Of a stretch of 64,000 bases of DNA, positions 1-64,000 are shown one piece after another; the stretch's first letter is position 1, and each line of letters opens with the position of its first letter. The stretch lies in contig NZ_JADKRR010000001.1 in the NCBI RefSeq assembly GCF_015351105.1, forward strand, positions 682,001 to 746,000. Reading direction: 5' to 3'. Below the pieces are notes generated by a model, which was not told the origin of the DNA, did no database searches, and saw nothing but the letters and a program-made list of their open reading frames with translations. The position numbers and the translations under genes were made by a program. This DNA comes from Clavibacter sp. VKM Ac-2872. Lineage in GTDB: Bacteria > Actinomycetota > Actinomycetes > Actinomycetales > Microbacteriaceae.

Positions 1-72
1 CGGTCGCGCCTCCGCGCGTCGACGGACCGCTCGGCCCCTCGACGCGCCGTCCGCGCGGGGGCGGAGCCGGGA

Positions 73-1110
73 TCAGCCCCGCGGCGCCTTCGCGGCGGAC
101 GTGCGGCTCGTGAGGCGCCGGGCGACGCCGATGAACGGCACCTCCACGAACCGGTGCACGAGCCACGAGACGACGAGCGTGAGCGCGATGGCCGCGACGA
201 CCCGCACGACCCCCTCGGGCACGTCGACGGCGCGCATGACCCGGTAGGCGAGCGGGTGCAGGAGGTACGCGGCGTACGAGATCGCGCCGAGCCAGATGAG
301 CACGCGCGAGTGGGCCGCCTGCCGCGTGACGTAGAACGCGAAGAAGAGGCCGAGGCCCAGGAGGAACGACGCGGCGTAGTCGAACGGCGGCCACGCCGCG
401 TCCTGCCCGCCGTTGAGGTACGTGAACAGCGGCACCCCCACGACGCCGGCGACGAGCAGGCCGCGCCAGGCGGTGGATCCGTCGCGGTCGCGCAGGTGGA
501 TCGCGTGCCCGAGCGACGCCGTGTAGAGCAGCAGGGGCAGGGTCCAGGGCAGCTCGCGCTCGAGCACCCGGCCGGCGATGGCCGCGGCGACGAAGCCGGC
601 GAGCCAGACGTAGCCCATGGCGACGCTGCGGTCGAGGCGGCCGATGAGCTTCGCGACGAGGGACTGGCCGTAGAAGATCAGCTCGATGCCGAGGGTCCAT
701 GCCGTCGGCACGATCGTGAAGATGCCCACGGCGCCCTGCACCATGAGCACGTTCGCCATGATCACGAGGGGGCCGCCGAGCTCGCCGTCGCCCGTGGTCC
801 CGATCCACAGCATCATGAGGCCGAGCACGAGCCAGTAGAGCGGGAAGAGCCGGTAGAGGCGACGCACCAGGAAGGTGCGGGTGTCCTGGCGCTGCAGGCT
901 GAGGGGGATGACGTAGCCGCTGACGAGGAAGAACGCGACGACGCCCACGCGCCCCGCGTCCACCCACTGCCGGCTGAAGTCCTCGAACGCCGGGTACTCC
1001 GCGGCGAAGAGGTGCTGCAGCACCACGATGAACGACGCGACGCCGCGGACCGCCTCGAGGAACTCGATCTTCCGACCGGTCTCGCTCTTCACTGTCACGG
1101 TGCTGGTCAC
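73..1110 (-). CDS. Acyltransferase 3 family membrane protein (OafA/YrhL-like)
   Basis: A 345-residue integral membrane protein of the acyltransferase-3 family, which moves acyl groups onto surface carbohydrates or lipids. The N-terminus (about residues 14-40) has the family signature FLEAVRGVASFIVVLQH, with the conserved Arg and the His at the end of the first helix. About ten hydrophobic helices follow, and the last cytoplasmic segment is basic. The GTG start at 1110 is preceded by GAGGAG at a spacing of 7. It is a single-domain enzyme with no fused SGNH domain, but the next gene upstream is an SGNH-fold lipoprotein; the two folds are often fused or paired in O-acetylation systems. The acceptor is not predictable from sequence. 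Confidence 0.9.
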   Translation of the reverse strand: MTSTVTVKSETGRKIEFLEAVRGVASFIVVLQHLFAAEYPAFEDFSRQWVDAGRVGVVAFFLVSGYVIPLSLQRQDTRTFLVRRLYRLFPLYWLVLGLMMLWIGTTGDGELGGPLVIMANVLMVQGAVGIFTIVPTAWTLGIELIFYGQSLVAKLIGRLDRSVAMGYVWLAGFVAAAIAGRVLERELPWTLPLLLYTASLGHAIHLRDRDGSTAWRGLLVAGVVGVPLFTYLNGGQDAAWPPFDYAASFLLGLGLFFAFYVTRQAAHSRVLIWLGAISYAAYLLHPLAYRVMRAVDVPEGVVRVVAAIALTLVVSWLVHRFVEVPFIGVARRLTSRTSAAKAPRG

Positions 1111-1201
1111 GCGGGCTCTCCTCTGGTGCGGGCGCGACGCTCCCGAGGCACCGCTTCGACCCTAACCGCCGGGCTGCGCGCGGGAGGGCGGGGGGATGCC
1201 C

Positions 1202-1912
1202 CTACTTCTGGGCGCTCTCGTCGAGGACCTCGGTGCGCACGAACTTGCGCACCTCGGCGCCCATGAGCTTGTAGCCCGTCATGTTGGTGTGGATCCCGTC
1301 GCGGAAGAACTCGGTCCGCCACTTCATGTCCTTGTTCGTGAGGTTCTTCCACGGGTTGAAGAAGTGGTACCCCTGCGCGTCGGCGAACTGCTCGAGGTGC
1401 GCGTTGACCTCGGGCGGCGTCTCGGGCGAGGCGTTCTGAGGCGGGATGCCGAGGATCACGGTCTCCTTCGGCGCGAGCTTCTCCACCGTCTGCAGTATGT
1501 CCGCGTCGAGCTGGGTGTCCGGGACGCCGGCGATGCGGTTGTTCGTGCCGATCATGATGAGCGCCACGTCGACGTCCTCGACGGTGGGCGTGTTGGCCGC
1601 CATGACGGTGCTCGTCGCGCCGTCGGTGCCCCAGCCGCCCGCGAAGGTCAGCGGGTCGCCGACGACGTAGTCGACGTAGGCCATGCCCTGGTCGATGCCC
1701 TGGGGCAGCGTGCCGACGAAGCCGTTCGTGTTCGAGTCGCCCATGACGACGATGCGGGTCATGTCCTCGGGCGCCGTCGTGGCGGACGCGTCGGGGGCGG
1801 GCTCGCCGTCGGTGGCGGTGGGGGCGGGCTGCGGCCCGCTCGTGCACCCGGCGAGCAGGAGGACGGCGGCGAGGGCGCCGAGAGCGCCCCGGGCCATGCG
1901 ACGTGCGGGCAT
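1202..1912 (-). CDS. SGNH/GDSL-family hydrolase lipoprotein
   Basis: A 236-residue predicted lipoprotein. The signal sequence ends in the lipobox LLAGC (Cys23), so the protein should be anchored on the outer face of the membrane. After a Pro/Thr/Asp-rich spacer comes VVMGDSNTNG with the nucleophile Ser60 (block I). GTNNR is the block III Asn, and DGIHTN near residue 205 supplies the catalytic Asp and His. The three blocks are in the usual order for SGNH esterases and lipases. It lies just upstream of the membrane acyltransferase on the same strand with a 91-nt gap, which suggests a pair that adds and removes, or transfers, acetyl groups on a surface glycan (inference). ATG at 1912 gives a complete signal peptide; ATG at 1897 is also possible. 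Confidence 0.85.
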   Translation of the reverse strand: MPARRMARGALGALAAVLLLAGCTSGPQPAPTATDGEPAPDASATTAPEDMTRIVVMGDSNTNGFVGTLPQGIDQGMAYVDYVVGDPLTFAGGWGTDGATSTVMAANTPTVEDVDVALIMIGTNNRIAGVPDTQLDADILQTVEKLAPKETVILGIPPQNASPETPPEVNAHLEQFADAQGYHFFNPWKNLTNKDMKWRTEFFRDGIHTNMTGYKLMGAEVRKFVRTEVLDESAQK

Positions 1913-1993
1913 AGGTGTTCATCCGATCGTGGAGGGGTCCGCGGCAGCGGCGAGCCGGTGACCCCGTCAGCCGCTGCGATCACGGGGCCGCTC

Positions 1994-2019
1994 GGAAACC
2001 ATTGTGGCATGCGGTTTCC
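1994..2019. other. Inverted repeat, possible terminator or operator
   Basis: The arms GGAAACC and GGTTTCC are separated by 12 nt in the 199-nt gap between the lipoprotein and the endonuclease/phosphatase-family gene. GC-rich flanks can extend the pairing. It lies about 90 nt past the stop of the upstream minus-strand gene and about 80 nt before the lipoprotein start, so it could be a terminator or a regulatory site. No other feature is visible in this gap. Confidence 0.3.
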
Positions 2020-2111
2020 ATCGCCCCGGGTGGCGGCGTGGCGGACCGCCGATCCGCGGCGGGCGCGATCGGACCCCGACCGGCGTGCGGTCGGGCGTCG
2101 GTGCGGCGCGG

Positions 2112-3164
2112 TCAGGCGGTGCGCGCGAGGCGCACGAGCGCCTGCACGGCGGCGTGATCGGAGGGGGAGCGGCCCTCGAACGTGTACGGGTTGATGGCCG
2201 AGTCGACCACCTCGACGCCGCGGCCCGCGAGGATCCAGTCGATGCGCTGGCCCTCGGGCACGGGGTCGCCGTAGGCGGTGAAGGTGCCGATGCCGGGGGT
2301 CGCGTGGTGCGCGGCCGTGGTCCAGGTGTCGGCGAGCCCGGCGTCGCGCGTGAGGATGTCGTACGCGGCCGACTCCTCCGCCGGCGCGTTGAAGTCGCCC
2401 GTGACGACGACGGGCGCGCCGGACGCGACCTCCTGCAGCCGCTCGGTGATGAGGTCGGCGCTCTTCACGCGCGCGAGCTCGGACTCGTGGTCGAGGTGCG
2501 TGTTGAGGTGCACGAACTCGGCGCCGCTGCGGCGGTCGCGGAAGCGCGCCCACGTGGCGATGCGCGTCGTGCTGCAGCCCCAGGAGCGGGATCCGATGAG
2601 CTCCGGCAGGTCGGACAGCCAGAACTGGTCCCACGCCACGACGTCGAGGCGGCGCTCGTCGTAGAAGATCGCGCTGTACTCGCCGCCGGACCCGCCGTCG
2701 CGGCCGTAGCCGAGCATGCGGTGGTGGGGGAGCGCCCGGGCGATGGCGGGCAGCTGGGACGAGAGGGCCTCCTGCACGCCGAGCACGGTGGGCTGCTCGA
2801 GCTGGAGGAAGCGGGTGAGCACGGGCTCGCGGTCGGCCCAGTGGTCGGGATCGCCGGGCTCGGTGGAGGGGCGGGCCAGGCGGATGTTGCAGGTCATCAC
2901 GTGCACGAGGTCGCCCTCGGCCGAGCCGATGGTCGCCTGCTGGGGCGGGGCGGGAGCGACCTGCGTCGCTGCCGCCGGGCGAGACGGAGGGGGGTCGGCC
3001 TCCGCGGTGCCGTCCGGGCCGTCGGTCGTGGTGGTCGTCTCGTCCGCGCGCGGGCGCTCGAGGAGCGCCGTGCCGGAACCTCGGGTGGGCCGTCCGACGC
3101 CCGGATCGGAGGATCCGGCACCGTCGAACAGGTCGCGTCGGCTGAATCCGCCGCTGGCCATCAT
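2112..3164 (-). CDS. Endonuclease/exonuclease/phosphatase family hydrolase
   Basis: A 350-residue protein of the DNase I-like (EEP) fold, which covers nucleases, phosphatases and phosphodiesterases. Family landmarks occur in order: the metal-ligand Asn in HVMTCNIRL, the Glu in LGVQEAL, the catalytic Asp and Asn in VVVTGDFNAP, and the terminal SDHAAV His. The start at 3164 (ATGATG) is chosen because GAGGAG lies six nt upstream; a longer frame to 3260 has no ribosome site. The N-terminus contains SRRDLF, which resembles a twin-arginine signal, but a Gly/Ser/Thr/Pro-rich disordered stretch follows instead of a hydrophobic segment, so export is doubtful. Substrate unknown; similar proteins are often annotated as metal-dependent hydrolases. 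Confidence 0.85.
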   Translation of the reverse strand: MMASGGFSRRDLFDGAGSSDPGVGRPTRGSGTALLERPRADETTTTTDGPDGTAEADPPPSRPAAATQVAPAPPQQATIGSAEGDLVHVMTCNIRLARPSTEPGDPDHWADREPVLTRFLQLEQPTVLGVQEALSSQLPAIARALPHHRMLGYGRDGGSGGEYSAIFYDERRLDVVAWDQFWLSDLPELIGSRSWGCSTTRIATWARFRDRRSGAEFVHLNTHLDHESELARVKSADLITERLQEVASGAPVVVTGDFNAPAEESAAYDILTRDAGLADTWTTAAHHATPGIGTFTAYGDPVPEGQRIDWILAGRGVEVVDSAINPYTFEGRSPSDHAAVQALVRLARTA

Positions 3165-3361
3165 GGAGATCTCCTCGGGTCGCACGTGTCTCGCATGATC
3201 AGCCTGCGCGACGTGACCCCCGAGGGGACCAACGGCGTGTGGCGGATGCGTGAACTGCACGGACAGGTCTACGCGAGGGGTGCGGGGAAGGCAACCCGGG
3301 GGCGGCGTGTCGGCCCGGCCCGGAGGGATCCGCCAGCCGGCGCATGGCCCGCTGGCAGACG

Positions 3362-3393
3362 CGCGCGCCGCCGGCGGATGCCGGCGGCGCGCG
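3362..3393 (-). terminator. Strong hairpin terminating the purSQL operon
   Basis: A perfect 14-bp stem with a GGAT loop lies 18 nt past the stop codon of the dienelactone hydrolase, the last gene of the operon. There is no U tract, as is common for hairpin terminators in high-GC actinobacteria. The remaining roughly 200 nt up to the next gene show nothing else. Confidence 0.7.
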
Positions 3394-3410
3394 GATCGAC
3401 GCGGAGGGGG

Positions 3411-4208
3411 TCAGCCCAGGTGCTCGGCGAGGAAGTCCGTGAGCGCCCGCCACGAGCGGCGCTCGGCGCGGTCCTGGTACTGCGCGCCGCCCTCGGGGGA
3501 GTCGACGCCCGGCACGGAGAACGCGTGCATGGCGCCGCTGTAGGTGACGACCTGCCAGTCGACCGCGGGACGCGTGCGCATCTCGGCCTGGAACGCGGCC
3601 ACCTTCTCGTCGGGGACCATGGGGTCGTCCGCGCCCGTGAGGACGAGGATCGCGGCCTTCACGTCGGCGACGTCGGCGGGCTCGTGCACGACGAGGCTGC
3701 CGTGCAGCGAGATCGCCGCCTTGATGTCGGCCCCGGCCCGGGCGACCTCGAGCGACGCGCTGCCGCCGAAGCAGTAGCCCATGACGGCGATGCGCGACGG
3801 GTCGACGTCGGGCTCGGCCGCGAGGCGGTCGATGCCGGCCTGCACGCGGGCGCGCATGAGCGGCAGGTCCGCGTAGAAGGAGCCGGCGACCTGGCCGGCC
3901 TCCTCGGGGCCCGGCCGTACGTCGCGTCCGTAGACGTCGGCGGCGAACGCGACGTAGCCGAGGCGCGCGAGCATCTGGATGCGCGCCGCCACGTGCCCGC
4001 CCACGCCGAACCAGTCGTGGATCACGAGCACGGCGGGGCGGCGGCCGCTCTGCGCGGCGTCGCGGGCGAGGAGCCCCTCGAGCTCGGTGCCCGCGTGGTC
4101 GTAGAGCACGGGGCCCATCTGGATGTCAGCGCCCGCGGTCAGCGGCACGCGCTCGGTGAGCTCGGCGAGGGACGGCGACCAGACGGGGGACGATCCGGGA
4201 TCGGACAT
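3411..4208 (-). CDS. Dienelactone hydrolase family protein
   Basis: A 265-residue alpha/beta hydrolase of the dienelactone hydrolase family. The cysteine nucleophile elbow is in MGYCFGG, where a Cys takes the usual place of Ser. The acid is in LTGADDPMVP and the histidine in SGAMHAF. ATG at 4208 is preceded by GGAGG with 7-nt spacing and begins 2 nt after the purL stop, so it is almost certainly cotranscribed with purSQL. No purine-related role is known for this family; the linkage may only reflect operon capture. Family members hydrolyse lactones and small esters in the cytoplasm. Confidence 0.88.
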   Translation of the reverse strand: MSDPGSSPVWSPSLAELTERVPLTAGADIQMGPVLYDHAGTELEGLLARDAAQSGRRPAVLVIHDWFGVGGHVAARIQMLARLGYVAFAADVYGRDVRPGPEEAGQVAGSFYADLPLMRARVQAGIDRLAAEPDVDPSRIAVMGYCFGGSASLEVARAGADIKAAISLHGSLVVHEPADVADVKAAILVLTGADDPMVPDEKVAAFQAEMRTRPAVDWQVVTYSGAMHAFSVPGVDSPEGGAQYQDRAERRSWRALTDFLAEHLG

Positions 4209-4210
4209 GC

Positions 4211-6567
4211 TCACGCCTCCACGGCCGTGCCGAAGCGCGCGGGGAGCGTGGCGCGGTGGATCCCGCGCAGCTCGTCCACGGACAGGGTGAAGAGACCCTG
4301 CAGCTCGAGGCCGGGCGCCTGCGCGTCCGTGACGCCGATGCGGAGCACCGGGTAGCCGCGCCCCTCGCAGAGGCCCTGGAACTTGACGTCGTCCTCGCGG
4401 GGCACCGTGACGAGCATGCGGCCGGTGGACTCGGAGAACAGCGCGGTCGCCTGGTCGACGCCGTCGCGCTGGACGATGCCGTCGAGCCAGACACGGGCGC
4501 CGACGCCGAAGCGCATGACGGACTCCGCGAGCGCCTGGCCGAGGCCGCCGTCCGAGAGGTCGTGCGCGCTCGCGATGAGCGACTGCGTGGCGCCGGCCGC
4601 GATGAGCGAGGCGAGGTCCTTCTCGGCGGCGAGGTCGACCACGGGCGGGACGCCGCCGAGGTGGTCGTGCACGGTGCCGGCCCAGGCGGATCCGTCGAGC
4701 TCCTCGCGCGTGACGCCGAGCAGGTAGATGTTGTCGCCCTCGTCCTGCCAGCCGGACGGGATGCGGCGCGCGACGTCGTCGATCACGCCGAGCACGCCCA
4801 CGACGGGCGTCGGGTGGATCGCCTGCGTGCCCGTCTGGTTGTAGAGGGAGACGTTGCCGCCCGTGACGGGGATCTCGAGCTCGAGGCAGCCGTCCGCCAG
4901 GCCCTCGACCGTGCGGCTGAACTGCCACATGACCTCGGGGTCCTCGGGGCTGCCGAAGTTGAGGCAGTCGCTGACGGCGACGGGCGTGGCGCCGGACGCG
5001 GCGACGTTGCGGTACGCCTCCGCGAGGGCGAGCTGCGCGCCCGCGTACGGGTCGAGCTGGCAGAAGCGGCCGTTCGCGTCGGTGGCGACCGAGAAGCCGA
5101 GGCCGCTCTCCTCGTCGACGCGGACCATGCCGGCATCGTCGGGGAACGACAGGGCCGTGTTGCCCATCACGTAGCGGTCGTACTGGTCGGTGATCCACGA
5201 CGCGTCGGCGAGGTTCGGGCTGCCGAGGAGCTGCAGGAACTGGTCCTTGATCTCGTCGGGCGCGGTGGGGCGCGCGAGGCGCGACGCGGAGTCGGCCTGG
5301 AGGGCGTCGATCCACGTGGGGTAGGAGACGGGACGGTCGTAGACGGGGCCGTCGACCGCGACCGTGCGCGGCTCGACGTCGACGATGCGCTCGCCGTGGT
5401 GGTCGATGACGAGGCGGCCGGTGTCGGTGACCTCGCCGAGCACGCTCGTCTCGACGTCCCACTTGCGGACGACCTCTAGGAAGCCCGCGAGCTTCTCCGG
5501 CTTCACGACCGCCATCATGCGCTCCTGGCTCTCCGACATGAGGATCTCCTCGGCCGTGAGCGACGGGTCGCGCAGCAGCACCTCCTCGAGCCGGATGTGC
5601 ATGCCGCCGTCGCCGTTGGAGGCGAGCTCGCTCGTGGCGCAGGAGATGCCCGCGGCGCCGAGGTCCTGGATCCCCTCGACGAGGTCCTTGGCGAAGAGCT
5701 CGAGGCAGCACTCGATGAGCACCTTCTCGGCGAACGGGTCGCCGACCTGCACCGCGGGGCGCTTGGTGGGGCCGCCGTCGGCGAACGTGTCGCTCGCGAG
5801 GATGGAGGCGCCGCCGATGCCGTCGCCGCCCGTGCGCGCGCCGAACAGGACGACCTTGTTGCCGACGCCGCGCGCGTTGGCGAGGTGGAGGTCCTCGTGG
5901 CGGAGGACGCCGACGGCGAGCGCGTTGACGAGCGGGTTGCCCTGGTACACGCGGTCGAAGTAGGTCTCGCCGCCGATGTTCGGCAGCCCTAAGCAGTTGC
6001 CGTAGAAGCTGATGCCCGCGACGACGCCGTGCACGACGCGCGCGGTGTCGGGGTCGTCGATGTCGCCGAAGCGCAGCGCGTCCATCACGGCGACGGGACG
6101 CGCGCCCATCGAGATGATGTCGCGGACGATGCCGCCCACGCCCGTGGCCGCGCCCTGGAACGGCTCGATGTAGGAGGGGTGGTTGTGGCTCTCGATCTTG
6201 AAGGTGACGGCCCAGCCCTCGCCCACGTCGACGACGCCGGCGTTCTCGCCCATGCCGACCATGAGGTCCTTCTTCATGGACTCGGAGACCTTCTGGCCGA
6301 ACTGGCGGAGGTACTTCTTCGAGGACTTGTAGGAGCAGTGCTCGCTCCACATGACCGAGTACATGGCGAGCTCGCCGCTGGTGGGGCGGCGGCCGAGGAT
6401 CTCGCGGATCTTCAGGTACTCGCCCTCCGTGAGCCCGAGCGCCGCGTAGGGCTGCTCCTTCTCCGGGGTGCGCTCGGCCATCTCGACGGTGTCGGCGACG
6501 TGGCGGCGGATGCTGCGTCCCTCTCCCGCGGGGTCGGTGGGGACGGATGCGGGATCGGCGTGGACGC

Positions 6568-6571
<4 letters not shown>
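4211..6571 (-). CDS. purL: Phosphoribosylformylglycinamidine synthase, large subunit
   Basis: About 786 residues, the small type of PurL that works with separate PurS and PurQ. It performs the ATP-dependent conversion of FGAR to FGAM, step four of purine synthesis, using ammonia from PurQ. Recognisable blocks include [12 protein letters not shown] near residue 63, the glycine-rich [26 protein letters not shown] and HDLSDGGLG in the C-terminal half. The GTG start at 6571 overlaps the purQ stop (GTGA), with AAGGAG ten nt upstream. An ATG 30 codons inside ([10 protein letters not shown]) is the alternative start; the 30 extra residues are poorly conserved in type. Confidence 0.97.
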
Positions 6572-7262
<691 letters not shown>

Positions 7263-7263
<1 letters not shown>

Positions 7264-7655
7264 CAGCGCTGCTCCGCCGCGGCGGAACCGTGGGGGAGCG
7301 GGTGCGCGGCGACGTCGGTGTCGGCCCTGCCGCCCTCCGCGATGGTGTGGTCGTCGGTGACGTTGCCGGTGGCCATGTCGGCCTCGGCGCTGATGCCGAA
7401 CCCGTCGAGCCCGGCGACGTGGACGCTGATGACGTCCTCGATGACGGAGTTGGAGAGCATGTCGGCGGCGAGGGTCTGGACGTCGGCGAGCAGCGCGTCG
7501 TCCACCTCGCCCTCGACGGTGAGCTCGAAGCGCTTGCCGATGCGGACGCCGGTGAAGCGGTCCTTGCCGAGGCGGGCCAGGGCGCCGGCCACGGCCTTCC
7601 CCTGGGGGTCGAGCAGCTCGGCCTTGGGCATCACTTCGACGACGATCGTGGGCAC
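7263..7655 (-). CDS. purS: Phosphoribosylformylglycinamidine synthase subunit PurS, with C-terminal extension
   Basis: PurS is the small bridging subunit that couples PurQ and PurL. The first 80 residues are canonical ([17 protein letters not shown], then [10 protein letters not shown], then NSVIEDV). The frame continues for about 50 residues beyond the normal 80-85-residue length as an acidic, Thr/Ala/Gly-rich tail that looks disordered. GTG at 7655 has GGAG seven nt upstream. First gene of the operon. Confidence 0.93.
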
Positions 7656-7694
7656 GATGGGACTCCGGATTCCTGGAGGCGGGTGGATGCGCTC

Positions 7695-7700
7695 AGCGTA
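7695..7700 (-). promoter_or_regulatory. Candidate -10 element for the purSQL operon
   Basis: On the minus strand TACGCT fits the actinobacterial TAnnnT -10 pattern and lies about 40 nt upstream of the purS GTG, leaving a short leader. No convincing -35 box is visible. This is the only promoter-like element in the 98-nt gap. Confidence 0.3.
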
Positions 7701-7753
7701 CCGGACGGCCGTGCCCCGCCGGGCGGGTCCGACGGGGCGGGCACGGGCCGGGA

Positions 7754-8437
7754 TCAGCCGATGGCCTCGGGCAGCAGCTCCACGCGGTAGGCGGCGTCGA
7801 TGGTCTCGCCCGTGGCGGGATCCTCGAGCTGCACGCGCCAGCGCGACGCGAACTGGTCGACGCCCGGGACCATCGCGACCGTGCCCGAGATGAGCACCGT
7901 GCCGGGCACGCGGAGGCCGCGCTTGGCGAGCACCTCGAGCCAGTGGTCGGGGGTGAGGAGCGCGGCGAGCGTGGAGTCCTGGATGAGCTGCTCGGCGCCC
8001 TCCTCGCCGACCCAGCCGCGCAGGCGGATCGCGTCGAGGCGGTCGCGCACGTCGGCGAGGCGCCAGGCCCTGCGTCCCAGCACGTCGGGACCGGCGTTCT
8101 TGCTCCACGCGACGCCGTGCACCTCGAGCGCGCGGTCGGTGTGGTCGCACGCGACGGTGAGGAGCACGTCGTCGTCGGTGATCACGAGGGCCCACTCGGC
8201 CTCGCCCGAGGTGCGGCCGTGCTGCGCGGGCACCGTGTCGGCCTGCGACGCGAGGTACGGCGCGACGGGGTAGAGCGCGGGCGTGGTCGCGGGTCCGGGC
8301 ACGCCGAGCTCGGCCAGCTCGTCGATGTGCGCCTGCACCTCGGCCTGGTCGCGGCCCGCGTAGCCGGCGTTGAGGAGCGACACGACATCGACGCTCGGGG
8401 TGGATCCGTCGGGCAGCTGGAAGCGCAGGGTGGTCAT
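7754..8437 (-). CDS. DUF2848 family protein
   Basis: A 227-residue cytoplasmic protein matching the DUF2848 pattern: the N-terminal LRFQLPDGS, AGYAGRDQAEVQAHIDEL, then ALVITDDDVLLTVACDHTDR and GVAWSKNAGPDVL, with a C-terminal beta-rich half. DUF2848 proteins resemble the fumarylacetoacetate-hydrolase fold and usually sit in catabolic clusters; no reaction is established. ATG at 8437 follows AGGAGG. It is divergent from the MHS transporter across a 164-nt gap containing the palindrome CTGTATACAG, which recurs before the GntR gene, so all four genes probably form one regulon. Confidence 0.8.
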   Translation of the reverse strand: MTTLRFQLPDGSTPSVDVVSLLNAGYAGRDQAEVQAHIDELAELGVPGPATTPALYPVAPYLASQADTVPAQHGRTSGEAEWALVITDDDVLLTVACDHTDRALEVHGVAWSKNAGPDVLGRRAWRLADVRDRLDAIRLRGWVGEEGAEQLIQDSTLAALLTPDHWLEVLAKRGLRVPGTVLISGTVAMVPGVDQFASRWRVQLEDPATGETIDAAYRVELLPEAIG

Positions 8438-8520
8438 CGGTCCTCCTGTGGTGTTTCGAGCGTGTGAAGAGATGCGGATCCGGACGCCTCGGCCATGGTG
8501 CCGGGGGTCCGGTATGCCTA

Positions 8521-8530
8521 CTGTATACAG
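8521..8530. promoter_or_regulatory. Probable GntR/FCD operator CTGTATACAG
   Basis: A perfect 10-bp palindrome lies in the divergent gap between the DUF2848 gene and the transporter. Its core TGTATACA recurs exactly at 10778-10785, next to the start of the GntR regulator. Palindromes with a GTATAC core are typical targets of FCD-type GntR regulators. Confidence 0.65.
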
Positions 8531-8601
8531 GACACCGACCGGACGCCGGGCGGGATCCGATCGCCGGATCCGTGGCCCGGCTCCCTCACCCGAGGAGCCC
8601 C

Positions 8602-9999
8602 ATGGCCGACGACCCCACCGCCTCCCCGGCGACGACCGCGCCCGCATCCGGCGCGCCCGCGGCGCCCGCCGCGACCGAGAAGCCCACCCGCCGCGAGCTC
8701 GTGAAGGCGTTCACCGCGAGCCTCACCGGCACCTCGCTCGAGTGGTACGACTTCGCCGTGTACTCGGCCGCCAGCGCCGTCGTGTTCCCCGTCGTCTTCT
8801 TCCCGTCGTCGGACCCGTACACGGCGACGATCCTCGCGTTCTCCACCTACGCGGTCGGCTACGTCTCGCGCCCCGTCGGCGGGTTCGTCTTCGGGCGGCT
8901 CGGCGACAAGATCGGCCGGAAGCCCGTCCTCGTCCTCACGCTGCTGCTCATCGGCATCGCGACGTTCCTCATCGGCGTGCTGCCGGGCTACGCGACCATC
9001 GGGCTCGCGGCGCCGATCATCCTGGTGCTCCTCCGCTTCGCGCAGGGCGTGGGCGTCGGCGGCGAGTGGGGCGGGGCGGTGCTGCTCTCGAGCGAGTTCG
9101 GGGATCCACGCAAGCGCGGCTTCTGGTCGTCGGCCGCGCAGGTCGGCCCGCCCGCGGGCAACCTGCTCGCCAACGGCGCGCTCGCGCTGCTCACCGTGCT
9201 GCTCACCGAGGAGGACTTCCTCGACTGGGGCTGGCGCGTGGCCTTCCTGCTCTCCGCGCTGCTCGTGGCGTTCGGCCTCTGGATCCGCCTGAAGCTCGAG
9301 GACACCCCCGTGTTCAAGGCGCTGCAGGAGCGCGGCGACCGGCCGAGCGCGCCCGTGTCGGAGGTCTTCAGCACGCAGGCCCGCCCGCTCGTGGCCGCGA
9401 TCCTCAGCCGCGTCGGCCCGGACGTGCTCTACGCGCTCTTCACCGTCTTCACGCTCACCTACGGCGTGAACTCGCTCGGCTTCGAGCGCAGCCAGGTGCT
9501 CGTCGCGGTGCTGGTGGGATCCGCGGTGCAGCTGTTCACGATCCCGTTCGCGGGCGCCGTGAGCGACCGCATCAACCGCCGGGCGCTGTACGCGGCGGCC
9601 GCGGTGGGCGCGGCCGTCTGGGCGTACGTCTTCTTCGCGATCACCGACGGGTCGTCGACCTTCGTGCTGGGTGTCGGCATCGTGCTCGGGCTGTTCTTCC
9701 ACTCCTTCATGTACGGGCCGCAGGCGGCGTACATCATCGAGCAGTTCTCACCCCGGCTCCGCTACACGGGCGCCTCGCTCGCGTACACGATCGCCGGCGT
9801 GATCGGCGGGGCGATCGCGCCGCTGATGTTCACGATCATCTACGAGGAGACCGGCAGCTGGGTCGGCATCGCGCTGTACCTCACGGCCGCCGTCGTGCTC
9901 ACCCTCGTGGGGCTCGCGCTGGGCCGCGACTCGGACGTGTCCGAGGACGAGGAGTACGTGCGCACGGGCGCCGAGGGCGTGGCGGCGCCGGTCGCCTGA
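8602..9999 (+). CDS. MFS transporter, metabolite:H+ symporter (MHS) type
   Basis: A 465-residue, 12-helix major facilitator. MHS-subfamily hallmarks are LTGTSLEWYDFAVYS at the first helix, GRLGDKIGRKPVL in the loop between helices 2 and 3, and RFAQGVGVGGEWGGA in helix 4. It probably imports an organic acid or amino-acid-like compound with protons. The chosen ATG at 8602 has GAGGAG four nt upstream; an in-frame extension to 8464 would run over the operator and is unlikely. Its neighbours (DUF2848, carbon-nitrogen hydrolase, FCD regulator) suggest it takes up the compound those enzymes degrade. Confidence 0.9.
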   Translation: MADDPTASPATTAPASGAPAAPAATEKPTRRELVKAFTASLTGTSLEWYDFAVYSAASAVVFPVVFFPSSDPYTATILAFSTYAVGYVSRPVGGFVFGRLGDKIGRKPVLVLTLLLIGIATFLIGVLPGYATIGLAAPIILVLLRFAQGVGVGGEWGGAVLLSSEFGDPRKRGFWSSAAQVGPPAGNLLANGALALLTVLLTEEDFLDWGWRVAFLLSALLVAFGLWIRLKLEDTPVFKALQERGDRPSAPVSEVFSTQARPLVAAILSRVGPDVLYALFTVFTLTYGVNSLGFERSQVLVAVLVGSAVQLFTIPFAGAVSDRINRRALYAAAAVGAAVWAYVFFAITDGSSTFVLGVGIVLGLFFHSFMYGPQAAYIIEQFSPRLRYTGASLAYTIAGVIGGAIAPLMFTIIYEETGSWVGIALYLTAAVVLTLVGLALGRDSDVSEDEEYVRTGAEGVAAPVA

Positions 10000-10018
10000 G
10001 GGTCGAGCCGCATCGGCC

Positions 10019-10052
10019 GACGCCCGGATCCCCGCAGCGGGATCCGGGCGTC
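10019..10052. terminator. Bidirectional hairpin terminator
   Basis: A perfect 14-bp stem (GACGCCCGGATCCC and its complement) with a 6-nt loop lies between the convergent transporter and GntR genes, so it can serve both. Confidence 0.75.
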
Positions 10053-10096
10053 GTCGCGTGCGCGCGGTGCCGGCCCGTGATGCGCGAGGAAGCCCG

Positions 10097-10771
10097 TCAG
10101 GCGCGCAGCAGCACGTCGAGCGTGACGGCGAGGTGCCGGTCGATCGCGTCGCGCGCGGCCTCGGCGTCGCCCGCGGCCAGCGCGTCGACGATGCCGGCGT
10201 GCTCCTCGCACACCCGGTCCTGCCGGTCGGTGGCGCGGTAGAGCGCCTCGACGCCGACGAGGATCTGCCGGGCGCGGAGCTTCGCGTAGGTGCGGCTCAT
10301 GAGCTCGCTGCCCGCGGCGTCGACGAGGAGCTGGTGGAAGCGGCGGTCGTGCTCGATGAACTCCCGGCCGCTCTCGCGCGGCGGCGTCGCGACCATGGCG
10401 CGCTGCTGCTCGAGAACCTCGCGCATGGCGTCGAGCGGCGTGCGGTCGTGCTCCACCGCGCTCGTGGCGGCGTGCCGTTCGAGGACGCCGCGCAGCTCCA
10501 TCAGCTCGGCGATCTCGCGGCCCGTGATGACGGGGATGCGCGCGCCGCGCTTGGGGATCATCTCGACCAGGCCGTCGGCGGCGAGCAGCAGCAGCGCCTC
10601 GCGGACGGGCGTGCGGGAGACGCCGATGCGTTCCGCGAGCACCTGCTCGTTGAGGAACGCGCCCTGCTGGTCCGGGTCGGTGAGGACGTGCGCGTGGAGG
10701 AACTCGTAGGCCCGCTCGCGGCCGGAGAGGGCGCTCGACGAGGACCCTGGATCGCCCGCCCGTTCTCGCAT
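10097..10771 (-). CDS. GntR family transcriptional regulator, FCD subfamily
   Basis: A 224-residue regulator. The winged helix is at about residues 20-80 (ERIGVSRTPVREALLLLAADGL, then KRGARIPV). An all-helical FCD ligand domain follows, with EHDRRFHQLLVDAAGSEL and a late EEHAGIVDALAAGD block that carry typical metal/ligand His residues. The palindrome ATGTATACAT ends six nt upstream of its start and overlaps the likely promoter shared with the divergent hydrolase, which suggests autoregulation. No Shine-Dalgarno is seen, so the transcript may be leaderless. Confidence 0.92.
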   Translation of the reverse strand: MRERAGDPGSSSSALSGRERAYEFLHAHVLTDPDQQGAFLNEQVLAERIGVSRTPVREALLLLAADGLVEMIPKRGARIPVITGREIAELMELRGVLERHAATSAVEHDRTPLDAMREVLEQQRAMVATPPRESGREFIEHDRRFHQLLVDAAGSELMSRTYAKLRARQILVGVEALYRATDRQDRVCEEHAGIVDALAAGDAEAARDAIDRHLAVTLDVLLRA

Positions 10772-10776
10772 ACGCT

Positions 10777-10786
10777 ATGTATACAT
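10777..10786. promoter_or_regulatory. Probable GntR/FCD operator ATGTATACAT
   Basis: A perfect 10-bp palindrome in the 28-nt divergent gap between the regulator and the carbon-nitrogen hydrolase. It shares the eight-base core TGTATACA with the site at 8521-8530. Its position would block both promoters when bound. Confidence 0.7.
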
Positions 10787-10799
10787 CACGAGGAGGACC

Positions 10800-11639
10800 A
10801 TGCGAGTCGCGCTAGCCCAGATCATCAGCTCCCCGGATCCCGCGGACAACCTGGCACGGATCACCGCCTTCGCGGAGGACGCCGCGCGGCAGGGCGCCGA
10901 GCTCGTGGTGTTCCCCGAGGCGGCGCAGCGCGCGTTCGGGAACCCGCTGCCGGAGATCGCGGAGCCGCTCGACGGGCCGTGGGCGTCCGGTGTGCGGGCC
11001 GTCGCCGACCGGCTGGGCGTCGTGATCGTCGCGGGCATGTTCACGCCCGGCGCCGGCGGCCGGGTGCGGAACACGCTCCTGGTCGCGCGGCCGTCCGGCG
11101 CGGAGGCCGCGGGCGCCGGCTCGTACGACAAGATCCACCTGTTCGACGCGTTCGGGTTCCGCGAGTCCGACGCCGTGGACCCGGGCGACGAGGTCGCGGT
11201 GATCGAGGTCGGCGGCACCCGCGCGTCCCTCGCCACCTGCTACGACGTGCGCTTCCCCGCCCTGTTCCTCGCGGGCGCCGACCGCGGCGCGGCCGTCAGC
11301 GTCGTGTGCGCGAGCTGGGGCGCAGGCCCCGGGAAGGCCGACCAGTGGGACCTCCTGCTCCGCGCCCGCGCGCTCGACTCCACGACCTTCGTCGTCGCGG
11401 TCGGCCAGGGCGACCCCGCGACGCTCGAGGCCGGATCCCGCGGCCACGACCCCGCGAGCGGCGCGCCCACGGGCATCGGCCGCAGCGCCGTGATCTCCCC
11501 GCTCGGCGAGGTGCTGCACCGCCTCGGCGGCGAGGAGGAGCTGCTCGTCGTGGACGTCGCCCCGTCGGTCGTCGAGGCCGCGCGCGGCACGCTGCCCGTG
11601 CTCGCCAACCGGCGGCGGGGGCTCGAGCAGGCGGGCTGA
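10800..11639 (+). CDS. Carbon-nitrogen (nitrilase-superfamily) hydrolase
   Basis: A 279-residue enzyme with the full catalytic set: Glu40 in ELVVFPEAA, Lys111 in YDKIHLFDAFG, and Cys147 in ATCYDVRFP. The GYDK-H-FD pattern is typical of amidases of the NIT2/deaminated-glutathione and omega-amidase branch rather than true nitrilases. ATG at 10800 has GGAGGACC directly upstream. It is divergent from the FCD regulator with one operator between them, so it is probably the hydrolytic step for an amide taken up by the MHS transporter. Confidence 0.9.
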   Translation: MRVALAQIISSPDPADNLARITAFAEDAARQGAELVVFPEAAQRAFGNPLPEIAEPLDGPWASGVRAVADRLGVVIVAGMFTPGAGGRVRNTLLVARPSGAEAAGAGSYDKIHLFDAFGFRESDAVDPGDEVAVIEVGGTRASLATCYDVRFPALFLAGADRGAAVSVVCASWGAGPGKADQWDLLLRARALDSTTFVVAVGQGDPATLEAGSRGHDPASGAPTGIGRSAVISPLGEVLHRLGGEEELLVVDVAPSVVEAARGTLPVLANRRRGLEQAG

Positions 11640-11645
11640 TCCAGG

Positions 11646-12809
11646 TCAGTCGACCGCCGGCTCCTCGCGGCTCGCCGCCGGGCGGCCCGCGTGCCGGACG
11701 CCCAGGGCGAGCCAGGAGGCCAGCGACGCGACCGCCGCGATGGCGACGAAGACCCCCCAGGCGCCCGTCGCGCCCACTACGGCGACGGCGGCCCCGATGA
11801 CGGGCGGCATGAGGGCGGCGGTCAGGCCCCAGGACGACCCGACGACGCCGAGCGCGGCCACGTGCAGCGACGCGGGGGTGCGGGCGAGGACGGCGGGGAC
11901 CATGCCCGCCGTCAGGAGGAGCTCGCACAGGGTCCAGCCGACGCCGAAGACCAGCCAGCTGTCGGTCGCGGCGACGGCGACAGCGGTGACGGCCGCCCCC
12001 GCGAAGCCCGCCGCGAGGTAGGCGGGCGCGGACGCGTCGCGCACGAGGCGCAGCACCAGCGGCTGGGCGGCGAGCAGGAGCACCACGTTCGTCAGCGCCG
12101 CGTAGACGTACGACTCCGGGTTCGCCGTGGTGAGGGCGTACTGCATGCCGAGTCCCTGCATCACGGCCGTCGCCCCCGTCGCGACGACGAGCGCGGACCG
12201 CAGGTGCGCGACCGTGCCGCGGGCGCCGAGCGGGACGGGCGGCCTGGTCCGCGCCACCGCCTCCGAGCGGGGGATCACGCACGCGGCGACCAGCAGCACG
12301 GCGCCCTCCGCGGCGAAGAGCGGCCCGAGGTCCGAGCCCGACGCCGCGACGATCCCCGCGATCCCGGTCGCCACGACGCCGCCGACGTTCGCGCTCCAGG
12401 AGATGACCGACTGGGTGCGGGCCTGTCGGTCCGCCGGGGCGGAGACCGTGAGGAGCGTGCCGATGAGCGAGCGGGCGAGGCTCGAGGCGGCTCCGATCGC
12501 GAACATGGCCGCGCAGGGCAGCACGAGCGGCGCGCCCGCCGTGAGCGGCAGGAGGACCAGGGCGATCCCGTTGAGCACGAGCGTGCCCCCGAGGACGGGG
12601 CGGAGGGGGCGATCGCCGACGAGGAGGCCCGCGGCCGCGGGGAGCAGCACGGATCCGACGCCGAAGGCCGTGAGGATCAGCGCGACCTCCCCCGTCGTGT
12701 GCTGCCCGCGGAACCAGACCACGGCCACGATCGAGGTGAAGCCGGCCGCGCGCACCAGCACGAGCAGGGCCAGGAGGCGGCGGGACAGCCGCCTCACGTC
12801 CGCGCTCAT
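11646..12809 (-). CDS. MFS transporter at the end of a biosynthetic-type operon
   Basis: A 387-residue major facilitator with about 12 hydrophobic helices, resembling drug or metabolite exporters of the MFS_1 type (charged RRLSRRLLALLVLVRAAGFT start; loop GDRPLRP between helices 2 and 3). The ATG at 12809 overlaps the stop of the MetRS-like gene by four nt (ATGA), so it is cotranslated with the operon. The gene is convergent with the carbon-nitrogen hydrolase with only six nt between. Given the neighbours, export of or self-protection against the operon product is the likeliest role. Confidence 0.85.
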   Translation of the reverse strand: MSADVRRLSRRLLALLVLVRAAGFTSIVAVVWFRGQHTTGEVALILTAFGVGSVLLPAAAGLLVGDRPLRPVLGGTLVLNGIALVLLPLTAGAPLVLPCAAMFAIGAASSLARSLIGTLLTVSAPADRQARTQSVISWSANVGGVVATGIAGIVAASGSDLGPLFAAEGAVLLVAACVIPRSEAVARTRPPVPLGARGTVAHLRSALVVATGATAVMQGLGMQYALTTANPESYVYAALTNVVLLLAAQPLVLRLVRDASAPAYLAAGFAGAAVTAVAVAATDSWLVFGVGWTLCELLLTAGMVPAVLARTPASLHVAALGVVGSSWGLTAALMPPVIGAAVAVVGATGAWGVFVAIAAVASLASWLALGVRHAGRPAASREEPAVD

Positions 12810-13999
12810 CGGGTGACCCAGTCGACGAAGGCCGCCAGGCCGGTCCGCGGATCCGCCGCATCCATCCGGACCGTCGCCTCGCCCCCCGCGTCGGCAGGCC
12901 GCGCGAGGAGCGCGCGCGTGAGGGCGCCGAGGTCGAGGGCGTCCAGCGCGTCGAGCCGGCCGCGCGAGCGGAGCGCGTCCGCCCGCAGGCGCGGCAGCTC
13001 CCGATCGGCGAGGAGGGCGAGGTCGCGGAGGCGCAGCGTCGCGTCGCGCCGAGGCAGCCCGAGGCGGAGGATCCACCAGCGGAGCGCCGCCGGCCCGTGC
13101 TCCTCCAGGAGGCGGGAGGCGGTGACGCCGTCCGCGGCGGCGGACTGCGGCGACCGCCCGTCGACCGTCACGTGGTGGTGCACGTGGAGGACGTCGGCGC
13201 CCGGCAGCCCGAGCGCGGCGCAGAGCAGGGGGACGAGGGTCAGGTGCAGGTTCGCGAGCCCCTTCCCGCACACCTGGACGCGCGTGCCGGATGCGGCCCA
13301 GTCGCCCTCCGGTCGGGAGAGGAGGTAGCTGCACGCGGCCACGAACCCCGAGTGGACGACCTGCTCGGCATCCCCCGGGACGGGCACGCCCACCCCGTCC
13401 GTGCGCTCGGCGGCGCGCGAGACGCTGAGCCGGGCGGGCGGGGCGGGCGCGGCCCGGGCGAGCGGCGCGGCGGGTCCGCGCAGGGCCACCCCGTCGCGCC
13501 AGGCCGCGATCTCCTCCGAGAACGGGCCGGTCCGCAGGAACCAGTTGCGCTCCGCGCGGAGCACGAGGTCCGTCCCGCCGCAGGTCGGGCAGCTCGCCAC
13601 CGATCCCGCCGAGTCGGCGAGCGTGCGGCATCCGGAGCACTGCATCCGCTCGTAGGTGCCGCTCTCGAGCGCCCCGCGGGCGTCCAGCTCGGACCACGCG
13701 GCGCGGGCGAGGTCCTGCACCGGCGCCGTGTCCGTCCCCGCGACGACGACGGGCCGGCCCGCGATGCGGCGCGCGATGCCCGCCAGGTGCGCCAAGCCGG
13801 GGGGCGGTCCCGCCGCGACGGCCGGGATGCTGTGCTCGTCCCGCGTCGCGACGAGGGCGGCAGCGCCGCGTGCCCCCGACCCGCCTCCGTCGCGCGCGGA
13901 GGCGATCGCCCCCGCCACCACGAGGTCGACCGCGTACCCCACGTGGTCGTAGGAGTGCGCGGAGGCGGGGGGCACGGTGACGACGAGGCGACCGGGCAT
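12806..13999 (-). CDS. Methionyl-tRNA-synthetase-like class I ligase paralogue
   Basis: A 397-residue protein resembling a reduced MetRS. The N-terminus VTVPPASAHSYDH sits where MetRS has its HIGH motif. A zinc-knuckle pair CSGC/CPTC is at residues 121-124 and 137-140, as in MetRS, followed by NWFLRTGPFSEEI, the counterpart of the MetRS FF...SF segment. VDGRSPQS at 279-286 stands where KMSKS should be, followed by LLEEHGPAALRWWILRLG. The HIGH and KMSKS motifs are degraded and the anticodon-binding domain is shortened, so this is unlikely to charge tRNA normally. It may activate an amino acid for a biosynthetic step. It overlaps both neighbours by 1-4 nt. Confidence 0.75.
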   Translation of the reverse strand: MPGRLVVTVPPASAHSYDHVGYAVDLVVAGAIASARDGGGSGARGAAALVATRDEHSIPAVAAGPPPGLAHLAGIARRIAGRPVVVAGTDTAPVQDLARAAWSELDARGALESGTYERMQCSGCRTLADSAGSVASCPTCGGTDLVLRAERNWFLRTGPFSEEIAAWRDGVALRGPAAPLARAAPAPPARLSVSRAAERTDGVGVPVPGDAEQVVHSGFVAACSYLLSRPEGDWAASGTRVQVCGKGLANLHLTLVPLLCAALGLPGADVLHVHHHVTVDGRSPQSAAADGVTASRLLEEHGPAALRWWILRLGLPRRDATLRLRDLALLADRELPRLRADALRSRGRLDALDALDLGALTRALLARPADAGGEATVRMDAADPRTGLAAFVDWVTR

Positions 14000-15261
14000 C
14001 AGTACAGCGCGTTGCCGATGTAGTTCGGCAGCGCCTGGAGGCGGCGCTCGAGGTCGTCGAGGTCGGCGGGGTACTCCTCGCGGTACCGCTGCGTGATGCG
14101 GTCGACGCCGTACCAGTCCCGAGGGGGGCCGTCCGGCGAGTAGCGCTCCGCGATCTCGTCGTACAGCGGCGTGCCGGGGCGCAGGAACAGCTGGTTCAGG
14201 CCGAAGTAGCCGGGGATGGTCGCGGCCCAGTCGACGATCTCCCCCGACCGGCAGGTGGGGTCGTCGGGCAGCCCCAGCAACACGAACGCGAAGGGCGTGA
14301 TGCCCGCGTGCGACAGCTTCTCGATGGCCTGCTGGATCTTCTCGGCCGGGATCCGCTTGCCCACCCCGGTCTCGCTCACCGCCGGCGACTCGGCGCCCAG
14401 CCACATCCCGCGGCACCCCGCCTCCGCCCAGGCGGTGACGTCGGTGCGGAGCACGACCTCGGTGCGGGTCTGGCCGGTCCAGCTCACGCCGCGGCCGGTC
14501 ATCTCCCTGCACAGGTCCGTGTAGAACGACCGGTGCAGCCCGAAGACGTAGTCGAGGAAGAAGATGTCCGACACCCCGCGGGACATCTGCTGCTCGATGG
14601 TCGCGAGCGTCGTCTCGACCGGCTCGGCGCGCATCTTCGTGCCGAAGGGCAGGTGGCAGAAGGAGCAGCCGTAGGTGCAGCCGCGCACGCCGAGGACGAT
14701 GCCGCAGGTGCTGCGGTGCAGGGACCCGTCGGTGAACGTCTCCGCCGTGTAGGCGCTCGCGTCGATCAGGTCGTAGTCGGGGACCGGCAGGCGCTCCGGC
14801 TCCAGCGGGGCGAAGCGGCCCGAGAACGGGAGCACGCGGGACAGGGGTGCGCCGCCCTCCTCGAGCAGCCCCACCGCCCCGACGGCCGCCGCGTCGGCCT
14901 CGCCACGGGCGACGTAGTCGACCCCGAGGTCGTCGAGCGTGGGCTGCGGCAGCTGCGTGCCGTGGGGGCCCACGGCGATGACGCGCGCGGTCGGCCATCG
15001 GTCCCGGATGCCCTCCACCGACTTCCGGACGGGCGCGAGGTCGAGCGGGTAGCACTGGGCCCGATCGGCGATGGCGGTCACCACCACGACGTAGGCCGGC
15101 TCGGCAGCGGACGGCGGGGCGTCCGCGACGCGCTGGTCCCAGATGGCGACGTCGTGCCCGTCGCGCGCGAGCACGGACGCGGCGATCAGCGCATCCAGGG
15201 GGTGCTGCAGGAAGTCGCGGGAGAACTCGTCCTCGACGATGGTGAACATGACGTGCGTCAT
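13999..15261 (-). CDS. Radical SAM enzyme with B12-binding-type N-terminal domain
   Basis: A 420-residue protein. Residues 1-150 form a Rossmann-like cobalamin-binding-type domain (DALIAASVLARDGHDVAIWD, then ARVIAVGPHGTQLPQ). The radical SAM core carries Cys195-x3-Cys199-x2-Cys202 in RGCTYGCSFCHLP and later strands FFLDYVFG and GMWLGAESP. Class B enzymes of this layout perform methylations, ring contractions and other radical chemistry. The ATG at 15261 overlaps the upstream dehydrogenase stop (ATGA), and GAGAGGAA precedes it. A methyl-transfer or C-C bond role fits an operon that also encodes an SAH-hydrolase-like protein, but this is inference. Confidence 0.85.
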   Translation of the reverse strand: MTHVMFTIVEDEFSRDFLQHPLDALIAASVLARDGHDVAIWDQRVADAPPSAAEPAYVVVVTAIADRAQCYPLDLAPVRKSVEGIRDRWPTARVIAVGPHGTQLPQPTLDDLGVDYVARGEADAAAVGAVGLLEEGGAPLSRVLPFSGRFAPLEPERLPVPDYDLIDASAYTAETFTDGSLHRSTCGIVLGVRGCTYGCSFCHLPFGTKMRAEPVETTLATIEQQMSRGVSDIFFLDYVFGLHRSFYTDLCREMTGRGVSWTGQTRTEVVLRTDVTAWAEAGCRGMWLGAESPAVSETGVGKRIPAEKIQQAIEKLSHAGITPFAFVLLGLPDDPTCRSGEIVDWAATIPGYFGLNQLFLRPGTPLYDEIAERYSPDGPPRDWYGVDRITQRYREEYPADLDDLERRLQALPNYIGNALY

Positions 15262-16271
15262 GCCGGTTCCTCTCTGTTCAGGTGCTGGTGCATGCGGTGG
15301 ATGAGGTCGATGGTGCCGATGGAGGCCTCGTCGAGACGGCGCGGTGACGTCCGCGGCGGATCGGCGAGGAAGCCGCGCAGCTGCGCGACGTGCGGGGCGA
15401 GCCAGTCCGCGGCCACGTCGGGCACGGTGGTCTGGCGGGCGTAGATGCCGGCGTCGGGGACGTCGGCGGGTGGCGGCGCGAGATCCACGACGACGGCGCC
15501 GGACTCGAGCACGAGCGCCCCGGCGGTGCCGTCGAACGACAGCCGCGGCGCACGTCCCGGGTAGGCGAGGGTCGTGTAGCGGAGGGTGGTGACGCACCCG
15601 GACGAGTGCTCGAGGACCGCGGTGAACGGGGCCAGCCGCGCGATGGGCCCGGACCCGGGGCCGCCCGCGGGGGGCGGGGCGACCGTGATCCGTGCGACCG
15701 GCCCGAGGCACCAGACCGCGAGGTCGAGCTCGTGGTAGGCGAGGTTCCCGAGCTCGTGCTCGGACCGGGCGGGTGATGCGGCGAAGTACGCGTCCGACCG
15801 CCAGAGCGGGAGGTCCACGAGCGCGCTGCGGACCGGGCCCAGCCGGCCCGCGCGGATCCGCTCCCGCGCCCGGCCCCACGCCTCGACACGGCGCAGCTGG
15901 CTGACGACCTGGATGCTCCGCCCTGCCTCCTCCGCGTGCCGGTTCAGCGCGCGGGCGCCGCGCGCGGTCATGGCCGCCGGCTTCTCGACGAGCACGTGCG
16001 CCCCGACGTCGAGCGCACGGTGCGCCAGCGCCTCGTGGGTGTCGGCCGGGGTCGCGATGATGACCGCGGCGGGCGGGCCGTCGGCCAGCGCGTCCTCCAC
16101 GGATCCGGCCGCGTCGCGCTCGTCCAGCGGCGCCCACGGCGCTGCCGCGCTGCGCGTCCCCACGTGCAGCCGGCCCACGAGCGGCATGAGCTCCGGGTGG
16201 GTCCGGATCAGACGGTGGTACGCGCGTCCCATCGCGCCGTAGCCGAGCAGCGCGATGTCAGCCGTGCGCAT
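15258..16271 (-). CDS. Gfo/Idh/MocA family oxidoreductase (first copy)
   Basis: A 337-residue NAD(P)-dependent dehydrogenase. The N-terminal Rossmann motif is GYGAMGRAYH. The family signature around the catalytic Lys is VLVEKPAAMTARGARALNRHAEE, and a C-terminal alpha/beta domain with NLAYHELDLAVWCLGP resembles sugar or cyclitol dehydrogenases. Its start lies 14 nt inside the end of the second dehydrogenase gene, and its stop overlaps the radical SAM gene. The substrate is probably an intermediate of the operon pathway. Confidence 0.87.
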   Translation of the reverse strand: MRTADIALLGYGAMGRAYHRLIRTHPELMPLVGRLHVGTRSAAAPWAPLDERDAAGSVEDALADGPPAAVIIATPADTHEALAHRALDVGAHVLVEKPAAMTARGARALNRHAEEAGRSIQVVSQLRRVEAWGRARERIRAGRLGPVRSALVDLPLWRSDAYFAASPARSEHELGNLAYHELDLAVWCLGPVARITVAPPPAGGPGSGPIARLAPFTAVLEHSSGCVTTLRYTTLAYPGRAPRLSFDGTAGALVLESGAVVVDLAPPPADVPDAGIYARQTTVPDVAADWLAPHVAQLRGFLADPPRTSPRRLDEASIGTIDLIHRMHQHLNREEPA

Positions 16272-17295
16272 GCGACCCGCTGAGCTCCGGGGTCGCGGGC
16301 GACCCGAGCTCGAGGAGGAGGTCCGTGTGCTCGATCATGTCGAGATCGATGTCGATGCGGCGCGGACGCCGGGTGGCGAGCCGCAGGAGCGAGTCGCGCA
16401 TCGAGATCCGCAGCGGGTCGTCCTGGATGGACCGCACCCGGTGGCCGGCGGGTCCCTCGTGCACGAGCAGGGCCGTCTGCCCGGGCGGGAACGTCGTCGC
16501 GGAGGCGTACGAGGGGGAGAGCCAGAGCGTGATCCGCTCACGTCCGTCGTCCAGCCGCACCACGCGGTGGTTCGCCGGGTCGCACCGGGCGTCGCCCCAG
16601 CCGTCCGCGTCGACGAGCGCCGATGCGCCGGCGATCCGGCTGTGCAGAGTGACGGCACGTCCGCTCGCGCAGGTGGTGCCGTAGCGGGCCTCGACGAGGT
16701 GCCCGTCGAGCTCGCGCAGGTCCAGCGCGGAGCGGGCGGCTGCCGTCTCCCGCAGATCGTCGCCGGTCACCCCGAGGGACCGCGCGATCGCGTAGATGTG
16801 CGGCCACTCGTAGCCGAGGACCCCGGCCACGCGGTCGGTGAAGCGGCCGCGCGCCTCGTCCGGCCTCCTGTCCTTCACGAAGCTGACGCTGAGGGAGTGG
16901 GAGGGACGGATGCGGGCCTCGTGCCCGAGCGCGCGGATCGCGATGCTGTCCTGGTACTGCGACGCCACCTCCAGCACGAGGCGCGGGTGATCCGCCAGCA
17001 GGGCGCGGAGGGCGGGGAGGTCCTCGGGGGAGCACACCGGCTTCTCCACGAGCACCGCCGCGGACGGGTCGCGGGCGACGATCTCGCGGAGCATCCCCAG
17101 GTGCGTCGCCGTGGGCGTCGCGACGACCCAGACCGTCGGCCCGCCGGGTGCGCTCGCCACGTCCGCGTGCACGGGGAGGGCCTCAGCGCGGGGATCCAGC
17201 TGCGGGTCGACGAGCTCGACCTCGTGCCCCATCCCCACCAGGAGCGAGGCACGCAGCCGGCCGATGCGGCCGCCGCCGACGACCGTCACGCGCAC
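16258..17295 (-). CDS. Gfo/Idh/MocA-like oxidoreductase (second, divergent copy)
   Basis: A 345-residue protein with an N-terminal Rossmann domain (VTVVGGGRIGRLRAS, VWVVATPTATHLGMLREI) and the Lys-containing AVLVEKPVCSPEDLPALR. The C-terminal half departs from the usual family pattern and is rich in Arg and Asp, so substrate recognition probably differs from the neighbouring copy. The GTG start at 17295 lies 10 nt inside the preceding SAHH-like gene with GAGG seven nt upstream; 14 nt overlap with the next gene. Confidence 0.8.
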   Translation of the reverse strand: MRVTVVGGGRIGRLRASLLVGMGHEVELVDPQLDPRAEALPVHADVASAPGGPTVWVVATPTATHLGMLREIVARDPSAAVLVEKPVCSPEDLPALRALLADHPRLVLEVASQYQDSIAIRALGHEARIRPSHSLSVSFVKDRRPDEARGRFTDRVAGVLGYEWPHIYAIARSLGVTGDDLRETAAARSALDLRELDGHLVEARYGTTCASGRAVTLHSRIAGASALVDADGWGDARCDPANHRVVRLDDGRERITLWLSPSYASATTFPPGQTALLVHEGPAGHRVRSIQDDPLRISMRDSLLRLATRRPRRIDIDLDMIEHTDLLLELGSPATPELSGSHAHG

Positions 17296-18857
17296 GTGCG
17301 GCCCTCGCGGAAGTGGTGCTCGTAGTACCGGGCGAACAGACCGGACTCGCGGACCCACGCGTCCACGTCCGCCAGCTCGACCCGCGCCGCGGCGTCGCCC
17401 TCCACGCGCTCGGCGAGCCGTCCCAGCACGATGAAGGTCGCCGCCCGGTAGAGGTCGTAGCCGCCGTTCGGGATCCCCTCGAACCGGTGGAGGTTGAAGG
17501 ACCGGCCGTCCCCGAGGACGATCGGGCCGCCGTCGCCCTCCCGGTCGCGGAGGGCGGAGAGGTCGGCGGTCGCGAAGGCGGTGACGTAGGAGGTGGAGGG
17601 CAGGGACGCGAGCGTGGCGGCGTCCGCGATCGGCTCCCCGGTGCTCGAGACGAGGAGCGTGGGACGCAGGGCCACCGCCTCGTGGATCGAGGGCGTGGTC
17701 TCGAAGCCGTCCTCGGCGGCCGCGATGAGCTGGAGGTGGTCGGTGTCCACCACCACGACGCGGCAGCCGATCGCGCGCAGGCCACGCGCGATGCGCGCGC
17801 CGAGGGTGCCGAAGCCCACGCTGACGACGCGCTTGCCGATGAGCTTCTCGCCGCGGAGGGCCTCGCGGAGGCGGCGGAGGCAGGAGTCCGCGATCTCGTC
17901 GTAGCCGATGCGCTGCTTGACCTCGGACCGGGCCATGTTCGCGACGGGGAGGTCGCGGGCGAGCGGGCTGCGGGCCAGGCGCTTCAGGCCGCTGACCGTG
18001 AGCTCGACGGCGGCGTCCGGACGCTCCCGCAACACGGGATCGCCGCGGTGGTCGGTGAGCCCGAGCAGCCCGCCGTCGTCGATCATCACGACCCGCTGAC
18101 CCGATCCGTGGGCGTCGGTGATGAAGCGGTCGACCGCGCGCGCCGACTCGACGGCCCGCGCGGCCTCGGCCTGCGGGGCGGTGCCGTCGACCGCGGAGTT
18201 GTCGAGGCGCCGCACGTCGACCCCGAGCGCACGGAGGGTCGCGGCGATGCGCACGCGGTTGAGCGTCTGATCGCCCTTGTCCAGCACGATCGCGTCCTCC
18301 GGCCGCAGCCCGGATGCGAGGAGCGCGCGGACGAGTCCGAGGGAGTTCTCGACGAGGTGGTCGCGGAACACCACGCGCCAGCCGCCGGCGGGGAAGGCGT
18401 GCGCGCGGACGGCCCACGTCAGCATGGGCATGGCGTCGGCGATGGCCGTCTGCTCCTCCTCGGAGAGGCAGCGGTCGTGGGTCCGGAGCGCGTCGTGCAG
18501 GAGGTCCGCGATGTCCGGGTCGTCCGCGCGCACGGTCGCGTGGAAGGGGCGGCTGGCCGGGTTCGCGGGCAGCAGGGTCCGCGGGGCAGGCGGGCCGAAG
18601 ACGGCCGCGACGTGCACGGCGGCGCCTCGTGGGTCGCGCCACGCGCGCTCGTGGAGGTCGGGGCCGTCGGTGCCCGATGGCCCGTCCGGTACCTGTCGGA
18701 TGAGCCCGTTGTCTCGGGCGACGGCGTCGAGCACGGACAGGAGGAGATGGGGGGCGGCCGTCCCGGAGATGGTGCGCTCGGGGGCCGTGGAGGAGGCGGT
18801 GGGACGTGGTGTGGTGATCGACGAGCTGGTCACGCGGAGCAACGTAACGGCCGCCAT
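17286..18857 (-). CDS. S-adenosylhomocysteine hydrolase-like NAD-binding protein
   Basis: A 523-residue first gene of the six-gene operon. The C-terminal half resembles SAH hydrolase: IDDGG at 259-263, a Lys/Asp block SEVKQRIGYDEIADSC at 311-326, then the NAD-binding GKRVVSVGFGTLGARIARGL with the acidic VVVVDTD strand at 367-373. The N-terminal 250 residues are less like the family, although FRDHLVENSLGLVRALLASG recalls the HMTxQTAVLIETL region. Several substrate-binding motifs of true SAHH are not evident, so it may act on a different thioether or nucleoside. The ATG at 18857 has no clear ribosome site; a GTG eight codons inside is an alternative. The 121 nt upstream show no clear promoter. 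Confidence 0.7.
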   Translation of the reverse strand: MAAVTLLRVTSSSITTPRPTASSTAPERTISGTAAPHLLLSVLDAVARDNGLIRQVPDGPSGTDGPDLHERAWRDPRGAAVHVAAVFGPPAPRTLLPANPASRPFHATVRADDPDIADLLHDALRTHDRCLSEEEQTAIADAMPMLTWAVRAHAFPAGGWRVVFRDHLVENSLGLVRALLASGLRPEDAIVLDKGDQTLNRVRIAATLRALGVDVRRLDNSAVDGTAPQAEAARAVESARAVDRFITDAHGSGQRVVMIDDGGLLGLTDHRGDPVLRERPDAAVELTVSGLKRLARSPLARDLPVANMARSEVKQRIGYDEIADSCLRRLREALRGEKLIGKRVVSVGFGTLGARIARGLRAIGCRVVVVDTDHLQLIAAAEDGFETTPSIHEAVALRPTLLVSSTGEPIADAATLASLPSTSYVTAFATADLSALRDREGDGGPIVLGDGRSFNLHRFEGIPNGGYDLYRAATFIVLGRLAERVEGDAAARVELADVDAWVRESGLFARYYEHHFREGRTCA

Positions 18858-18978
18858 CTGCCGCGCAAAACGGGCTCCCGCGCCATTGCGAGATCCCGCT
18901 CGGGTGGTTAGTGTTCGCGCTCGCTGCCTTCCCGATCGCCCCCAGCTCGGTGTCGACGAGCGCTCAGCACGGAGGTAT

Positions 18979-19968
<990 letters not shown>

Positions 19969-20054
19969 GCGGTGCTCCGTTCTCCTGCGGCCGGATGGGC
20001 CGCCTCTCGAGCCTAGGCACGCTCCCGGCCGCGACGCGCCGCGTTCACGCGGTG

Positions 20055-20070
20055 TTTTGAATGGATCAAG
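20055..20070. promoter_or_regulatory. Possible Fur-family operator upstream of the fur-katA pair
   Basis: An AT-rich patch in otherwise GC-rich DNA contains TTGA and TCAA as inverted arms (20057-20060 and 20066-20069) separated by five nt, about 25 nt before the Fur-family start. Catalase-linked Fur proteins in actinobacteria are autoregulated from such a site. It is weak as a sequence match. Confidence 0.35.
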
Positions 20071-20092
20071 GAAAGTGTGCTTGACTGCGGCG

Positions 20093-20578
20093 ATGCCCAC
20101 CGCTCACGCGCACCACCACGCGCCGCCCCTCGACGCCGACGCCCTGCGCGTCGCGCTGCGCGAGGCGGGACTCCGCGTGACCCGGCCGCGCGTGGCCGTC
20201 CTCACGGCGATCGACGCCCAGCCGCACTCGGACGCCGACGAGGTGCTCCGCGCGGTCAAGGGCGAGCTGCCGGGCACGAGCATCCAGGCGGTCTACGGCG
20301 TGCTCGGCGCGCTCGCGGCCGCGGGGCTCGTGCGGCGCATCGAGCCCGCGGGATCGTCCGCGCGCTACGAGCGCCGGACGGGCGACAATCACCATCACCT
20401 CGTATGCACAGGTTGCAGGACCATCGTCGACGTGGACTGCGCGGTGGGGGAGTCCCCCTGCCTCGCGCCGTCCGACTCGGCGGGGTTCCTCGTGGCGAGC
20501 GCCGAGGTGACGTACTGGGGCCTGTGCCCCGCCTGCCGGACCGCATCCGCGGATCCCGGTGCCACCGTCGCGACCTAG
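20093..20578 (+). CDS. Fur family transcriptional regulator next to catalase
   Basis: A 161-residue Fur-family metalloregulator. The N-terminal winged helix includes GLRVTRPRVAVLTAI and AVYGVLGALAAAGLVRRIE. The regulatory metal site is in DNHHHLVCTGC, and the structural zinc pairs are CTGC and CPAC. A His-rich tail (HAHHHAP) lies at the extreme N-terminus. The gene is followed by katA 78 nt downstream, the arrangement seen for peroxide-sensing FurA/CatR/PerR-type repressors of catalase, so it probably senses peroxide or iron and represses katA (inference from context). No Shine-Dalgarno is obvious at ATG 20093. Confidence 0.9.
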   Translation: MPTAHAHHHAPPLDADALRVALREAGLRVTRPRVAVLTAIDAQPHSDADEVLRAVKGELPGTSIQAVYGVLGALAAAGLVRRIEPAGSSARYERRTGDNHHHLVCTGCRTIVDVDCAVGESPCLAPSDSAGFLVASAEVTYWGLCPACRTASADPGATVAT

Positions 20579-20656
20579 CGGTCGCCACCGGCCCGCCCCT
20601 CGGCCGGATGACCCGAGCCAGCACCTCCCCGTTCCACCGCTGACAGGAGAAACACC

Positions 20657-22186
20657 ATGACCGACCAGAAGTTCACGACCACCGACTCCGGCGCCCCGGT
20701 CGCCAGCGACGAGCACTCGCTCTCCGTCGGCCCCGACGGCGCCATCCCGCTGCACGACCACTACCTCGTCGAGAAGCTCGCGCAGTTCAACCGCGAGCGC
20801 ATCCCGGAGCGCGTCGTCCACGCCAAGGGCGGCGGGGCGTTCGGCACCTTCCGCGTCACCAACGACGTGAGCGCGTACACGCGCGCCTCCCTCTTCCAGC
20901 CCGGCGCCGAGGTCGAGATGCTCGCGCGCTTCAGCACCGTCGCCGGCGAGCAGGGCAGCCCCGACACGTGGCGCGACCCCCGCGGCTTCGCGCTGAAGTT
21001 CTACACGGACGAGGGCAACTACGACCTCGTCGGGAACAACACGCCCGTCTTCTTCATCCGCGACGGGATCAAGTTCCCCGACTTCATCCGCTCGCAGAAG
21101 CGCCTGCCGGGCTCGCACCTGCGCGACCACGACATGCAGTGGGACTTCTGGACGCTCTCGCCCGAGACGGCCCACCAGGTCACCTGGCTCATGGGCGACC
21201 GCGGCCTGCCGAGCTCGTGGCGCCACATGGACGGCTTCGGCTCGCACACCTACCAGTGGATCAACGCGGCCGGCGAGCGCTTCTGGGTGAAGTACCACTT
21301 CAAGACGCAGCAGGGCATCGAGATCCTCAAGCAGGAGCAGGCCGACCAGATCGCGGGCGAGGACGCCGACTTCCACATCCGCGACCTCACGGAGGCCATC
21401 GACCGCGGCGACTACCCGGAGTGGAAGCTCGAGGTGCAGATCATGCCCTACGAGGACGCCAAGTCGTACCGGTTCAACCCGTTCGACCTCACGAAGGTCT
21501 GGTCGCAGAAGGACTACCCGCGCATCGAGGTCGGCACCATGACCCTGAACCGCAACCCGGAGAACTACTTCGCGCAGATCGAGCAGGCCGCGTTCGCGCC
21601 CTCGAACTTCGTGCCCGGGATCCAGACCAGCCCCGACAAGATGCTCCTCGCGCGCATCTTCAGCTACGCCGACGCGCACCGCTACCGCGTGGGCACCAAC
21701 TACGCGCAGCTGCCGGTCAACGTGCCCAAGTCGCCCGTGCACAGCTACTCGAAGGACGGCCAGGGTCGCTACACGTTCGAGTCGGCGGGCACGCCCGTCT
21801 ACGCGCCCAACTCGCTCGGCGGCGCGCACGCCGACCCGGCTCGCGCCGCGGAGAGCGCCGGATGGGAGCAGGACGGCGAGCTCGTCCGCGCGGCCGCCAC
21901 GCTGCACGCGGAGGACGACGACTTCGTCCAGGCCCGGATGCTCGTCAACGAGTCGATGGACGACGCCCAGCGCGAGCGCCTCGTCGGCAACATCGTCGGC
22001 CACGTGAGCAAGGTCACCACGGCCGAGCTGCGCGCCCGCGTCATCCAGTACTGGACGAACGTGGACGGCTGGCTCGGTGCGGCCGTCGCCGCGGGCCTGC
22101 CGCCGCTCGCCGGTGACGCGCCCGTCGCCGAGGCCACCCCCGGCCCGACGCGCGACGCCGAGGAGGTCGGCGTCGCCGCTCACTGA
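20657..22186 (+). CDS. katA: Monofunctional haem catalase
   Basis: A 509-residue small-subunit, clade-3-type catalase that dismutates hydrogen peroxide in the cytoplasm. His55 in [14 protein letters not shown] and Asn128 in VGNNTPVFF form the distal site. The proximal haem Tyr is in the [12 protein letters not shown] block. The N-terminal [15 protein letters not shown] and the NADPH-region residues are typical. AGGAG is well placed before the ATG. Probably controlled by the adjacent Fur protein. Confidence 0.98.
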
Positions 22187-22216
22187 GCCGCGGCGGTGAT
22201 CCGCTGATCGAATGAC

Positions 22217-22252
22217 ACGACGCCCGTCCCCTGACGCAGGGGGCGGGCGTCG
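22217..22252 (+). terminator. katA terminator hairpin
   Basis: A 10-bp stem (ACGACGCCCG with its complement) encloses a second CCCCT/AGGGG stem, 30 nt after the katA stop. It marks the end of host-like sequence; GC content drops immediately afterwards. Confidence 0.75.
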
Positions 22253-22397
22253 TCGCGACGGTATGTGTCGCGGGCGTGTATGGCAAGGACGCTGCCTTCC
22301 TAGCAGTCGCATCAGGGTCGATTGTCTGCTCACGGCTCCGCATACTTCCATTAACCGTGGCCTTGTAAATGTGTAGCGTTGAGCAACGCCTGCTAGG

Positions 22398-22790
22398 TCA
22401 TGGCTGGCTCGCATCATCCGCTTTTAGGGCGAGGCTTTCGAGCTCATCCACAGTGTGGGCCCACTCGTCGATCAGGGGGCCGGCAATGTTCGTCATACTG
22501 GTTCGCCCGTGAAGCACATCGGATGAGCGGGTATATATGTGCCGGGCGGTGCGGATGAGCCTCACGATATCTTCAAGCGATGTGCGTCCATCGTAAGCGA
22601 CTCCGACGAATGCCAGACGCGGTTTTATGACTTCCTGTTTCACCAGTACCGCCTTGGTGGTAAAGGAATCTTTTACAGCCGTCACCATTATAAGCTCAAT
22701 GCGATGGCGCAGCTCGACTATGGCCAGCCGCTTGGCCGATTCGGTACGGTCTCGCAAGCTGTTCATGACGCTTTCGCTAATATTGAGCAA
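22398..22790 (-). CDS. Small helical protein with HEPN-like R-x5-H motif
   Basis: A 130-residue protein of no recognised family. It is predicted to be almost entirely helical (two long amphipathic helices at 1-40 and 70-95, and a C-terminal helix at 100-125). YTRSSDVLHGR places Arg88 and His94 in an R-x5-H arrangement, within the R-x4-6-H spacing of HEPN ribonucleases. The ATG lies 28 nt inside the end of the ATPase gene on the same strand, so the two are cotranslated. Low GC and ordinary-frequency codons mark it as acquired. It may be the effector or a toxin-like partner of the ATPase, or a structural accessory; there is no direct evidence of activity. Confidence 0.7.
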   Translation of the reverse strand: MLNISESVMNSLRDRTESAKRLAIVELRHRIELIMVTAVKDSFTTKAVLVKQEVIKPRLAFVGVAYDGRTSLEDIVRLIRTARHIYTRSSDVLHGRTSMTNIAGPLIDEWAHTVDELESLALKADDASQP

Positions 22791-25213
22791 GCTTTGCGTG
22801 CCTTTTTGATTTCAGCACGAGTGACTGCGTCTGTGATCTCGTTGCCATGAATGGCCTGATTCCATCGTTCCGCATAAGGACTGCACTCCTGCAGTGCTGC
22901 CAGAACCGGGTTTATGGTTCCAGGGTCCTGCCAGAAGTTACTAGCCACAGTCATGCGCTCCGCCGTAGTGCGAACTGCGTCTATGGCCTGTAAGTCCAGC
23001 GCCGTATTCCGGCCGCTCAGTGCAGCATTCCTGAGTGTGAATGTGCGAAGCGCATTGTCAAGGCCTAGCCTGCATAACCGACGGACGGCCATGCTGACGT
23101 CTAGTGTTGATCCAGCTTCGGCTACGGCGAGGTCATGAATAGTTCCCGCGTCTGTAAGTAGATCAACCCAAAACTGGCTACTATCGGTCACTTCGACATT
23201 GCCGCTTGCGCTTGAGCGATCGACGAGCCGCGTGTCGGTGTCTTTGGCCCGTGCGACCAGGTGCTCTTTCAATCGATCATCGTGCGTGAGGACTATGACT
23301 CGACGGGTCTCGGCTAGCTCTGATAGAAGTTCGGCGAGGTGATCGATTCTGAGTTCATCAAATGCATGAACAGGATCGTCTAGAAGGATAAAGCCGAAAG
23401 GGCCAGCCTCAACCGAAGCTAACAAGGGGGCCAATAGTACTGCGTTGCGTTGTCCTGCGCTTAGCATGCCGAGCTCTACTGCATTGTCGTTGCGATCAAC
23501 AAGTTCCATGTTGGCTTTCGTCGATTGAGCGTTGATGCGGTTGAGCCTCAAATCCGCATCTGCTAGCAGTTTGCTGATTTGCAGACTCGCTTTGCCTTGC
23601 AGCACGTCACTTCGACGCTCGCGAAGCGCATTACGTAGCTCCTCCACGCGACGAGCGGTTTTGGTCCATAGCGTGGTTTCGCGCGCAGAATCGCCGTCAA
23701 GCGACCAGACGGCAATGAACTCTTGTACTGCATGAGATCTGGCGATTCTCCAGAGTCTTGTCTGATCGGTTCGAGAAAGAGCCTCTTCGATAAGAGACGT
23801 ACCCTCTTCGGACAGAACCCATTGTGCAAGCGCCGCCGAAGCAGTAAGTGCCGAATGTTGAGTTGGAAGTGTCTCGCGCGCCGCCTCTTGGAAATTGGCT
23901 ATAAGGCGGGAGGCGGTTGAACTGCTCACGTCGGAAGTATCGGACGGGCCGCCGCTTGAGCACGCGGCAACTGCCGGAACAAGGAGGCTCTCTACTGCGT
24001 CTTTGAAGGCTGCATGGGCTTGTGTCACTTGCTGGCGGAGTGTGGTAATTTGCGTGTTGCTAATGACGGATTGCTTCAAGATCTCGATCCAATTTACGTC
24101 TTCCGAGGCGCAAACGGGACAAGTAGAAGTACTAACGTGATGGGCGAGAGCTTCTGATTGCATCAGCTGGAGGGCTGTAGAAAGTTTGTGATTCATCGTC
24201 ATCGATGATTCATCAAGCGCCCGGATTGCCCCTTGCAGTTCCGTTGCGCTAAAACTAAGGCGCGTCTTTGTGTCCGTGGGTAAAGAGCTTGAGATCGACC
24301 CCTGAGCCGAAAGTTGCGCGTTCTCAACCCAATCCTCTTTATTTTGGTCCACGGTAGGCTCAGGGACCATTTCAAGATGTACCGATGAGGAGCCACTTCG
24401 TTCTAGGTCAACGGTCGCCAGTCGACGCATAGCCTCATCCTTGGCTGAGCGCCAGCGCCTTAGGGCCTCAGCGGAAGCCTCTCCTTCTCTAGAGACTGCG
24501 GTCTGCAGGGAGCTAAAACTTCCGCCTAATGCGAGAAGTCCCTCAAAGTATGAGGCAAGGTCCTTACTTAATTGCACTTGTCTTTCCAGAGAGGCGTAAG
24601 CAAAAACCGGCTGATGGCTAACTAGCGCTTCATTCCATGAGGCGTCCAGCTCGATAGTCGCTTCGTCGCCTGACTGCTGGAGCGTCGCTTGATGCGACTC
24701 GACCGCTCCATCGGCGTCGAGTATTGCCTGTAGCGTCAATCGCTTATCGTCGCCAACGAGTGTGAGTATAACTTGAGCGCGAGATGCACCTCTGGCGAGG
24801 TGTATAGGGTCCCAGAGTCGTGCGCTTCCGGCTTTACCCTTGGCGTTTTGGGCTATTCTTCCGCTAAGGGCTATGTCGACGGCATCACTGATGCTTGATT
24901 TGCCTGCTCCATTTAATCCGTGCAAAACGGTAATTCCTGGAGTTGGGTCAAAAATGATCTCCAGCGGAGTGTCATTGACAACTCCTCGGAAGCCCATGAT
25001 CGAAACCTTTTCGAGCTGCCAGGTGGTCTGTCCAGCATTCCATGTCAATGAGCTGGTTGGTGCTCCCGCGAGGTTGGATGCGACTTCATGTAATTTGTCC
25101 CAGCTTTCGCGCCCGGTCCTCGCGGACTGTCTCTTGTTTTCGATCGCTTCAACTATGTCCTGGTTTGAGTACATCGTTAGCGCTTGAATATCCGCTGGTT
25201 CCGCTACGGTCAT
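22763..25213 (-). CDS. Rad50/RloC-like AAA ATPase with CPVC zinc-hook motif
   Basis: 816 residues. Walker A is HGLNGAGKSS (98-107), after a FRGVVNDTPLEI strand typical of SMC/Rad50/RecF-type heads. Long helical segments at about 230-350 and 375-560 flank CPVC (365-368), the geometry of a Rad50 zinc hook. The ABC signature is MLSAGQRN (583-590), Walker B FILLDDPVHAFDE (608-620) with DDP as in AAA_13/PrrC/RloC ATPases, and the H-loop VLTHDD (641-646). A C-terminal helical domain of 140 residues ends with AERWNQAIHGNE, giving R783-x5-H789. AGGA lies five nt before the ATG. It is probably a DNA- or RNA-sensing ATPase of a phage-defence module. Confidence 0.85.
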   Translation of the reverse strand: MTVAEPADIQALTMYSNQDIVEAIENKRQSARTGRESWDKLHEVASNLAGAPTSSLTWNAGQTTWQLEKVSIMGFRGVVNDTPLEIIFDPTPGITVLHGLNGAGKSSISDAVDIALSGRIAQNAKGKAGSARLWDPIHLARGASRAQVILTLVGDDKRLTLQAILDADGAVESHQATLQQSGDEATIELDASWNEALVSHQPVFAYASLERQVQLSKDLASYFEGLLALGGSFSSLQTAVSREGEASAEALRRWRSAKDEAMRRLATVDLERSGSSSVHLEMVPEPTVDQNKEDWVENAQLSAQGSISSSLPTDTKTRLSFSATELQGAIRALDESSMTMNHKLSTALQLMQSEALAHHVSTSTCPVCASEDVNWIEILKQSVISNTQITTLRQQVTQAHAAFKDAVESLLVPAVAACSSGGPSDTSDVSSSTASRLIANFQEAARETLPTQHSALTASAALAQWVLSEEGTSLIEEALSRTDQTRLWRIARSHAVQEFIAVWSLDGDSARETTLWTKTARRVEELRNALRERRSDVLQGKASLQISKLLADADLRLNRINAQSTKANMELVDRNDNAVELGMLSAGQRNAVLLAPLLASVEAGPFGFILLDDPVHAFDELRIDHLAELLSELAETRRVIVLTHDDRLKEHLVARAKDTDTRLVDRSSASGNVEVTDSSQFWVDLLTDAGTIHDLAVAEAGSTLDVSMAVRRLCRLGLDNALRTFTLRNAALSGRNTALDLQAIDAVRTTAERMTVASNFWQDPGTINPVLAALQECSPYAERWNQAIHGNEITDAVTRAEIKKARKACSILAKAS

Positions 25214-25413
25214 GAGATTCCTGCCGTTGGAGGCGGCCGTGTTGCCACCCTGTCCAGATCCTCACATGGCAAGGTCGCGGTGGCTACTGCAACTCGGCGG
25301 AGTTTATCGCGGTACCCCTCGAAATAGGGGCGTCTCGGGCGCACTCGACCCGCTTGGTTGCCAACGTTGGCTGCCGATGGCGCATATGCACGTGCTTCTA
25401 TGTGGGTGGCCAT
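25210..25413 (-). CDS. Possible short ORF coupled to the ATPase, or gene remnant
   Basis: A 67-codon frame whose TGA overlaps the ATPase ATG (ATGA), the usual sign of translational coupling. The product (MATHIEARAYAPSAANV..., basic, with RPRRPYFEGYRDKLRR) matches nothing I recognise. The frame stays open upstream beyond 25413 into the end of the GNAT gene on the other side of the island junction. It may therefore be the 3' end of a gene truncated by the insertion rather than a complete gene. The rest of the 245-nt gap shows no promoter I can defend. Confidence 0.25.
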   Translation of the reverse strand: MATHIEARAYAPSAANVGNQAGRVRPRRPYFEGYRDKLRRVAVATATLPCEDLDRVATRPPPTAGIS

Positions 25414-25457
25414 GTCCCATATAGGCGTGATCTCACGCGCTCCGACCTGTTTAAGGA

Positions 25458-25970
25458 TCAGGCGAGCGGCAGCTCCATCTCCAGGTCCCTCTGCGTGCGG
25501 TCGAGCGCGTACGGCACGCTGCGGCCCGTGAGGACGAAGCCGCGGCGCTCGTAGTAGGCGCGGGCGCGCGGGTTGTCCTCGTGCACCTCGAGGCGGAGGG
25601 CCTGCGCGTTCGGACGGTCGCGGGCCCAGGCGATGACGGCGTCGAGGAGCATGTCGGCGACCCCGGCCGCGCGACCCCGGGCGTCGGGCGTGATGTAGAC
25701 GCTCACGAGCATCACGCGCGTGGGATCCGCGGCGACGAACGCGTTCATGGCGCCGAGCCAGCGGCCGGTCGCGCGCTCCACGGCGACGTACGCGGTGCTC
25801 CCGGGCTGGTTCGCGCGCCGCGTCCGCGCCTGCCAGTCGGAGTCGGGCCGGCCGAGCGCGTGCTCGAGGGTCTCGAGGTAGGCGAGCGGGGTGTCCTCGA
25901 GCATCTCGAGGCGGAGGGCGCGGTACTCGCGCCAGTCCTCGGCGCGGAGGCGGTGGATCACGGCGTCCAT
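25458..25970 (-). CDS. GNAT family N-acetyltransferase
   Basis: A 170-residue GNAT. The acetyl-CoA loop is in VYITPDARGRAAGVADMLLDAVIAWA (the R-G-x-G/A region), and the C-terminal LRLEVHEDNPRARAYYERRGFVLTGR is the classic motif B segment. High-GC host codon use resumes abruptly with this gene, marking the right edge of the island. The next GNAT gene ends only 5 nt upstream of its start, so the two form a pair. Substrate unknown. Confidence 0.9.
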   Translation of the reverse strand: MDAVIHRLRAEDWREYRALRLEMLEDTPLAYLETLEHALGRPDSDWQARTRRANQPGSTAYVAVERATGRWLGAMNAFVAADPTRVMLVSVYITPDARGRAAGVADMLLDAVIAWARDRPNAQALRLEVHEDNPRARAYYERRGFVLTGRSVPYALDRTQRDLEMELPLA

Positions 25971-25975
25971 CGCGC

Positions 25976-26551
25976 TCAGACCAGCTGCCCGTTCACGTGC
26001 AGGTCGCCCGCGGGGAACGCGTCGGCGGGCGCGGTGACCGGCAGGATCATCCAGCCGTGGTCCTGGTGCACGACGCCGGCGGCGCCGAGGAGGGTGAAGC
26101 CGCTGTAGTGGCCGGTGCGGCCGTCGAGCGGCAGCCAGCCGTGCCTGCCGTAGTAGCCGGACGTCGACTCGCCCGTCTCGAGGAGGCCAAACGGCACGGC
26201 GAGGCGGGCGAGGGCGCCGCGGATCCCGTCGGCCAGCAGCGTGCCGAGGCCCTGCCTCTGCCGCTCCGGGTGCACGGCGACCATGCCGGTGGATCCCAGG
26301 AGCAGGTCGTCGGCCGGGTCGCCCGCGCCATCGCCCACCTCGACGTGCATGCGTCGGATCCCCGCGTGCGCCACCAGCTCGTCGCCGTCGTGCACGAGGA
26401 TCCGCAGCTCGGGCCGCGCGCCCGCCCAGCTCTGCGCGCCCCCGTAGCCCGCGGCGAAGTCGGGGAAGGCGCGGGCCAGGAGCGCCGCGATCCGCTCGTG
26501 GTCGGCGACGTCGAGCGCGCCCTCGCGGACGACGGAGAGGCGGGGTCCCAT
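25976..26551 (-). CDS. GNAT acetyltransferase resembling aminoglycoside 2'-N-acetyltransferases
   Basis: A 191-residue GNAT. The central motif A is STGMVAVHPERQRQGLGTLLADGIRGAL. The pattern of an N-terminal IAALLARAF helix, LVAHAGIRRMHVEVG before motif A, and SGYYGRHGWLPLDGRTGHYS after it resembles the AAC(2')-I/NodA branch. A resistance function is not established; chromosomal AAC(2') homologues in actinobacteria often have physiological roles. ATG at 26551 is divergent from the AI-2E-family gene with an 87-nt gap. Confidence 0.8.
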   Translation of the reverse strand: MGPRLSVVREGALDVADHERIAALLARAFPDFAAGYGGAQSWAGARPELRILVHDGDELVAHAGIRRMHVEVGDGAGDPADDLLLGSTGMVAVHPERQRQGLGTLLADGIRGALARLAVPFGLLETGESTSGYYGRHGWLPLDGRTGHYSGFTLLGAAGVVHQDHGWMILPVTAPADAFPAGDLHVNGQLV

Positions 26552-26638
26552 GGGTCGAGGGTATCGGCCGGTCACACGCGTGTCCGGGCCCGGACGGCGG
26601 CCCGGTCGCGCGGCCCGCCCGCCCGTAGGGTGGAGCGC

Positions 26639-27790
26639 ATGACCACCCCGCAGTCCGTCTGGCAGGACAAGCTCGGCCGCCTCTCCATCCGCTGCGTGCA
26701 GATCCTGGCGGTCCTCGTGGTCGCCATCGCGATCGTGTACGCCGCCATCTCGCTCAAGCTCGTCGTGATCCCGGTGATCATCGCGCTGATCCTCGCGTGC
26801 GCCGTGCGCCCGATGGTGCTCTGGATGGAGCGCCGCGGCGTGCCCGACGCGCTCGCCGCGGTCATCGCGCTCCTCACGGGCCTCGTGCTCTTCGGCGGCG
26901 CCATCACGGCCGTCGTCTTCGGCGTGCAGAGCCAGTGGCCGACGCTCGTGAAGGCGACCAGCAAGGGCGTCGACCAGCTGCAGACGTTCGTCCAGGAGGG
27001 CGGGTTGCCGATCGACTCCGGCCAGATCGACTCTCTCCGCCAGTCGGTCGTGGACTTCCTCACCAGCAGCCAGTTCGGATCCGGCGCCATCGCGGGGGTC
27101 TCCGCCGCCGCCGAGGTCGTCACGGGGGCCGTGCTCGGGCTCGTCGTGTTCTTCTTCTTCGTCAAGGACGGGCCGCAGATCTGGGCCTTCCTCATCCGCC
27201 CGTTCCGCGGTCGCGGTCGGAAGCGCGCGGTGCGCGTCGGCCACGAGGGCTCCAAGGTGCTCGGCGGGTACATCCGCGGCACGGCGACCGTCGCGCTCGT
27301 CGACACCGTGTTCATCGGCGCCGGCCTCTTCATCCTCGGCGTGCCGCTCGCGCTGCCGCTCTCGCTCGTGGTCTTCATCGGCGCGTTCGTGCCGATCGTC
27401 GGCGCGACGGTCGCCGGCATCCTCGCGGCCCTCGTCGCGCTCGTGACCAACGACCTCGGCACCGCCATCTGGGTCGTCGCCATCGTGATCCTCGTGAACC
27501 AGCTCGAGGGCAACCTCCTGCAGCCGGTCGTGCTCGGCAACGCGCTCAAGCTGCACGGCCTCATCGTGCTGCTGGCCCTGACCGCCGGCACGATCCTCGG
27601 CAGCATCATCGGCGCGATCCTCTCGGTGCCGCTCACGGCCGTCGCCTGGACCGCGTGGAAGATCATCATGGAGCCCGACGAGGAGGAGCCGGAGCCGCCG
27701 GCACCCGCGCCCCTCGAACCCGTGAAGAAGGTGGCCCGCGGCCTCACCGCGAAGCTCACGGGCCGCTCCGCTCCCGCGTCCTCCCGGTGA
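26639..27790 (+). CDS. AI-2E family membrane transporter
   Basis: A 383-residue polytopic protein of the AI-2E (PerM/YdbI-like) family: eight hydrophobic helices and a central hydrophilic domain (about 95-150), then FFFFVKDGPQIW and PLALPLSLVVFIGAFVPIVGATVAGILAALVAL, and a C-terminal EGNLLQPVVLGNALKLHG block. Despite the name, most members are Na+/H+-type or small-molecule exporters with no link to autoinducer-2. An acidic-Pro/basic tail follows the last helix. Its stop overlaps the DUF1206 start (GTGA), so it begins an operon of three genes. Confidence 0.9.
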   Translation: MTTPQSVWQDKLGRLSIRCVQILAVLVVAIAIVYAAISLKLVVIPVIIALILACAVRPMVLWMERRGVPDALAAVIALLTGLVLFGGAITAVVFGVQSQWPTLVKATSKGVDQLQTFVQEGGLPIDSGQIDSLRQSVVDFLTSSQFGSGAIAGVSAAAEVVTGAVLGLVVFFFFVKDGPQIWAFLIRPFRGRGRKRAVRVGHEGSKVLGGYIRGTATVALVDTVFIGAGLFILGVPLALPLSLVVFIGAFVPIVGATVAGILAALVALVTNDLGTAIWVVAIVILVNQLEGNLLQPVVLGNALKLHGLIVLLALTAGTILGSIIGAILSVPLTAVAWTAWKIIMEPDEEEPEPPAPAPLEPVKKVARGLTAKLTGRSAPASSR

Positions 27791-28587
27791 GCGCGACCGG
27801 CGCCGCGGCGGGCCTCCGGCGCTCGCCCGGCTTCGCCGTCGCCGCGCGCCTCGGGCACGCGGTCAACGGCCTGCTGCACCTCCTCATCGGCGTGATCGCG
27901 TTCCGCCTCGCGACCGGCGGCGGTGCCGGGGAGGCCGACCAGTCGGGCGCGCTCGGCTCCATCGCGGGATCGCCCGGAGGCCGCGTGCTGCTCTGGGTCG
28001 TCGTGGTCGGACTCCTCGGCCTGGGCCTCTGGCAGCTCGTCGAGACCGTGCTCGCCCGCGGCGACGACGCGAAGCGCACCTGGGCGGCGCGCGCGAAGGA
28101 GCTCGGCAAGGCCATCGCCTACCTCGCGATCGCGGCCACGGCCCTGCGATTCGCGACCGGCGGATCCAGCGACTCCTCCGAGCAGACCCAGTCGATCAGC
28201 GCGCGCCTGCTCGAGGCGCCCGGCGGCGTCGCGCTGCTCGTGGTCCTCGGGCTCGCGGTCGTCGCGGTCGGCGTCTACTTCGGGTACAAGGGCGCGACGA
28301 AGCGCTTCCGCGACGACCTGGCCGTGCCGTCGGGATCGCTCGGGCGCGGGATCACGGCGCTCGGCGTCGCCGGGTACGTCGCCAAGGGCGTCGCGCTCGT
28401 GGCGGTCGGCGTGCTGTTCGTCGTCGGCGCGGTCACGGCCGACCCGAGCCGCGCGACGGGCCTCGACGGCGCGCTCCAGTCGCTCGCCGGGCTGCCCGCG
28501 GGCGTCGCCGTGCTCGCGATCACGGGGCTCGGCCTCATCGCGTACGGCCTGTACTGCGGCGCCCGCGCGCGCTACGCGAAGCTGTGA
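27787..28587 (+). CDS. DUF1206 family membrane protein
   Basis: 266 residues with three tandem DUF1206 units of two helices each, at about 15-85, 100-170 and 190-265. Each begins with a short basic-aromatic segment (ARLGHAVNGLLHLLIGVIA, AKELGKAIAYLAIAATAL, ALGVAGYVAKGVALVAVG). Function unknown. GTG start overlaps the AI-2E-family stop. The internal repeats suggest duplication of a two-helix unit. Confidence 0.88.
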   Translation: MSATGAAAGLRRSPGFAVAARLGHAVNGLLHLLIGVIAFRLATGGGAGEADQSGALGSIAGSPGGRVLLWVVVVGLLGLGLWQLVETVLARGDDAKRTWAARAKELGKAIAYLAIAATALRFATGGSSDSSEQTQSISARLLEAPGGVALLVVLGLAVVAVGVYFGYKGATKRFRDDLAVPSGSLGRGITALGVAGYVAKGVALVAVGVLFVVGAVTADPSRATGLDGALQSLAGLPAGVAVLAITGLGLIAYGLYCGARARYAKL

Positions 28588-29318
28588 TGAGCCGTCCGGT
28601 CGTCGCGCTGGAGGGCGTGCGGCCCGACGAGGTGCACGTGGTGCGGGTGTTCGCGGATGCCGACGGGCGGCACGGCAACGAGCTCGGGATCGTGCTCGCC
28701 TCCGCGCGCACCGACGGCCGGGAGCAGGTGATCGCGCAGGCGCTCGGCTTCAGCGAGACCGTGTTCGTCGACGCGGTGGATGCGCCCGGCGCGGATCCGC
28801 GTGGCGCGTCGATCCGCATCCTCACGCCCGCGCGCGAGCTGCGCTTCGCCGGGCACCCGACCGTGGGCACGGCGTGGTGGCTGGCGTCGCGCGGCGCCTC
28901 CGTCGACCACCTGCGGGTGCCCGCAGGGGCCGTGCGCGTGGACCGCACCGGCGACGAGGTGCGCGTGACCGCCGATCCCGACTGGGGCCCGGAGTTCACG
29001 TGGCAGGAGCACCCGACGGCCGACGCGCTCCGCGACCTCGACGCCGACTCTGTGGACCCTGCGGTCGACCACCTCTATGCCTGGGCCTGGACGGACGAGG
29101 CCCGGGGAGAGGTGCGCGCCCGCATGTTCGCGCCCGCGCTCGGCGTCGTCGAGGACGAGGCGACCGGATCCGCGGCCCTGCGGCTCACGGCGCTCCTCGG
29201 CCGCGACCTCCGCATCACGCAGGGGCGCGGCAGCCGGCTGGTCACGCGGCTGCTCGCCGACGGCCGGGCCGAGGTCGGCGGCCGCACCGTGCCCGACCGC
29301 GTGATCCCGCTGCCCTGA
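28587..29318 (+). CDS. PhzF family isomerase-like protein
   Basis: 243 residues matching the PhzF fold (two diaminopimelate-epimerase-like halves). Typical motifs are the N-terminal VHVVRVFADADGRHGNELGIV, GFSETVFV (with the conserved Glu), RFAGHPTVGTAWWL, and EDEATGSAALRL in the C-terminal half. Family members isomerise or epimerise small acids; there is no phenazine cluster here, so the substrate is unknown. ATG at 28587 overlaps the last base of the DUF1206 stop; GTG three nt earlier is also possible. Confidence 0.88.
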   Translation: MSRPVVALEGVRPDEVHVVRVFADADGRHGNELGIVLASARTDGREQVIAQALGFSETVFVDAVDAPGADPRGASIRILTPARELRFAGHPTVGTAWWLASRGASVDHLRVPAGAVRVDRTGDEVRVTADPDWGPEFTWQEHPTADALRDLDADSVDPAVDHLYAWAWTDEARGEVRARMFAPALGVVEDEATGSAALRLTALLGRDLRITQGRGSRLVTRLLADGRAEVGGRTVPDRVIPLP

Positions 29319-29384
29319 CCCGCGCGGACCGCCGCCGCTCGTCGTGCGATGCTCCTGGTACGCGCACCCGAGGAGGGACCCCGC

Positions 29385-29882
29385 ATGAGCGTCGAGCCGT
29401 TCGACCCCCGAGGCGTGCTGCGGCGCCTCCTCGCGGAGGGCGCGGTCTCCGTCGACGCGCTGACGGCGATCACGGGCATCCCGGCTGAGGCCCTCGGACG
29501 CTTCGTCACGGACCCGAGGGACGGCGGGATGAGCCGCGCCCCCGACCCGACCGGCCTCGGGCCCGATGCGACGGAGCGGCTGTCCGACCTCGTCGCCCGC
29601 CTCTCGGTGGGCATGCCTGTCGGGGATGACGAGCGGCTGCGGGCGATCCTCGAGACGCTGACGATCTCGCTGCGCGTGCCGACGACGAGCATCGCGGAGC
29701 TGACCGGCATCGCGGTCGGCGACATCGAGTCGGCCCTCCGGGATCCGCGGCACGTCGACGCGGAGACCAGGTACGCGCTGGCGGTCCGTGCGTCGTACCT
29801 CCTGCACGCGGCCGGCGACGCGGCGCCACGACACGATCGCGTGGGAGCGCCACGGGCCACGGGTCGCGGCGCCGGCCGCTAG
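29385..29882 (+). CDS. Hypothetical protein with two helix-turn-helix-like repeats
   Basis: A 165-residue cytoplasmic protein of no recognised family. Two similar segments are visible: RRLLAEGAVSVDALTAITGI followed by PAEALGRFVTDPRDG, and ETLTISLRVPTTSIAELTGI followed by AVGDIESALRDPRHV. Both have a helix-turn-helix-like spacing and end in D-P-R. A Gly/Arg tail follows. ATG at 29385 with GAGGAGGGA upstream is preferred to 29349. Convergent with the CBS-domain gene, 4-nt overlap. Possibly DNA-binding, but unproven. Confidence 0.7.
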   Translation: MSVEPFDPRGVLRRLLAEGAVSVDALTAITGIPAEALGRFVTDPRDGGMSRAPDPTGLGPDATERLSDLVARLSVGMPVGDDERLRAILETLTISLRVPTTSIAELTGIAVGDIESALRDPRHVDAETRYALAVRASYLLHAAGDAAPRHDRVGAPRATGRGAGR

Positions 29883-31192
29883 GCGGTCGCGGTCTCCGCG
29901 TCCTCCGCCGCCGGCTCCTCGCGCGGGACGACGAGGATCTCGGAGATCCGCCGCCGGTCGAGCGCCGTCACCTGCAGGGTCACGCCGTCGACCTCGACCG
30001 TGTCGCCGACCTGGGCGAGCCGACCGAGGTTCTCGATGACGAAGCCCGCGACCGTGTCTGACGCGGAGTCGGGCAGCTTCACGCCCGTCGCCTCCTCGAA
30101 GTCCTGGAAGTTCAGGCGCCCGTCGATGGTGCCGCCGTCCTCCGCGAGATCTCGCGACGCGGAGTCGGTGTCGTACTCGTCGAAGATCTCGCCCACGACC
30201 TCCTCCACGAGGTCCTCGAGCGTGACGATGCCGTCGGTGCCGCCGTACTCGTCCACGATCACGGCGATCTGGTGGCCCTCGGCGCGCATCATCGTGAGCG
30301 TCGGCAGCACCCGTGCGGTGGCCGGGAGGTAGGGGATCGGGCGGAGGATCTCGGAGACGGGCCGCTCGGGATCCGCCGCGATCGCCTGGTAGAGGTCGCG
30401 CACGTGCACGAAGCCGATGACGTCGTCGATGGTCTTGTCGACCACCGGGTAGCGCGAGTACGGCCGGTCCTGCACGTCGATCCCCGCCTCGCGGACCGTG
30501 CCGGTGCCGTCGAGCGCGGCGATCTCGGGGCGCGGCTTCATCACCTCGCTGAGCTGGCGGTGGCGGAGGGAGAGCACGTCGTCGAGGATCCGGCGCTCGT
30601 CGTCCGGGAGGCCCTCGTGGCTGGAGACGATGTCGCGGAGCTCCTCCTCGCTCATCTCCTCGCCGGTCTTGTGCGGGTCGCCGCCGAGGAGGCGCACGAC
30701 CACGTCCGTCGAGACGGAGAGCAGCCAGATCACCGGCCGCATGAGGTTCGCGAAGCCGTTGAGCACGGGCGCGACGCCGTACGCGAAGCCCGCGTTGCGC
30801 TGGATCGCCAGGCGCTTGGGCGCGAGCTCGCCGAGCACGAGCGACAGGTAGGCGATCATCAGCGTGAGCAGGAGCGTCGCGATCGTGGACGCGAGGCCGG
30901 CCTCGAGGCCCCACGACTCGAGCAGCGGCACGACGGACGGCGCGATCGACGAGGCGCCGTACGCGGCGGACGCGAAGCCGGCGACGGTCACGCCGATCTG
31001 CACCGCGGCGAGGAAGGTGTTCGGGTTCCGGGCGAGCGCGGCGACCTTCTCGCCGCGGCGTCCGCGGGCGGCGAGGGCGTTGAGCTGGCCCTCGCGGAGG
31101 GTGACGAGCGCCATCTCGGTGGCGGCGAACACGCCGCCGACGAGGACGAACACCACGACCAGGACGATGTTGAGGAGGAGGTCGCCGTTCAC
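29879..31192 (-). CDS. CNNM/CBS-domain membrane protein (HlyC/CorC family)
   Basis: A 437-residue protein. The N-terminal DUF21/CNNM membrane domain has four helices (residues 5-190, with [20 protein letters not shown]). A tandem CBS pair follows (about 205-330, with [20 protein letters not shown] and [29 protein letters not shown]), then a C-terminal CorC_HlyC domain (345-425). Family members are Mg2+/Co2+ efflux-related, not haemolysins in practice. GTG at 31192 gives a normal N-terminus ([13 protein letters not shown]); its ribosome site is weak. Confidence 0.9.
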
Positions 31193-31405
31193 GAGCGAGG
31201 TCCGGTCGGGCGGGTGACGGACATCCCACCGGTGCGGGCGGTGGCGCGGAGGGTGCGGGGCGTGCCCGGGGTCGTCCGGGCGCCGGGACTGTGGCTGTCG
31301 GGAGCGGGCTCCCGCGCGGTTCTGTGCATGGATCGAGGGTAGTGGAGCAGGTGGGGAAATAGCCCGGGCCGTCGTCCGACGGCGGCCGTGCCCTACGGTC
31401 GGGGC

Positions 31406-31834
31406 ATGGATCAGACAATGCTCGACGGGTCGTGGCTCGGCAGCTCCGGGTGGGTGACGCTCGCCCTCGTGAACGCGGGGCTCGCGGAGCAGAAGGGCCG
31501 ATCCCGGTGGAACTGGTTCCTCGCCTCGATCGTCCTCGGCCCGATCGCGACGTTCTTCATCGTGACGTGGGAGCGCGCGCCCGCGCGGCCCGTCGCGACA
31601 CGGGGAGAGGGCCCGACGAACGGGCTCCTCGCCGTGGGGATCGGGCTGGCTGCGCTGGCCGTGGTGATCGGCGTGGTCGCGGCCATCGGCGGGGACACCG
31701 GGATGTGGGTCCTCGCGGCCGCGCTCGCGGTCGTCGCCGCGGTCTCCCTGGTCCTGCACGTCCTCGCGCACCGGCGGTGGGCGGCGGCGCGGACCGCGTC
31801 GCGGGCGCGGGCGGCGGTCGTCCCGGAGGACTGA
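31406..31834 (+). CDS. Hypothetical three-helix membrane protein
   Basis: A 142-residue protein. Hydrophobic segments lie at about 38-55 (NWFLASIVLGPIATFFIVTW), 76-98 and 101-123. The first resembles small antitoxin-like or phage-shock-type membrane proteins of actinobacteria (EQKGRSRWNWFLASIVLGP). It ends with an Arg/Ala-rich tail. No recognised function. Convergent with the DsbA-like gene. Confidence 0.65.
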   Translation: MDQTMLDGSWLGSSGWVTLALVNAGLAEQKGRSRWNWFLASIVLGPIATFFIVTWERAPARPVATRGEGPTNGLLAVGIGLAALAVVIGVVAAIGGDTGMWVLAAALAVVAAVSLVLHVLAHRRWAAARTASRARAAVVPED

Positions 31835-31859
31835 CCGCCGCCCGCGGTCCCGCGTCGGC

Positions 31860-32666
31860 TCAGCCCGCCGTGAATCCGCTCGGCAGCTGCGCGCCCGCCT
31901 TCGTCACGGCGTCGACGAGGTCCTGCCCGCCGACCGTCGTGATCGTCTCCCCGCCGATGCGGAGGGTGGGCGTGCCGGTCACGCCCGACTGCTGCGCCGC
32001 GTCGGTGTTGGCCGTGATCCAGTCCACGTACGCGCCCTTCTGCGCGCAGGAGAGGGCATCCGGATCCGTGACGCCCCGCCCCTGGAGCCACGTGGAGAAG
32101 TCCTTCCCCGTCCACGAGTCGGTCGCGGCGGAGTGGTTGGCGAAGAGCGCCGAGTGCACGCCGGGCCAGGCCGACGGATCGTGCGCGAGCACGCAGGCGG
32201 CCGCGCTGCCGGCGACCCGGCCGTAGTTCGTCACGATCTGGATGGGGTGGTACACCACGGCCACCTGCCCGCTGCCCGCGAGCCGGTCGAGCAGCGGGCC
32301 GTTCTCGGCCTCGTACTCCTGGCAGTGGGGGCACGAGTAGTCCTCGTAGACGTCGAGCGTGACGGGGGCCGCTGCGGCGCCCACGCGCACGCTGTCGGGT
32401 CCCGTCGTCACCTGCGCCTGGTCGCCGGAGCCGAGGGCGACGGTCGCGTCGGCCGTGGGCGGCTGGGCTCCGGCGCTCGCCTGGTCGCGGAGGAGGATCG
32501 CGCCGCCCGCGATCGCCGCGATGAGGATCACGACGACCCCGGCGACGCCCAGCTGGGTCAGCAGGCGCCGGCGCTTCCGCTTCGCCTCCTCGATGCGCCT
32601 CTGCGCGTTGGCCTTCTCGCGGATCTCCCGGGTGCGGTCGCGGTCGGCTGCGGTCTTCTTGCTCAT
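31860..32666 (-). CDS. Membrane-anchored DsbA-like thiol-disulphide oxidoreductase
   Basis: 268 residues. A basic, coiled-coil-like cytoplasmic segment (1-35) is followed by one membrane anchor (LGVAGVVVILIAAIAGGAILL), then an extracytoplasmic thioredoxin fold of the DsbA/DSBA_4 type. The active site is DYSCPHCQEYEAE, and GVTGTPTLRI carries the cis-proline. The two extra Cys (AACVLAH, ALSCAQK) may form a second disulphide. It sits beside the copper/cytochrome-oxidase assembly gene, so a role in delivering reduced or oxidised Cys in membrane proteins is plausible. Confidence 0.92.
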   Translation of the reverse strand: MSKKTAADRDRTREIREKANAQRRIEEAKRKRRRLLTQLGVAGVVVILIAAIAGGAILLRDQASAGAQPPTADATVALGSGDQAQVTTGPDSVRVGAAAAPVTLDVYEDYSCPHCQEYEAENGPLLDRLAGSGQVAVVYHPIQIVTNYGRVAGSAAACVLAHDPSAWPGVHSALFANHSAATDSWTGKDFSTWLQGRGVTDPDALSCAQKGAYVDWITANTDAAQQSGVTGTPTLRIGGETITTVGGQDLVDAVTKAGAQLPSGFTAG

Positions 32667-32778
32667 CGGTCCTTCTCTCGTGTGCGGTGTGGGGTTGTGC
32701 GGGGTCGGGTCGTGCGGTGACGGGTCGTGCGGTGCGGGTGAGGGTCGCCCGGGGAGGGCGCGGGTCGCGGGGCGCGCG

Positions 32779-34887
32779 TCATGCGGTCGGCTCCGCGCCG
32801 CGATCGTGCCGGTGGATGGCCTGCAGGTTCGCGTTGTAGGCGCGCAGCTCCGCGTCGTCGTCGCGGAGGGCGGCGCGGTCGTAGCGCCGGGCGGCGCGCG
32901 TGTCGGACGTCGACCACTGCCGCACCACCATGAGCGCCACGAGCACGACGGGTAGCTCGCCCGCGCCCCACGCGATCCCGCCGCCCGCGGCCTGGTCGGC
33001 GAGCAGCTGCGCGTCCGTCTGGATGCCGAGCTGGTGCCAGAAGTCGATCGCGAGGATCGACGTCCCCGACATGATCGACAGCCCGAAGAACGCGTGGAAC
33101 GCCATCGTCGCGAGCAGGATGATGAGCCGGATCGGGTACGGCGGGCGGCGCGGCCCGGGATCCACCCCGATCAGCACGAAGAAGAACAGGTAGCCGCTGA
33201 TGAGGAAGTGCACGCACATCAGCAGGTGCCCCTGGTGGGTCTGCAGCGACCACTCGAACCAGCCGGTCCAGTAGAACGCGACCAGGCTGCCGGCGAAGAC
33301 GACGGCGGCGACGACCGGGTGCGTCACGAGCGCCGCGTAGCGGGAGTGCGTGGCGGCGAGCACCCACTCGCGGACGCCGCGGCTGCCGTCGCGCCGCGCG
33401 GGGACGGTGCGGAGCAGGAGCAGCACGGGGGCGCCGAGCACGAGCAGCGGCGGCACGTACATCATCAGCAGCATGTGCTGGATCATGTGCGTGCTGAAGT
33501 GCACGGCGCCGTAGACGCCGGGCCCGCCGCTGGTCGCGTAGACGAGGAGGGCGCAGCCGGCGAGCCACGGCACCGTGCGCGCGGGCGACCACGCGTCGCC
33601 GCGGACCCGCAGCCGGTGCACGGCCGCGAGGTAGAGCCCCGCGAGCACGACGGCCCCGGCGAGGAAGAGGTAGTCGGGATGGAACGACGTCAGCATCCGC
33701 CCGGTCGTCACCGGGTCGGGGAACGTGAAGCCGATGAGCGAGGCGCGCGGATCCACGTCGGCGACGGAGGTCTGCGGGACCGGCGGCGCGCTCCGGCTGA
33801 GCGCGACGGACACGCCCATCGCCACGGACATGGCCACGACCTCGCCCACCGCGAGCCGGAGGAACGCGGTGCGGCGGGTCGCGTCGCGGACGAGGCCCGG
33901 GATCACGATGCGGCGGTGGGCCCAGCCCGCGAGGCCGAGCCCCACGAGCAGCGCCGTCTTGAGGAGCAGCAGCACGCCGTACGGGGTGGTCACCAGGTCG
34001 AGCGGCCCGCCCAGCCGGAGCGACGCGTTGATGATCCCGGAGAGCGCGACGGCGACGAACGCCCACCCGGCGAGCGTCGAGTAGCGGCGGACGACCGCGG
34101 GCAGCGCCGTGCGCACGTGCCGCTGGAGGAGGATCACCGCCACGAGCCCGCCGGCCCAGACGGTGACGCCGATGAGGTGGATGCCGAGGCTGTTCACCGC
34201 GTTCGCGTGCTCGTAGGTGCCCGCCGCGTGGCCGGAGAGCGAGAGCGGGAGGAGCGCCAGCAGGGCGGCTCCCGCGGCGATGCCGATCCCCGTGACGCGC
34301 TGGGTCCACATCGTGACGCCCAGCACCACGGCGATGCACACCAGCGACGCGACGAGCGTCTGCCCGAGCTCCAACCGGGTCGTGAAGTACGCGAACTGGC
34401 CGCGGAACGTGGGCGACGTGAGGGGCACGCCGATCACGTTCGCGCCCGAGAGCGCGAGCACGGCGATGCCGGCGGCCAGCCACACGGCGGCGGCGCGCGA
34501 CGCCCAGCGCGTGGCCTTCCACTGCGCGAGGCTCGCCATGCCGGGCCGCTTCGTCTGACCGGGGAGGGCGAAGGCCGCGACCACGAGCAGGCCGATGGTG
34601 ACGGCGGCGGCGGCGTCGTGGATCACGCGCGCGATGGGCAGGCCGTACCGGACGACGTCGCCGGGGTCGACCAGCAGGGTCGTCGTCGTGGCGCCCGTGA
34701 ACAGGGCGCTGAGGAGCATCACCCCGACGGCGAGCGGCAGGCACAGCCAGAGGAGCGCCGACTGGCCCGAGACGCGCGGCAGCCGCAGCTGGGCGGTGCG
34801 CGTCTCGAACGCGATGTCGTCGAGGTCGTCGGGCGCGGGGGCCCGCGGCGTGGCGGCGGTGGTGGGCAGGGAGGTGTTCGGGGGCAC
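32779..34887 (-). CDS. Fused CopD copper-transport / CtaG cytochrome oxidase assembly membrane protein
   Basis: 702 residues and about 15-16 helices. The N-terminal half (about 25-340) is CopD-like, with LSGHAAGTYEHANAVNSLGIHLIGVTVWAGGL carrying His residues typical of copper handling. The C-terminal half (about 380-650) matches CtaG_Cox11-type caa3 assembly factors, with HFSTHMIQHMLLMMYVPPLLVLGAP and VHFLISGYLFFFVLIGVDPGPRR. This fusion is common in actinobacteria and supplies copper to the terminal oxidase. GTG at 34887 is the likely start; its ribosome site is poor. The 160 nt upstream, up to the next gene, hold nothing I can identify. Confidence 0.88.
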   Translation of the reverse strand: MPPNTSLPTTAATPRAPAPDDLDDIAFETRTAQLRLPRVSGQSALLWLCLPLAVGVMLLSALFTGATTTTLLVDPGDVVRYGLPIARVIHDAAAAVTIGLLVVAAFALPGQTKRPGMASLAQWKATRWASRAAAVWLAAGIAVLALSGANVIGVPLTSPTFRGQFAYFTTRLELGQTLVASLVCIAVVLGVTMWTQRVTGIGIAAGAALLALLPLSLSGHAAGTYEHANAVNSLGIHLIGVTVWAGGLVAVILLQRHVRTALPAVVRRYSTLAGWAFVAVALSGIINASLRLGGPLDLVTTPYGVLLLLKTALLVGLGLAGWAHRRIVIPGLVRDATRRTAFLRLAVGEVVAMSVAMGVSVALSRSAPPVPQTSVADVDPRASLIGFTFPDPVTTGRMLTSFHPDYLFLAGAVVLAGLYLAAVHRLRVRGDAWSPARTVPWLAGCALLVYATSGGPGVYGAVHFSTHMIQHMLLMMYVPPLLVLGAPVLLLLRTVPARRDGSRGVREWVLAATHSRYAALVTHPVVAAVVFAGSLVAFYWTGWFEWSLQTHQGHLLMCVHFLISGYLFFFVLIGVDPGPRRPPYPIRLIILLATMAFHAFFGLSIMSGTSILAIDFWHQLGIQTDAQLLADQAAGGGIAWGAGELPVVLVALMVVRQWSTSDTRAARRYDRAALRDDDAELRAYNANLQAIHRHDRGAEPTA

Positions 34888-35047
34888 GGGGATCCGTCCG
34901 TGAGGCGCGCCGGTGGTGCGCGGGCGGGGCCGGTCGCGTGATCGCGGCACGGCGGAGGCGCGTCGGGCGACGCGGGACGCCGCGCGGCCGCCTCGGGCGG
35001 ACGCGCGGGGGCCGGGCGCGAGGGGGTCGCGTCCGGACGGGCTCGGA

Positions 35048-35686
35048 TCAGGCGGCGGCGGGCGGCCCGCGGCGGGGCATCGACGACAGCGCGACGCCCG
35101 TGTCCGGCAGGCCCGGGTGCCAGGCCGCCGGCACCCGGTGGCGGAGCTCGACGGACGGGGAGGCGAGGAGCGCCACCGCGTGCAGCGCCACGACGAGGGC
35201 GGTGCGCGCGAGCGCGACGAGGTCCCAGAAGGCGCGCTCGCCGAAGCGCAGGGCGACGCAGGTGACGGCGGCGGCGAGGACGTGGGCCGCCCACATGCCG
35301 GGGCCGTGGTGCATCCCGGCCATCGCGGCGGCCTCGGTGCCGCCTCCCGCGACCGTCGTGAGGACGTGGCCGCCCATGCCGTGGTGCCCGCCGACCATCC
35401 GGGTGCTCGCGGTCGTCGCGGCGCCGACGGAGAAGAGGAGGTGGAACGCCCCCTGGCTGAACGCGACGGCGATCGCGAGCCGCAGGACGGAGATGGTGCG
35501 TCCGGCGAGGAACGTGCTGACCGGGAGGGCGAAGGCCGCGGCGACGACGACGCCGACGAGGCCGGGAGCCTCGCCGCCACCGGCCATGTGCGAGACCGCG
35601 GCGACCAGGATCGCGACGCCGGACGTGACGACGCCCCGCGCGACGCGCACGCCGCGCGTGCCCATCACCTCGGTGCCGCGCTCCAT
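35048..35686 (-). CDS. Hypothetical His/Met-rich membrane protein
   Basis: About 212 residues with five or six hydrophobic helices. A loop in the middle is rich in His, Met and Gly (RMVGGHHGMGGHV and MAGMHHGPGMW), a composition seen in copper-handling proteins. It lies upstream of the CopD-CtaG gene on the same strand, so a role in copper homeostasis is a reasonable guess. The start is uncertain: ATG at 35710, 35686 or 35665; the last has GAGG just upstream. No family recognised. Confidence 0.7.
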   Translation of the reverse strand: MERGTEVMGTRGVRVARGVVTSGVAILVAAVSHMAGGGEAPGLVGVVVAAAFALPVSTFLAGRTISVLRLAIAVAFSQGAFHLLFSVGAATTASTRMVGGHHGMGGHVLTTVAGGGTEAAAMAGMHHGPGMWAAHVLAAAVTCVALRFGERAFWDLVALARTALVVALHAVALLASPSVELRHRVPAAWHPGLPDTGVALSSMPRRGPPAAA

Positions 35687-35786
35687 CGCCGTCGAGCCTA
35701 CGCGGTGCATGCTGCGGGACCGCGGGGACCGGGGCCAGGGGGGGGATCCTCGTCCCTCCTCGCGAGGAGGACGCGCGGACCCGCGC

Positions 35787-36121
35787 TCAGCCGGTGGGCG
35801 CGACGCGCACGTCGGCGGATGCGCGGGGCGCGAAGCGGGCGTCGAAGTCGCGCTCGTTCGGGATCCAGACCTCGCGCCACAGGGCGACGTGGTCGCGACC
35901 GAGGCGCGCGTCCCGCGCCCGCCCGCGCACCGAGGCCGTCGGCAGGTCGACGTCGCACCAGACCGCGAGGTCGAGCGCGGGCCGGGTGACGGGGTGGATG
36001 AGGCCGATCAGGTCGACCACGAGCAGGTCGGTGCGCGGGAGCGGCTCGGGCTCGCCGAGCGTCCGGCGGCCCGGGTGACGGGCCGGCTGAGGGCCGGCGC
36101 GGCGGGATCGGGCGCGTCCAT
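35787..36121 (-). pseudogene. Remnant of a uridine-kinase-like P-loop kinase
   Basis: The last 77 codons (35787-36020) read VDLIGLIHPV, then LAVWCDVDLPTASVRGRARD and WIPNERDFDARF. This is the C-terminal third of uridine-kinase/phosphoribulokinase-like proteins (V-x-E/D-G-x-W/L-H-P, D-x-x-V-W-V-D, R-D). An ATG at 36121 opens a different frame (MDAPDPAAPALSRPVTRA), typical of the N-terminus of such proteins, but it runs only 37 codons to a stop at 36008. The P-loop and nucleotide-binding core are missing. This fits a deletion plus frameshift, leaving a non-functional gene. It is less probable that the short C-terminal piece is expressed by itself. Confidence 0.6.
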
Positions 36122-36171
36122 CCCGCGAGCGTAGGCGCTCGCCGGCCGGGAGCGGCCCCCGGCCCCGCCCG

Positions 36172-37401
36172 TCAGCCGCGCAGCCGCGGGTAGGCGGCGA
36201 GCGTCGGCACGTGCCGCGCGCTGGTGAGGAGGAACCGGTCGGCCACCCCGCGGACGGGCCGGGACGCGGCTACCCGCATGGCGCCGCGCAGCACCCTCTG
36301 CCCGACCGCCGAGGAGGGGTGCGTGAGCCGCGCACCGCCAGGCGGCAGCCCCTGGGCGCTGTCCGCGTAGCGGCGGAGCTGTCCCTCGTAGCGCGCGAAC
36401 GCGGCCGCGAAGGTGTCGGCGGGATCGGCGAGCGCGCGTCCCAGCTCGCCCGCGAGCACGTGGGCGGCGACGAGGGAGAGGGTCGTGCCCATGCCCGTGG
36501 GGCCGGATCCCCAGGCCGCGTCGCCGAGGAGCGCGATGCGCCCCTTCGACCACGTCGAGACGATCACCTGCTCCATGCGCTGCGTGTAGAACTCGTCCGG
36601 GCGCGCCTGGAAGCCGTCGAGGATCCGCTCGACCTGCCAGCCCGTGCCGCGGAAGCGCGCGCGGAGCACCGTCATCTGCGCGTCGAACGGCAGCTGCTCG
36701 AAGCCGGACGGCTCCGACTCGAACGACAGGCTCGCGCGGATCGTGCCCTCGTCGTCGGGGCGGATGGTGGCGTTCCGCGCACCGCGCCCCGTGAGGAAGT
36801 CCCAGTAGTCCGTGTCGCCCGCGATGCGGTCGATCGTCCCGTAGGCGATGCTCACGCCGTGGTCGCGGAGGGTGGTCTCCTCGGCGAACGCCAGCCGACG
36901 CGTCCGGGAGCTGCGGCCCTCGGCGACGAGCAGGAGGTCGTAGCGCTCGTGGGATCCGCTCGCGAGCTCGACGTCGACGCCCGTCGCGTCCTGCTGCACG
37001 CCCGTCACGAAGTCGCCGTATCGGAGCTCGACGTCGTCCCGCACGAGGTCGACGAGGATCCCCGCGAACCGGCCGCGCAGGATCTCCACCTCCGCCGTCG
37101 GCCCGTCCGTCCCGGTGCCGCGCGGGAAGGTCGCGACGACGCGGCCGTCCTCGTCCACGAAGCGCGTCCCGTCCTCGCCGGTGAGGTTCGCCATGACGGC
37201 GTCCTCGATCCCCATGCGGCGGAGGACGTCGCGGCCGAGGCCCCGCACGTCGATGTTCTGCCCGGCCTGGCGCTGCTCGGCCGAGCGCTCGAGCAGGGTC
37301 ACGTCGAAGCCCTCGCGGTGCAGGCCCCAGGCGAGCGCCGGGCCGGCGATGCTGGCTCCCGTCACGAGGACCCTCGGGCGGTGATGGGTGGTGTCGGACA
37401 T
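36172..37401 (-). CDS. FAD-dependent aromatic monooxygenase-like protein
   Basis: A 409-residue flavoprotein of the PHBH-like class. It has GxGxxG-type VLVTGASIAGPALAWGLHREGFDVTLLER at the N-terminus, the DG-type block DLLLVAEGRSSRTRR, and GDAAWGSGPTGMGTTLSLV for the FAD ribityl. Close relatives in actinobacteria act on antibiotics (TetX-like) or aromatics. ATG at 37401 has AGGAG. Divergent from a MarR regulator with a perfect operator between, a typical inducible defence against phenolics or drugs. Confidence 0.92.
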   Translation of the reverse strand: MSDTTHHRPRVLVTGASIAGPALAWGLHREGFDVTLLERSAEQRQAGQNIDVRGLGRDVLRRMGIEDAVMANLTGEDGTRFVDEDGRVVATFPRGTGTDGPTAEVEILRGRFAGILVDLVRDDVELRYGDFVTGVQQDATGVDVELASGSHERYDLLLVAEGRSSRTRRLAFAEETTLRDHGVSIAYGTIDRIAGDTDYWDFLTGRGARNATIRPDDEGTIRASLSFESEPSGFEQLPFDAQMTVLRARFRGTGWQVERILDGFQARPDEFYTQRMEQVIVSTWSKGRIALLGDAAWGSGPTGMGTTLSLVAAHVLAGELGRALADPADTFAAAFARYEGQLRRYADSAQGLPPGGARLTHPSSAVGQRVLRGAMRVAASRPVRGVADRFLLTSARHVPTLAAYPRLRG

Positions 37402-37467
37402 GCGGTGATCTCCTCGTGTCATCGAGCGGGCCCGGGATCCCGGGCCCGAGTAGACTCTATGGCGTAG

Positions 37468-37486
37468 ATGCTTCACGGTGAAGCAT
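37468..37486. promoter_or_regulatory. MarR-type operator, perfect 19-bp inverted repeat
   Basis: ATGCTTCAC-G-GTGAAGCAT, two 9-bp arms around one base, midway in the 110-nt gap between the divergent monooxygenase and marR-type genes. Its length and position fit MarR-family binding; both promoters would be covered. The adjacent 37451-37459 stretch (TAGACTCTA) is AT-richer and may hold the -10 elements. Confidence 0.8.
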
Positions 37487-37511
37487 TCCGGCCGACTCGG
37501 AGGATCACGAC

Positions 37512-38006
37512 ATGTCCCACACCATCGCGGTCCCGGGGGACCGCTCCGACGTGCTCGAGCGGCTCCGGGACTACACGACCGCGTTCGACGAGTCGGTGCG
37601 GCAGCTGGCCGCGGCGGTCGGGCTGCCGACGACGGACACGACGGCGCTCGCCGAGGTGATCTGGGCGGACACCGCCGGTCGCGCGCTGTCCCCGGCCCGC
37701 CTGTCGGAGAAGCTCCACCTGACCTCGGGGGCGACGACCGCGCTCATCAACCGGCTCGAGGGCGGCGGCCACCTCGAGCGGAGCCGGGAGAGCGCCGACC
37801 GGCGGGTGGTCACGCTGCGGGCGACCGCCGCGTCCCGCGCGCGCGTGACGACCATGCTGCGGGGCGCGCAGGCCGAGGTCGACCGGGCGCTCGACGGGTT
37901 CACCGCCGCGGAGCTCCGCACGGCGGCCGCCGTCGTGCAGGCGGTCGCGGAGGGGACCGCGGCGGGCACCCGCGGGATGGCGGGCGACGGCGGCGCGTCG
38001 ACCTGA
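37512..38006 (+). CDS. MarR family transcriptional regulator
   Basis: A 164-residue winged-helix protein. ARLSEKLHLTSGATTALINRLEGGGHLERSRESADRRVVTLRAT is the classic MarR recognition helix and wing. It has an N-terminal dimerisation helix and a C-terminal helical bundle. GGAGG is seven nt before ATG 37512. It is divergent from the FAD monooxygenase and most likely represses both itself and that gene through the intervening palindrome. Confidence 0.93.
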   Translation: MSHTIAVPGDRSDVLERLRDYTTAFDESVRQLAAAVGLPTTDTTALAEVIWADTAGRALSPARLSEKLHLTSGATTALINRLEGGGHLERSRESADRRVVTLRATAASRARVTTMLRGAQAEVDRALDGFTAAELRTAAAVVQAVAEGTAAGTRGMAGDGGAST

Positions 38007-38022
38007 GCGGTGCAGCGCCGGG

Positions 38023-38808
38023 TCAGCCCGCCGGGACGCAGGGGCTGTCGCAGCCCGCGGCACGCTCCCGTTCGCGCGCCCGCTCCAGCAGCGACACGTG
38101 CAGGTACCCCGCGTACCCGCCGGGCGTGCGCCCCTCGCGACGGCTCGACGTGAGCACCTCTCCGGCCGCCGACGCCGTGATCCGCGCGTCGAGCGCCCGG
38201 AGCCTGCCCACCAGGTCGACGTCCTCGTGCTCCGCGAAGGCCGGGAAGCCGCCGGCCGCGACGTAGGCGTCGGCGCGCACGCCCAGGTTCGCGCCGTGCA
38301 CGTGCCCGTTGGCGTGGCCGGGCACGCGGGTCGCGCGCCAGGCCGCGACCTGCGCGGGGCTCAGGGCGTCGAACTCCGGACGGACGGTGCCGACGACCAC
38401 GTCGGCCCCCGCGTCCGCGAGCTCGAGCTGGCTCGTGATCCACGCGGGCGGCACCGCGGAGTCGGCGTCGGTGCACGCGATCCAGTGCTCGGCGTCGTCG
38501 CCGTCCCAGCCGGCGCGGGCCGCGTCGACCCCCCGGGCGCGCGCGGCGCCCACGCGCCCGGCCGCGCTCTCGATGACCTCGACGCCCGCGGCGCGCGCCA
38601 CCTCGGCGGTGCGGTCCCGGCAGTCGTCGGCCACGAGGATCACGCGCACGCGCACCCCGACCGCGCGCGCCCGGGTCGCGGCGGCCTCCACGGACGCGAG
38701 GCAGCGGCCGACCAGCTCCTCCTCGTCGCGCGCGGGGATGACGACCGTGACCGCGCGGATCCGCGGTGCCGGCTCGCCCTCGACCGCCGCGGCCGACCCG
38801 CCCGTCAC
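38023..38808 (-). CDS. Glycosyltransferase family 2
   Basis: A 261-residue GT-A enzyme. VTVVIPARDEEELVGRCLASV begins the fold, CTDADSAVPPAWI carries the D-x-D metal site, and EHEDVDLVGRLRA the acceptor-side ED-x-x-x-x-R motif. Starts with GTG overlapping the stop of the large fusion gene (GTGA), so it is coupled to it. In many actinobacteria a GT2 gene sits next to acyl-CoA dehydrogenase-like, PIG-L and methyltransferase genes, presumably making or modifying a glycolipid or small glycoside. Confidence 0.88.
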   Translation of the reverse strand: MTGGSAAAVEGEPAPRIRAVTVVIPARDEEELVGRCLASVEAAATRARAVGVRVRVILVADDCRDRTAEVARAAGVEVIESAAGRVGAARARGVDAARAGWDGDDAEHWIACTDADSAVPPAWITSQLELADAGADVVVGTVRPEFDALSPAQVAAWRATRVPGHANGHVHGANLGVRADAYVAAGGFPAFAEHEDVDLVGRLRALDARITASAAGEVLTSSRREGRTPGGYAGYLHVSLLERARERERAAGCDSPCVPAG

Positions 38809-41414
38809 CGCAGACCCGTCCGGGTCGCGACCGAGCGCGGATCCGCCGACAGCACCTCGAGCAGGAAGTCGTCCTCCTCGTGCCGCATCAGCACGTGCAG
38901 CCCGGGGACGGCGGCGAGCCGCGCGTGCACCTCGTCGCCCGTGCGCTGGAAGTCGCCCTCCGGGTGCCGCCAGTGGCAGGCGACCAGCGTCCCCGTGGGG
39001 CCGAGGGCGTCGGGCAGGGCGGCCAGCACACGGTCGAACGCGGCCTCGTCGAGGTAGTAGCCGACCTCGCTCATCACCACGAGGTCGAAGGCGCCGGCCG
39101 GCCAGTCGGCGCCCACGTCGCGCACCTCGAGGCGCACGTGCGGAGCGTCGGCGAGGCGCGCGCGGGCCCGCTCGACCGCGGTCGGCGCGACGTCCACGGC
39201 CAGCATCCCGTCGACCCGCTCGGCGAGGCCCGCCGTCGTCACGCCGATGGAGCAGCCGATCTCGAGCGCCCGGCCGTAGCGCTCGTCGGGCAGGGCCGCG
39301 AGGGTGGCGAGGCGCTTGCGGCGCTCGTACCACCGGGTCTGGACGCTCCACGGATCCTCGGCCCGCGCGTACGCGGCGTCGAAGCGCTCGGCGGCGGTGG
39401 GCGTCGCGGGGGCGTCGTCGCCCGCGATCAGCACCTCCCGGTCGCGTTCGGCGTGCCGGAGGAAGCCGGGCTGCAGCACGGCAGCGTCCTCGGGGGCGTC
39501 GGAGAGCGGATCCACCTGGCTGGCGTGCGCCCGGATCGCGGCGCGCTTGGCCTCCCGCACGCGCGCGTCGAGCGGCAGGGCGCGCATCGCGGCCCACGGC
39601 ACGCGCGCATCGTCCGGCGTCGCCCAGTGCCACATCCAGACCGGGTACTCGACGAGCCGGATCCCGCGCTCGGCCGGAAGCGCGCCCACCAGCTCGGCGA
39701 CGACCTCGCCCGTGATCCGGTGGTCGCGGTGCCCGTCGCCGCGCCAGGGAGCGGCGACCCACGTGCCCGGCGCGGCGTCGGCGACGAGCGCGGCGAGGTC
39801 GTCGCGCACGGCGTCGCGGCGCTCGCGGATCCCGCCGTCGGGGTGGCCGAGGAGCACGAGCCGGGCAGCGGGGGCGACCGCGTCGAGGGCCGCGCGGGCC
39901 TCGTCGCGGCGGAGGGCGACGAGCTCGTCCGGCGTGCGCGTCGGGGATCCGGGGTGCGATGCGGCGCCGTCCGTCACGATCACGAGGGTCACCGGCACGC
40001 CGCGGTCCGCGGCCGTGGCCAGGAGCCCCGCGGCGCCGATCGACTCGTCGTCGGCGTGCGCGGAGACGACGAGGAGCGCGGCCATCCCCGCGAGGTCGGG
40101 CGCGGGGAGCGCGGCCCATCGCGGATCCGCCTCCCATGCGTCCGCGTCGGTGCCGGGCTCGCGGGCGTCGAAGGCGACGCCCGTCGCGGCGGTCGTGGCG
40201 GGTTCGGTCGCGGCTTCGGCAGCGGCCGTCGCGGCGGTCGGCGCCGTGGCCGCCGCCCGACGCGTGGCCGCCTCCGCCAGCGCCCCGCCGAGCGAGGCGT
40301 CGTCGCGCTCGGCGTGGTGCTGCCGCACGTACAGTCCGAGGTCGGCCACGCGCTTCGCGTGATCCGCGTCCTGCGCGAGCGGGGCCGGCCCGAGCGCGTG
40401 CGCGACGTGCGTCAGCGTGTCGTCCACCGCCCGGGCGACGACGGCGCGCACCCGCTTCGCGAGCAGCCGCCCCTCCTCGCCCGAGGCTCGCCCCCGGTCG
40501 ACCAGCAGGGCCGCCTCGGCGAGGGACGCGCGCGCCCCGTCGAGCGCCGCGTCGACCGCGCCCAGGTGCGTGAGCAGGAGGCGGTCGGCGCCCTCGCGGG
40601 ACGCCGCCCGGAGCAGCGTGCGCGCCAGCCCGACCGCGCCGCCGTACCAGCAGGCCGCGACCTGGATCCCGCCCCAGTGGAACCCGGGCCGCGCGAGGTA
40701 CCAGCCGGGCGCGCCCACGCGTCGGGCCGGCACGTCCCGCAGGCGCAGCGGCCCGCTCGGGACCTCCACGAGCCCGCGGGCGACCCAGGCGCCGGGCACG
40801 ACCTCGACGCCGGGGTGGCGGAGGTCCACCGCGAACAGTCCGCGCGAGCCGTCGTCGACGGCGGCGGTGATGAGCGCGTGCGTCAGCGACCCGGCCAGCG
40901 AGCACCACGGCTTCGTGCCGGACAGCAGCACGGCGTCGGATCCGCCGGCGTCCGTCGCGGCCGTCAGCGGATCCCCGCCGCCCTCGGCCGCGAACACGCC
41001 CCAGGTCCTCGGCTCCGCGCGCTCCGAGGAGCCGTCCGCCCGCGCGACGTCGCCGTCGGAGCCGGCCCCCGCGGCGTCGCGCTCCTGGTCGAGGATCGCG
41101 AGCGCGTCGAGGTGCGGCTCGACCGTCCGGGCGATGCCCAGGTCGGCCGCGGCGAGCGTGGCGAGCGCCTCCCAGAGGTCCGCCGTCCCGCCCGCGCCCG
41201 GCCGGGCGCCGCTCTCCCCGAGCGCGACGGCGAGCTCCAGCGCCCGCTCCGTCGTCCACCCCGATCCCGGGGGCGTGGCCGCGAGCGCCTGGCGCACGAG
41301 GGCGACGGCGGTCCCGTCGGGATCCTGGCCGGGCGGCACCGCGCCGGAGGCGAGGCGGACGCGCGGCGGCACGTGCGCGTCGGGGGCGGATGCGGGCAGG
41401 GGACCGGATGTCAC
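38805..41414 (-). CDS. Three-domain fusion: acyl-CoA dehydrogenase-like / PIG-L deacetylase / SAM methyltransferase
   Basis: 869 residues in one uninterrupted frame. Domain 1 (1-375) resembles an acyl-CoA dehydrogenase: helical start, LLSGTKPWCSLAG for the flavin/substrate strand, and RPGFHWGGIQVAACWYGG. An Ala/Thr-rich linker (380-430) follows. Domain 2 (445-665) is a PIG-L/LmbE deacetylase with the metal motif AHADDESIG (452-460), HPDGG and the HRDH block at 562. Domain 3 (675-869) is a NodS-like class I methyltransferase with ALEIGCSIGVTT and VVMSEVGYYLDE. The GTG at 41414 has no strong ribosome site. The catalytic Glu of the dehydrogenase domain cannot be identified confidently. Confidence 0.85.
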   Translation of the reverse strand: MTSGPLPASAPDAHVPPRVRLASGAVPPGQDPDGTAVALVRQALAATPPGSGWTTERALELAVALGESGARPGAGGTADLWEALATLAAADLGIARTVEPHLDALAILDQERDAAGAGSDGDVARADGSSERAEPRTWGVFAAEGGGDPLTAATDAGGSDAVLLSGTKPWCSLAGSLTHALITAAVDDGSRGLFAVDLRHPGVEVVPGAWVARGLVEVPSGPLRLRDVPARRVGAPGWYLARPGFHWGGIQVAACWYGGAVGLARTLLRAASREGADRLLLTHLGAVDAALDGARASLAEAALLVDRGRASGEEGRLLAKRVRAVVARAVDDTLTHVAHALGPAPLAQDADHAKRVADLGLYVRQHHAERDDASLGGALAEAATRRAAATAPTAATAAAEAATEPATTAATGVAFDAREPGTDADAWEADPRWAALPAPDLAGMAALLVVSAHADDESIGAAGLLATAADRGVPVTLVIVTDGAASHPGSPTRTPDELVALRRDEARAALDAVAPAARLVLLGHPDGGIRERRDAVRDDLAALVADAAPGTWVAAPWRGDGHRDHRITGEVVAELVGALPAERGIRLVEYPVWMWHWATPDDARVPWAAMRALPLDARVREAKRAAIRAHASQVDPLSDAPEDAAVLQPGFLRHAERDREVLIAGDDAPATPTAAERFDAAYARAEDPWSVQTRWYERRKRLATLAALPDERYGRALEIGCSIGVTTAGLAERVDGMLAVDVAPTAVERARARLADAPHVRLEVRDVGADWPAGAFDLVVMSEVGYYLDEAAFDRVLAALPDALGPTGTLVACHWRHPEGDFQRTGDEVHARLAAVPGLHVLMRHEEDDFLLEVLSADPRSVATRTGLR

Positions 41415-41628
41415 GGGGTGGGGCGCCAAATCGTCGAGGTGTCGTCCGGGCGGGGCCCGGTCGTCCTTCGAACCTACAAGCGTCCGCGGCCGGCTGTCGG
41501 GGTCGGCGGGGCACCGCGCGGATGTGGCAGGCTGGCCGCCTCGGATCCCCCGGCCACGCGGGTGTGGGACCCTGACGTCAGGGCTGGGGCGTGATCCGCT
41601 CCGCCCACGCACGACAGAGGGGACCACC

Positions 41629-41847
41629 ATGGACCAGCACGCCGACCCGCACGCCCACGAGCCCGCGACCGAGGGCCCCGCCGAGGAGCCCACGCCCGAG
41701 GCGGTCGAGGAGTTCGAGCGCCTCGCCGTCCTGCGCATGGGCGGCCAGGACATCGAGGGCGCCCTCGACGAGCTCCCCGACGCGGACGCCCGCGAGGTGG
41801 CGGAGGTCGCCATCGACCGCGTCGTCCGCGGCTACGACCACCTCTAG
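41629..41847 (+). CDS. Small acidic conserved-type protein, function unknown
   Basis: A 72-residue very acidic protein (His-rich first 12 residues, then EEPTPEAVEEFERLAVLRMG, ending DREVAEVAIDRVV-like helices). AGAGGGGA stands before the ATG with proper spacing. No family recognised. Convergent with purC with a hairpin between. The 214-nt gap on its left, up to the large fusion gene, shows a possible promoter but nothing definite. Confidence 0.65.
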   Translation: MDQHADPHAHEPATEGPAEEPTPEAVEEFERLAVLRMGGQDIEGALDELPDADAREVAEVAIDRVVRGYDHL

Positions 41848-41854
41848 CCCGGGC

Positions 41855-41875
41855 GGCGGGCGTCGAGCGCCCGCC
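41855..41875. terminator. Hairpin between convergent small gene and purC
   Basis: An 8-bp stem GGCGGGCG with its complement and a 5-nt loop, placed exactly in the 31-nt convergent gap. Confidence 0.6.
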
Positions 41876-41878
41876 TGC

Positions 41879-42799
41879 CTAGCGCCCGGTGAGCCGCGTG
41901 ATGAGCTCCCGGTACCGCTCCGCCGTCCGCTCCACGATCTCCTGCGGCAGCACGGGCGGGGTCCCGGTGCGATCCCAGTTCGCCGCCAGCCAGTCCCGCA
42001 CGATCTGCTTGTCGAAGCTGTCCGTGCGGTTGCCCGTCGCGTACGCCTCGGCGTCCCAGTACCTCGACGAGTCGCTCGTGAGCACCTCGTCTGCCAGCGT
42101 CGTGATGCCCGTGCGCGGGTCGATGCCGAACTCGAATTTGGTGTCCGCGAGGATCACGCCGCGCTCCTCGGCGATGGCCGACGCGCGGCGGTACACGTCG
42201 AGGGACAGGTCGCGGAGGCGCGCCGCCTCCTCGTGCCCCACGAGCTCCTCGGTGCGCGCGAAGGTGATGTTCTCGTCGTGCTCGCCCTGCGGCGCCTTCC
42301 AGGCCGGCGTGTAGATCGGCTCGGGGAGGCGGTCGCCCTGCGCGAGGCCGGCCGGCAGCGGGATGCCGCACACCGTCCCGTGCTGCCGGTACTCCTCCCA
42401 GCCGGATCCCGCGAGGTAGCCGCGCACGACGCACTCGATGGGCAGCATCTCGAGCACGCGGCAGAGCATGGCGCGGCCCTGCACCTGCGCGGGGATGCCG
42501 ATGCGGTCGAGGGTGTCGCCGTCGACGAGGTGGTTCGGCACGTCGAGCCGGTCGAACCACCAGAGGCTGAGCCGGGTGAGGAGCTCGCCCTTGCCGGGGA
42601 TCCCCGGCTCGAGCGCGAAGTCGTAGGCGCTCACGCGGTCGGTCGCGACGACCAGCACGTGCGGCTCGCCCTCGAGCGCGCGGTCGTCCGTGTCGTCGAC
42701 GGCGGGGCTGAACAGCTCGCGGACCTTGCCCGAGTACGCGTGCTCCCAGCCGGGCAGGTCCCAGTCCGCCGCGTGGCCCGCGGGCGTCCCGGCGCTCAT
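41879..42799 (-). CDS. purC: Phosphoribosylaminoimidazole-succinocarboxamide synthase (SAICAR synthetase)
   Basis: A 306-residue enzyme that joins CAIR and aspartate with ATP. The N-terminal YSGKVRELF (ATP site), VLVVATDRVSAYDF, PIECVVRGYLAGSGWEEY, DTKFEFGI and YWDAEAY, with the C-terminal SFDKQIVRDWL, are all PurC landmarks of the longer yeast-like/actinobacterial type. The ATG overlaps the purD stop (ATGA), so the two genes are coupled. Confidence 0.97.
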   Translation of the reverse strand: MSAGTPAGHAADWDLPGWEHAYSGKVRELFSPAVDDTDDRALEGEPHVLVVATDRVSAYDFALEPGIPGKGELLTRLSLWWFDRLDVPNHLVDGDTLDRIGIPAQVQGRAMLCRVLEMLPIECVVRGYLAGSGWEEYRQHGTVCGIPLPAGLAQGDRLPEPIYTPAWKAPQGEHDENITFARTEELVGHEEAARLRDLSLDVYRRASAIAEERGVILADTKFEFGIDPRTGITTLADEVLTSDSSRYWDAEAYATGNRTDSFDKQIVRDWLAANWDRTGTPPVLPQEIVERTAERYRELITRLTGR

Positions 42800-44046
42800 C
42801 GGATCACCTGCGCGGCGATGTCGGTGCGGTGCTGCGACCCGTCGAGCGACAACCGCCCGACGGCCTCGTAGACGCGCGACCGCGCCTCCGCGAACGACGG
42901 CCCCGTCGCCACGACGCTGAGCACGCGCCCGCCGGTGGCGACCAGCCCGGCCTCCGACTCGGCGGTGGCCGCGTGGGCGATGCTCACGCCCGGGACGGCC
43001 TCCGCCTCCTCGACCCCCTCGATGACGCGACCGGTGCGCGGCGACTCCGGGTAGCCCTCGCTCGCGACCACCACGGTGACCGCGACGTCGTCGGAGAACT
43101 CCGGCCGCGCGACGCCGCCGAGCTCGCCCGACGCGGCCGCGAGCAGCAGCCGCGAGAGCGGCGTGACGAGGCGGGGCAGCACGACCTGCGTCTCCGGATC
43201 CCCGAAGCGCGCGTTGAACTCGATCACGCGGATGCCGTCCGCGGTGAGGATGAGCCCGCAGTAGAGCAGCCCGATGAACGGCGTCTGCTCCTCCGCGAGC
43301 TTCCGCACGGTGGGCAGCGCGATGGTGTCGATGACCTCGTCGACGAAGCCGGCCGGCAGCCACGGCAGCGGCGAGTACGCGCCCATGCCGCCCGTGTTCG
43401 GTCCGGCGTCGCCGTCGCCCAGCCGCTTGTAGTCCTGGGCGGGGGACAGGGGGACGACGTCGTGGCCGTCGGAGAGGAGGAAGAGCGACACCTCCTGCCC
43501 GGCGAGGAACTCCTCGACGAGGACGGTGCCCTGGCCGAGGTAGTGCTGCGCGTGCTCGAGGGCCAGCGTGCGGTCGGCCGTGACCAGCACCCCCTTGCCC
43601 GCGGCGAGGCCGTCGGCCTTGATGACGTAGGGGGCGCCGTACGCGTCGAGCGCGGCCTCGACCTCGTCGATCGTGCCGGCCTGGGCGGCGCGGCCCGTGG
43701 GCACGCCCGCCTCCTCCATGATGCGCTTGGCGAAGGTCTTGGACCCCTCGAGGGCTGCGGCGGCCCGGCCCGGCCCGAAGACCGGGATGCCGCGCGTGCG
43801 CAGCGCGTCCGCGACGCCGGCGACGAGCGGCGCCTCGGGCCCCACGACGACCAGCTCCACGCCCTCCGCGAGCGCGTGCTCCGCGACGATCTCGGGGTCG
43901 TCGATGTCCATCTTCACCACCGGCACGACGCGGGCGATCCCGGCGTTGCCGGGGGCCGCGACGATGTCGTGACCCGCGTCCTCCCGGAGCAGGGCCGTGA
44001 CGATGGCGTGCTCGCGCGCACCGGAACCGAGTACCAGGATCTTCAC
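42796..44046 (-). CDS. purD: Phosphoribosylamine-glycine ligase (GAR synthetase)
   Basis: A 416-residue ATP-grasp ligase, step two of purine synthesis. The N-terminal KILVLGSGAREHAIV, ALEGSKTFAKRIMEEAGVPT, YVIKADGLAAGKGVLVT, QDYKRLGDGDAGPNTGGMGAYSP and EFNARFGDPETQVVLPRL all match. The upstream gap of 373 nt to a divergent gene is described separately. Cotranscribed with purC. Confidence 0.97.
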   Translation of the reverse strand: MKILVLGSGAREHAIVTALLREDAGHDIVAAPGNAGIARVVPVVKMDIDDPEIVAEHALAEGVELVVVGPEAPLVAGVADALRTRGIPVFGPGRAAAALEGSKTFAKRIMEEAGVPTGRAAQAGTIDEVEAALDAYGAPYVIKADGLAAGKGVLVTADRTLALEHAQHYLGQGTVLVEEFLAGQEVSLFLLSDGHDVVPLSPAQDYKRLGDGDAGPNTGGMGAYSPLPWLPAGFVDEVIDTIALPTVRKLAEEQTPFIGLLYCGLILTADGIRVIEFNARFGDPETQVVLPRLVTPLSRLLLAAASGELGGVARPEFSDDVAVTVVVASEGYPESPRTGRVIEGVEEAEAVPGVSIAHAATAESEAGLVATGGRVLSVVATGPSFAEARSRVYEAVGRLSLDGSQHRTDIAAQVIR

Positions 44047-44229
44047 GCCCCCAGCCTATCGACGCCCACCCCACCGGACCGGGGCCCTGGGGGCGGAGGA
44101 GGACGCGCCGATGCCGCGCCTCGCGAGGGGGCGGAGGGTGGGAGGCCGACCCGCCGCGGGCACGGCCCGGGTCGGCTCCCTGCCCGCTCCGGCGTTCTTC
44201 GGGTCCGCCGGCGGGCGCATCGTCCCTGT

Positions 44230-44259
44230 CCTCCCGTCGCCGGGGGAGGCGACGGGAGG
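44230..44259. other. Perfect 12-bp hairpin in the purD upstream region
   Basis: Stem CCTCCCGTCGCC with its complement and a 6-nt G-rich loop. The 373-nt gap (44047-44419) separates divergent purD and the sterol-carrier gene, so a plain terminator is unexpected. It could be a leader or attenuator of purD or the end of a small RNA. The rest of the gap contains an imperfect TCCAT/ATGGA palindrome at 44306-44323 and no credible coding frame. Confidence 0.5.
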
Positions 44260-44419
44260 GCGGGCGTCCTGTCGTGCCGAGCGGGTCGTGTCACCGCGCT
44301 GCACTTCCATACACGGTAATGGATGTCCCCCAAAGCGCGGACGCGGGGCGACGCCCCATTAGGAGGGGCGCGACGCCGGCGGGCGGGTCCGGCCCCCGCC
44401 GCTCTGGCATCCTGGGACG

Positions 44420-44800
44420 ATGGCCAAGGCGCGCATCCACCCCACCGTCGGACAGCCCGCCGTGCGGGCGGCGCTCGCCCAGGGCGCCGACGCCGACCGG
44501 GAGACGCGGGCCACGGCCGTGCGCTTCCTGCTGCAGGCGCTCGCGGATCTCGCGCCCGGCGGCACCGTCGAGGTCCGCGTCCCGCCGTTCGGCGCCGTCC
44601 AGTGCATCGAGGGCCCCGGCCACACGCGCGGCACGCCGCCCAACGTCATCGAGACCGACCCCGCCACGTGGATCGCGCTCGCCACGGGCGGCACGACCTG
44701 GGACGCGGGCGTCGCGGCGGGCCAGGTGCGCGCATCCGGCCTCCGGGCCGACCTCCGCGGTCTCGTCCCCGTGCCCTGGGAGCTCCCGGCCGACCGCTGA
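44420..44800 (+). CDS. Sterol-carrier-protein-like (SCP2-family) protein
   Basis: A 126-residue small protein resembling actinobacterial 'sterol carrier family' proteins of the SCP2-like fold. The helix RETRATAVRFLLQALADL precedes a beta sheet with TVEVRVPPFGAVQCIEGPGHTRGTPPNVIETDPATWI and a final GVAAGQVRASGLRADL helix. This is the commonly observed neighbour of pur genes in actinobacteria; biochemical role unknown. Divergent from purD. Confidence 0.85.
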   Translation: MAKARIHPTVGQPAVRAALAQGADADRETRATAVRFLLQALADLAPGGTVEVRVPPFGAVQCIEGPGHTRGTPPNVIETDPATWIALATGGTTWDAGVAAGQVRASGLRADLRGLVPVPWELPADR

Positions 44801-44849
44801 GCGCCGCCGCGGTTCGTCCCGCGTCGGCGGCACGGGGGATGATGGGTCC

Positions 44850-45158
44850 ATGACCGACGCCCGACCCCAACCCGACGACGAGCGCCGCACCGAGGTCCTC
44901 GTGCGGCGGTCCCCCCGCTACTTCCGCTTCATGGGCGTCGGAGCGGTCCTCGGGATCATCGTGGCGATGGTCCTCACGCTCACGTTCCCGCCGAACCCGG
45001 AGTTCTCCGCGGCGCAGGTGCTGGCGTTCCTGGCGTTGTTCGCGGTCGTCCTCTTCGGCGGGCTCGCCGCGCTGATCGCGCTGGCGCTCGACCGCGCGGC
45101 GTCCCGTCGATCCCGCGTCCTCACCGCCGAGCGCGAGCGGGGCGAGCCGGGCGCCTGA
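44850..45158 (+). CDS. Small two-helix membrane protein
   Basis: 102 residues. A basic cytoplasmic start (RRTEVLVRRSPRYFRF) is followed by helices at about 28-48 and 57-80, and an Arg/Glu-rich tail. Similar small proteins accompany purF/purM in related genomes; function unknown. The ATG lies 49 nt after the SCP2-like gene on the same strand. Convergent with purF. Confidence 0.75.
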   Translation: MTDARPQPDDERRTEVLVRRSPRYFRFMGVGAVLGIIVAMVLTLTFPPNPEFSAAQVLAFLALFAVVLFGGLAALIALALDRAASRRSRVLTAERERGEPGA

Positions 45159-45194
45159 TCCCGCACCCGGCCGCCGGCCACCACGGCACGCCGA

Positions 45195-46655
45195 TCAGCT
45201 GAGCTGCGTGCGCTCCAGCCAGGACAGGTACTCCGGCGTCACGTTGCCGGTGATGTACTCGCCGGTGAAGCAGCTCATCTCGAGGTCCTCGACGCCCGTG
45301 GATCCCTCCATGATGGCGTCGCGCATGTCGGCGACCTCCTGGTAGATGAGATGGTCGGCCCCGAGCTCCTGCGCGATCTCGGGGATCTTCCGCCCGTGGG
45401 CGATCAGCTCCTGCCGGGACGGCATGTTGATCCCGTACACGTGCGGGTAGCGCACCGGCGGGGCGGCGGAGGTGAACGTCACCTTGTTGGCGCCCGCCTG
45501 GCGCGCCATGGCGACGATCTCGCGGCTCGTCGTGCCGCGCACGATGGAGTCGTCGACGATGAGGATGTTCTTGCCCTGGAACTCGGAGCTCATGGCGTTG
45601 AGCTTCTGCCGCACCGACTTCTTGCGCTGCGCCTGCCCCGGCATGATGAAGGTCCGGCCGACGTAGCGGTTCTTGTAGAAGCCCTCGCGGTACTCGATGC
45701 CGAGCGTCTGCGCGACCTGCATGGCCGACGGCCGGGAGGAGTCGGGGATGGGCATGACCACGTCGATGTCGCCCGCGGGGCTGTGCTCCGCGATGGTCGC
45801 CGCGAGCCGGTTGCCCATGCGCAGGCGCGCGTCGTACACGCCGATGCCGGACATGACCGAGTCGGGCCGCGCGAGGTAGACGAACTCGAACGCGCAGGGG
45901 ATGAGGCGTGGCGCCGGGTGGCACTGGCGCGCGTGCATCTCGCCGTCCATCGTGATGAAGACGGCCTCGCCGGGCGCGACGTCGCGCACGATCTCGTAGC
46001 CGAGCGACTCCATGACGAGCGACTCGCTCGCGACGACCCACTCCATCCGGCCGCCCGCGAGCTCGCGGCGGCCGAGGGTGAGCGGGCGGATGCCGAACGG
46101 GTCGCGGAACGCGAGCATGCCGTGGCCGGCGATCATCGCGATGGACGCGTAGGAGCCCTGCACGCGCTCGTGCACCCGCTCGACCGCGGTGAACACCTGG
46201 TCGGGATCGAGCGCGAGGCCCGAGACCTGCGACTGCAGCTCGTGCGCCAGCACGTTCACGAGCAGCTCGGTGTCGGAGCTCGTGTTGGTGTGGCGGCGAT
46301 CCACGTGGAAGAGCTCCTGTGCCAGCTCCCGCGTGTTCGTGAGGTTGCCGTTGTGCACCAGGACGATGCCGTAGGGCGCGTTCACGTAGAACGGCTGCGC
46401 CTCGTCCTCGTCGGCTGCGCTGCCGCGGGTCGCGTACCGCACGTGGCCGAGGCCCATGGTGCCGAGGAGCGACCGCATGTCGCGGGTTCGGAAGGCCTCG
46501 CGGACCTGGCCGCTCAGCTTCTTCACGTGGAAGGTGTTGCCCTCCGCCGTGGCGATGCCGGTGGAGTCCTGACCGCGGTGCTGCAGGAGCAGGAGGCTGT
46601 CGTAGACGAGTTGGTTGACGGGTTCGGACGATACGACGCCGACGATGCCGCACAT
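45195..46655 (-). CDS. purF: Amidophosphoribosyltransferase
   Basis: 486 residues: an N-terminal Ntn glutaminase plus a C-terminal phosphoribosyltransferase. It starts the de novo purine pathway by making phosphoribosylamine. The start is placed at ATG 46655 so that Cys2 (MCGIVGVVSSE) becomes the nucleophile; the frame opens 18 codons earlier, but an N-terminal Met-Cys is required. QHRGQDSTGIAT, NSNTSSDTELL-type (HTNTSSDTELL) and the PRPP loop ILIVDDSIVRGTTSREIV are present. AGGAG stands 11 nt upstream. Confidence 0.97.
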   Translation of the reverse strand: MCGIVGVVSSEPVNQLVYDSLLLLQHRGQDSTGIATAEGNTFHVKKLSGQVREAFRTRDMRSLLGTMGLGHVRYATRGSAADEDEAQPFYVNAPYGIVLVHNGNLTNTRELAQELFHVDRRHTNTSSDTELLVNVLAHELQSQVSGLALDPDQVFTAVERVHERVQGSYASIAMIAGHGMLAFRDPFGIRPLTLGRRELAGGRMEWVVASESLVMESLGYEIVRDVAPGEAVFITMDGEMHARQCHPAPRLIPCAFEFVYLARPDSVMSGIGVYDARLRMGNRLAATIAEHSPAGDIDVVMPIPDSSRPSAMQVAQTLGIEYREGFYKNRYVGRTFIMPGQAQRKKSVRQKLNAMSSEFQGKNILIVDDSIVRGTTSREIVAMARQAGANKVTFTSAAPPVRYPHVYGINMPSRQELIAHGRKIPEIAQELGADHLIYQEVADMRDAIMEGSTGVEDLEMSCFTGEYITGNVTPEYLSWLERTQLS

Positions 46656-46732
46656 GCTTCGGCTGACTCCTGAAGAGTAGAAGAGGTGGGGGAGAGGCCA
46701 GTGTCCCACACGGGAGCGACGCGCCCGGCCGC

Positions 46733-46738
46733 TACCCT
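46733..46738 (+). promoter_or_regulatory. Candidate -10 for leaderless purM transcript
   Basis: TACCCT fits TAnnnT and ends six nt before the purM GTG, so transcription would begin at or next to the start codon. No Shine-Dalgarno is present, consistent with a leaderless message, which is common in actinobacteria. Confidence 0.55.
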
Positions 46739-46744
46739 GTACGC

Positions 46745-47854
46745 GTGACCACCAAGAGCTCGTATGCAGAGGCCGGCGTCGACACGGAGGCCGGCGATCT
46801 CGCGGTCCAGCTGATGAAGGAGGCCGTGTCCCGCACGCACGGACCCGAGGTCATCGGCGGCTTCGGCGGATTCGCGGGGCTGTTCGACGCGAGCGCGCTC
46901 ACCCGCTTCCGCCACCCGCTCCTCGCCACGTCCACGGACGGCGTCGGCACGAAGGTCGCCATCGCGCAGGCCATCGACAAGCACGACACCATCGGCCAGG
47001 ACCTTGTGGGCATGGTCGTCGACGACATCGTCGTGGTCGGCGCGCGTCCCCTCTTCATGACCGACTACATCGCGTGCGGCAAGGTCGTGCCCGCGCGCAT
47101 CGCGGACATCGTCGCCGGCATCGCGCGGGCCTGCTCCGACACCGGCACCGCGCTCGTCGGCGGCGAGACCGCGGAGCACCCGGGACTCCTCGGGCCGGAC
47201 GACTACGACGTGGCGGGTGCCGCGGTCGGCGCGGTCGAGGCGGACTCCGTGCTCGGATCCGAGCGCGTGCGCGACGGCGACGTGGTGCTGGCGCTCGCCT
47301 CGAGCGGCCTGCACAGCAACGGCTTCTCGCTCGTGCGCCACATCCTCGCGACGGCCGGCATCGGCTTCGGCGACACGTCGGCCGAGCTCGGCGGTCTGGT
47401 CGGCGAGGTCCTCCTCGAGCCGACGCGCCTCTACACGACGCCGCTGCTCGACGTGCTCGCGCAGCCGGAGCTCGGCCCGGCCGTGCACTCCATCAGCCAC
47501 GTCACCGGCGGCGGCATCGCGGCGAACCTCGCGCGCGTGCTGCCCCGCGGGTCCTTCAGCGAGCTCGAGCGCTCCACCTGGTCGCCGCCCGCGGTCTTCC
47601 GCGCGCTCGCCGGCATCGCGGGCTCGACGCTCGAGAGCGCGGAGGGGACCTGGAACCTCGGCATCGGGATGATCGCCGTGGTGGACGCGCCCGCCGCGGA
47701 CGGCATCGCGCGCGCGCTCACCGCCGCCGGGATCCCCAGCTGGGAGGCCGGTCGCGTCACGATCGGCGACGCCCCGGCGGGTGCCGGCTTCGAGCAGGGC
47801 GCCAAGGGCGTCGACGGCGGGGCCGTGCGCCTCACCGGTCGCTACCGCGACTGA
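46745..47854 (+). CDS. purM: Phosphoribosylformylglycinamidine cyclo-ligase (AIR synthetase)
   Basis: A 369-residue enzyme closing the imidazole ring of AIR. SSYAEAGVDTEAGD at the N-terminus, LLATSTDGVGTKVAIA, ALVGGETAEHPG, and the late HVTGGGIAANLARVLP are hallmarks. It is divergent from purF with 89 nt between starts. GTG start with no ribosome site (see the -10 element). Confidence 0.97.
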   Translation: MTTKSSYAEAGVDTEAGDLAVQLMKEAVSRTHGPEVIGGFGGFAGLFDASALTRFRHPLLATSTDGVGTKVAIAQAIDKHDTIGQDLVGMVVDDIVVVGARPLFMTDYIACGKVVPARIADIVAGIARACSDTGTALVGGETAEHPGLLGPDDYDVAGAAVGAVEADSVLGSERVRDGDVVLALASSGLHSNGFSLVRHILATAGIGFGDTSAELGGLVGEVLLEPTRLYTTPLLDVLAQPELGPAVHSISHVTGGGIAANLARVLPRGSFSELERSTWSPPAVFRALAGIAGSTLESAEGTWNLGIGMIAVVDAPAADGIARALTAAGIPSWEAGRVTIGDAPAGAGFEQGAKGVDGGAVRLTGRYRD

Positions 47855-47937
47855 CCCGCGTCACGCTCCGGGCGTCGGCCCTCACGGGTCCGCATCGGGG
47901 CACGTCCGACGCTGGCGGATGAGGGCGCACATGAGCG

Positions 47938-47962
47938 GACCCGCCTCACGAGGAGACGGGTC
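47938..47962 (+). terminator. Probable terminator after purM
   Basis: GACCCG and CGGGTC arms plus an inner CTC/GAG with one mismatch form a hairpin 83 nt past purM, between it and the convergent DUF3073 gene. Confidence 0.5.
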
Positions 47963-47994
47963 GGTGGCTCATCCGGCCGGGGCCGGAGGCGGGA

Positions 47995-48204
47995 TCAGGC
48001 GCGCTTCTGCTCGTCGCCCGGGACGTAGGCGTCCGGCTCGTCGGCGTACTCGTCCCACTTGGCGGCCTCGGCCGCGTACTGCTCGTCGACCGCCCCGTGG
48101 GTGGTCAGCTCGCGCTCCAGCTGGGTGTAGTCCACATTGGGACTGAACGACTTCAGCTCTCGCGCGATCTTGGTGTGCTTAGCTTTTTGACGGCCGCGCC
48201 CCAT
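47995..48204 (-). CDS. DUF3073 family small protein
   Basis: 69 residues beginning MGRGRQKAKHTKIARELKSF, the invariant start of the actinobacterial DUF3073 family, with an acidic Tyr/Asp-rich second half. It is commonly found beside purM. GAGGGGG lies before the ATG. Function unknown. The roughly 208 nt upstream, shared with the divergent flavoprotein, contain two TAnnnT-type elements. Confidence 0.93.
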   Translation of the reverse strand: MGRGRQKAKHTKIARELKSFSPNVDYTQLERELTTHGAVDEQYAAEAAKWDEYADEPDAYVPGDEQKRA

Positions 48205-48412
48205 GCGAGACCCCCTCACGACTCAGGCCCCGACGGGCGGTGACAACGCTGGAATCAGCGGACAGGGATTGGAGAAAACCTAGGGGCTACCCTAACATGT
48301 GGCCCTCGTCGTCCCGGGCGTGTCCTCCCCGTCCGGGAGCGCGCAGGCGCATCGTACGACCTCGTCGCTGGGCGGCCATGTGCCGGGGAGCGGGCGCTAG
48401 CCTGGTCGTCCC

Positions 48413-49543
48413 ATGAGCTCCGAACCGGTAGAGACCCAGGTCGTGGTCATCGGTGCCGGACAGGCCGGCCTCTCCGTGGCGTACCACCTGCAGCGGCTCG
48501 GCCTCCGCATGGGGACCGACGCCGTCGTGCTCGACCGCGGTCCGGCGACGGGCGGCGCGTGGCAGCACAGGTGGGCGGCGCTCCGCCTCGGATCCGCGCA
48601 CCGCGTGGCCGACCTCCCCGGCATGTCCCAGCTCGGCATCTCGTTCGCGACGGCCGACCGGCGCCTCCCGGCCCGCGACGTCGTCCGCGACCACTACGCC
48701 CGCTACGAGCAGCACTTCGACCTGCGGGTCGCCCGCCCGGTGGAGGTGCGCGCGGTGCTCGACGCGGACGCGCCGCCGCCCGCCGCGTCGCGTCGGCGGG
48801 CCGCGCATCCGTCGGACTCCGCCCGTCCGCTGCTCGTGCGCGGCACCGACGGCGATCGCGTCGCCCGGCTCGTCGTCAACGCCACCGGCACCTGGGGCGC
48901 CCCGTTCATCCCCTCGTACCCCGGGCTCGGGACGTTCCGCGGTCGGCAGCTGCACACGTCCGGCTACCGTGCGGCGGCCGACCTGCGGGGGCTCCGCGTG
49001 CTCGTCGTGGGCGGCGGCACCTCCGCCATCGGCTTCCTCCTCGAGCTGGAGGGCGTGGCCGCGCGCGCCATGTGGTCCACGCGTCGTCCCGTCGACTTCC
49101 TCGAGGCGGGCGAGCTCGACGTCGAGGCGGCCGTGCGCGCGGTGGACCTGCAGGACCAGGCTGCGCGCGCCGGCGAGGCGCTGCCGAGCATCGTCAGCGG
49201 CACGGGCGTGCCGCGCACGCGGCGCATCGTCGCGGGGATCCGGCGCGGGGTGCTCGACAGCCGCGGGCCCATCGCGCGCTTCGAGGAGGACGGCGTCGTC
49301 TGGGCGGACGGCGGACGCGACCAGGTCGACGCGGTGATCTGGGCCACCGGCTTCCGGCCCGAGATCCGGCACCTCGCGCCGCTCGGCCTCCGGGAGAAGG
49401 AGGGCGGCGTGCGCGTCGAGTCCGGGGTGTCGGCGCGGGATCCGCGGGTGTTCCTCGCGGGCTACGGGCCGCAGGCGTCGACGATCGGCGCGAACCGCGC
49501 GGGCCGACGCGTCGCCCGGCAGGTCGTCGCGACCCTCGGCTGA
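48413..49543 (+). CDS. FAD/NAD(P)-dependent oxidoreductase (flavin monooxygenase-like)
   Basis: 376 residues with two dinucleotide-binding motifs: VVVIGAGQAGLSVAYHLQRLGL at the N-terminus for FAD, and LRVLVVGGGTSAIGFLLELEG at about 200 for NADP. VVNATGTWGAPFIP and the late DAVIWATGFRPEIRHL are typical of YdhS/CzcO/ArsO-like proteins. TAGCCT nine nt before the ATG suggests a nearly leaderless message. The 223 nt beyond its stop, to the kimA-like region, hold no gene I would defend. Confidence 0.88.
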   Translation: MSSEPVETQVVVIGAGQAGLSVAYHLQRLGLRMGTDAVVLDRGPATGGAWQHRWAALRLGSAHRVADLPGMSQLGISFATADRRLPARDVVRDHYARYEQHFDLRVARPVEVRAVLDADAPPPAASRRRAAHPSDSARPLLVRGTDGDRVARLVVNATGTWGAPFIPSYPGLGTFRGRQLHTSGYRAAADLRGLRVLVVGGGTSAIGFLLELEGVAARAMWSTRRPVDFLEAGELDVEAAVRAVDLQDQAARAGEALPSIVSGTGVPRTRRIVAGIRRGVLDSRGPIARFEEDGVVWADGGRDQVDAVIWATGFRPEIRHLAPLGLREKEGGVRVESGVSARDPRVFLAGYGPQASTIGANRAGRRVARQVVATLG

Positions 49544-49766
49544 CGTGCCGCATCGCCCTCTCGGGCGGCCTCCGCGGATGAGGGGGCGTGAGGGCCGTCG
49601 CCGTCTGCGGGAACTCGCGGCGGGGCCCCCACGTCCATCCGGGCCTCACGGGTCGGCCCGGACGTGATCCGACCGGGGCCGGGCGCCCTGCCATAGGGGC
49701 ACCCATCGTCCGGTCGACCTGCACGACCTCTCGGGGGAAGAGTTCGTGCACCAACGAGTCTACAGA

Positions 49767-49790
49767 CGTGTCCTCCAATTGGAGGACACG
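49767..49790. other. Perfect 24-bp palindrome between flavoprotein and KimA-like genes
   Basis: CGTGTCCTCCAA followed by its exact complement, self-complementary over all 24 bases. It lies 21 nt past the stop of the KimA-like gene. It may be that gene's terminator (10-bp stem with an AATT loop) or, given its perfect symmetry and the central AATT, a protein-binding site. Confidence 0.6.
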
Positions 49791-49811
49791 GGACCCCGGC
49801 GTGCGGTGGGC

Positions 49812-51872
49812 CTACGGCGTCCGGCGGCCGCTGGTGTGCTTGACGGGCGTGGTCGGAGGCGGGCCGGGGCGGCGCGAGACCGGGCGCACGGGCTCGCCGC
49901 GGCGGTCCTGCCCGGGCACGGGGCGCGACCGGCGTCCGTAGATGAGCTCCGACGAGTCGAGCAGCCACGGCACGAGCGCCAGCGTGACGCCGTGCACGAG
50001 CAGCAGCTTCTGGCGGATCCGACGGGCCTTGTGGTTGTGCAGCAGCGTCTCCCACCAGTGGCCGACGATGTAGACGGGCGTGTAGACCGTGATGATCTCG
50101 CTGCCGTGCTCCGCGCGACGGGACTTCAGGTACTTGATGAGCGGGAAGCTGATGTCGCGGTACGGCGAGGCGACGATGCGCAGCGGCATCTCGATCTCCA
50201 TCTCGATCCACTGGCGCTCGAGCAGCTTCGTCGCCTCGTCGTCGACGGAGACGTGCACCGCCTCGATGCTGTCGTGGTTCGCCGCGATCGCGTAGTCGAG
50301 GGCCTTGAGCACGGGCTTCTGCATCCGGCCGACGAGCACGACCGCGTGGTCGCCCGTGGAGCCGAAGACCGTGACCGGGTCGACCTCGATCTCCTTCTCG
50401 ACGTCGCGGTAGTAGCGGTTCACGCCGAGCATGAGGAGGAACAGCACCGGCATGATCGCGAAGACGAGCCAGGCGCCGTGCGTGAACTTGGTGATGGTGA
50501 CGACGATGAGCACGAGCGCGGTGAGCAGCGCGCCGAACGCGTTGATGGCGAGGCCGCGGATCACCTCGCCGCGGTTCGCGCAGCCCTCGCGGAGCATGCG
50601 GGTCCAGTGCACGACCATGCCGGTCTGCCCGAGCGTGAACGACACGAAGACGCCGATGATGTAGAGCTGGATGAGCTGCGTGAGGTTCGCCTGGTAGACG
50701 ACGAGGATCAGCGTCGCGCCGAGCGCCAGCAGCAGCATGCCGTTGCTGTAGACGAGGCGGTCGCCGCGCGTGAGCAGCGACTTGGGCGCGTACGCGTCCT
50801 TGGCGAGCACGGAGCCGAGCAGCGGGAACCCGTTGAACGCGGTGTTGGCGGCGAGCAGCAGCACCGCCGCCGTGGTCGCCTGCAGCAGGTAGAACATCAC
50901 GCTGCCGTCGCCGAACGTCGCGCCGGCGACCTGCGCCATGAGGCTCTTCTGCGGCTCCGTGGCGCAGGCGGTCCAGCCGATGAGATCGCACGGGTGCTCG
51001 CCGTAGTGCACCTGCGCGATGAGCGCGAGGGTGGTGAGGCCGACGAACAGCACGATGGCCGTGCCGCCCATGATCACGAGGGTGGCCTGCGCGTTCTTGA
51101 CCTTGGGCGTGCGGAACGCGGGCACGCCGTTCGAGATCGCCTCGACCCCCGTGAGCGCGGAGCAGCCGCTCGAGAACGCGCGGAGCAGCAGCAGGATGAA
51201 CGCGACCTGCGACAGGCTCGGCGTGTCGACCGTGTAGGCGGCGGACTCCGCGACGGGCGGGTCGCCGAGCGCCGTGCGGACGAGGCCGACGACGATCATG
51301 AGGCCCACGCTCGCGATGAAGAGGTACGTGGGCACCGCGAAGGCCTTGCTCGACTCGCGCACGCCGCGGAGGTTCACGGCCGCGAGGACCGCCACGAAGA
51401 AGACCGCGATCTCGACCCGGAACGGCGCGATCTCGGGGACCGCGCTGATGATGTTGTCGACGCCCGAGGCCACCGACACCGCCACCGTGAGGATGTAGTC
51501 CACGAGGAGCGCGGACGCGACGACGAGGCCGGCCTTCTCGCCGAGGTTCTTGTGCGCCACCTCGTAGTCGCCGCCGCCGGACGGGTAGGCCTTGATGAGC
51601 TGGCGGTAGCTGAGGACCACGACGACCAGCAGGATCACGACGCAGGCCGCGACCCAGGGCGCGAAGCTCAGGAACGCGAGGCCGCCGAGCGTGAGGATGA
51701 GGAGCAGCTCCTGCGGCGCGTACGCGACCGAGCTGAGCGGGTCGCTCGCGAAGATGGGGAGCGCGAGGTGCTTGGGGAGCAGCTGGCCCTCGAGCTTGTC
51801 GCTGGCGAGCTTCTCGCCGATGAGCAGCCGCTTGGCGGGACTGCTCTCGGGAGCCTGGGGGTCCGGAGTCAC
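49812..51872 (-). CDS. KimA-like potassium/proton symporter (APC superfamily)
   Basis: 686 residues and 12 helices plus a C-terminal cytosolic UspA-like domain (from about 480). Strong resemblance to Bacillus KimA (YdaO): ASDPLSSVAYAPQELLLIL, SYRQLIKAYPSGGGDYEVAHKNLGEK, LLVDYILTVAVSVASG, LRAFSSGCSALTGVEAISNGVPAF, and TQLIQLYIIGVFVSFTLGQTGMV. In KimA the cytosolic domain binds c-di-AMP. The C-terminus here is extended by a Pro/Arg-rich tail. The GTG start at 51872 is taken for the conserved N-terminus. Confidence 0.88.
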   Translation of the reverse strand: MTPDPQAPESSPAKRLLIGEKLASDKLEGQLLPKHLALPIFASDPLSSVAYAPQELLLILTLGGLAFLSFAPWVAACVVILLVVVVLSYRQLIKAYPSGGGDYEVAHKNLGEKAGLVVASALLVDYILTVAVSVASGVDNIISAVPEIAPFRVEIAVFFVAVLAAVNLRGVRESSKAFAVPTYLFIASVGLMIVVGLVRTALGDPPVAESAAYTVDTPSLSQVAFILLLLRAFSSGCSALTGVEAISNGVPAFRTPKVKNAQATLVIMGGTAIVLFVGLTTLALIAQVHYGEHPCDLIGWTACATEPQKSLMAQVAGATFGDGSVMFYLLQATTAAVLLLAANTAFNGFPLLGSVLAKDAYAPKSLLTRGDRLVYSNGMLLLALGATLILVVYQANLTQLIQLYIIGVFVSFTLGQTGMVVHWTRMLREGCANRGEVIRGLAINAFGALLTALVLIVVTITKFTHGAWLVFAIMPVLFLLMLGVNRYYRDVEKEIEVDPVTVFGSTGDHAVVLVGRMQKPVLKALDYAIAANHDSIEAVHVSVDDEATKLLERQWIEMEIEMPLRIVASPYRDISFPLIKYLKSRRAEHGSEIITVYTPVYIVGHWWETLLHNHKARRIRQKLLLVHGVTLALVPWLLDSSELIYGRRSRPVPGQDRRGEPVRPVSRRPGPPPTTPVKHTSGRRTP

Positions 51873-51960
51873 GAGCGGCCACGATACATGGCGACGCGCC
51901 CGGGCCGCGACGGCGCTGGGCGCGGCCCGTGACCCCGCTGGATCCGCGTCGCCCCGCGGA

Positions 51961-52626
51961 CTATCCGACCGTCGCGACCGGGCCGGTGGGGACGGGTCCC
52001 GCGGGGCCGTCCGGGGTGCCGCCGCGCGTGCGTCGGCGGGGCGCCCGGGCGGGGACGGGCAGGTCGAACAGGGGGAGCGCGCGCTGCACGACGGGGCCGA
52101 TCAGCAGGGCGAACGCGAGCGTGCCGACGCCCACGTCCCCGCCGAGCGCCCAGCCGATCGCGAGCACCACCAGCTCGATGCCGACGCGGACGCGCCAGAC
52201 CGGCCAGCCCGTCCGGCGGTGGATCCCGGTCATGAGGCCGTCGCGGGGGCCCGGGCCGAAGTGCGCCCCGATGTAGAGGCCCGTCGCGAGGCCGAGGAGC
52301 ACGAGGCCGGCGGCGAAGAGCGGGATGCGGATCCAGAGGCTGTCGACCGCCGGCACGACGGCGAGCGCGACCTGCGCGCTGTAGCCGACGAAGAGCACGT
52401 TGAGGACGGTGCCCCAGCCGGGACGCTGGCGGATGGGGATCCAGAGCAGCAGCACGAGCGCGCCGACGATGTTGGTGACGACGCCGAACGGCAGGTCCGT
52501 CTGGATCGCGAGGCCCTGGGCGAGGACGTCCCAGGGCGAGACCCCGATGGCGGCCTGGAGCATCATCCCGATGGCGAAGCCGTAGAGGAAGATGCCGATG
52601 GCGAACTGGACTGAGCGTCGGAGCAT
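51961..52626 (-). CDS. YczE/YitT-family membrane protein
   Basis: 221 residues and five or six helices. RRSVQFAIGIFLYGFAIGMMLQAAIGVSPWDVLAQGLA and YIGAHFGPGPRDGLMTGIHRRTGW are strongly YczE-like. In many bacteria yczE is divergently paired with a MocR-type regulator (YczR), as here, so the transporter-like protein is presumably its target. A Pro/Gly/Arg-rich tail ends the protein. Substrate unknown. ATG at 52626 has no strong ribosome site. Confidence 0.88.
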   Translation of the reverse strand: MLRRSVQFAIGIFLYGFAIGMMLQAAIGVSPWDVLAQGLAIQTDLPFGVVTNIVGALVLLLWIPIRQRPGWGTVLNVLFVGYSAQVALAVVPAVDSLWIRIPLFAAGLVLLGLATGLYIGAHFGPGPRDGLMTGIHRRTGWPVWRVRVGIELVVLAIGWALGGDVGVGTLAFALLIGPVVQRALPLFDLPVPARAPRRRTRGGTPDGPAGPVPTGPVATVG

Positions 52627-52663
52627 GTTGGAGATCCAATCGCGTCCGGAGGTTGCGGGACAA

Positions 52664-52689
52664 GAGGCCAATCGACAGGCTGTGGCCTC
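52664..52689. promoter_or_regulatory. Probable MocR operator upstream of the regulator
   Basis: GAGGCCA and TGGCCTC inverted arms separated by 12 nt, ending at the base before the MocR start. The 7-mer CCAATCG occurs twice in the same gap (52636-52642 and again within the left arm at 52668-52674). MocR proteins usually bind pairs of direct or inverted repeats between divergent genes. Confidence 0.5.
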
Positions 52690-54138
52690 ATGACCCTCGC
52701 CGGATCCGCTCCCTCCATCGTGCTCGGCCCGACCGCCCTCACCGCGCTGCTGGGGGAGTGGGCGCGTCCCGGCAGCCCGGCGTACCAGGCGCTCGCCGAC
52801 GGGATCAGGCACCTCGTGCTCGACGGGCGCGTGCCCGTGGGGGCGCGGCTCCCCGCCGAGCGCGAGCTCGCGGCCGCGCTCGGGCTGAGCCGCACCACGG
52901 TCGCGGCGGCCTACGCGGCGCTGCGCGGGACCGGCCACCTCGCGAGCCGACGCGGCTCGGGCAGCGTGACGCGGATCCCGCGGAGCGCGCCCCGCGCCGA
53001 GGCCGACGGATGCGAGGTGGCGGACATGAGCCGCGCCGCCGTGCCCGCGGCTCCCGCGCTCGCCGATGCCGCGATGCGCGCCGCGGCCCGGCTGCCCGCG
53101 CACCTCGACGGGCACGGCTACGACGTCGACGGGCTCCCGGAGCTCCGCGAGGCGATCGCGGCCCGCTACCGCGCGCGCGGCCTGCCGACCGAGGCGGACG
53201 ACGTCATGGTGACGGTCGGCGCGCAGCACGCGATCGGCCTCCTCGCCTCCGTGCTCGTGCACCGCGGCGACCGCGCGCTCGTCGAGCAGCCGAGCTACCC
53301 GCACGCGATCCAGGCGCTGCGCGACGCCGGCGCGCGGCTCGTCGGGGCGGGCGTCGGCGCCGACGGCTGGGACGAGGACGTGCTCGCGCAGACGATCCGA
53401 CGCACGCGGCCCGCGCTCGCCTACCTCATGCCGGACTTCCACAACCCGACCGGGCGGACGATGCCGGAGGATCAGCGGGCGCGGATCGTGGCGCTCGCCG
53501 AGGCGCACGGCGTCACCGTGATCGCCGACGAGACGACGGCCGAGCTCGACATCGACCGGGCCGAGTCGCATCCGCCGCTCGCCGTGCACGGGTCGCCGGG
53601 CGCGGTCGTGCTCGTGGGGTCAGTGGGGAAGACGGTGTGGGGCGGGCTCCGCGTCGGCTGGATCCGCGCCGGCCGACCGCTGCTCCGCGAGCTGGCGCGG
53701 GCCCGCTCGGCCCGTGACCTCGGCACCCCCGTGCTCGAGCAGCTCGTGGTGGCCGAGGTGCTGGGCGGGATGGACGGGATCCTCGCCGAGCGCCGGGCGC
53801 GGCTCCGCGAGACGCGCGACCACGTCGAGGTCGAGCTCGCGCGGCGGTTCCCCGGGTGGGAGGTCCCGCACGTCGACGGCGGGCTCGCGGTGTGGGTGGG
53901 GATCGGGGCGCCCGTGAGCACGGAGCTCGCGCTGGCCGCGCGGTCGCGGGGCCTGGCGATCACGGGCGGGAGCCGGTTCGGGCACGACGGCGCGTTCGAG
54001 CGGTTCCTCCGGATCCCCATCACGTCGCCGCCCGCCGCCACCGACCGGGCGCTCGACATCCTCGAGGACGCCTGGCGCGGCCTGGCACCGGTGGCGGGTC
54101 TCGAGCACGACGTGGAGGACCGCTCGATCCTCGTGTGA
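52690..54138 (+). CDS. MocR-type regulator (GntR wing helix fused to a PLP aminotransferase fold)
   Basis: 482 residues. The N-terminal GntR-type helix-turn-helix is LPAERELAAALGLSRTTVAAAYAALRGTGHLASRRGSG (about 57-94). A linker follows, then an aminotransferase-I-fold domain: VTVGAQHAIGLLASV, YLMPDFHNPTGRTM, and the PLP lysine in VGSVGKTVWGGLRVGWI. Such proteins are transcription factors that sense PLP or a ligand. Divergent from yczE, the conserved arrangement for YczR. Confidence 0.93.
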   Translation: MTLAGSAPSIVLGPTALTALLGEWARPGSPAYQALADGIRHLVLDGRVPVGARLPAERELAAALGLSRTTVAAAYAALRGTGHLASRRGSGSVTRIPRSAPRAEADGCEVADMSRAAVPAAPALADAAMRAAARLPAHLDGHGYDVDGLPELREAIAARYRARGLPTEADDVMVTVGAQHAIGLLASVLVHRGDRALVEQPSYPHAIQALRDAGARLVGAGVGADGWDEDVLAQTIRRTRPALAYLMPDFHNPTGRTMPEDQRARIVALAEAHGVTVIADETTAELDIDRAESHPPLAVHGSPGAVVLVGSVGKTVWGGLRVGWIRAGRPLLRELARARSARDLGTPVLEQLVVAEVLGGMDGILAERRARLRETRDHVEVELARRFPGWEVPHVDGGLAVWVGIGAPVSTELALAARSRGLAITGGSRFGHDGAFERFLRIPITSPPAATDRALDILEDAWRGLAPVAGLEHDVEDRSILV

Positions 54139-54177
54139 GGCGCCGCGGTTGGGGACGCCGCCGACGGCGACGGCGCC
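54139..54177 (+). terminator. Possible terminator after the MocR gene
   Basis: GGCGCCG and CGGCGCC arms around a 25-nt GC-rich loop with a further small stem, directly at the MocR stop. The remaining roughly 125 nt before the protease contain its ribosome site and nothing else certain. Confidence 0.35.
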
Positions 54178-54302
54178 CCGGGGGGTAGCGTCCAGGCGTC
54201 CGCGCGACCTCTCGCGAGCGGCATGCGTCCCTCTGATCCCGGGTCGACGGGTACCGCTCCAGCGGAGCGTCGTGACCCACTCGATCCTGGAGGAAGAACA
54301 CC

Positions 54303-55274
54303 ATGCGCATCCGTCCGCGATCCACCCCCGCCTCGACCCCGGCGGCCTCCGCCGGCCGGACCCGTCACGCGTACGCCGCGCTGGCGCTCGTCGGCGGCCT
54401 CGCCGCCGCCGGTCTCGCGGTGCCGTCCGCCGCATCGGCCGCCGACGCGGCGACCGACGCGACCGTCGTCGTCCCCGCGTCCGCCGACCAGGCCGCCGCC
54501 GCGGCGCACTGGACGCCCGCCGCCCGCGCCGCCGCCCTCGCCGCCGACGCCTCGACCGTCGACGCCTCGGCCTCGCGGTACGCGACCCTGTCCACGTCGG
54601 CGGACGCGACCGCCGCGGACGCCGCGGCGGTCCCCCACCCCGACCAGCCGTTCGTCGGCGTCCTCTTCTACGTCGCGGGCGGGCGGAACCACGCGTGCAC
54701 GGCGAGCGTCGTCGACACCCCGACCGGCGACACGATCGCGACCGCCGCCCACTGCCTGGTCGACCAGCGCACCGGCGCCGCGACCCCCCTGGCCACCTTC
54801 ATCCCCGGCGCGCAGGGCGCCGCGGCGCCGCACGGCATCTGGCCGGTGCGCGTCGCGGCCGTCTCCTCCGCGTGGACCACGAGCGGCCGTCCCTCGGACG
54901 ACGCCGGGTTCGCGCGCGTGAGCGGCCCCGCGGGCGAGGTGCTCGCGGCGTCGGTCGGCGCGGCCGAGCCCGTCTTCGGATCGACGCTCGTGCCGGCCAC
55001 CGGCCAGGCGCCGAGCCTCGCGATCCTCGGCTACCCGGCCGCCGGATCCGCCACGGCCGGGCTCGAGGCGTGCCAGGGCCGCCCGCAGCACGACGCCGGC
55101 GGTCAGACCTCCCTGCCGTGCGCGCTCGGGAAGGGCGCGGCCGGATCCCCGGTGCTGACGTTCACCGGCGAGCAGCACGCGGTCGTCGCGCGGGCCTCCG
55201 CGGGCCGAGGCGTGCTCCTCGCCACGTGGGGCGCGGAGGCGCAGCGCGCCTTCTCCTCGCTCCAGGGGCGGTAG
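54303..55274 (+). CDS. Secreted trypsin-like serine protease
   Basis: A 323-residue protein. The signal peptide is about 1-46 (RHAYAALALVGGLAAAGLAVPSAASAAD). An Ala/Asp/Thr-rich pro-region precedes the catalytic domain. His is in TIATAAHCLVD, Asp in SDDAGFARV, and Ser probably in GKGAAGSPVL, where the usual GDSGGP is replaced by the GxGxxGSP form of glutamyl-endopeptidase-like relatives. Four Cys could pair. GGAGGA lies before the ATG. Plant-pathogenic Clavibacter export several serine proteases as virulence factors, but this one does not clearly match the Chp/Pat-1 type. Confidence 0.85.
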   Translation: MRIRPRSTPASTPAASAGRTRHAYAALALVGGLAAAGLAVPSAASAADAATDATVVVPASADQAAAAAHWTPAARAAALAADASTVDASASRYATLSTSADATAADAAAVPHPDQPFVGVLFYVAGGRNHACTASVVDTPTGDTIATAAHCLVDQRTGAATPLATFIPGAQGAAAPHGIWPVRVAAVSSAWTTSGRPSDDAGFARVSGPAGEVLAASVGAAEPVFGSTLVPATGQAPSLAILGYPAAGSATAGLEACQGRPQHDAGGQTSLPCALGKGAAGSPVLTFTGEQHAVVARASAGRGVLLATWGAEAQRAFSSLQGR

Positions 55275-55284
55275 CCGCCCCGCG

Positions 55285-55330
55285 GGCGGCGGTCCGGTGT
55301 CCGCCGAGCGCCGGACACCGGACCGCCGCC
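55285..55330 (+). terminator. Very strong 18-bp terminator hairpin after the protease
   Basis: GGCGGCGGTCCGGTGTCC pairs perfectly with its complement over 18 bp around a 10-nt loop, just past the stop. The following roughly 45 nt carry the glgX promoter. Confidence 0.8.
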
Positions 55331-55373
55331 TGGGGATCGCCCTTCGTGCACGAAGGAGTTGGGCGGGCGCGAG

Positions 55374-55379
55374 CATACT
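55374..55379 (+). promoter_or_regulatory. Candidate -10 for leaderless glgX
   Basis: CATACT ends six nt before the GTG of glgX, with no ribosome site, so a leaderless transcript is likely. Confidence 0.4.
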
Positions 55380-55385
55380 GAACCG

Positions 55386-57467
<2,082 letters not shown>

Positions 57468-57485
57468 CCGCACCCGCGAGATCGA

Positions 57486-57519
57486 CCGACGCGCCCTCGG
57501 GATTCCGGGGGCGCGTCGG
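57486..57519 (+). terminator. glgX terminator hairpin
   Basis: CCGACGCGCCC and its complement, 11 bp, extended inward by four pairs, with a GATT loop, 18 nt past the glgX stop. Confidence 0.75.
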
Positions 57520-57594
57520 CGCGTCCGGGGCGGGCGCCGGGCGGGCGTACCGTGGGGATGCCCCGTTTCCGCTCCCGGGGAGATCGGACCCCGT

Positions 57595-58656
57595 GTGACG
57601 TCATCGCCCGCCCCCAGGCCGCCGTCGACCCGGACGCTCGACCTCGAGGCCGCGATGCGCGCGAGCGTCGGCCTTCTCGTGCCGCTCGTCGTGCTGCTCG
57701 CGATCGACCGGCTCGACCTCGCCCTGTACGCGTCGTTCGGCGCCTTCACCGGGCTCTACGGGCGGAACGAGCGGTACCGGCTGCGGCTCGCGAGCGTGGG
57801 CGCCGGGGCCGGGATGATGCTCGTCGCGATCTCCACCGGCGTGCTGCTGGCGCTCGCCGACGCGCCGCTCGCGCTCGAGGCCGTGGGGCTCGCGATCGTG
57901 CTGGGCGGGGCGTCCCTCGTGTCGACGGCCATGAGCCTCGTGCCGCCGCATCCGCTCTTCCCCGTGTTCGGGCTCGTCGTCTGCGCGGCCGTGCCGGTGG
58001 ACGCGGCCCAGGCGCGCGACGCGCTCGTGACGGCGATCGCCGCGATCCTGTTCTCCGCGGGCGTGTGCATGTCCGGCTGGCTGCTGCGGCGGTGGGCGCC
58101 GGACGCGCACGCGCACCGGTTCCGCGCGCTGCCGCGGATCCCCGTGCGCGACGCCGCCGTGCACCGCGACCCGGCCGCGTGGACCGCGGTGGTCGCCAAC
58201 GTCGTCGGGGCGCTCGTGGCGGGCGCGATCGCGGTGGCGCTCGGCCTCGGGCACCACTACTGGGCGGTCGTGACGCTCGTCGCGGTGCTGCCCGTGGTGC
58301 GCGGACCGCTGTCCTTCACGCGCGTGGCGCACCGGGTTCTCGGGACGCTCGCCGGGTCGGTCGTGGCCGCGGGGATCCTCGCGCTGCACCTGCCGGCGCC
58401 CGCCGTGATCGCCGTCGCCGTCGCGTGCCAGTTCGCCGCCGAGCTCGCGGTCGGGAAGCACTACGGGCTGGCGCTCGTCTTCATCACGCCGCTCGCGCTC
58501 GTGATGGGCGGCCTCGGCCGGACGCTGCCGGTGCTGCCGCTCGTCGCGGACCGGGTGGTCGACACGGTCGTGGGCGCGGCGGTCGGCGTGCTCGTGATCC
58601 TCGTGCTGCGCACGCTGGCGGCGCGGCGTCAGCGGCCGGCGGCGGGGACACCGTAG
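57595..58656 (+). CDS. FUSC-family (fusaric-acid resistance-like) membrane protein
   Basis: A 353-residue protein with two sets of six hydrophobic helices. AMRASVGLLVPLVVLLAIDRLDLALYASFGAFTGLYGR resembles the N-terminal half of FUSC/ArAE proteins, and HHYWAVVTLVAVLPVVRGPLSFTRVAHRVLGTLAGSVVAAGIL matches the conserved second half with the internal FUSC_2 signature. No cytosolic insertion domain. Probably exports an aromatic acid. GTG start; no ribosome site obvious. Confidence 0.88.
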   Translation: MTSSPAPRPPSTRTLDLEAAMRASVGLLVPLVVLLAIDRLDLALYASFGAFTGLYGRNERYRLRLASVGAGAGMMLVAISTGVLLALADAPLALEAVGLAIVLGGASLVSTAMSLVPPHPLFPVFGLVVCAAVPVDAAQARDALVTAIAAILFSAGVCMSGWLLRRWAPDAHAHRFRALPRIPVRDAAVHRDPAAWTAVVANVVGALVAGAIAVALGLGHHYWAVVTLVAVLPVVRGPLSFTRVAHRVLGTLAGSVVAAGILALHLPAPAVIAVAVACQFAAELAVGKHYGLALVFITPLALVMGGLGRTLPVLPLVADRVVDTVVGAAVGVLVILVLRTLAARRQRPAAGTP

Positions 58657-58922
58657 CGGCGGACGACGCAGAGGATGCCGCCGGTCAGCGCGAGCGCCGC
58701 GACGGCGCCGCAGAGGAGCGCCTGCCGGCCGAGCGCCTCGTACTCGGGCGAGGTCGCGATGCCGTAGTCGGCCGGGGGCAGCTCGTCGATGAGGATGGTG
58801 CTCTGGGCCAGCGTGACGGCGGCGAGCAGCGCGGCGGACACGAGGACCGCAAAGCAGAGCACGGCGCCGGCGACCAGCAGCCGGTCGCGGGAGCGACCCG
58901 GGCTGGCGGATGCGGCGGCCAT
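58629..58922 (-). CDS. Small two-helix membrane protein
   Basis: 97 residues with helices at about 15-38 and 68-88 joined by an acidic loop with STILIDELPPADYGI. Overlaps the end of the FUSC gene by 28 nt in convergent orientation. Unrecognised. Same strand as and close to the lipoprotein upstream, so possibly cotranscribed with it. Confidence 0.7.
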   Translation of the reverse strand: MAAASASPGRSRDRLLVAGAVLCFAVLVSAALLAAVTLAQSTILIDELPPADYGIATSPEYEALGRQALLCGAVAALALTGGILCVVRRYGVPAAGR

Positions 58923-58934
58923 GGCGCGACGGGC

Positions 58935-59333
58935 CTAGGGGAGGACCGTGGTGCTCCAGCCGTAGATGCGGCCGTTCGCGCCGAAGAGGTTCCAGCCGTC
59001 GGCGCAGGTGACCGTCGCGGGGTCGATCTCCGGCGGCCACCAGGTGTCCTGGATGGCGCTCATCTGCAGGTCGGTGCAGCCGCCGGGCGCGGGCGCGGGC
59101 GTCGCGGTCTGGACGGCGACGATGCTGCCGGCCTTCGCCTCGGACTTGGTGCGGATGAGGGTGCCGTCGGCCGGGATCCACGTCGGCATCGCCGTGCCGA
59201 GCGCGGTCTGGGCGTCCGCCGTGGTCGCGTAGATCTCGGTGGTGGGCGACGTGAACTGCGCGCTGGCCCCGCATCCGGACAGGAGCGCCGCGCTCGCGAC
59301 GGCGGCCAGGACGGTGAGGGTCGGTCGATGCAT
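58935..59333 (-). CDS. Small secreted lipoprotein
   Basis: 132 residues. The lipobox LLSGC gives Cys21. The mature part contains WIPADGTLIRTKSEAKAGSIVAVQT and a Cys-containing ADGWNLFGANGRIYGW, a pattern seen in actinobacterial small envelope lipoproteins of unknown function. Two further Cys may be bonded. ATG at 59333. Confidence 0.8.
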   Translation of the reverse strand: MHRPTLTVLAAVASAALLSGCGASAQFTSPTTEIYATTADAQTALGTAMPTWIPADGTLIRTKSEAKAGSIVAVQTATPAPAPGGCTDLQMSAIQDTWWPPEIDPATVTCADGWNLFGANGRIYGWSTTVLP

Positions 59334-59350
59334 CCCCCTAGTGTGCCTCG

Positions 59351-59749
59351 TCAGCGGCGGCGGCGGATCCGGATGGGCCCCTTGGCGGTGGAGGGATCGA
59401 CGACCGACCCCTTCTGGGTGATCTCCACCTCGCCCACCTCGACGAGTCGTCGGGCCGCGCGTCGGGCGGGCTCCATGAGCTCGCGCCAGTCGTCGGGCGA
59501 CTCCGCGCGGGCGGCCTCGGACGGGCAGATCGTGGCGCCGCCGGCGCGGTGCGCGAGGAGGTCGAGGATCCGCCGCTCGAGCCGCGCGTCGACGTCGGTG
59601 ACGCCCCGGCGTCGGCACGCGTCGCTGCAGTAGCGCACCTGATCCCAGTCGCGCTCCCACTTCTTGCGCCACTCGACGGTGCGGCCGCACGAGGCGCAGG
59701 TCTTGGGCTCGGGGACGGTGTCCTTCGTGCTCGATGCCCGGTGCGCCAT
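59351..59749 (-). CDS. DUF2256 and DUF3253 domain protein
   Basis: A 132-residue protein. The N-terminal zinc-type [30 protein letters not shown] (residues about 18-47) is the DUF2256 pattern, here with two CxxC-like pairs. The remainder ([23 protein letters not shown], ..., [23 protein letters not shown]) is DUF3253, a winged-helix-like domain. Cytoplasmic; function unknown. A start 17 codons upstream is possible. Confidence 0.88.
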
Positions 59750-59937
59750 CCCTCCAGCATGCTCCGCGGACAGGGGCGATGGCGGGATGCGATGACGCAC
59801 TACTGAAAACCCGGCGCGAGCGGGGATTTCCCGACGCCGGATGCGATACTTCCCCCACGGGGCGGGTTCCCGGTGCGGGCGATCAGCGGTCCGAGCGACC
59901 GCCGCACCCGCGGCCCGCGTCCCACAAGGAGCACCCC

Positions 59938-62900
59938 CTGCATCTCCTCTCCGTCTTCAGCCTCCGCAACCGGGCACTGATCGCGCTCATCACGATCGTC
60001 ATCGGGGTGTTCGGCGGCATCGCGCTGACGACGCTCAAGCAGGAGCTCATCCCGTCGGTGTCGTTCCCGCAGCTCGCGGTCGTCACGGCGTACCCGGGCG
60101 CGTCGCCCGCGGTCGTGGACACCGACGTGTCGACGCCCATCGAGCGCGCCATCCAGGCGGTCCCGGGCCTCGAGTCCTCCACCGCGACCTCGCGCACCGA
60201 CTCGTCCGTCATCTCCGCGTCGTTCACCTACGGCACCGACCTCGCGACGGCCGAGCAGAAGATCGACCAGGCCATCAACCGGATCCGCACCACGCTGCCC
60301 GACGGGATCGACCCGGTCGTGATCGCGGGCAGCATCGACGACCTGCCGGTGATCCAGATCGCCGTCACGAGCGACCTCAGCCCGCAGGACCTCACGGCCG
60401 CGCTCGAGCGGTCGACGCTCGGGGACATCCGCAAGCTCGCGGGCGTGCGCGACGCGAGCCTGCTCGGCACGGTCGGGCAGCGCGTGGTCATCACCCCGGA
60501 TCCCGCCAAGTTGCAGGCCGAGGGCCTCTCGAACCAGGCCATCCGCGACGCGCTCGACGCGAACGGGAAGCTCCTCCCCGCCGGCTCGGTGACGGAGGAC
60601 GGCACCACGCTGTCGGTGCAGTCGGGGACGCGCCTCGGATCCACGCAGGACCTCGCCTCGCTGCCGCTGCTGGGCGCGGCGGGCGGGCGTCAGCTCACGA
60701 TCGGCGACGTCGCGACCGTGGAGCTCGGACAGGACCCGACCACCGGCATCTCGCGCGTCGACGGCCAGCCGTCCCTCACCATCGCGGTGACGAAGACGCC
60801 AGCGGGCAACACGGTCGACGTGTCGCACCTCGTCACCCAGCTGCTGCCGCAGCTCTCCGACGACCTGGGGAGCAACACGAAGTTCACCGTCGTGTTCGAC
60901 CAGGCGCCGTTCATCGAGCAGTCGATCTCGAGCCTCACCACCGAGGGCCTGCTCGGCCTCGTGTTCGCGGTGCTCGTGATCCTCGTCTTCCTCATGTCGA
61001 TCCGGTCGACCATCGTGACCGCGATCTCCATCCCGGCGTCCGTGCTCATCACCTTCATCGGGATGCTCGCCTCCGGCTACACGCTCAACATCATCACGCT
61101 CGGCGCGCTCACGATCGCGGTCGGGCGCGTGGTCGACGACTCGATCGTGGTGATCGAGAACATCAAGCGGCACCTCTCCTTCACGCCCGACCGGCTGGAC
61201 GCGATCCGCGCGGCCGTGCGGGAGGTCGCGGGCGCGGTCACGGCCTCGACCGCGACGACCGTCGCGGTGTTCCTGCCCATCGCGCTCGTCGGCGACATCA
61301 CGGGCGAGCTCTTCCGGCCCTTCGCGCTGACCGTGACCATCGCGCTCGCCGCGTCGCTGTTCGTCGCGCTGACGATCGTGCCGGTGCTCGCGTACTGGTT
61401 CCTGCGGCCCGAGGGCGAGTCGCGTCGGGCGCGGAGGAAGGCCGCCGCGGCGGCCGCGGCGGAGACCACGCGCACGGGCGCGCACGCCGCCGTCCGGGGA
61501 TCCACCGACGACCGGGGGCGCTCGGGCCGACGGGCGCGCGGATCGCACGCCGCGGACGGCGAGAGCGGCAGTGAGGGCATCGGCGCCCCGACGCGCCTCC
61601 AGCGCGGCTACCGGCCCATCCTCGCCTGGACGCTCAAGCACTCGGCGGTGACGCTGGTCCTCGCGATCCTCGTGCTCGGCGGCACCGTGGCGCTCATCCC
61701 GAGCATGAAGACCAACTTCCTCGGCGACAGCGGGCAGAACACGCTCACCGTCTCGCAGGAGCTGCCGAGCGACACGAGCCTCGAGGCGCAGGACACCGCG
61801 GCCACGAAGGTGGAGCAGGCGCTCATCGGCGTGCAGGGCGTCGACACCGTGCAGACCTCGATCGGCTCGGACAGCACCTCGCTCACCTCGGCGTTCGGGG
61901 GCGGCGGCGGGATCACGTTCGCGCTCACCACCGACGCGGACGCCGACCAGGACGCCATCCGCGAGCGCGTGCGCACCGCGGTCGACGGCCTCACCGACGT
62001 GGGCGACGTGTCGCTCGCGGCGTCGTCGGGCGGGTTCTCCTCGAGCGACATCACCGTGGAGATCACCGCCAACGACTCCGACGACCTCACGACCTCGGCC
62101 GACGCGGTCCTCGCGGCCGTCAAGGACATCCCGTCCATCGAGCAGGCCACGAGCAACCTCTCGGAGACGCAGCCGTACATCGCGGTGACCGTCGACCGGG
62201 CCAAGGCCGCGGCTGCCGGGCTCAGCGAGCAGGCCGTGGGCGGCATCGTCACGGCGAGCCGCCTGCCGGCCGCGGTCGGGCAGGTCGTCATCGACGAGAA
62301 GACGCTCTCCATCTACATCCAGGACCCGGACGCCGCGCAGAGCCTGCAGGGGCTGCGCGACTTCCGGATCCCCACCGCGCGCGGCTTCGTGCCGCTCAGC
62401 GACCTCGCGACCGTCGAGGTGACCGACGGCCCAGCGACCGTCACGACCACGGGCGGGTTCCGCAGCGCGACCGTGAGCGCGACGCCCGGCAGCGACGACG
62501 TGGGCTTCGCCTCGTCCGAGGTCTCGCAGGCCGTCGCGGGCGTGCAGCTGCCGGCCGGCGCGCAGGCGTCGCTCGGCGGCGTCGCATCGCAGCAGTCGAA
62601 CGCGTTCGGGCAGCTCGGGCTCGCGGTGCTGGCGGCGATCCTGATCGTCTACATCATCATGGTCGCGACGTTCCGGAGCCTCATCCAGCCGCTCGTGCTG
62701 CTCGTCTCGGTGCCGTTCGCGGCGACCGGCGCGGTGCTGCTGCAGGTGGTGACGGGGATCCCGCTGGGCGTCGCGTCGATCATCGGCCTGCTGATGCTCG
62801 TGGGCATCGTGGTGACCAACGCGATCGTGCTCATCGACCTCGTGAACCAGTACCGGACGCGCGGCATGGCGCTCCGCGAGGCGATCCTGCAGGGTGCGGG

Positions 62901-63192
62901 GCGCCGGCTCCGGCCCATCCTCATGACGGCGCTGGCGACGATCTTCGCGCTGCTGCCGCTCGCGATCGGGCTCACCGGGCACGGCGGGTTCATCTCGCAG
63001 CCGCTCGCGATCGTCGTGATCGGCGGCCTGCTCTCGTCCACCGTGCTGACCCTGCTCGTGCTGCCGTCGCTGTACTCGCTCGTCGAGCGCGCGGGCCTCA
63101 GGATCCGGGCGCGCGGCGAGCGGAAGCGGGCCGAGCGCGGGCTGCCGGCGGGCGGATCCGCGTCGACGACCGAGGCCGGCGCCGCGGGCTGA
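59938..63192 (+). CDS. RND-family efflux transporter permease, apparent CTG start
   Basis: A 1084-residue RND transporter of the HAE/MMPL-like class with 12 helices in two halves. [29 protein letters not shown] is helix 1, [21 protein letters not shown] the proton-relay Asp pair in helix 4. A cytoplasmic insert of about 65 residues ([11 protein letters not shown]..., [11 protein letters not shown]) separates the halves, and the second half repeats the layout ([27 protein letters not shown]). AAGGAG sits six nt upstream of CTG 59938. No ATG/GTG/TTG start preserves helix 1 with a ribosome site. No adaptor gene adjoins. Confidence 0.9.
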
Positions 63193-63206
63193 CCCCGCTC
63201 CCGACC

Positions 63207-63240
63207 CCGCCCGGGGGCGCCGCGGGGCGCGCCCGGGCGG
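63207..63240 (+). terminator. RND gene terminator hairpin
   Basis: CCGCCCGGG and CCCGGGCGG arms around a GC-rich loop with inner pairing, 15 nt past the stop. Confidence 0.7.
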
Positions 63241-63511
63241 AGCGCTGCCCTGGTGCCCGGGGCGCCGGTCCGGTAGTGTGCTCCAGTCGGCTCTTGACAC
63301 CGCTACCGGACCATCCATCCGGGCGGATCGGATTTGTCAGTCAGGTGGGCCGGTTTCCCCCTCTCGTTCCGCAGAGGGGTACGTCACGCGATGACACGGC
63401 CCCCGGTCGACGACTGCCCGGGTTGAGAGCAGCTCTGCGCACCCTGATCCTGTAGCGCGCTGCTTCGCACATGCGCATTGTCATGCATCCGAGCAGAACG
63501 AGGAATCCCTC
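63241..63511 (+). other. Long structured leader upstream of the last gene
   Basis: 270 nt with no credible gene. TTGACA at 63294-63299 is a good -35 candidate. Downstream are hairpin-forming segments, including CCCCTCT...AGAGGGG (63358-63379) and AGAGC/GCTCT-type repeats near 63425. A leader of roughly 190 nt fits known autoregulated cold-shock and RNA-helicase mRNAs. Confidence 0.4.
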
Positions 63512-64000
63512 ATGCCCTACAACAACGACTCCCCGCGCGGCGCCAAGCGCGCCCCCGCGGGATCCCGCAGCCCGAACCACCGCGGCTACAACTCCGATCC
63601 CGCGCCCAAGAAGCAGCGCTGGAACGCCGACGAGCGCGCGCAGCGCTCCGGCCAGGACGACCGCCCCCAGCGCGGCGGCGCCGCCCGTCCCGCGCGCGGC
63701 GGCGACCGCCCCAACTGGGAGCCCCGCGCCGAGCGCCCCGCCGGTCGCGGCGAGCGTCCCGCGTATGGCGACCGCCCGAACCGCGCCGGCCAGCGTCCCG
63801 AGCGCGGCGACGCCCGCCCGCAGCGCGGCGAGCGTCCCTCGTACGGCGGCGGGAACGACCGCGGCCAGCGCAGCGAGCGTCCCTCGTACGGCGCCGAGCG
63901 CGGACAGCGCTCCGAGCGTCCGTCGTACGGGAACTCGCGTCCCGACCGTGGCGGCGAGCGCTCCGAGCGTCCGTCCTACAACGACCGCGCGCCGCGCAAC
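63512..64000 (+). CDS. N-terminus of a probable DEAD-box RNA helicase, partial at window end
   Basis: 163 codons open to the window edge. GAGGA precedes the ATG. The sequence is disordered, basic and Arg/Gly/Pro-rich, with PKKQRWNADERAQRSG near residue 33, which resembles the N-termini of DEAD/DEAH-box helicases in Microbacteriaceae. At least five copies of an ERPSYG-type repeat occur (ERPAYGDR, ERPSYGGG, ERPSYGAE, ERPSYGNS, ERPSYNDR). The helicase core would lie beyond 64000, so the identity is inference. Confidence 0.55.
   Translation, partial: MPYNNDSPRGAKRAPAGSRSPNHRGYNSDPAPKKQRWNADERAQRSGQDDRPQRGGAARPARGGDRPNWEPRAERPAGRGERPAYGDRPNRAGQRPERGDARPQRGERPSYGGGNDRGQRSERPSYGAERGQRSERPSYGNSRPDRGGERSERPSYNDRAPRN

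Follow-up and report, generated by a model that had tools for sequence, protein, structure and literature searches.

RloC and PrrC are suicide systems that cut tRNA. PrrC combines an ABC ATPase with an R-x3-E...H domain and is found beside type I R-M genes, and we know of no small partner protein for it like the one discussed here. In RloC, the ABC head is split by an insert with a CxxC hook and followed by a C-terminal R-x3-E...H domain. Work on RloC assigns the same triad layout to both anticodon nucleases, describes mutational tests of the RloC triad and places the zinc-hook insert in RloC and not in PrrC (PMC2610378). Lamassu, which also follows an abortive-infection logic, requires an LmuA effector, with or without LmuC, in one operon with the Rad50-like ATPase LmuB, which often has a zinc hook. 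The two-gene locus presented here resembles a version of the RloC/PrrC-type suicide tRNA-cutter systems split into two pieces, because an overlapping gene pair of foreign appearance encodes an RNA-cutter-like domain twice and its relatives often lie near anti-phage genes. Searches of Pfam, PADLOC and NCBIfam gave the pair no name, and no description of it was retrieved from a literature library without bioRxiv preprints.

Genomic location of the gene pair

The window, that is the whole stretch of 64,000 nucleotides from Clavibacter sp. VKM Ac-2872 that was analysed, contains an inserted cassette of 3202 bp with ~55% GC (22256..25457, no strand assigned), delimited by blastn, composition and open reading frames. 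Along the window, GC content is 0.53-0.55 inside the island versus roughly 0.7-0.75 in the flanks, which bears out the abrupt composition change and the low-GC island reported in an earlier sequence-only reading. The island coordinates of that reading agree with the insertion relative to the congener G812, where blastn matches extend up to 22255 and from 25458 and 49 bp stand in place of 22256-25457. On the left lies a presumed catalase gene (20657..22186, plus strand), followed by an inverted repeat at 22217-22253, and on the right a gene presumably encoding a GNAT-type acetyltransferase (25458..25970, minus strand). The latter is present in 18/18 genus genomes, and in all of them the catalase gene is found on one and the same side of it, at a distance of 92 to 4355 bp. 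The site itself is variable within the genus; another congener carries a strongly diverged pair with 27% identity at the identical chromosomal site. A repeat search detected neither terminal inverted repeats nor a target duplication at the ends of the 22256-25457 insert, no third plausible gene was seen when its open reading frames were judged by eye, and promoter and terminator scans gave scores near shuffled expectation.

Features of the ATPase and its partner

The two genes overlap on the minus strand, as had been read from the sequence. The gene at 22763-25213 encodes, from an ATG start, an ABC ATPase of 816 aa with an SMC/Rad50-like head, a zinc-hook insert and a C-terminal, probably HEPN-like domain. 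The head is similar to SMC and Rad50, and its matches to Pfam SMC_N (1.1e-15) and AAA_23 (3.8e-10), together with the conservation of CPVC, support the initial assignment as a zinc-hook ABC/Rad50-like ATPase. The motifs listed at that time were also recovered, with key residues identical in 98/98 homologues: K105 in Walker A GLNGAGKSS (residues 99-107; 24893..24919, minus strand), C365, P366 and C368 in the zinc hook CPVC (residues 365-368; 24110..24121, minus strand), and S585, G587, D612, D613 and P614 in the stretch from the ABC signature LSAGQ (584-588) to the end of Walker B ILLDDP at residue 614 (23372..23464, minus strand). In the same alignment D619, H644 and D645 are also identical in 98/98. 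Walker B has Asp where the catalytic Glu is usual, and DDP is found at this motif in 8/8 RloC-type proteins. The C-terminal domain (~residues 685-816; 22766..23161, minus strand) contains R715-x3-D719...H789 and shows profile similarity to the partner family.

The partner gene (22398-22766, minus strand) encodes a small, putatively HEPN-like protein with R20-x3-E24...H86, of 122 aa from ATG 22766 or 130 aa from TTG 22790. The ATG, which creates a 4-nt ATGA overlap with the ATPase gene, is most likely the start, because 69/95 homologous pairs share such an overlap. The gene and overlap of the sequence-only reading are thus retained but not its start codon, and its R88/H94 therefore become R80/H86. 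Residues R28, E32 and H94, numbered below from the TTG, correspond to R20, E24 and H86 from the ATG. No PADLOC model matched the partner at E up to 1, and PDB profile searches with the partner and the ATPase C-terminal domain returned nothing useful. Matches of the partner to chlorophyll-binding or chlorohydrolase proteins were taken as chance, as the Pfam match recurs in 1/62 members and most of those in the PDB span only ~25 residues.

Homologues and distribution

The set of 98 loci combines the best 80 of at least 416 confirmed candidates, less one duplicate, with matches from the phylum, viral contigs and order as well as the window; the sampling is biased, and many of the members are related to one another. 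Duplicates (L016-L027, L074) were removed, and the pair of genome G884 (L139) lies outside the set. A partner gene is located downstream of the ATPase gene in 95/98 loci; in addition to the pairs with a 4-nt overlap, 24 further partners start within 40 nt. The other three loci (L058, L096, L109), where no partner was found, are part of the ATPase set (98) but not of the partner set (95), and L109 is the one distant ATPase locus from the viral-contig scan. Distances among ATPases and among partners correlate at 0.77 overall and, within clade 2, at 0.56, where none of 200 shuffles exceeded 0.13, with shared species history still contained in both figures. The distribution is sporadic, with 14/396 phylum, 4/396 order and 2/18 genus genomes when the own genome is counted each time. 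Among plasmids, three ATPase matches were obtained and tblastn with the small protein gave no match; small genes follow the ATPase gene in both of the plasmids that were inspected (H1 and H2). The ATPase of H1, annotated with 748 aa and followed by genes for 72 aa and 138 aa, may be split.

Conserved residues and relationship of the two domains

The sequence-only reading had highlighted R783-x5-H789 in the ATPase and R88-x5-H94 in the partner. Both pairs are present in the window and their histidines are conserved across the family (H789 in 95/98, H94 in 92/95), but their arginines are not, as position 783 is Arg in 6/98 ATPases and position 88 in 18/95 partners. On these family-wide counts we reject R-x5-H as the active site, even though position 88 is basic in 9/11 members of the window's clade (R in five, K in four, E and D in the remaining two). 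Lack of conservation of the R/H pair had been named in the sequence-only reading as a refuting observation, and across the family it applies to the arginines. Instead of the HEPN motif R-x4-6-H, an R-x3-E/D...H triad, arranged as in PrrC and RloC (PMC2610378), is conserved: the homologue alignments show R715 in 95/98 and E or D at 719 in 93/98 ATPases, and in the partners R28 (94/95) and either E or D at position 32 (95/95). R28, E32 and H94 are the top three partner columns by conservation. One HEPN family likewise keeps the H but not the R of R-x4-6-H, according to a HEPN survey (PMC3710099).

The ATPase C-terminus and the partner appear to be paralogues on the basis of profile comparison. 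Using clade-2 and pooled profiles, hhalign yielded 52-72% (E 3.5e-5 to 1.5e-4) between the two, and none of four further ATPase segments exceeded 0.7%. Profiles from the window's clade gave lower values, with 0.2-0.4% for its partners alone against the ATPase C-terminus, and 14% and 31.5% for its ATPase C-termini against clade-2 and pooled partners, respectively.

The partner also weakly resembles DUF4145, a HEPN family. This similarity reached 22-25% (E 9.5e-4 for clade-2 and 7.6e-4 for pooled partners, the latter at 25%) over 100 columns with the triad in register, was stronger in the partner than in the ATPase C-terminal domain and dropped to 0.3% for the partners of the window's clade alone. 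As a yardstick, DUF4145 and HEPN PF05168 gave 35.5%, and other ATPase segments at most 0.4% against DUF4145; HEPN PF05168 gave 2-6% against the partners, with ATPase segments reaching 0.8%. Most DUF4145 members that were read show R-x3-E followed by N-x-A-x-H (LGNQAVH, versus RWNQAIH in the window), although the match to the partner family is below any cut-off. The survey cited above lists DUF4145 in other fusions, with REase, helicase, TIR and ATPase in one species (PMC3710099). No HEPN family exceeded the Pfam cut-off: the best values among 62 partners were 0.055 (HEPN) and 0.13 (DUF4145), in one member each, and the best HEPN-clan value among 71 C-terminal domains was 0.0038 (DUF4145) in one member, also below the cut-off, with 25 of 38 families listed. 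The HEPN profile used in the profile comparisons was built without L190 and L203, both listed with in-frame stops. The profile check suggested earlier against HEPN, RloC and defence families produced the weak DUF4145 similarity and no HEPN or AAA_13 match above cut-off. Because of the R-x3-E...H triad and this similarity, the HEPN assignment is kept despite the non-conserved arginines, and both domains are likely HEPN-like, in line with the two HEPN-like parts first suggested.

Comparison with described systems

RloC shares with the pair its arrangement of a split ABC head and a C-terminal triad domain, its sporadic distribution and the CxxC zinc hook, which is present in 98/98 homologues here. 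In contrast, the ATPase scores 22.6 bits against Pfam AAA_13, below the cut-off of 36, the second related domain is a separate, tightly linked protein, and 69 (ATPase) and 61 (partner) residues separate E/D from H in the window, versus 36-52 in RloC (PMC2610378). The RloC-type C-terminus gave no significant match to the domains of the family (2.4%, E 0.019) in a weak test with eight RloC-type sequences, weak because RloC fails against HEPN PF05168 as well (0.1%). PrrC resembles those relatives of the pair that are linked to hsd genes in its location beside type I R-M genes, and differs in lacking the zinc-hook insert.

As proposed initially, none of Septu, PARIS, Gabija and Lamassu is present here as a complete system, since the matching partner components are missing. 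For Septu, PtuA is matched at best with 2.2e-10 over residues 66-216, and for PARIS, AriA with 2e-8 over part of the head; the small protein has no PADLOC, HNH (PtuB) or TOPRIM (AriB) match. Gabija, which consists of GajA (ABC plus TOPRIM) and the helicase GajB, was rejected as neither of the two plausible genes of the insert has a TOPRIM or helicase Pfam match. The ATPase head also matches mad3 of MADS (2.1e-21), a profile of 374 positions, but no other mad gene was detected in the insert, and MADS was rejected on this ground as well.

Defence-gene context

At least one of eight defence-linked queries matched in 26/62 loci with 18 kb or more and in 0/40 other regions; seven of these queries were derived from the case loci themselves and one from a plasmid relative. 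The comparison excluded L109 and the duplicates, includes many cases related to each other and drew its controls from part of the organisms only, so that a Fisher test on these counts does not yield a fair probability. Type I R-M genes are close to many of the loci. In the window's clade, DISARM genes of the DrmD and DrmA type detected by PADLOC flank the pair on either side in L036, and those of L032 are 97% and 95% identical to them, whereas 9/11 loci of this clade, including the window, lack any of the eight queried genes, some of them having short flanks. A scan of neighbour families drew on 15 selected loci with 142 called genes, and 25 families out of 72 and 25 out of 101 were listed. 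The neighbourhood survey proposed in the sequence-only reading supports defence-rich surroundings in part of the family, the window's own clade being mostly without a match.

Proposed function and alternatives

We consider the pair to be, probably, an abortive-infection or 'guard' module of two genes, acquired by horizontal transfer, that acts in the manner of RloC and PrrC and is built from two subunits; abortive infection and RNA cleavage are what we infer for it. Here, both domains would act as HEPN-type RNase halves. A dimer of the zinc-hook ATPase would sense invasion, either through DNA ends or through inhibition of a neighbouring restriction system, and ATP turnover would rearrange the two HEPN-like parts. 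These parts, most likely a fused and a free copy, would pair into an RNase site that cuts tRNA or other cellular RNA and thereby stops phage growth. More tentatively, the pair may represent a defence family without a name, found mostly in Actinomycetota, where an ancestral HEPN-like domain was duplicated and the fused and free copies must heterodimerise to form the RNase site. ATPase-driven assembly would then license RNA cutting, and in Actinomycetota the family would take the guard role of PrrC and RloC beside type I R-M and DISARM.

The small protein could instead be the sole RNase, with the ATPase copy as a docking or inhibitory pseudo-copy and the ATPase as antitoxin and sensor. In the window's clade the ATPase has Asp719 in 11/11 and the motif W-[NS]-x-A-x-H, while R28 (11/11), an acidic position 32 (E in 10, D in one) and S-[DN]-x-[LM]-HGR are retained in the partner, and the stronger DUF4145 similarity of the partner points in the same direction. 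However, R715 and H789 (95/98 each) are about as conserved as R28 (94/95) and H94 (92/95), a level seldom expected of an inactive copy, and this alternative appears unlikely. Still less probable is a Rad50/SMC-like complex for DNA maintenance or against plasmids, in which the small protein is structural and no RNA is cut: it would account for the zinc hook and for a head similar to SMC, Rad50 and LmuB (3.6e-25), but not for the sporadic distribution (14/396, 4/396 and 2/18 genomes), the low GC, the variable insertion site or a catalytic-looking triad in the three most conserved partner columns. LmuB is the best PADLOC match of the ATPase, and a distant common origin of the insert and Lamassu ATPases is possible. 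An unusual Lamassu/ABC-3C system is nevertheless very improbable, as the insert has no LmuA- or LmuC-type match, the partner is downstream of the ATPase, whereas LmuC is described as the middle gene, and the ATPase has 816 aa, with an additional domain C-terminal to the head, compared with ~650 aa for LmuB (PMC10586767). Canonical Lamassu is excluded because its components are missing.

If the two-subunit guard module is correct, it would define a defence family in ~3.5% of the sampled Actinomycetota genomes (14/396, own genome included) and offer a clean system for studying the licensing of a HEPN RNase by an SMC/Rad50-like ATPase, as each half can be expressed and mutated on its own before the two are mixed. 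The module would also be a candidate guard in a phylum whose samples rarely contain AAA_13 (RloC/PrrC) proteins: two overlapping draws, of 149 and 198, yielded one and the same genome, G129 (E 1e-40).

Insertion site and gene organization

A composition scan of the window delimits a 3.2 kb island with a GC content of 53–55% amid roughly 70–75%. It adjoins a plus-strand gene on the left (20657–22186), presumably a catalase, and a minus-strand acetyltransferase gene on the right (25458–25970), which we take to be of the GNAT type, both named from their sequence. In the congener G812, 49 bp separate both flanks, and the piece corresponding to window positions 22256–25457 is absent. The composition break and the comparison with G812 bear out the low-GC island of the sequence-only reading; the island was inserted at a site that varies across the genus. 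The GNAT gene is present in 18/18 genomes of the genus, always with the catalase on the same side. The gap between these genes measures 92–125 bp in five of the 18 genomes, 591–4355 bp, filled with other ORFs, in 11, and approximately 3.3 kb in two (the window and G884), where it holds an ATPase pair of this family. The G884 pair (L139:7617–10402) occupies the identical chromosomal position between flanks of 92–96% DNA identity, and its proteins are 27% identical to those of the window (211/781 aligned residues for the ATPase and 30/111 for the partner). Strongly diverged versions of the pair at one site would fit a mobile defence cassette. At this catalase-GNAT site (window 22187–25457; L134, L139 and L157–L171 in congeners), G879 encodes a 194-aa protein without a Pfam match, similar proteins occur in G886 and G877, and inspection by eye suggests lipoprotein-like, trypsin-like and ABC-transporter genes among the other ORFs of congeners.

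ORFs on the minus strand of the island confirm the two proposed genes: an ABC ATPase of 816 aa (22763–25213) and a small partner, whose ATG at 22766 creates a 4-nt ATGA overlap with the ATPase gene. The earlier numbering started from TTG at 22790, giving 130 aa. Since the 4-nt overlap is typical of homologous pairs (69/95, with the start within 40 nt in 24 more and elsewhere in two), the 122-aa form from the ATG is more likely; residues below follow the TTG start (R28, E32, R88 and H94 are R20, E24, R80 and H86 from the ATG). In a biased sample of 98 ATPase loci, the small gene lies downstream in 95; it was not found in L058, L096 or L109, the last a viral contig (IMG/VR) encoding a distant ATPase relative at 9980–12406. 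Partner and ATPase distances correlate with a Spearman coefficient of 0.77 overall and 0.56 inside clade 2, distinct from the window's clade, shared species history still being contained in both values; the maximum in 200 shuffles for clade 2 was 0.13. ATPase and partner form a unit.

ATPase head and conserved motifs

The ATPase matches SMC_N (1.1e-15) and AAA_23 (3.8e-10) in Pfam. AAA_13, the RloC/PrrC family, reaches 22.6 bits, under the cut-off of 36, so that by this Pfam test the protein is not a member of RloC. The family keeps the Walker A, signature and Walker B motifs as well as the H-loop and the CPVC hook, and K105, C365, P366, C368, S585, G587, D612, D613, P614, D619, H644 and D645 are identical in 98/98 ATPases, so that the zinc-hook ABC ATPase stands as proposed. 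Its Walker B reads DDP, as in 8/8 RloC-type proteins compared (one with an AAA_13 match of 4.2e-153 and seven of its tblastn relatives at 21–33% identity). In LmuB, Gln generally replaces the catalytic Glu (PMC10586767). A weak second match to the head (2.7e-6) lies elsewhere in the same genome (L002; G000:C1:1419053–1419268), in a 1287-aa frame that is perhaps an SMC or similar housekeeping ATPase.

The R-x5-H motifs first noticed, R783-x5-H789 and R88-x5-H94, are present, but their arginines are not family-conserved (R783 in 6/98 ATPases, R88 in 18/95 partners). Residue 88 is R in five and K in four of the 11 members of the window's clade, and therefore may have a local role. Retained instead are R715 (95/98), E or D at 719 (93/98) and H789 (95/98) in the ATPase C-terminus, and R28 (94/95), E or D at 32 (95/95) and H94 (92/95) in the partner. 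This R-x3-E/D...H arrangement in both resembles the R-x3-E...H layout shared by the PrrC and RloC anticodon-nuclease triads (PMC2610378); in RloC, Ala at any one of R692, E696 and H737 abolished in vivo activity, and 36–52 residues lie between E and H (PMC2610378). The corresponding spacing in the window is 69 residues for the ATPase and 61 for the partner. Ranked by conservation, columns R28, E32 and H94 come first in the partner; in the ATPase C-terminus, R666, R715 and H789 lead and 719 is tenth.

Relationship of the two domains

Profiles of the ATPase C-terminus (from residue 660) and of the partner, compared by hhalign, match at 52–72% (E 3.5e-5 to 1.5e-4) for clade 2 and for the pooled family, while four other ATPase segments give at most 0.7%; in the alignment inspected, the R-x2-L-E motif and the H column line up. 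Window-clade C-termini score 14% against clade-2 partners and 31.5% against pooled partners. Window-clade partners alone yield just 0.2–0.4% against the ATPase C-terminus, so paralogy rests on the wider family. Judged from these profiles, the two are copies of one domain.

Pooled partners match DUF4145 over 100 columns at 25% (E 7.6e-4), and the triad residues of the two families align; window-clade partners alone score 0.3% and other ATPase segments at most 0.4%. As a yardstick, DUF4145 against HEPN PF05168, a member of the same Pfam clan (PMC3710099), gives 35.5%. HEPN PF05168 itself reaches 2–6% with clade-2 and pooled partners (other segments up to 0.8%), and the ATPase C-terminus reaches 2–6% with DUF4145, in the pooled case via N-x-[AG]-x-H (NQAIH in the window, NQAVH in DUF4145). 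The RloC C-terminus is not significantly similar to these domains (2.4%), nor does RloC exceed 0.1% against HEPN PF05168. The HEPN-like parts of the earlier proposal rest on the R-x3-E/D...H triad and a weak DUF4145 similarity of pooled partners, HEPN-clan values in single-protein Pfam scans being all sub-threshold; set side by side, these results make a HEPN type likely for both domains. Elsewhere in the window's genome, a DUF4145 (HEPN-clan) domain lies in a 1127-aa open frame (L181; G000:C1:101529–101801), perhaps a restriction or helicase fusion.

Possible mode of action

An RNase module working like RloC/PrrC, though outside RloC by the Pfam test, is the reading we consider rather probable. 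A zinc-hook ATPase dimer would hold two fused HEPN-like domains and bind two free ones; a DNA end or anti-restriction might provide the signal, upon which ATP turnover would join fused and free copies into a site able to cut tRNA or other RNA. Within this RloC/PrrC-like module, a strict heterodimer of fused and free copy as the RNase site is put forward tentatively.

A free partner acting as the RNase under an inhibitory ATPase copy is unlikely. A DNA complex without a nuclease role is less probable still, and a Lamassu variant is highly improbable. Missing partner components rule out membership in Lamassu, Septu, PARIS, Gabija and MADS, in agreement with the mismatch to the first four noted initially. 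We found no description of the ATPase/partner pair in the literature searched; an earlier mention of the ATPase in a 2020 ABC-ATPase classification is possible.

Genomic context and distribution

Eight neighbour queries, of which seven stem from these very loci and the eighth from a relative on a plasmid, so that counts are to be read accordingly, were matched by tblastn at 1e-15 in 97 loci: HsdM 23, HsdR 17, HsdS 8, DUF6119 8, SngC-type 6, DrmD-type 5, UvrD-like 4 and DrmA-type 2. Any of them occurs in 31/97 loci and in 0/40 other 20-kb control regions. The suggested survey for defence islands had a divided outcome: 26/62 loci of at least 18 kb contain a match, and 9/11 window-clade loci, the window included and some of them short, contain none of the eight. 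A defence-linked context holds for part of the family.

The Streptomyces locus L041 has an HsdM-HsdS-HsdR operon upstream of the pair, with HsdR ending 658 nt short of the ATPase, and a DUF6119 gene (L041:12760–14499) after the small gene; upstream of hsdM is a 768-aa gene without a Pfam or PADLOC match (L041:639–2945). In L036, a Pseudonocardia locus of the window's clade, PADLOC identifies DrmD upstream of the pair and DrmA immediately after it; the counterparts in L032 share 97% and 95% identity with these two, so that the pair sits between two DISARM genes in both. An SngC-type helicase-exonuclease gene directly precedes the pair in L071, and a 436-aa ORF of L111 clusters with SngC-type genes, yet is unmatched by tblastn at 1e-15. 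The ATPase is also encoded on two Streptomyces plasmids, where small genes come after it and methyltransferase, DUF6119, TPR and helicase or large ATPase genes lie nearby, with NB-ARC in one.

At E 1e-20, the ATPase occurs in 14/396 genomes of the phylum, 4/396 of the order and 2/18 of the genus, own genome included in each. Two phylum draws of 149 and 198 genomes, which overlap, yielded AAA_13 proteins at E 1e-40 from a single genome, G129. The best 80 of 416 candidate loci are mostly from Actinomycetota, with five from Dormiibacterota and one MAG each from Acidobacteria and Chloroflexi.
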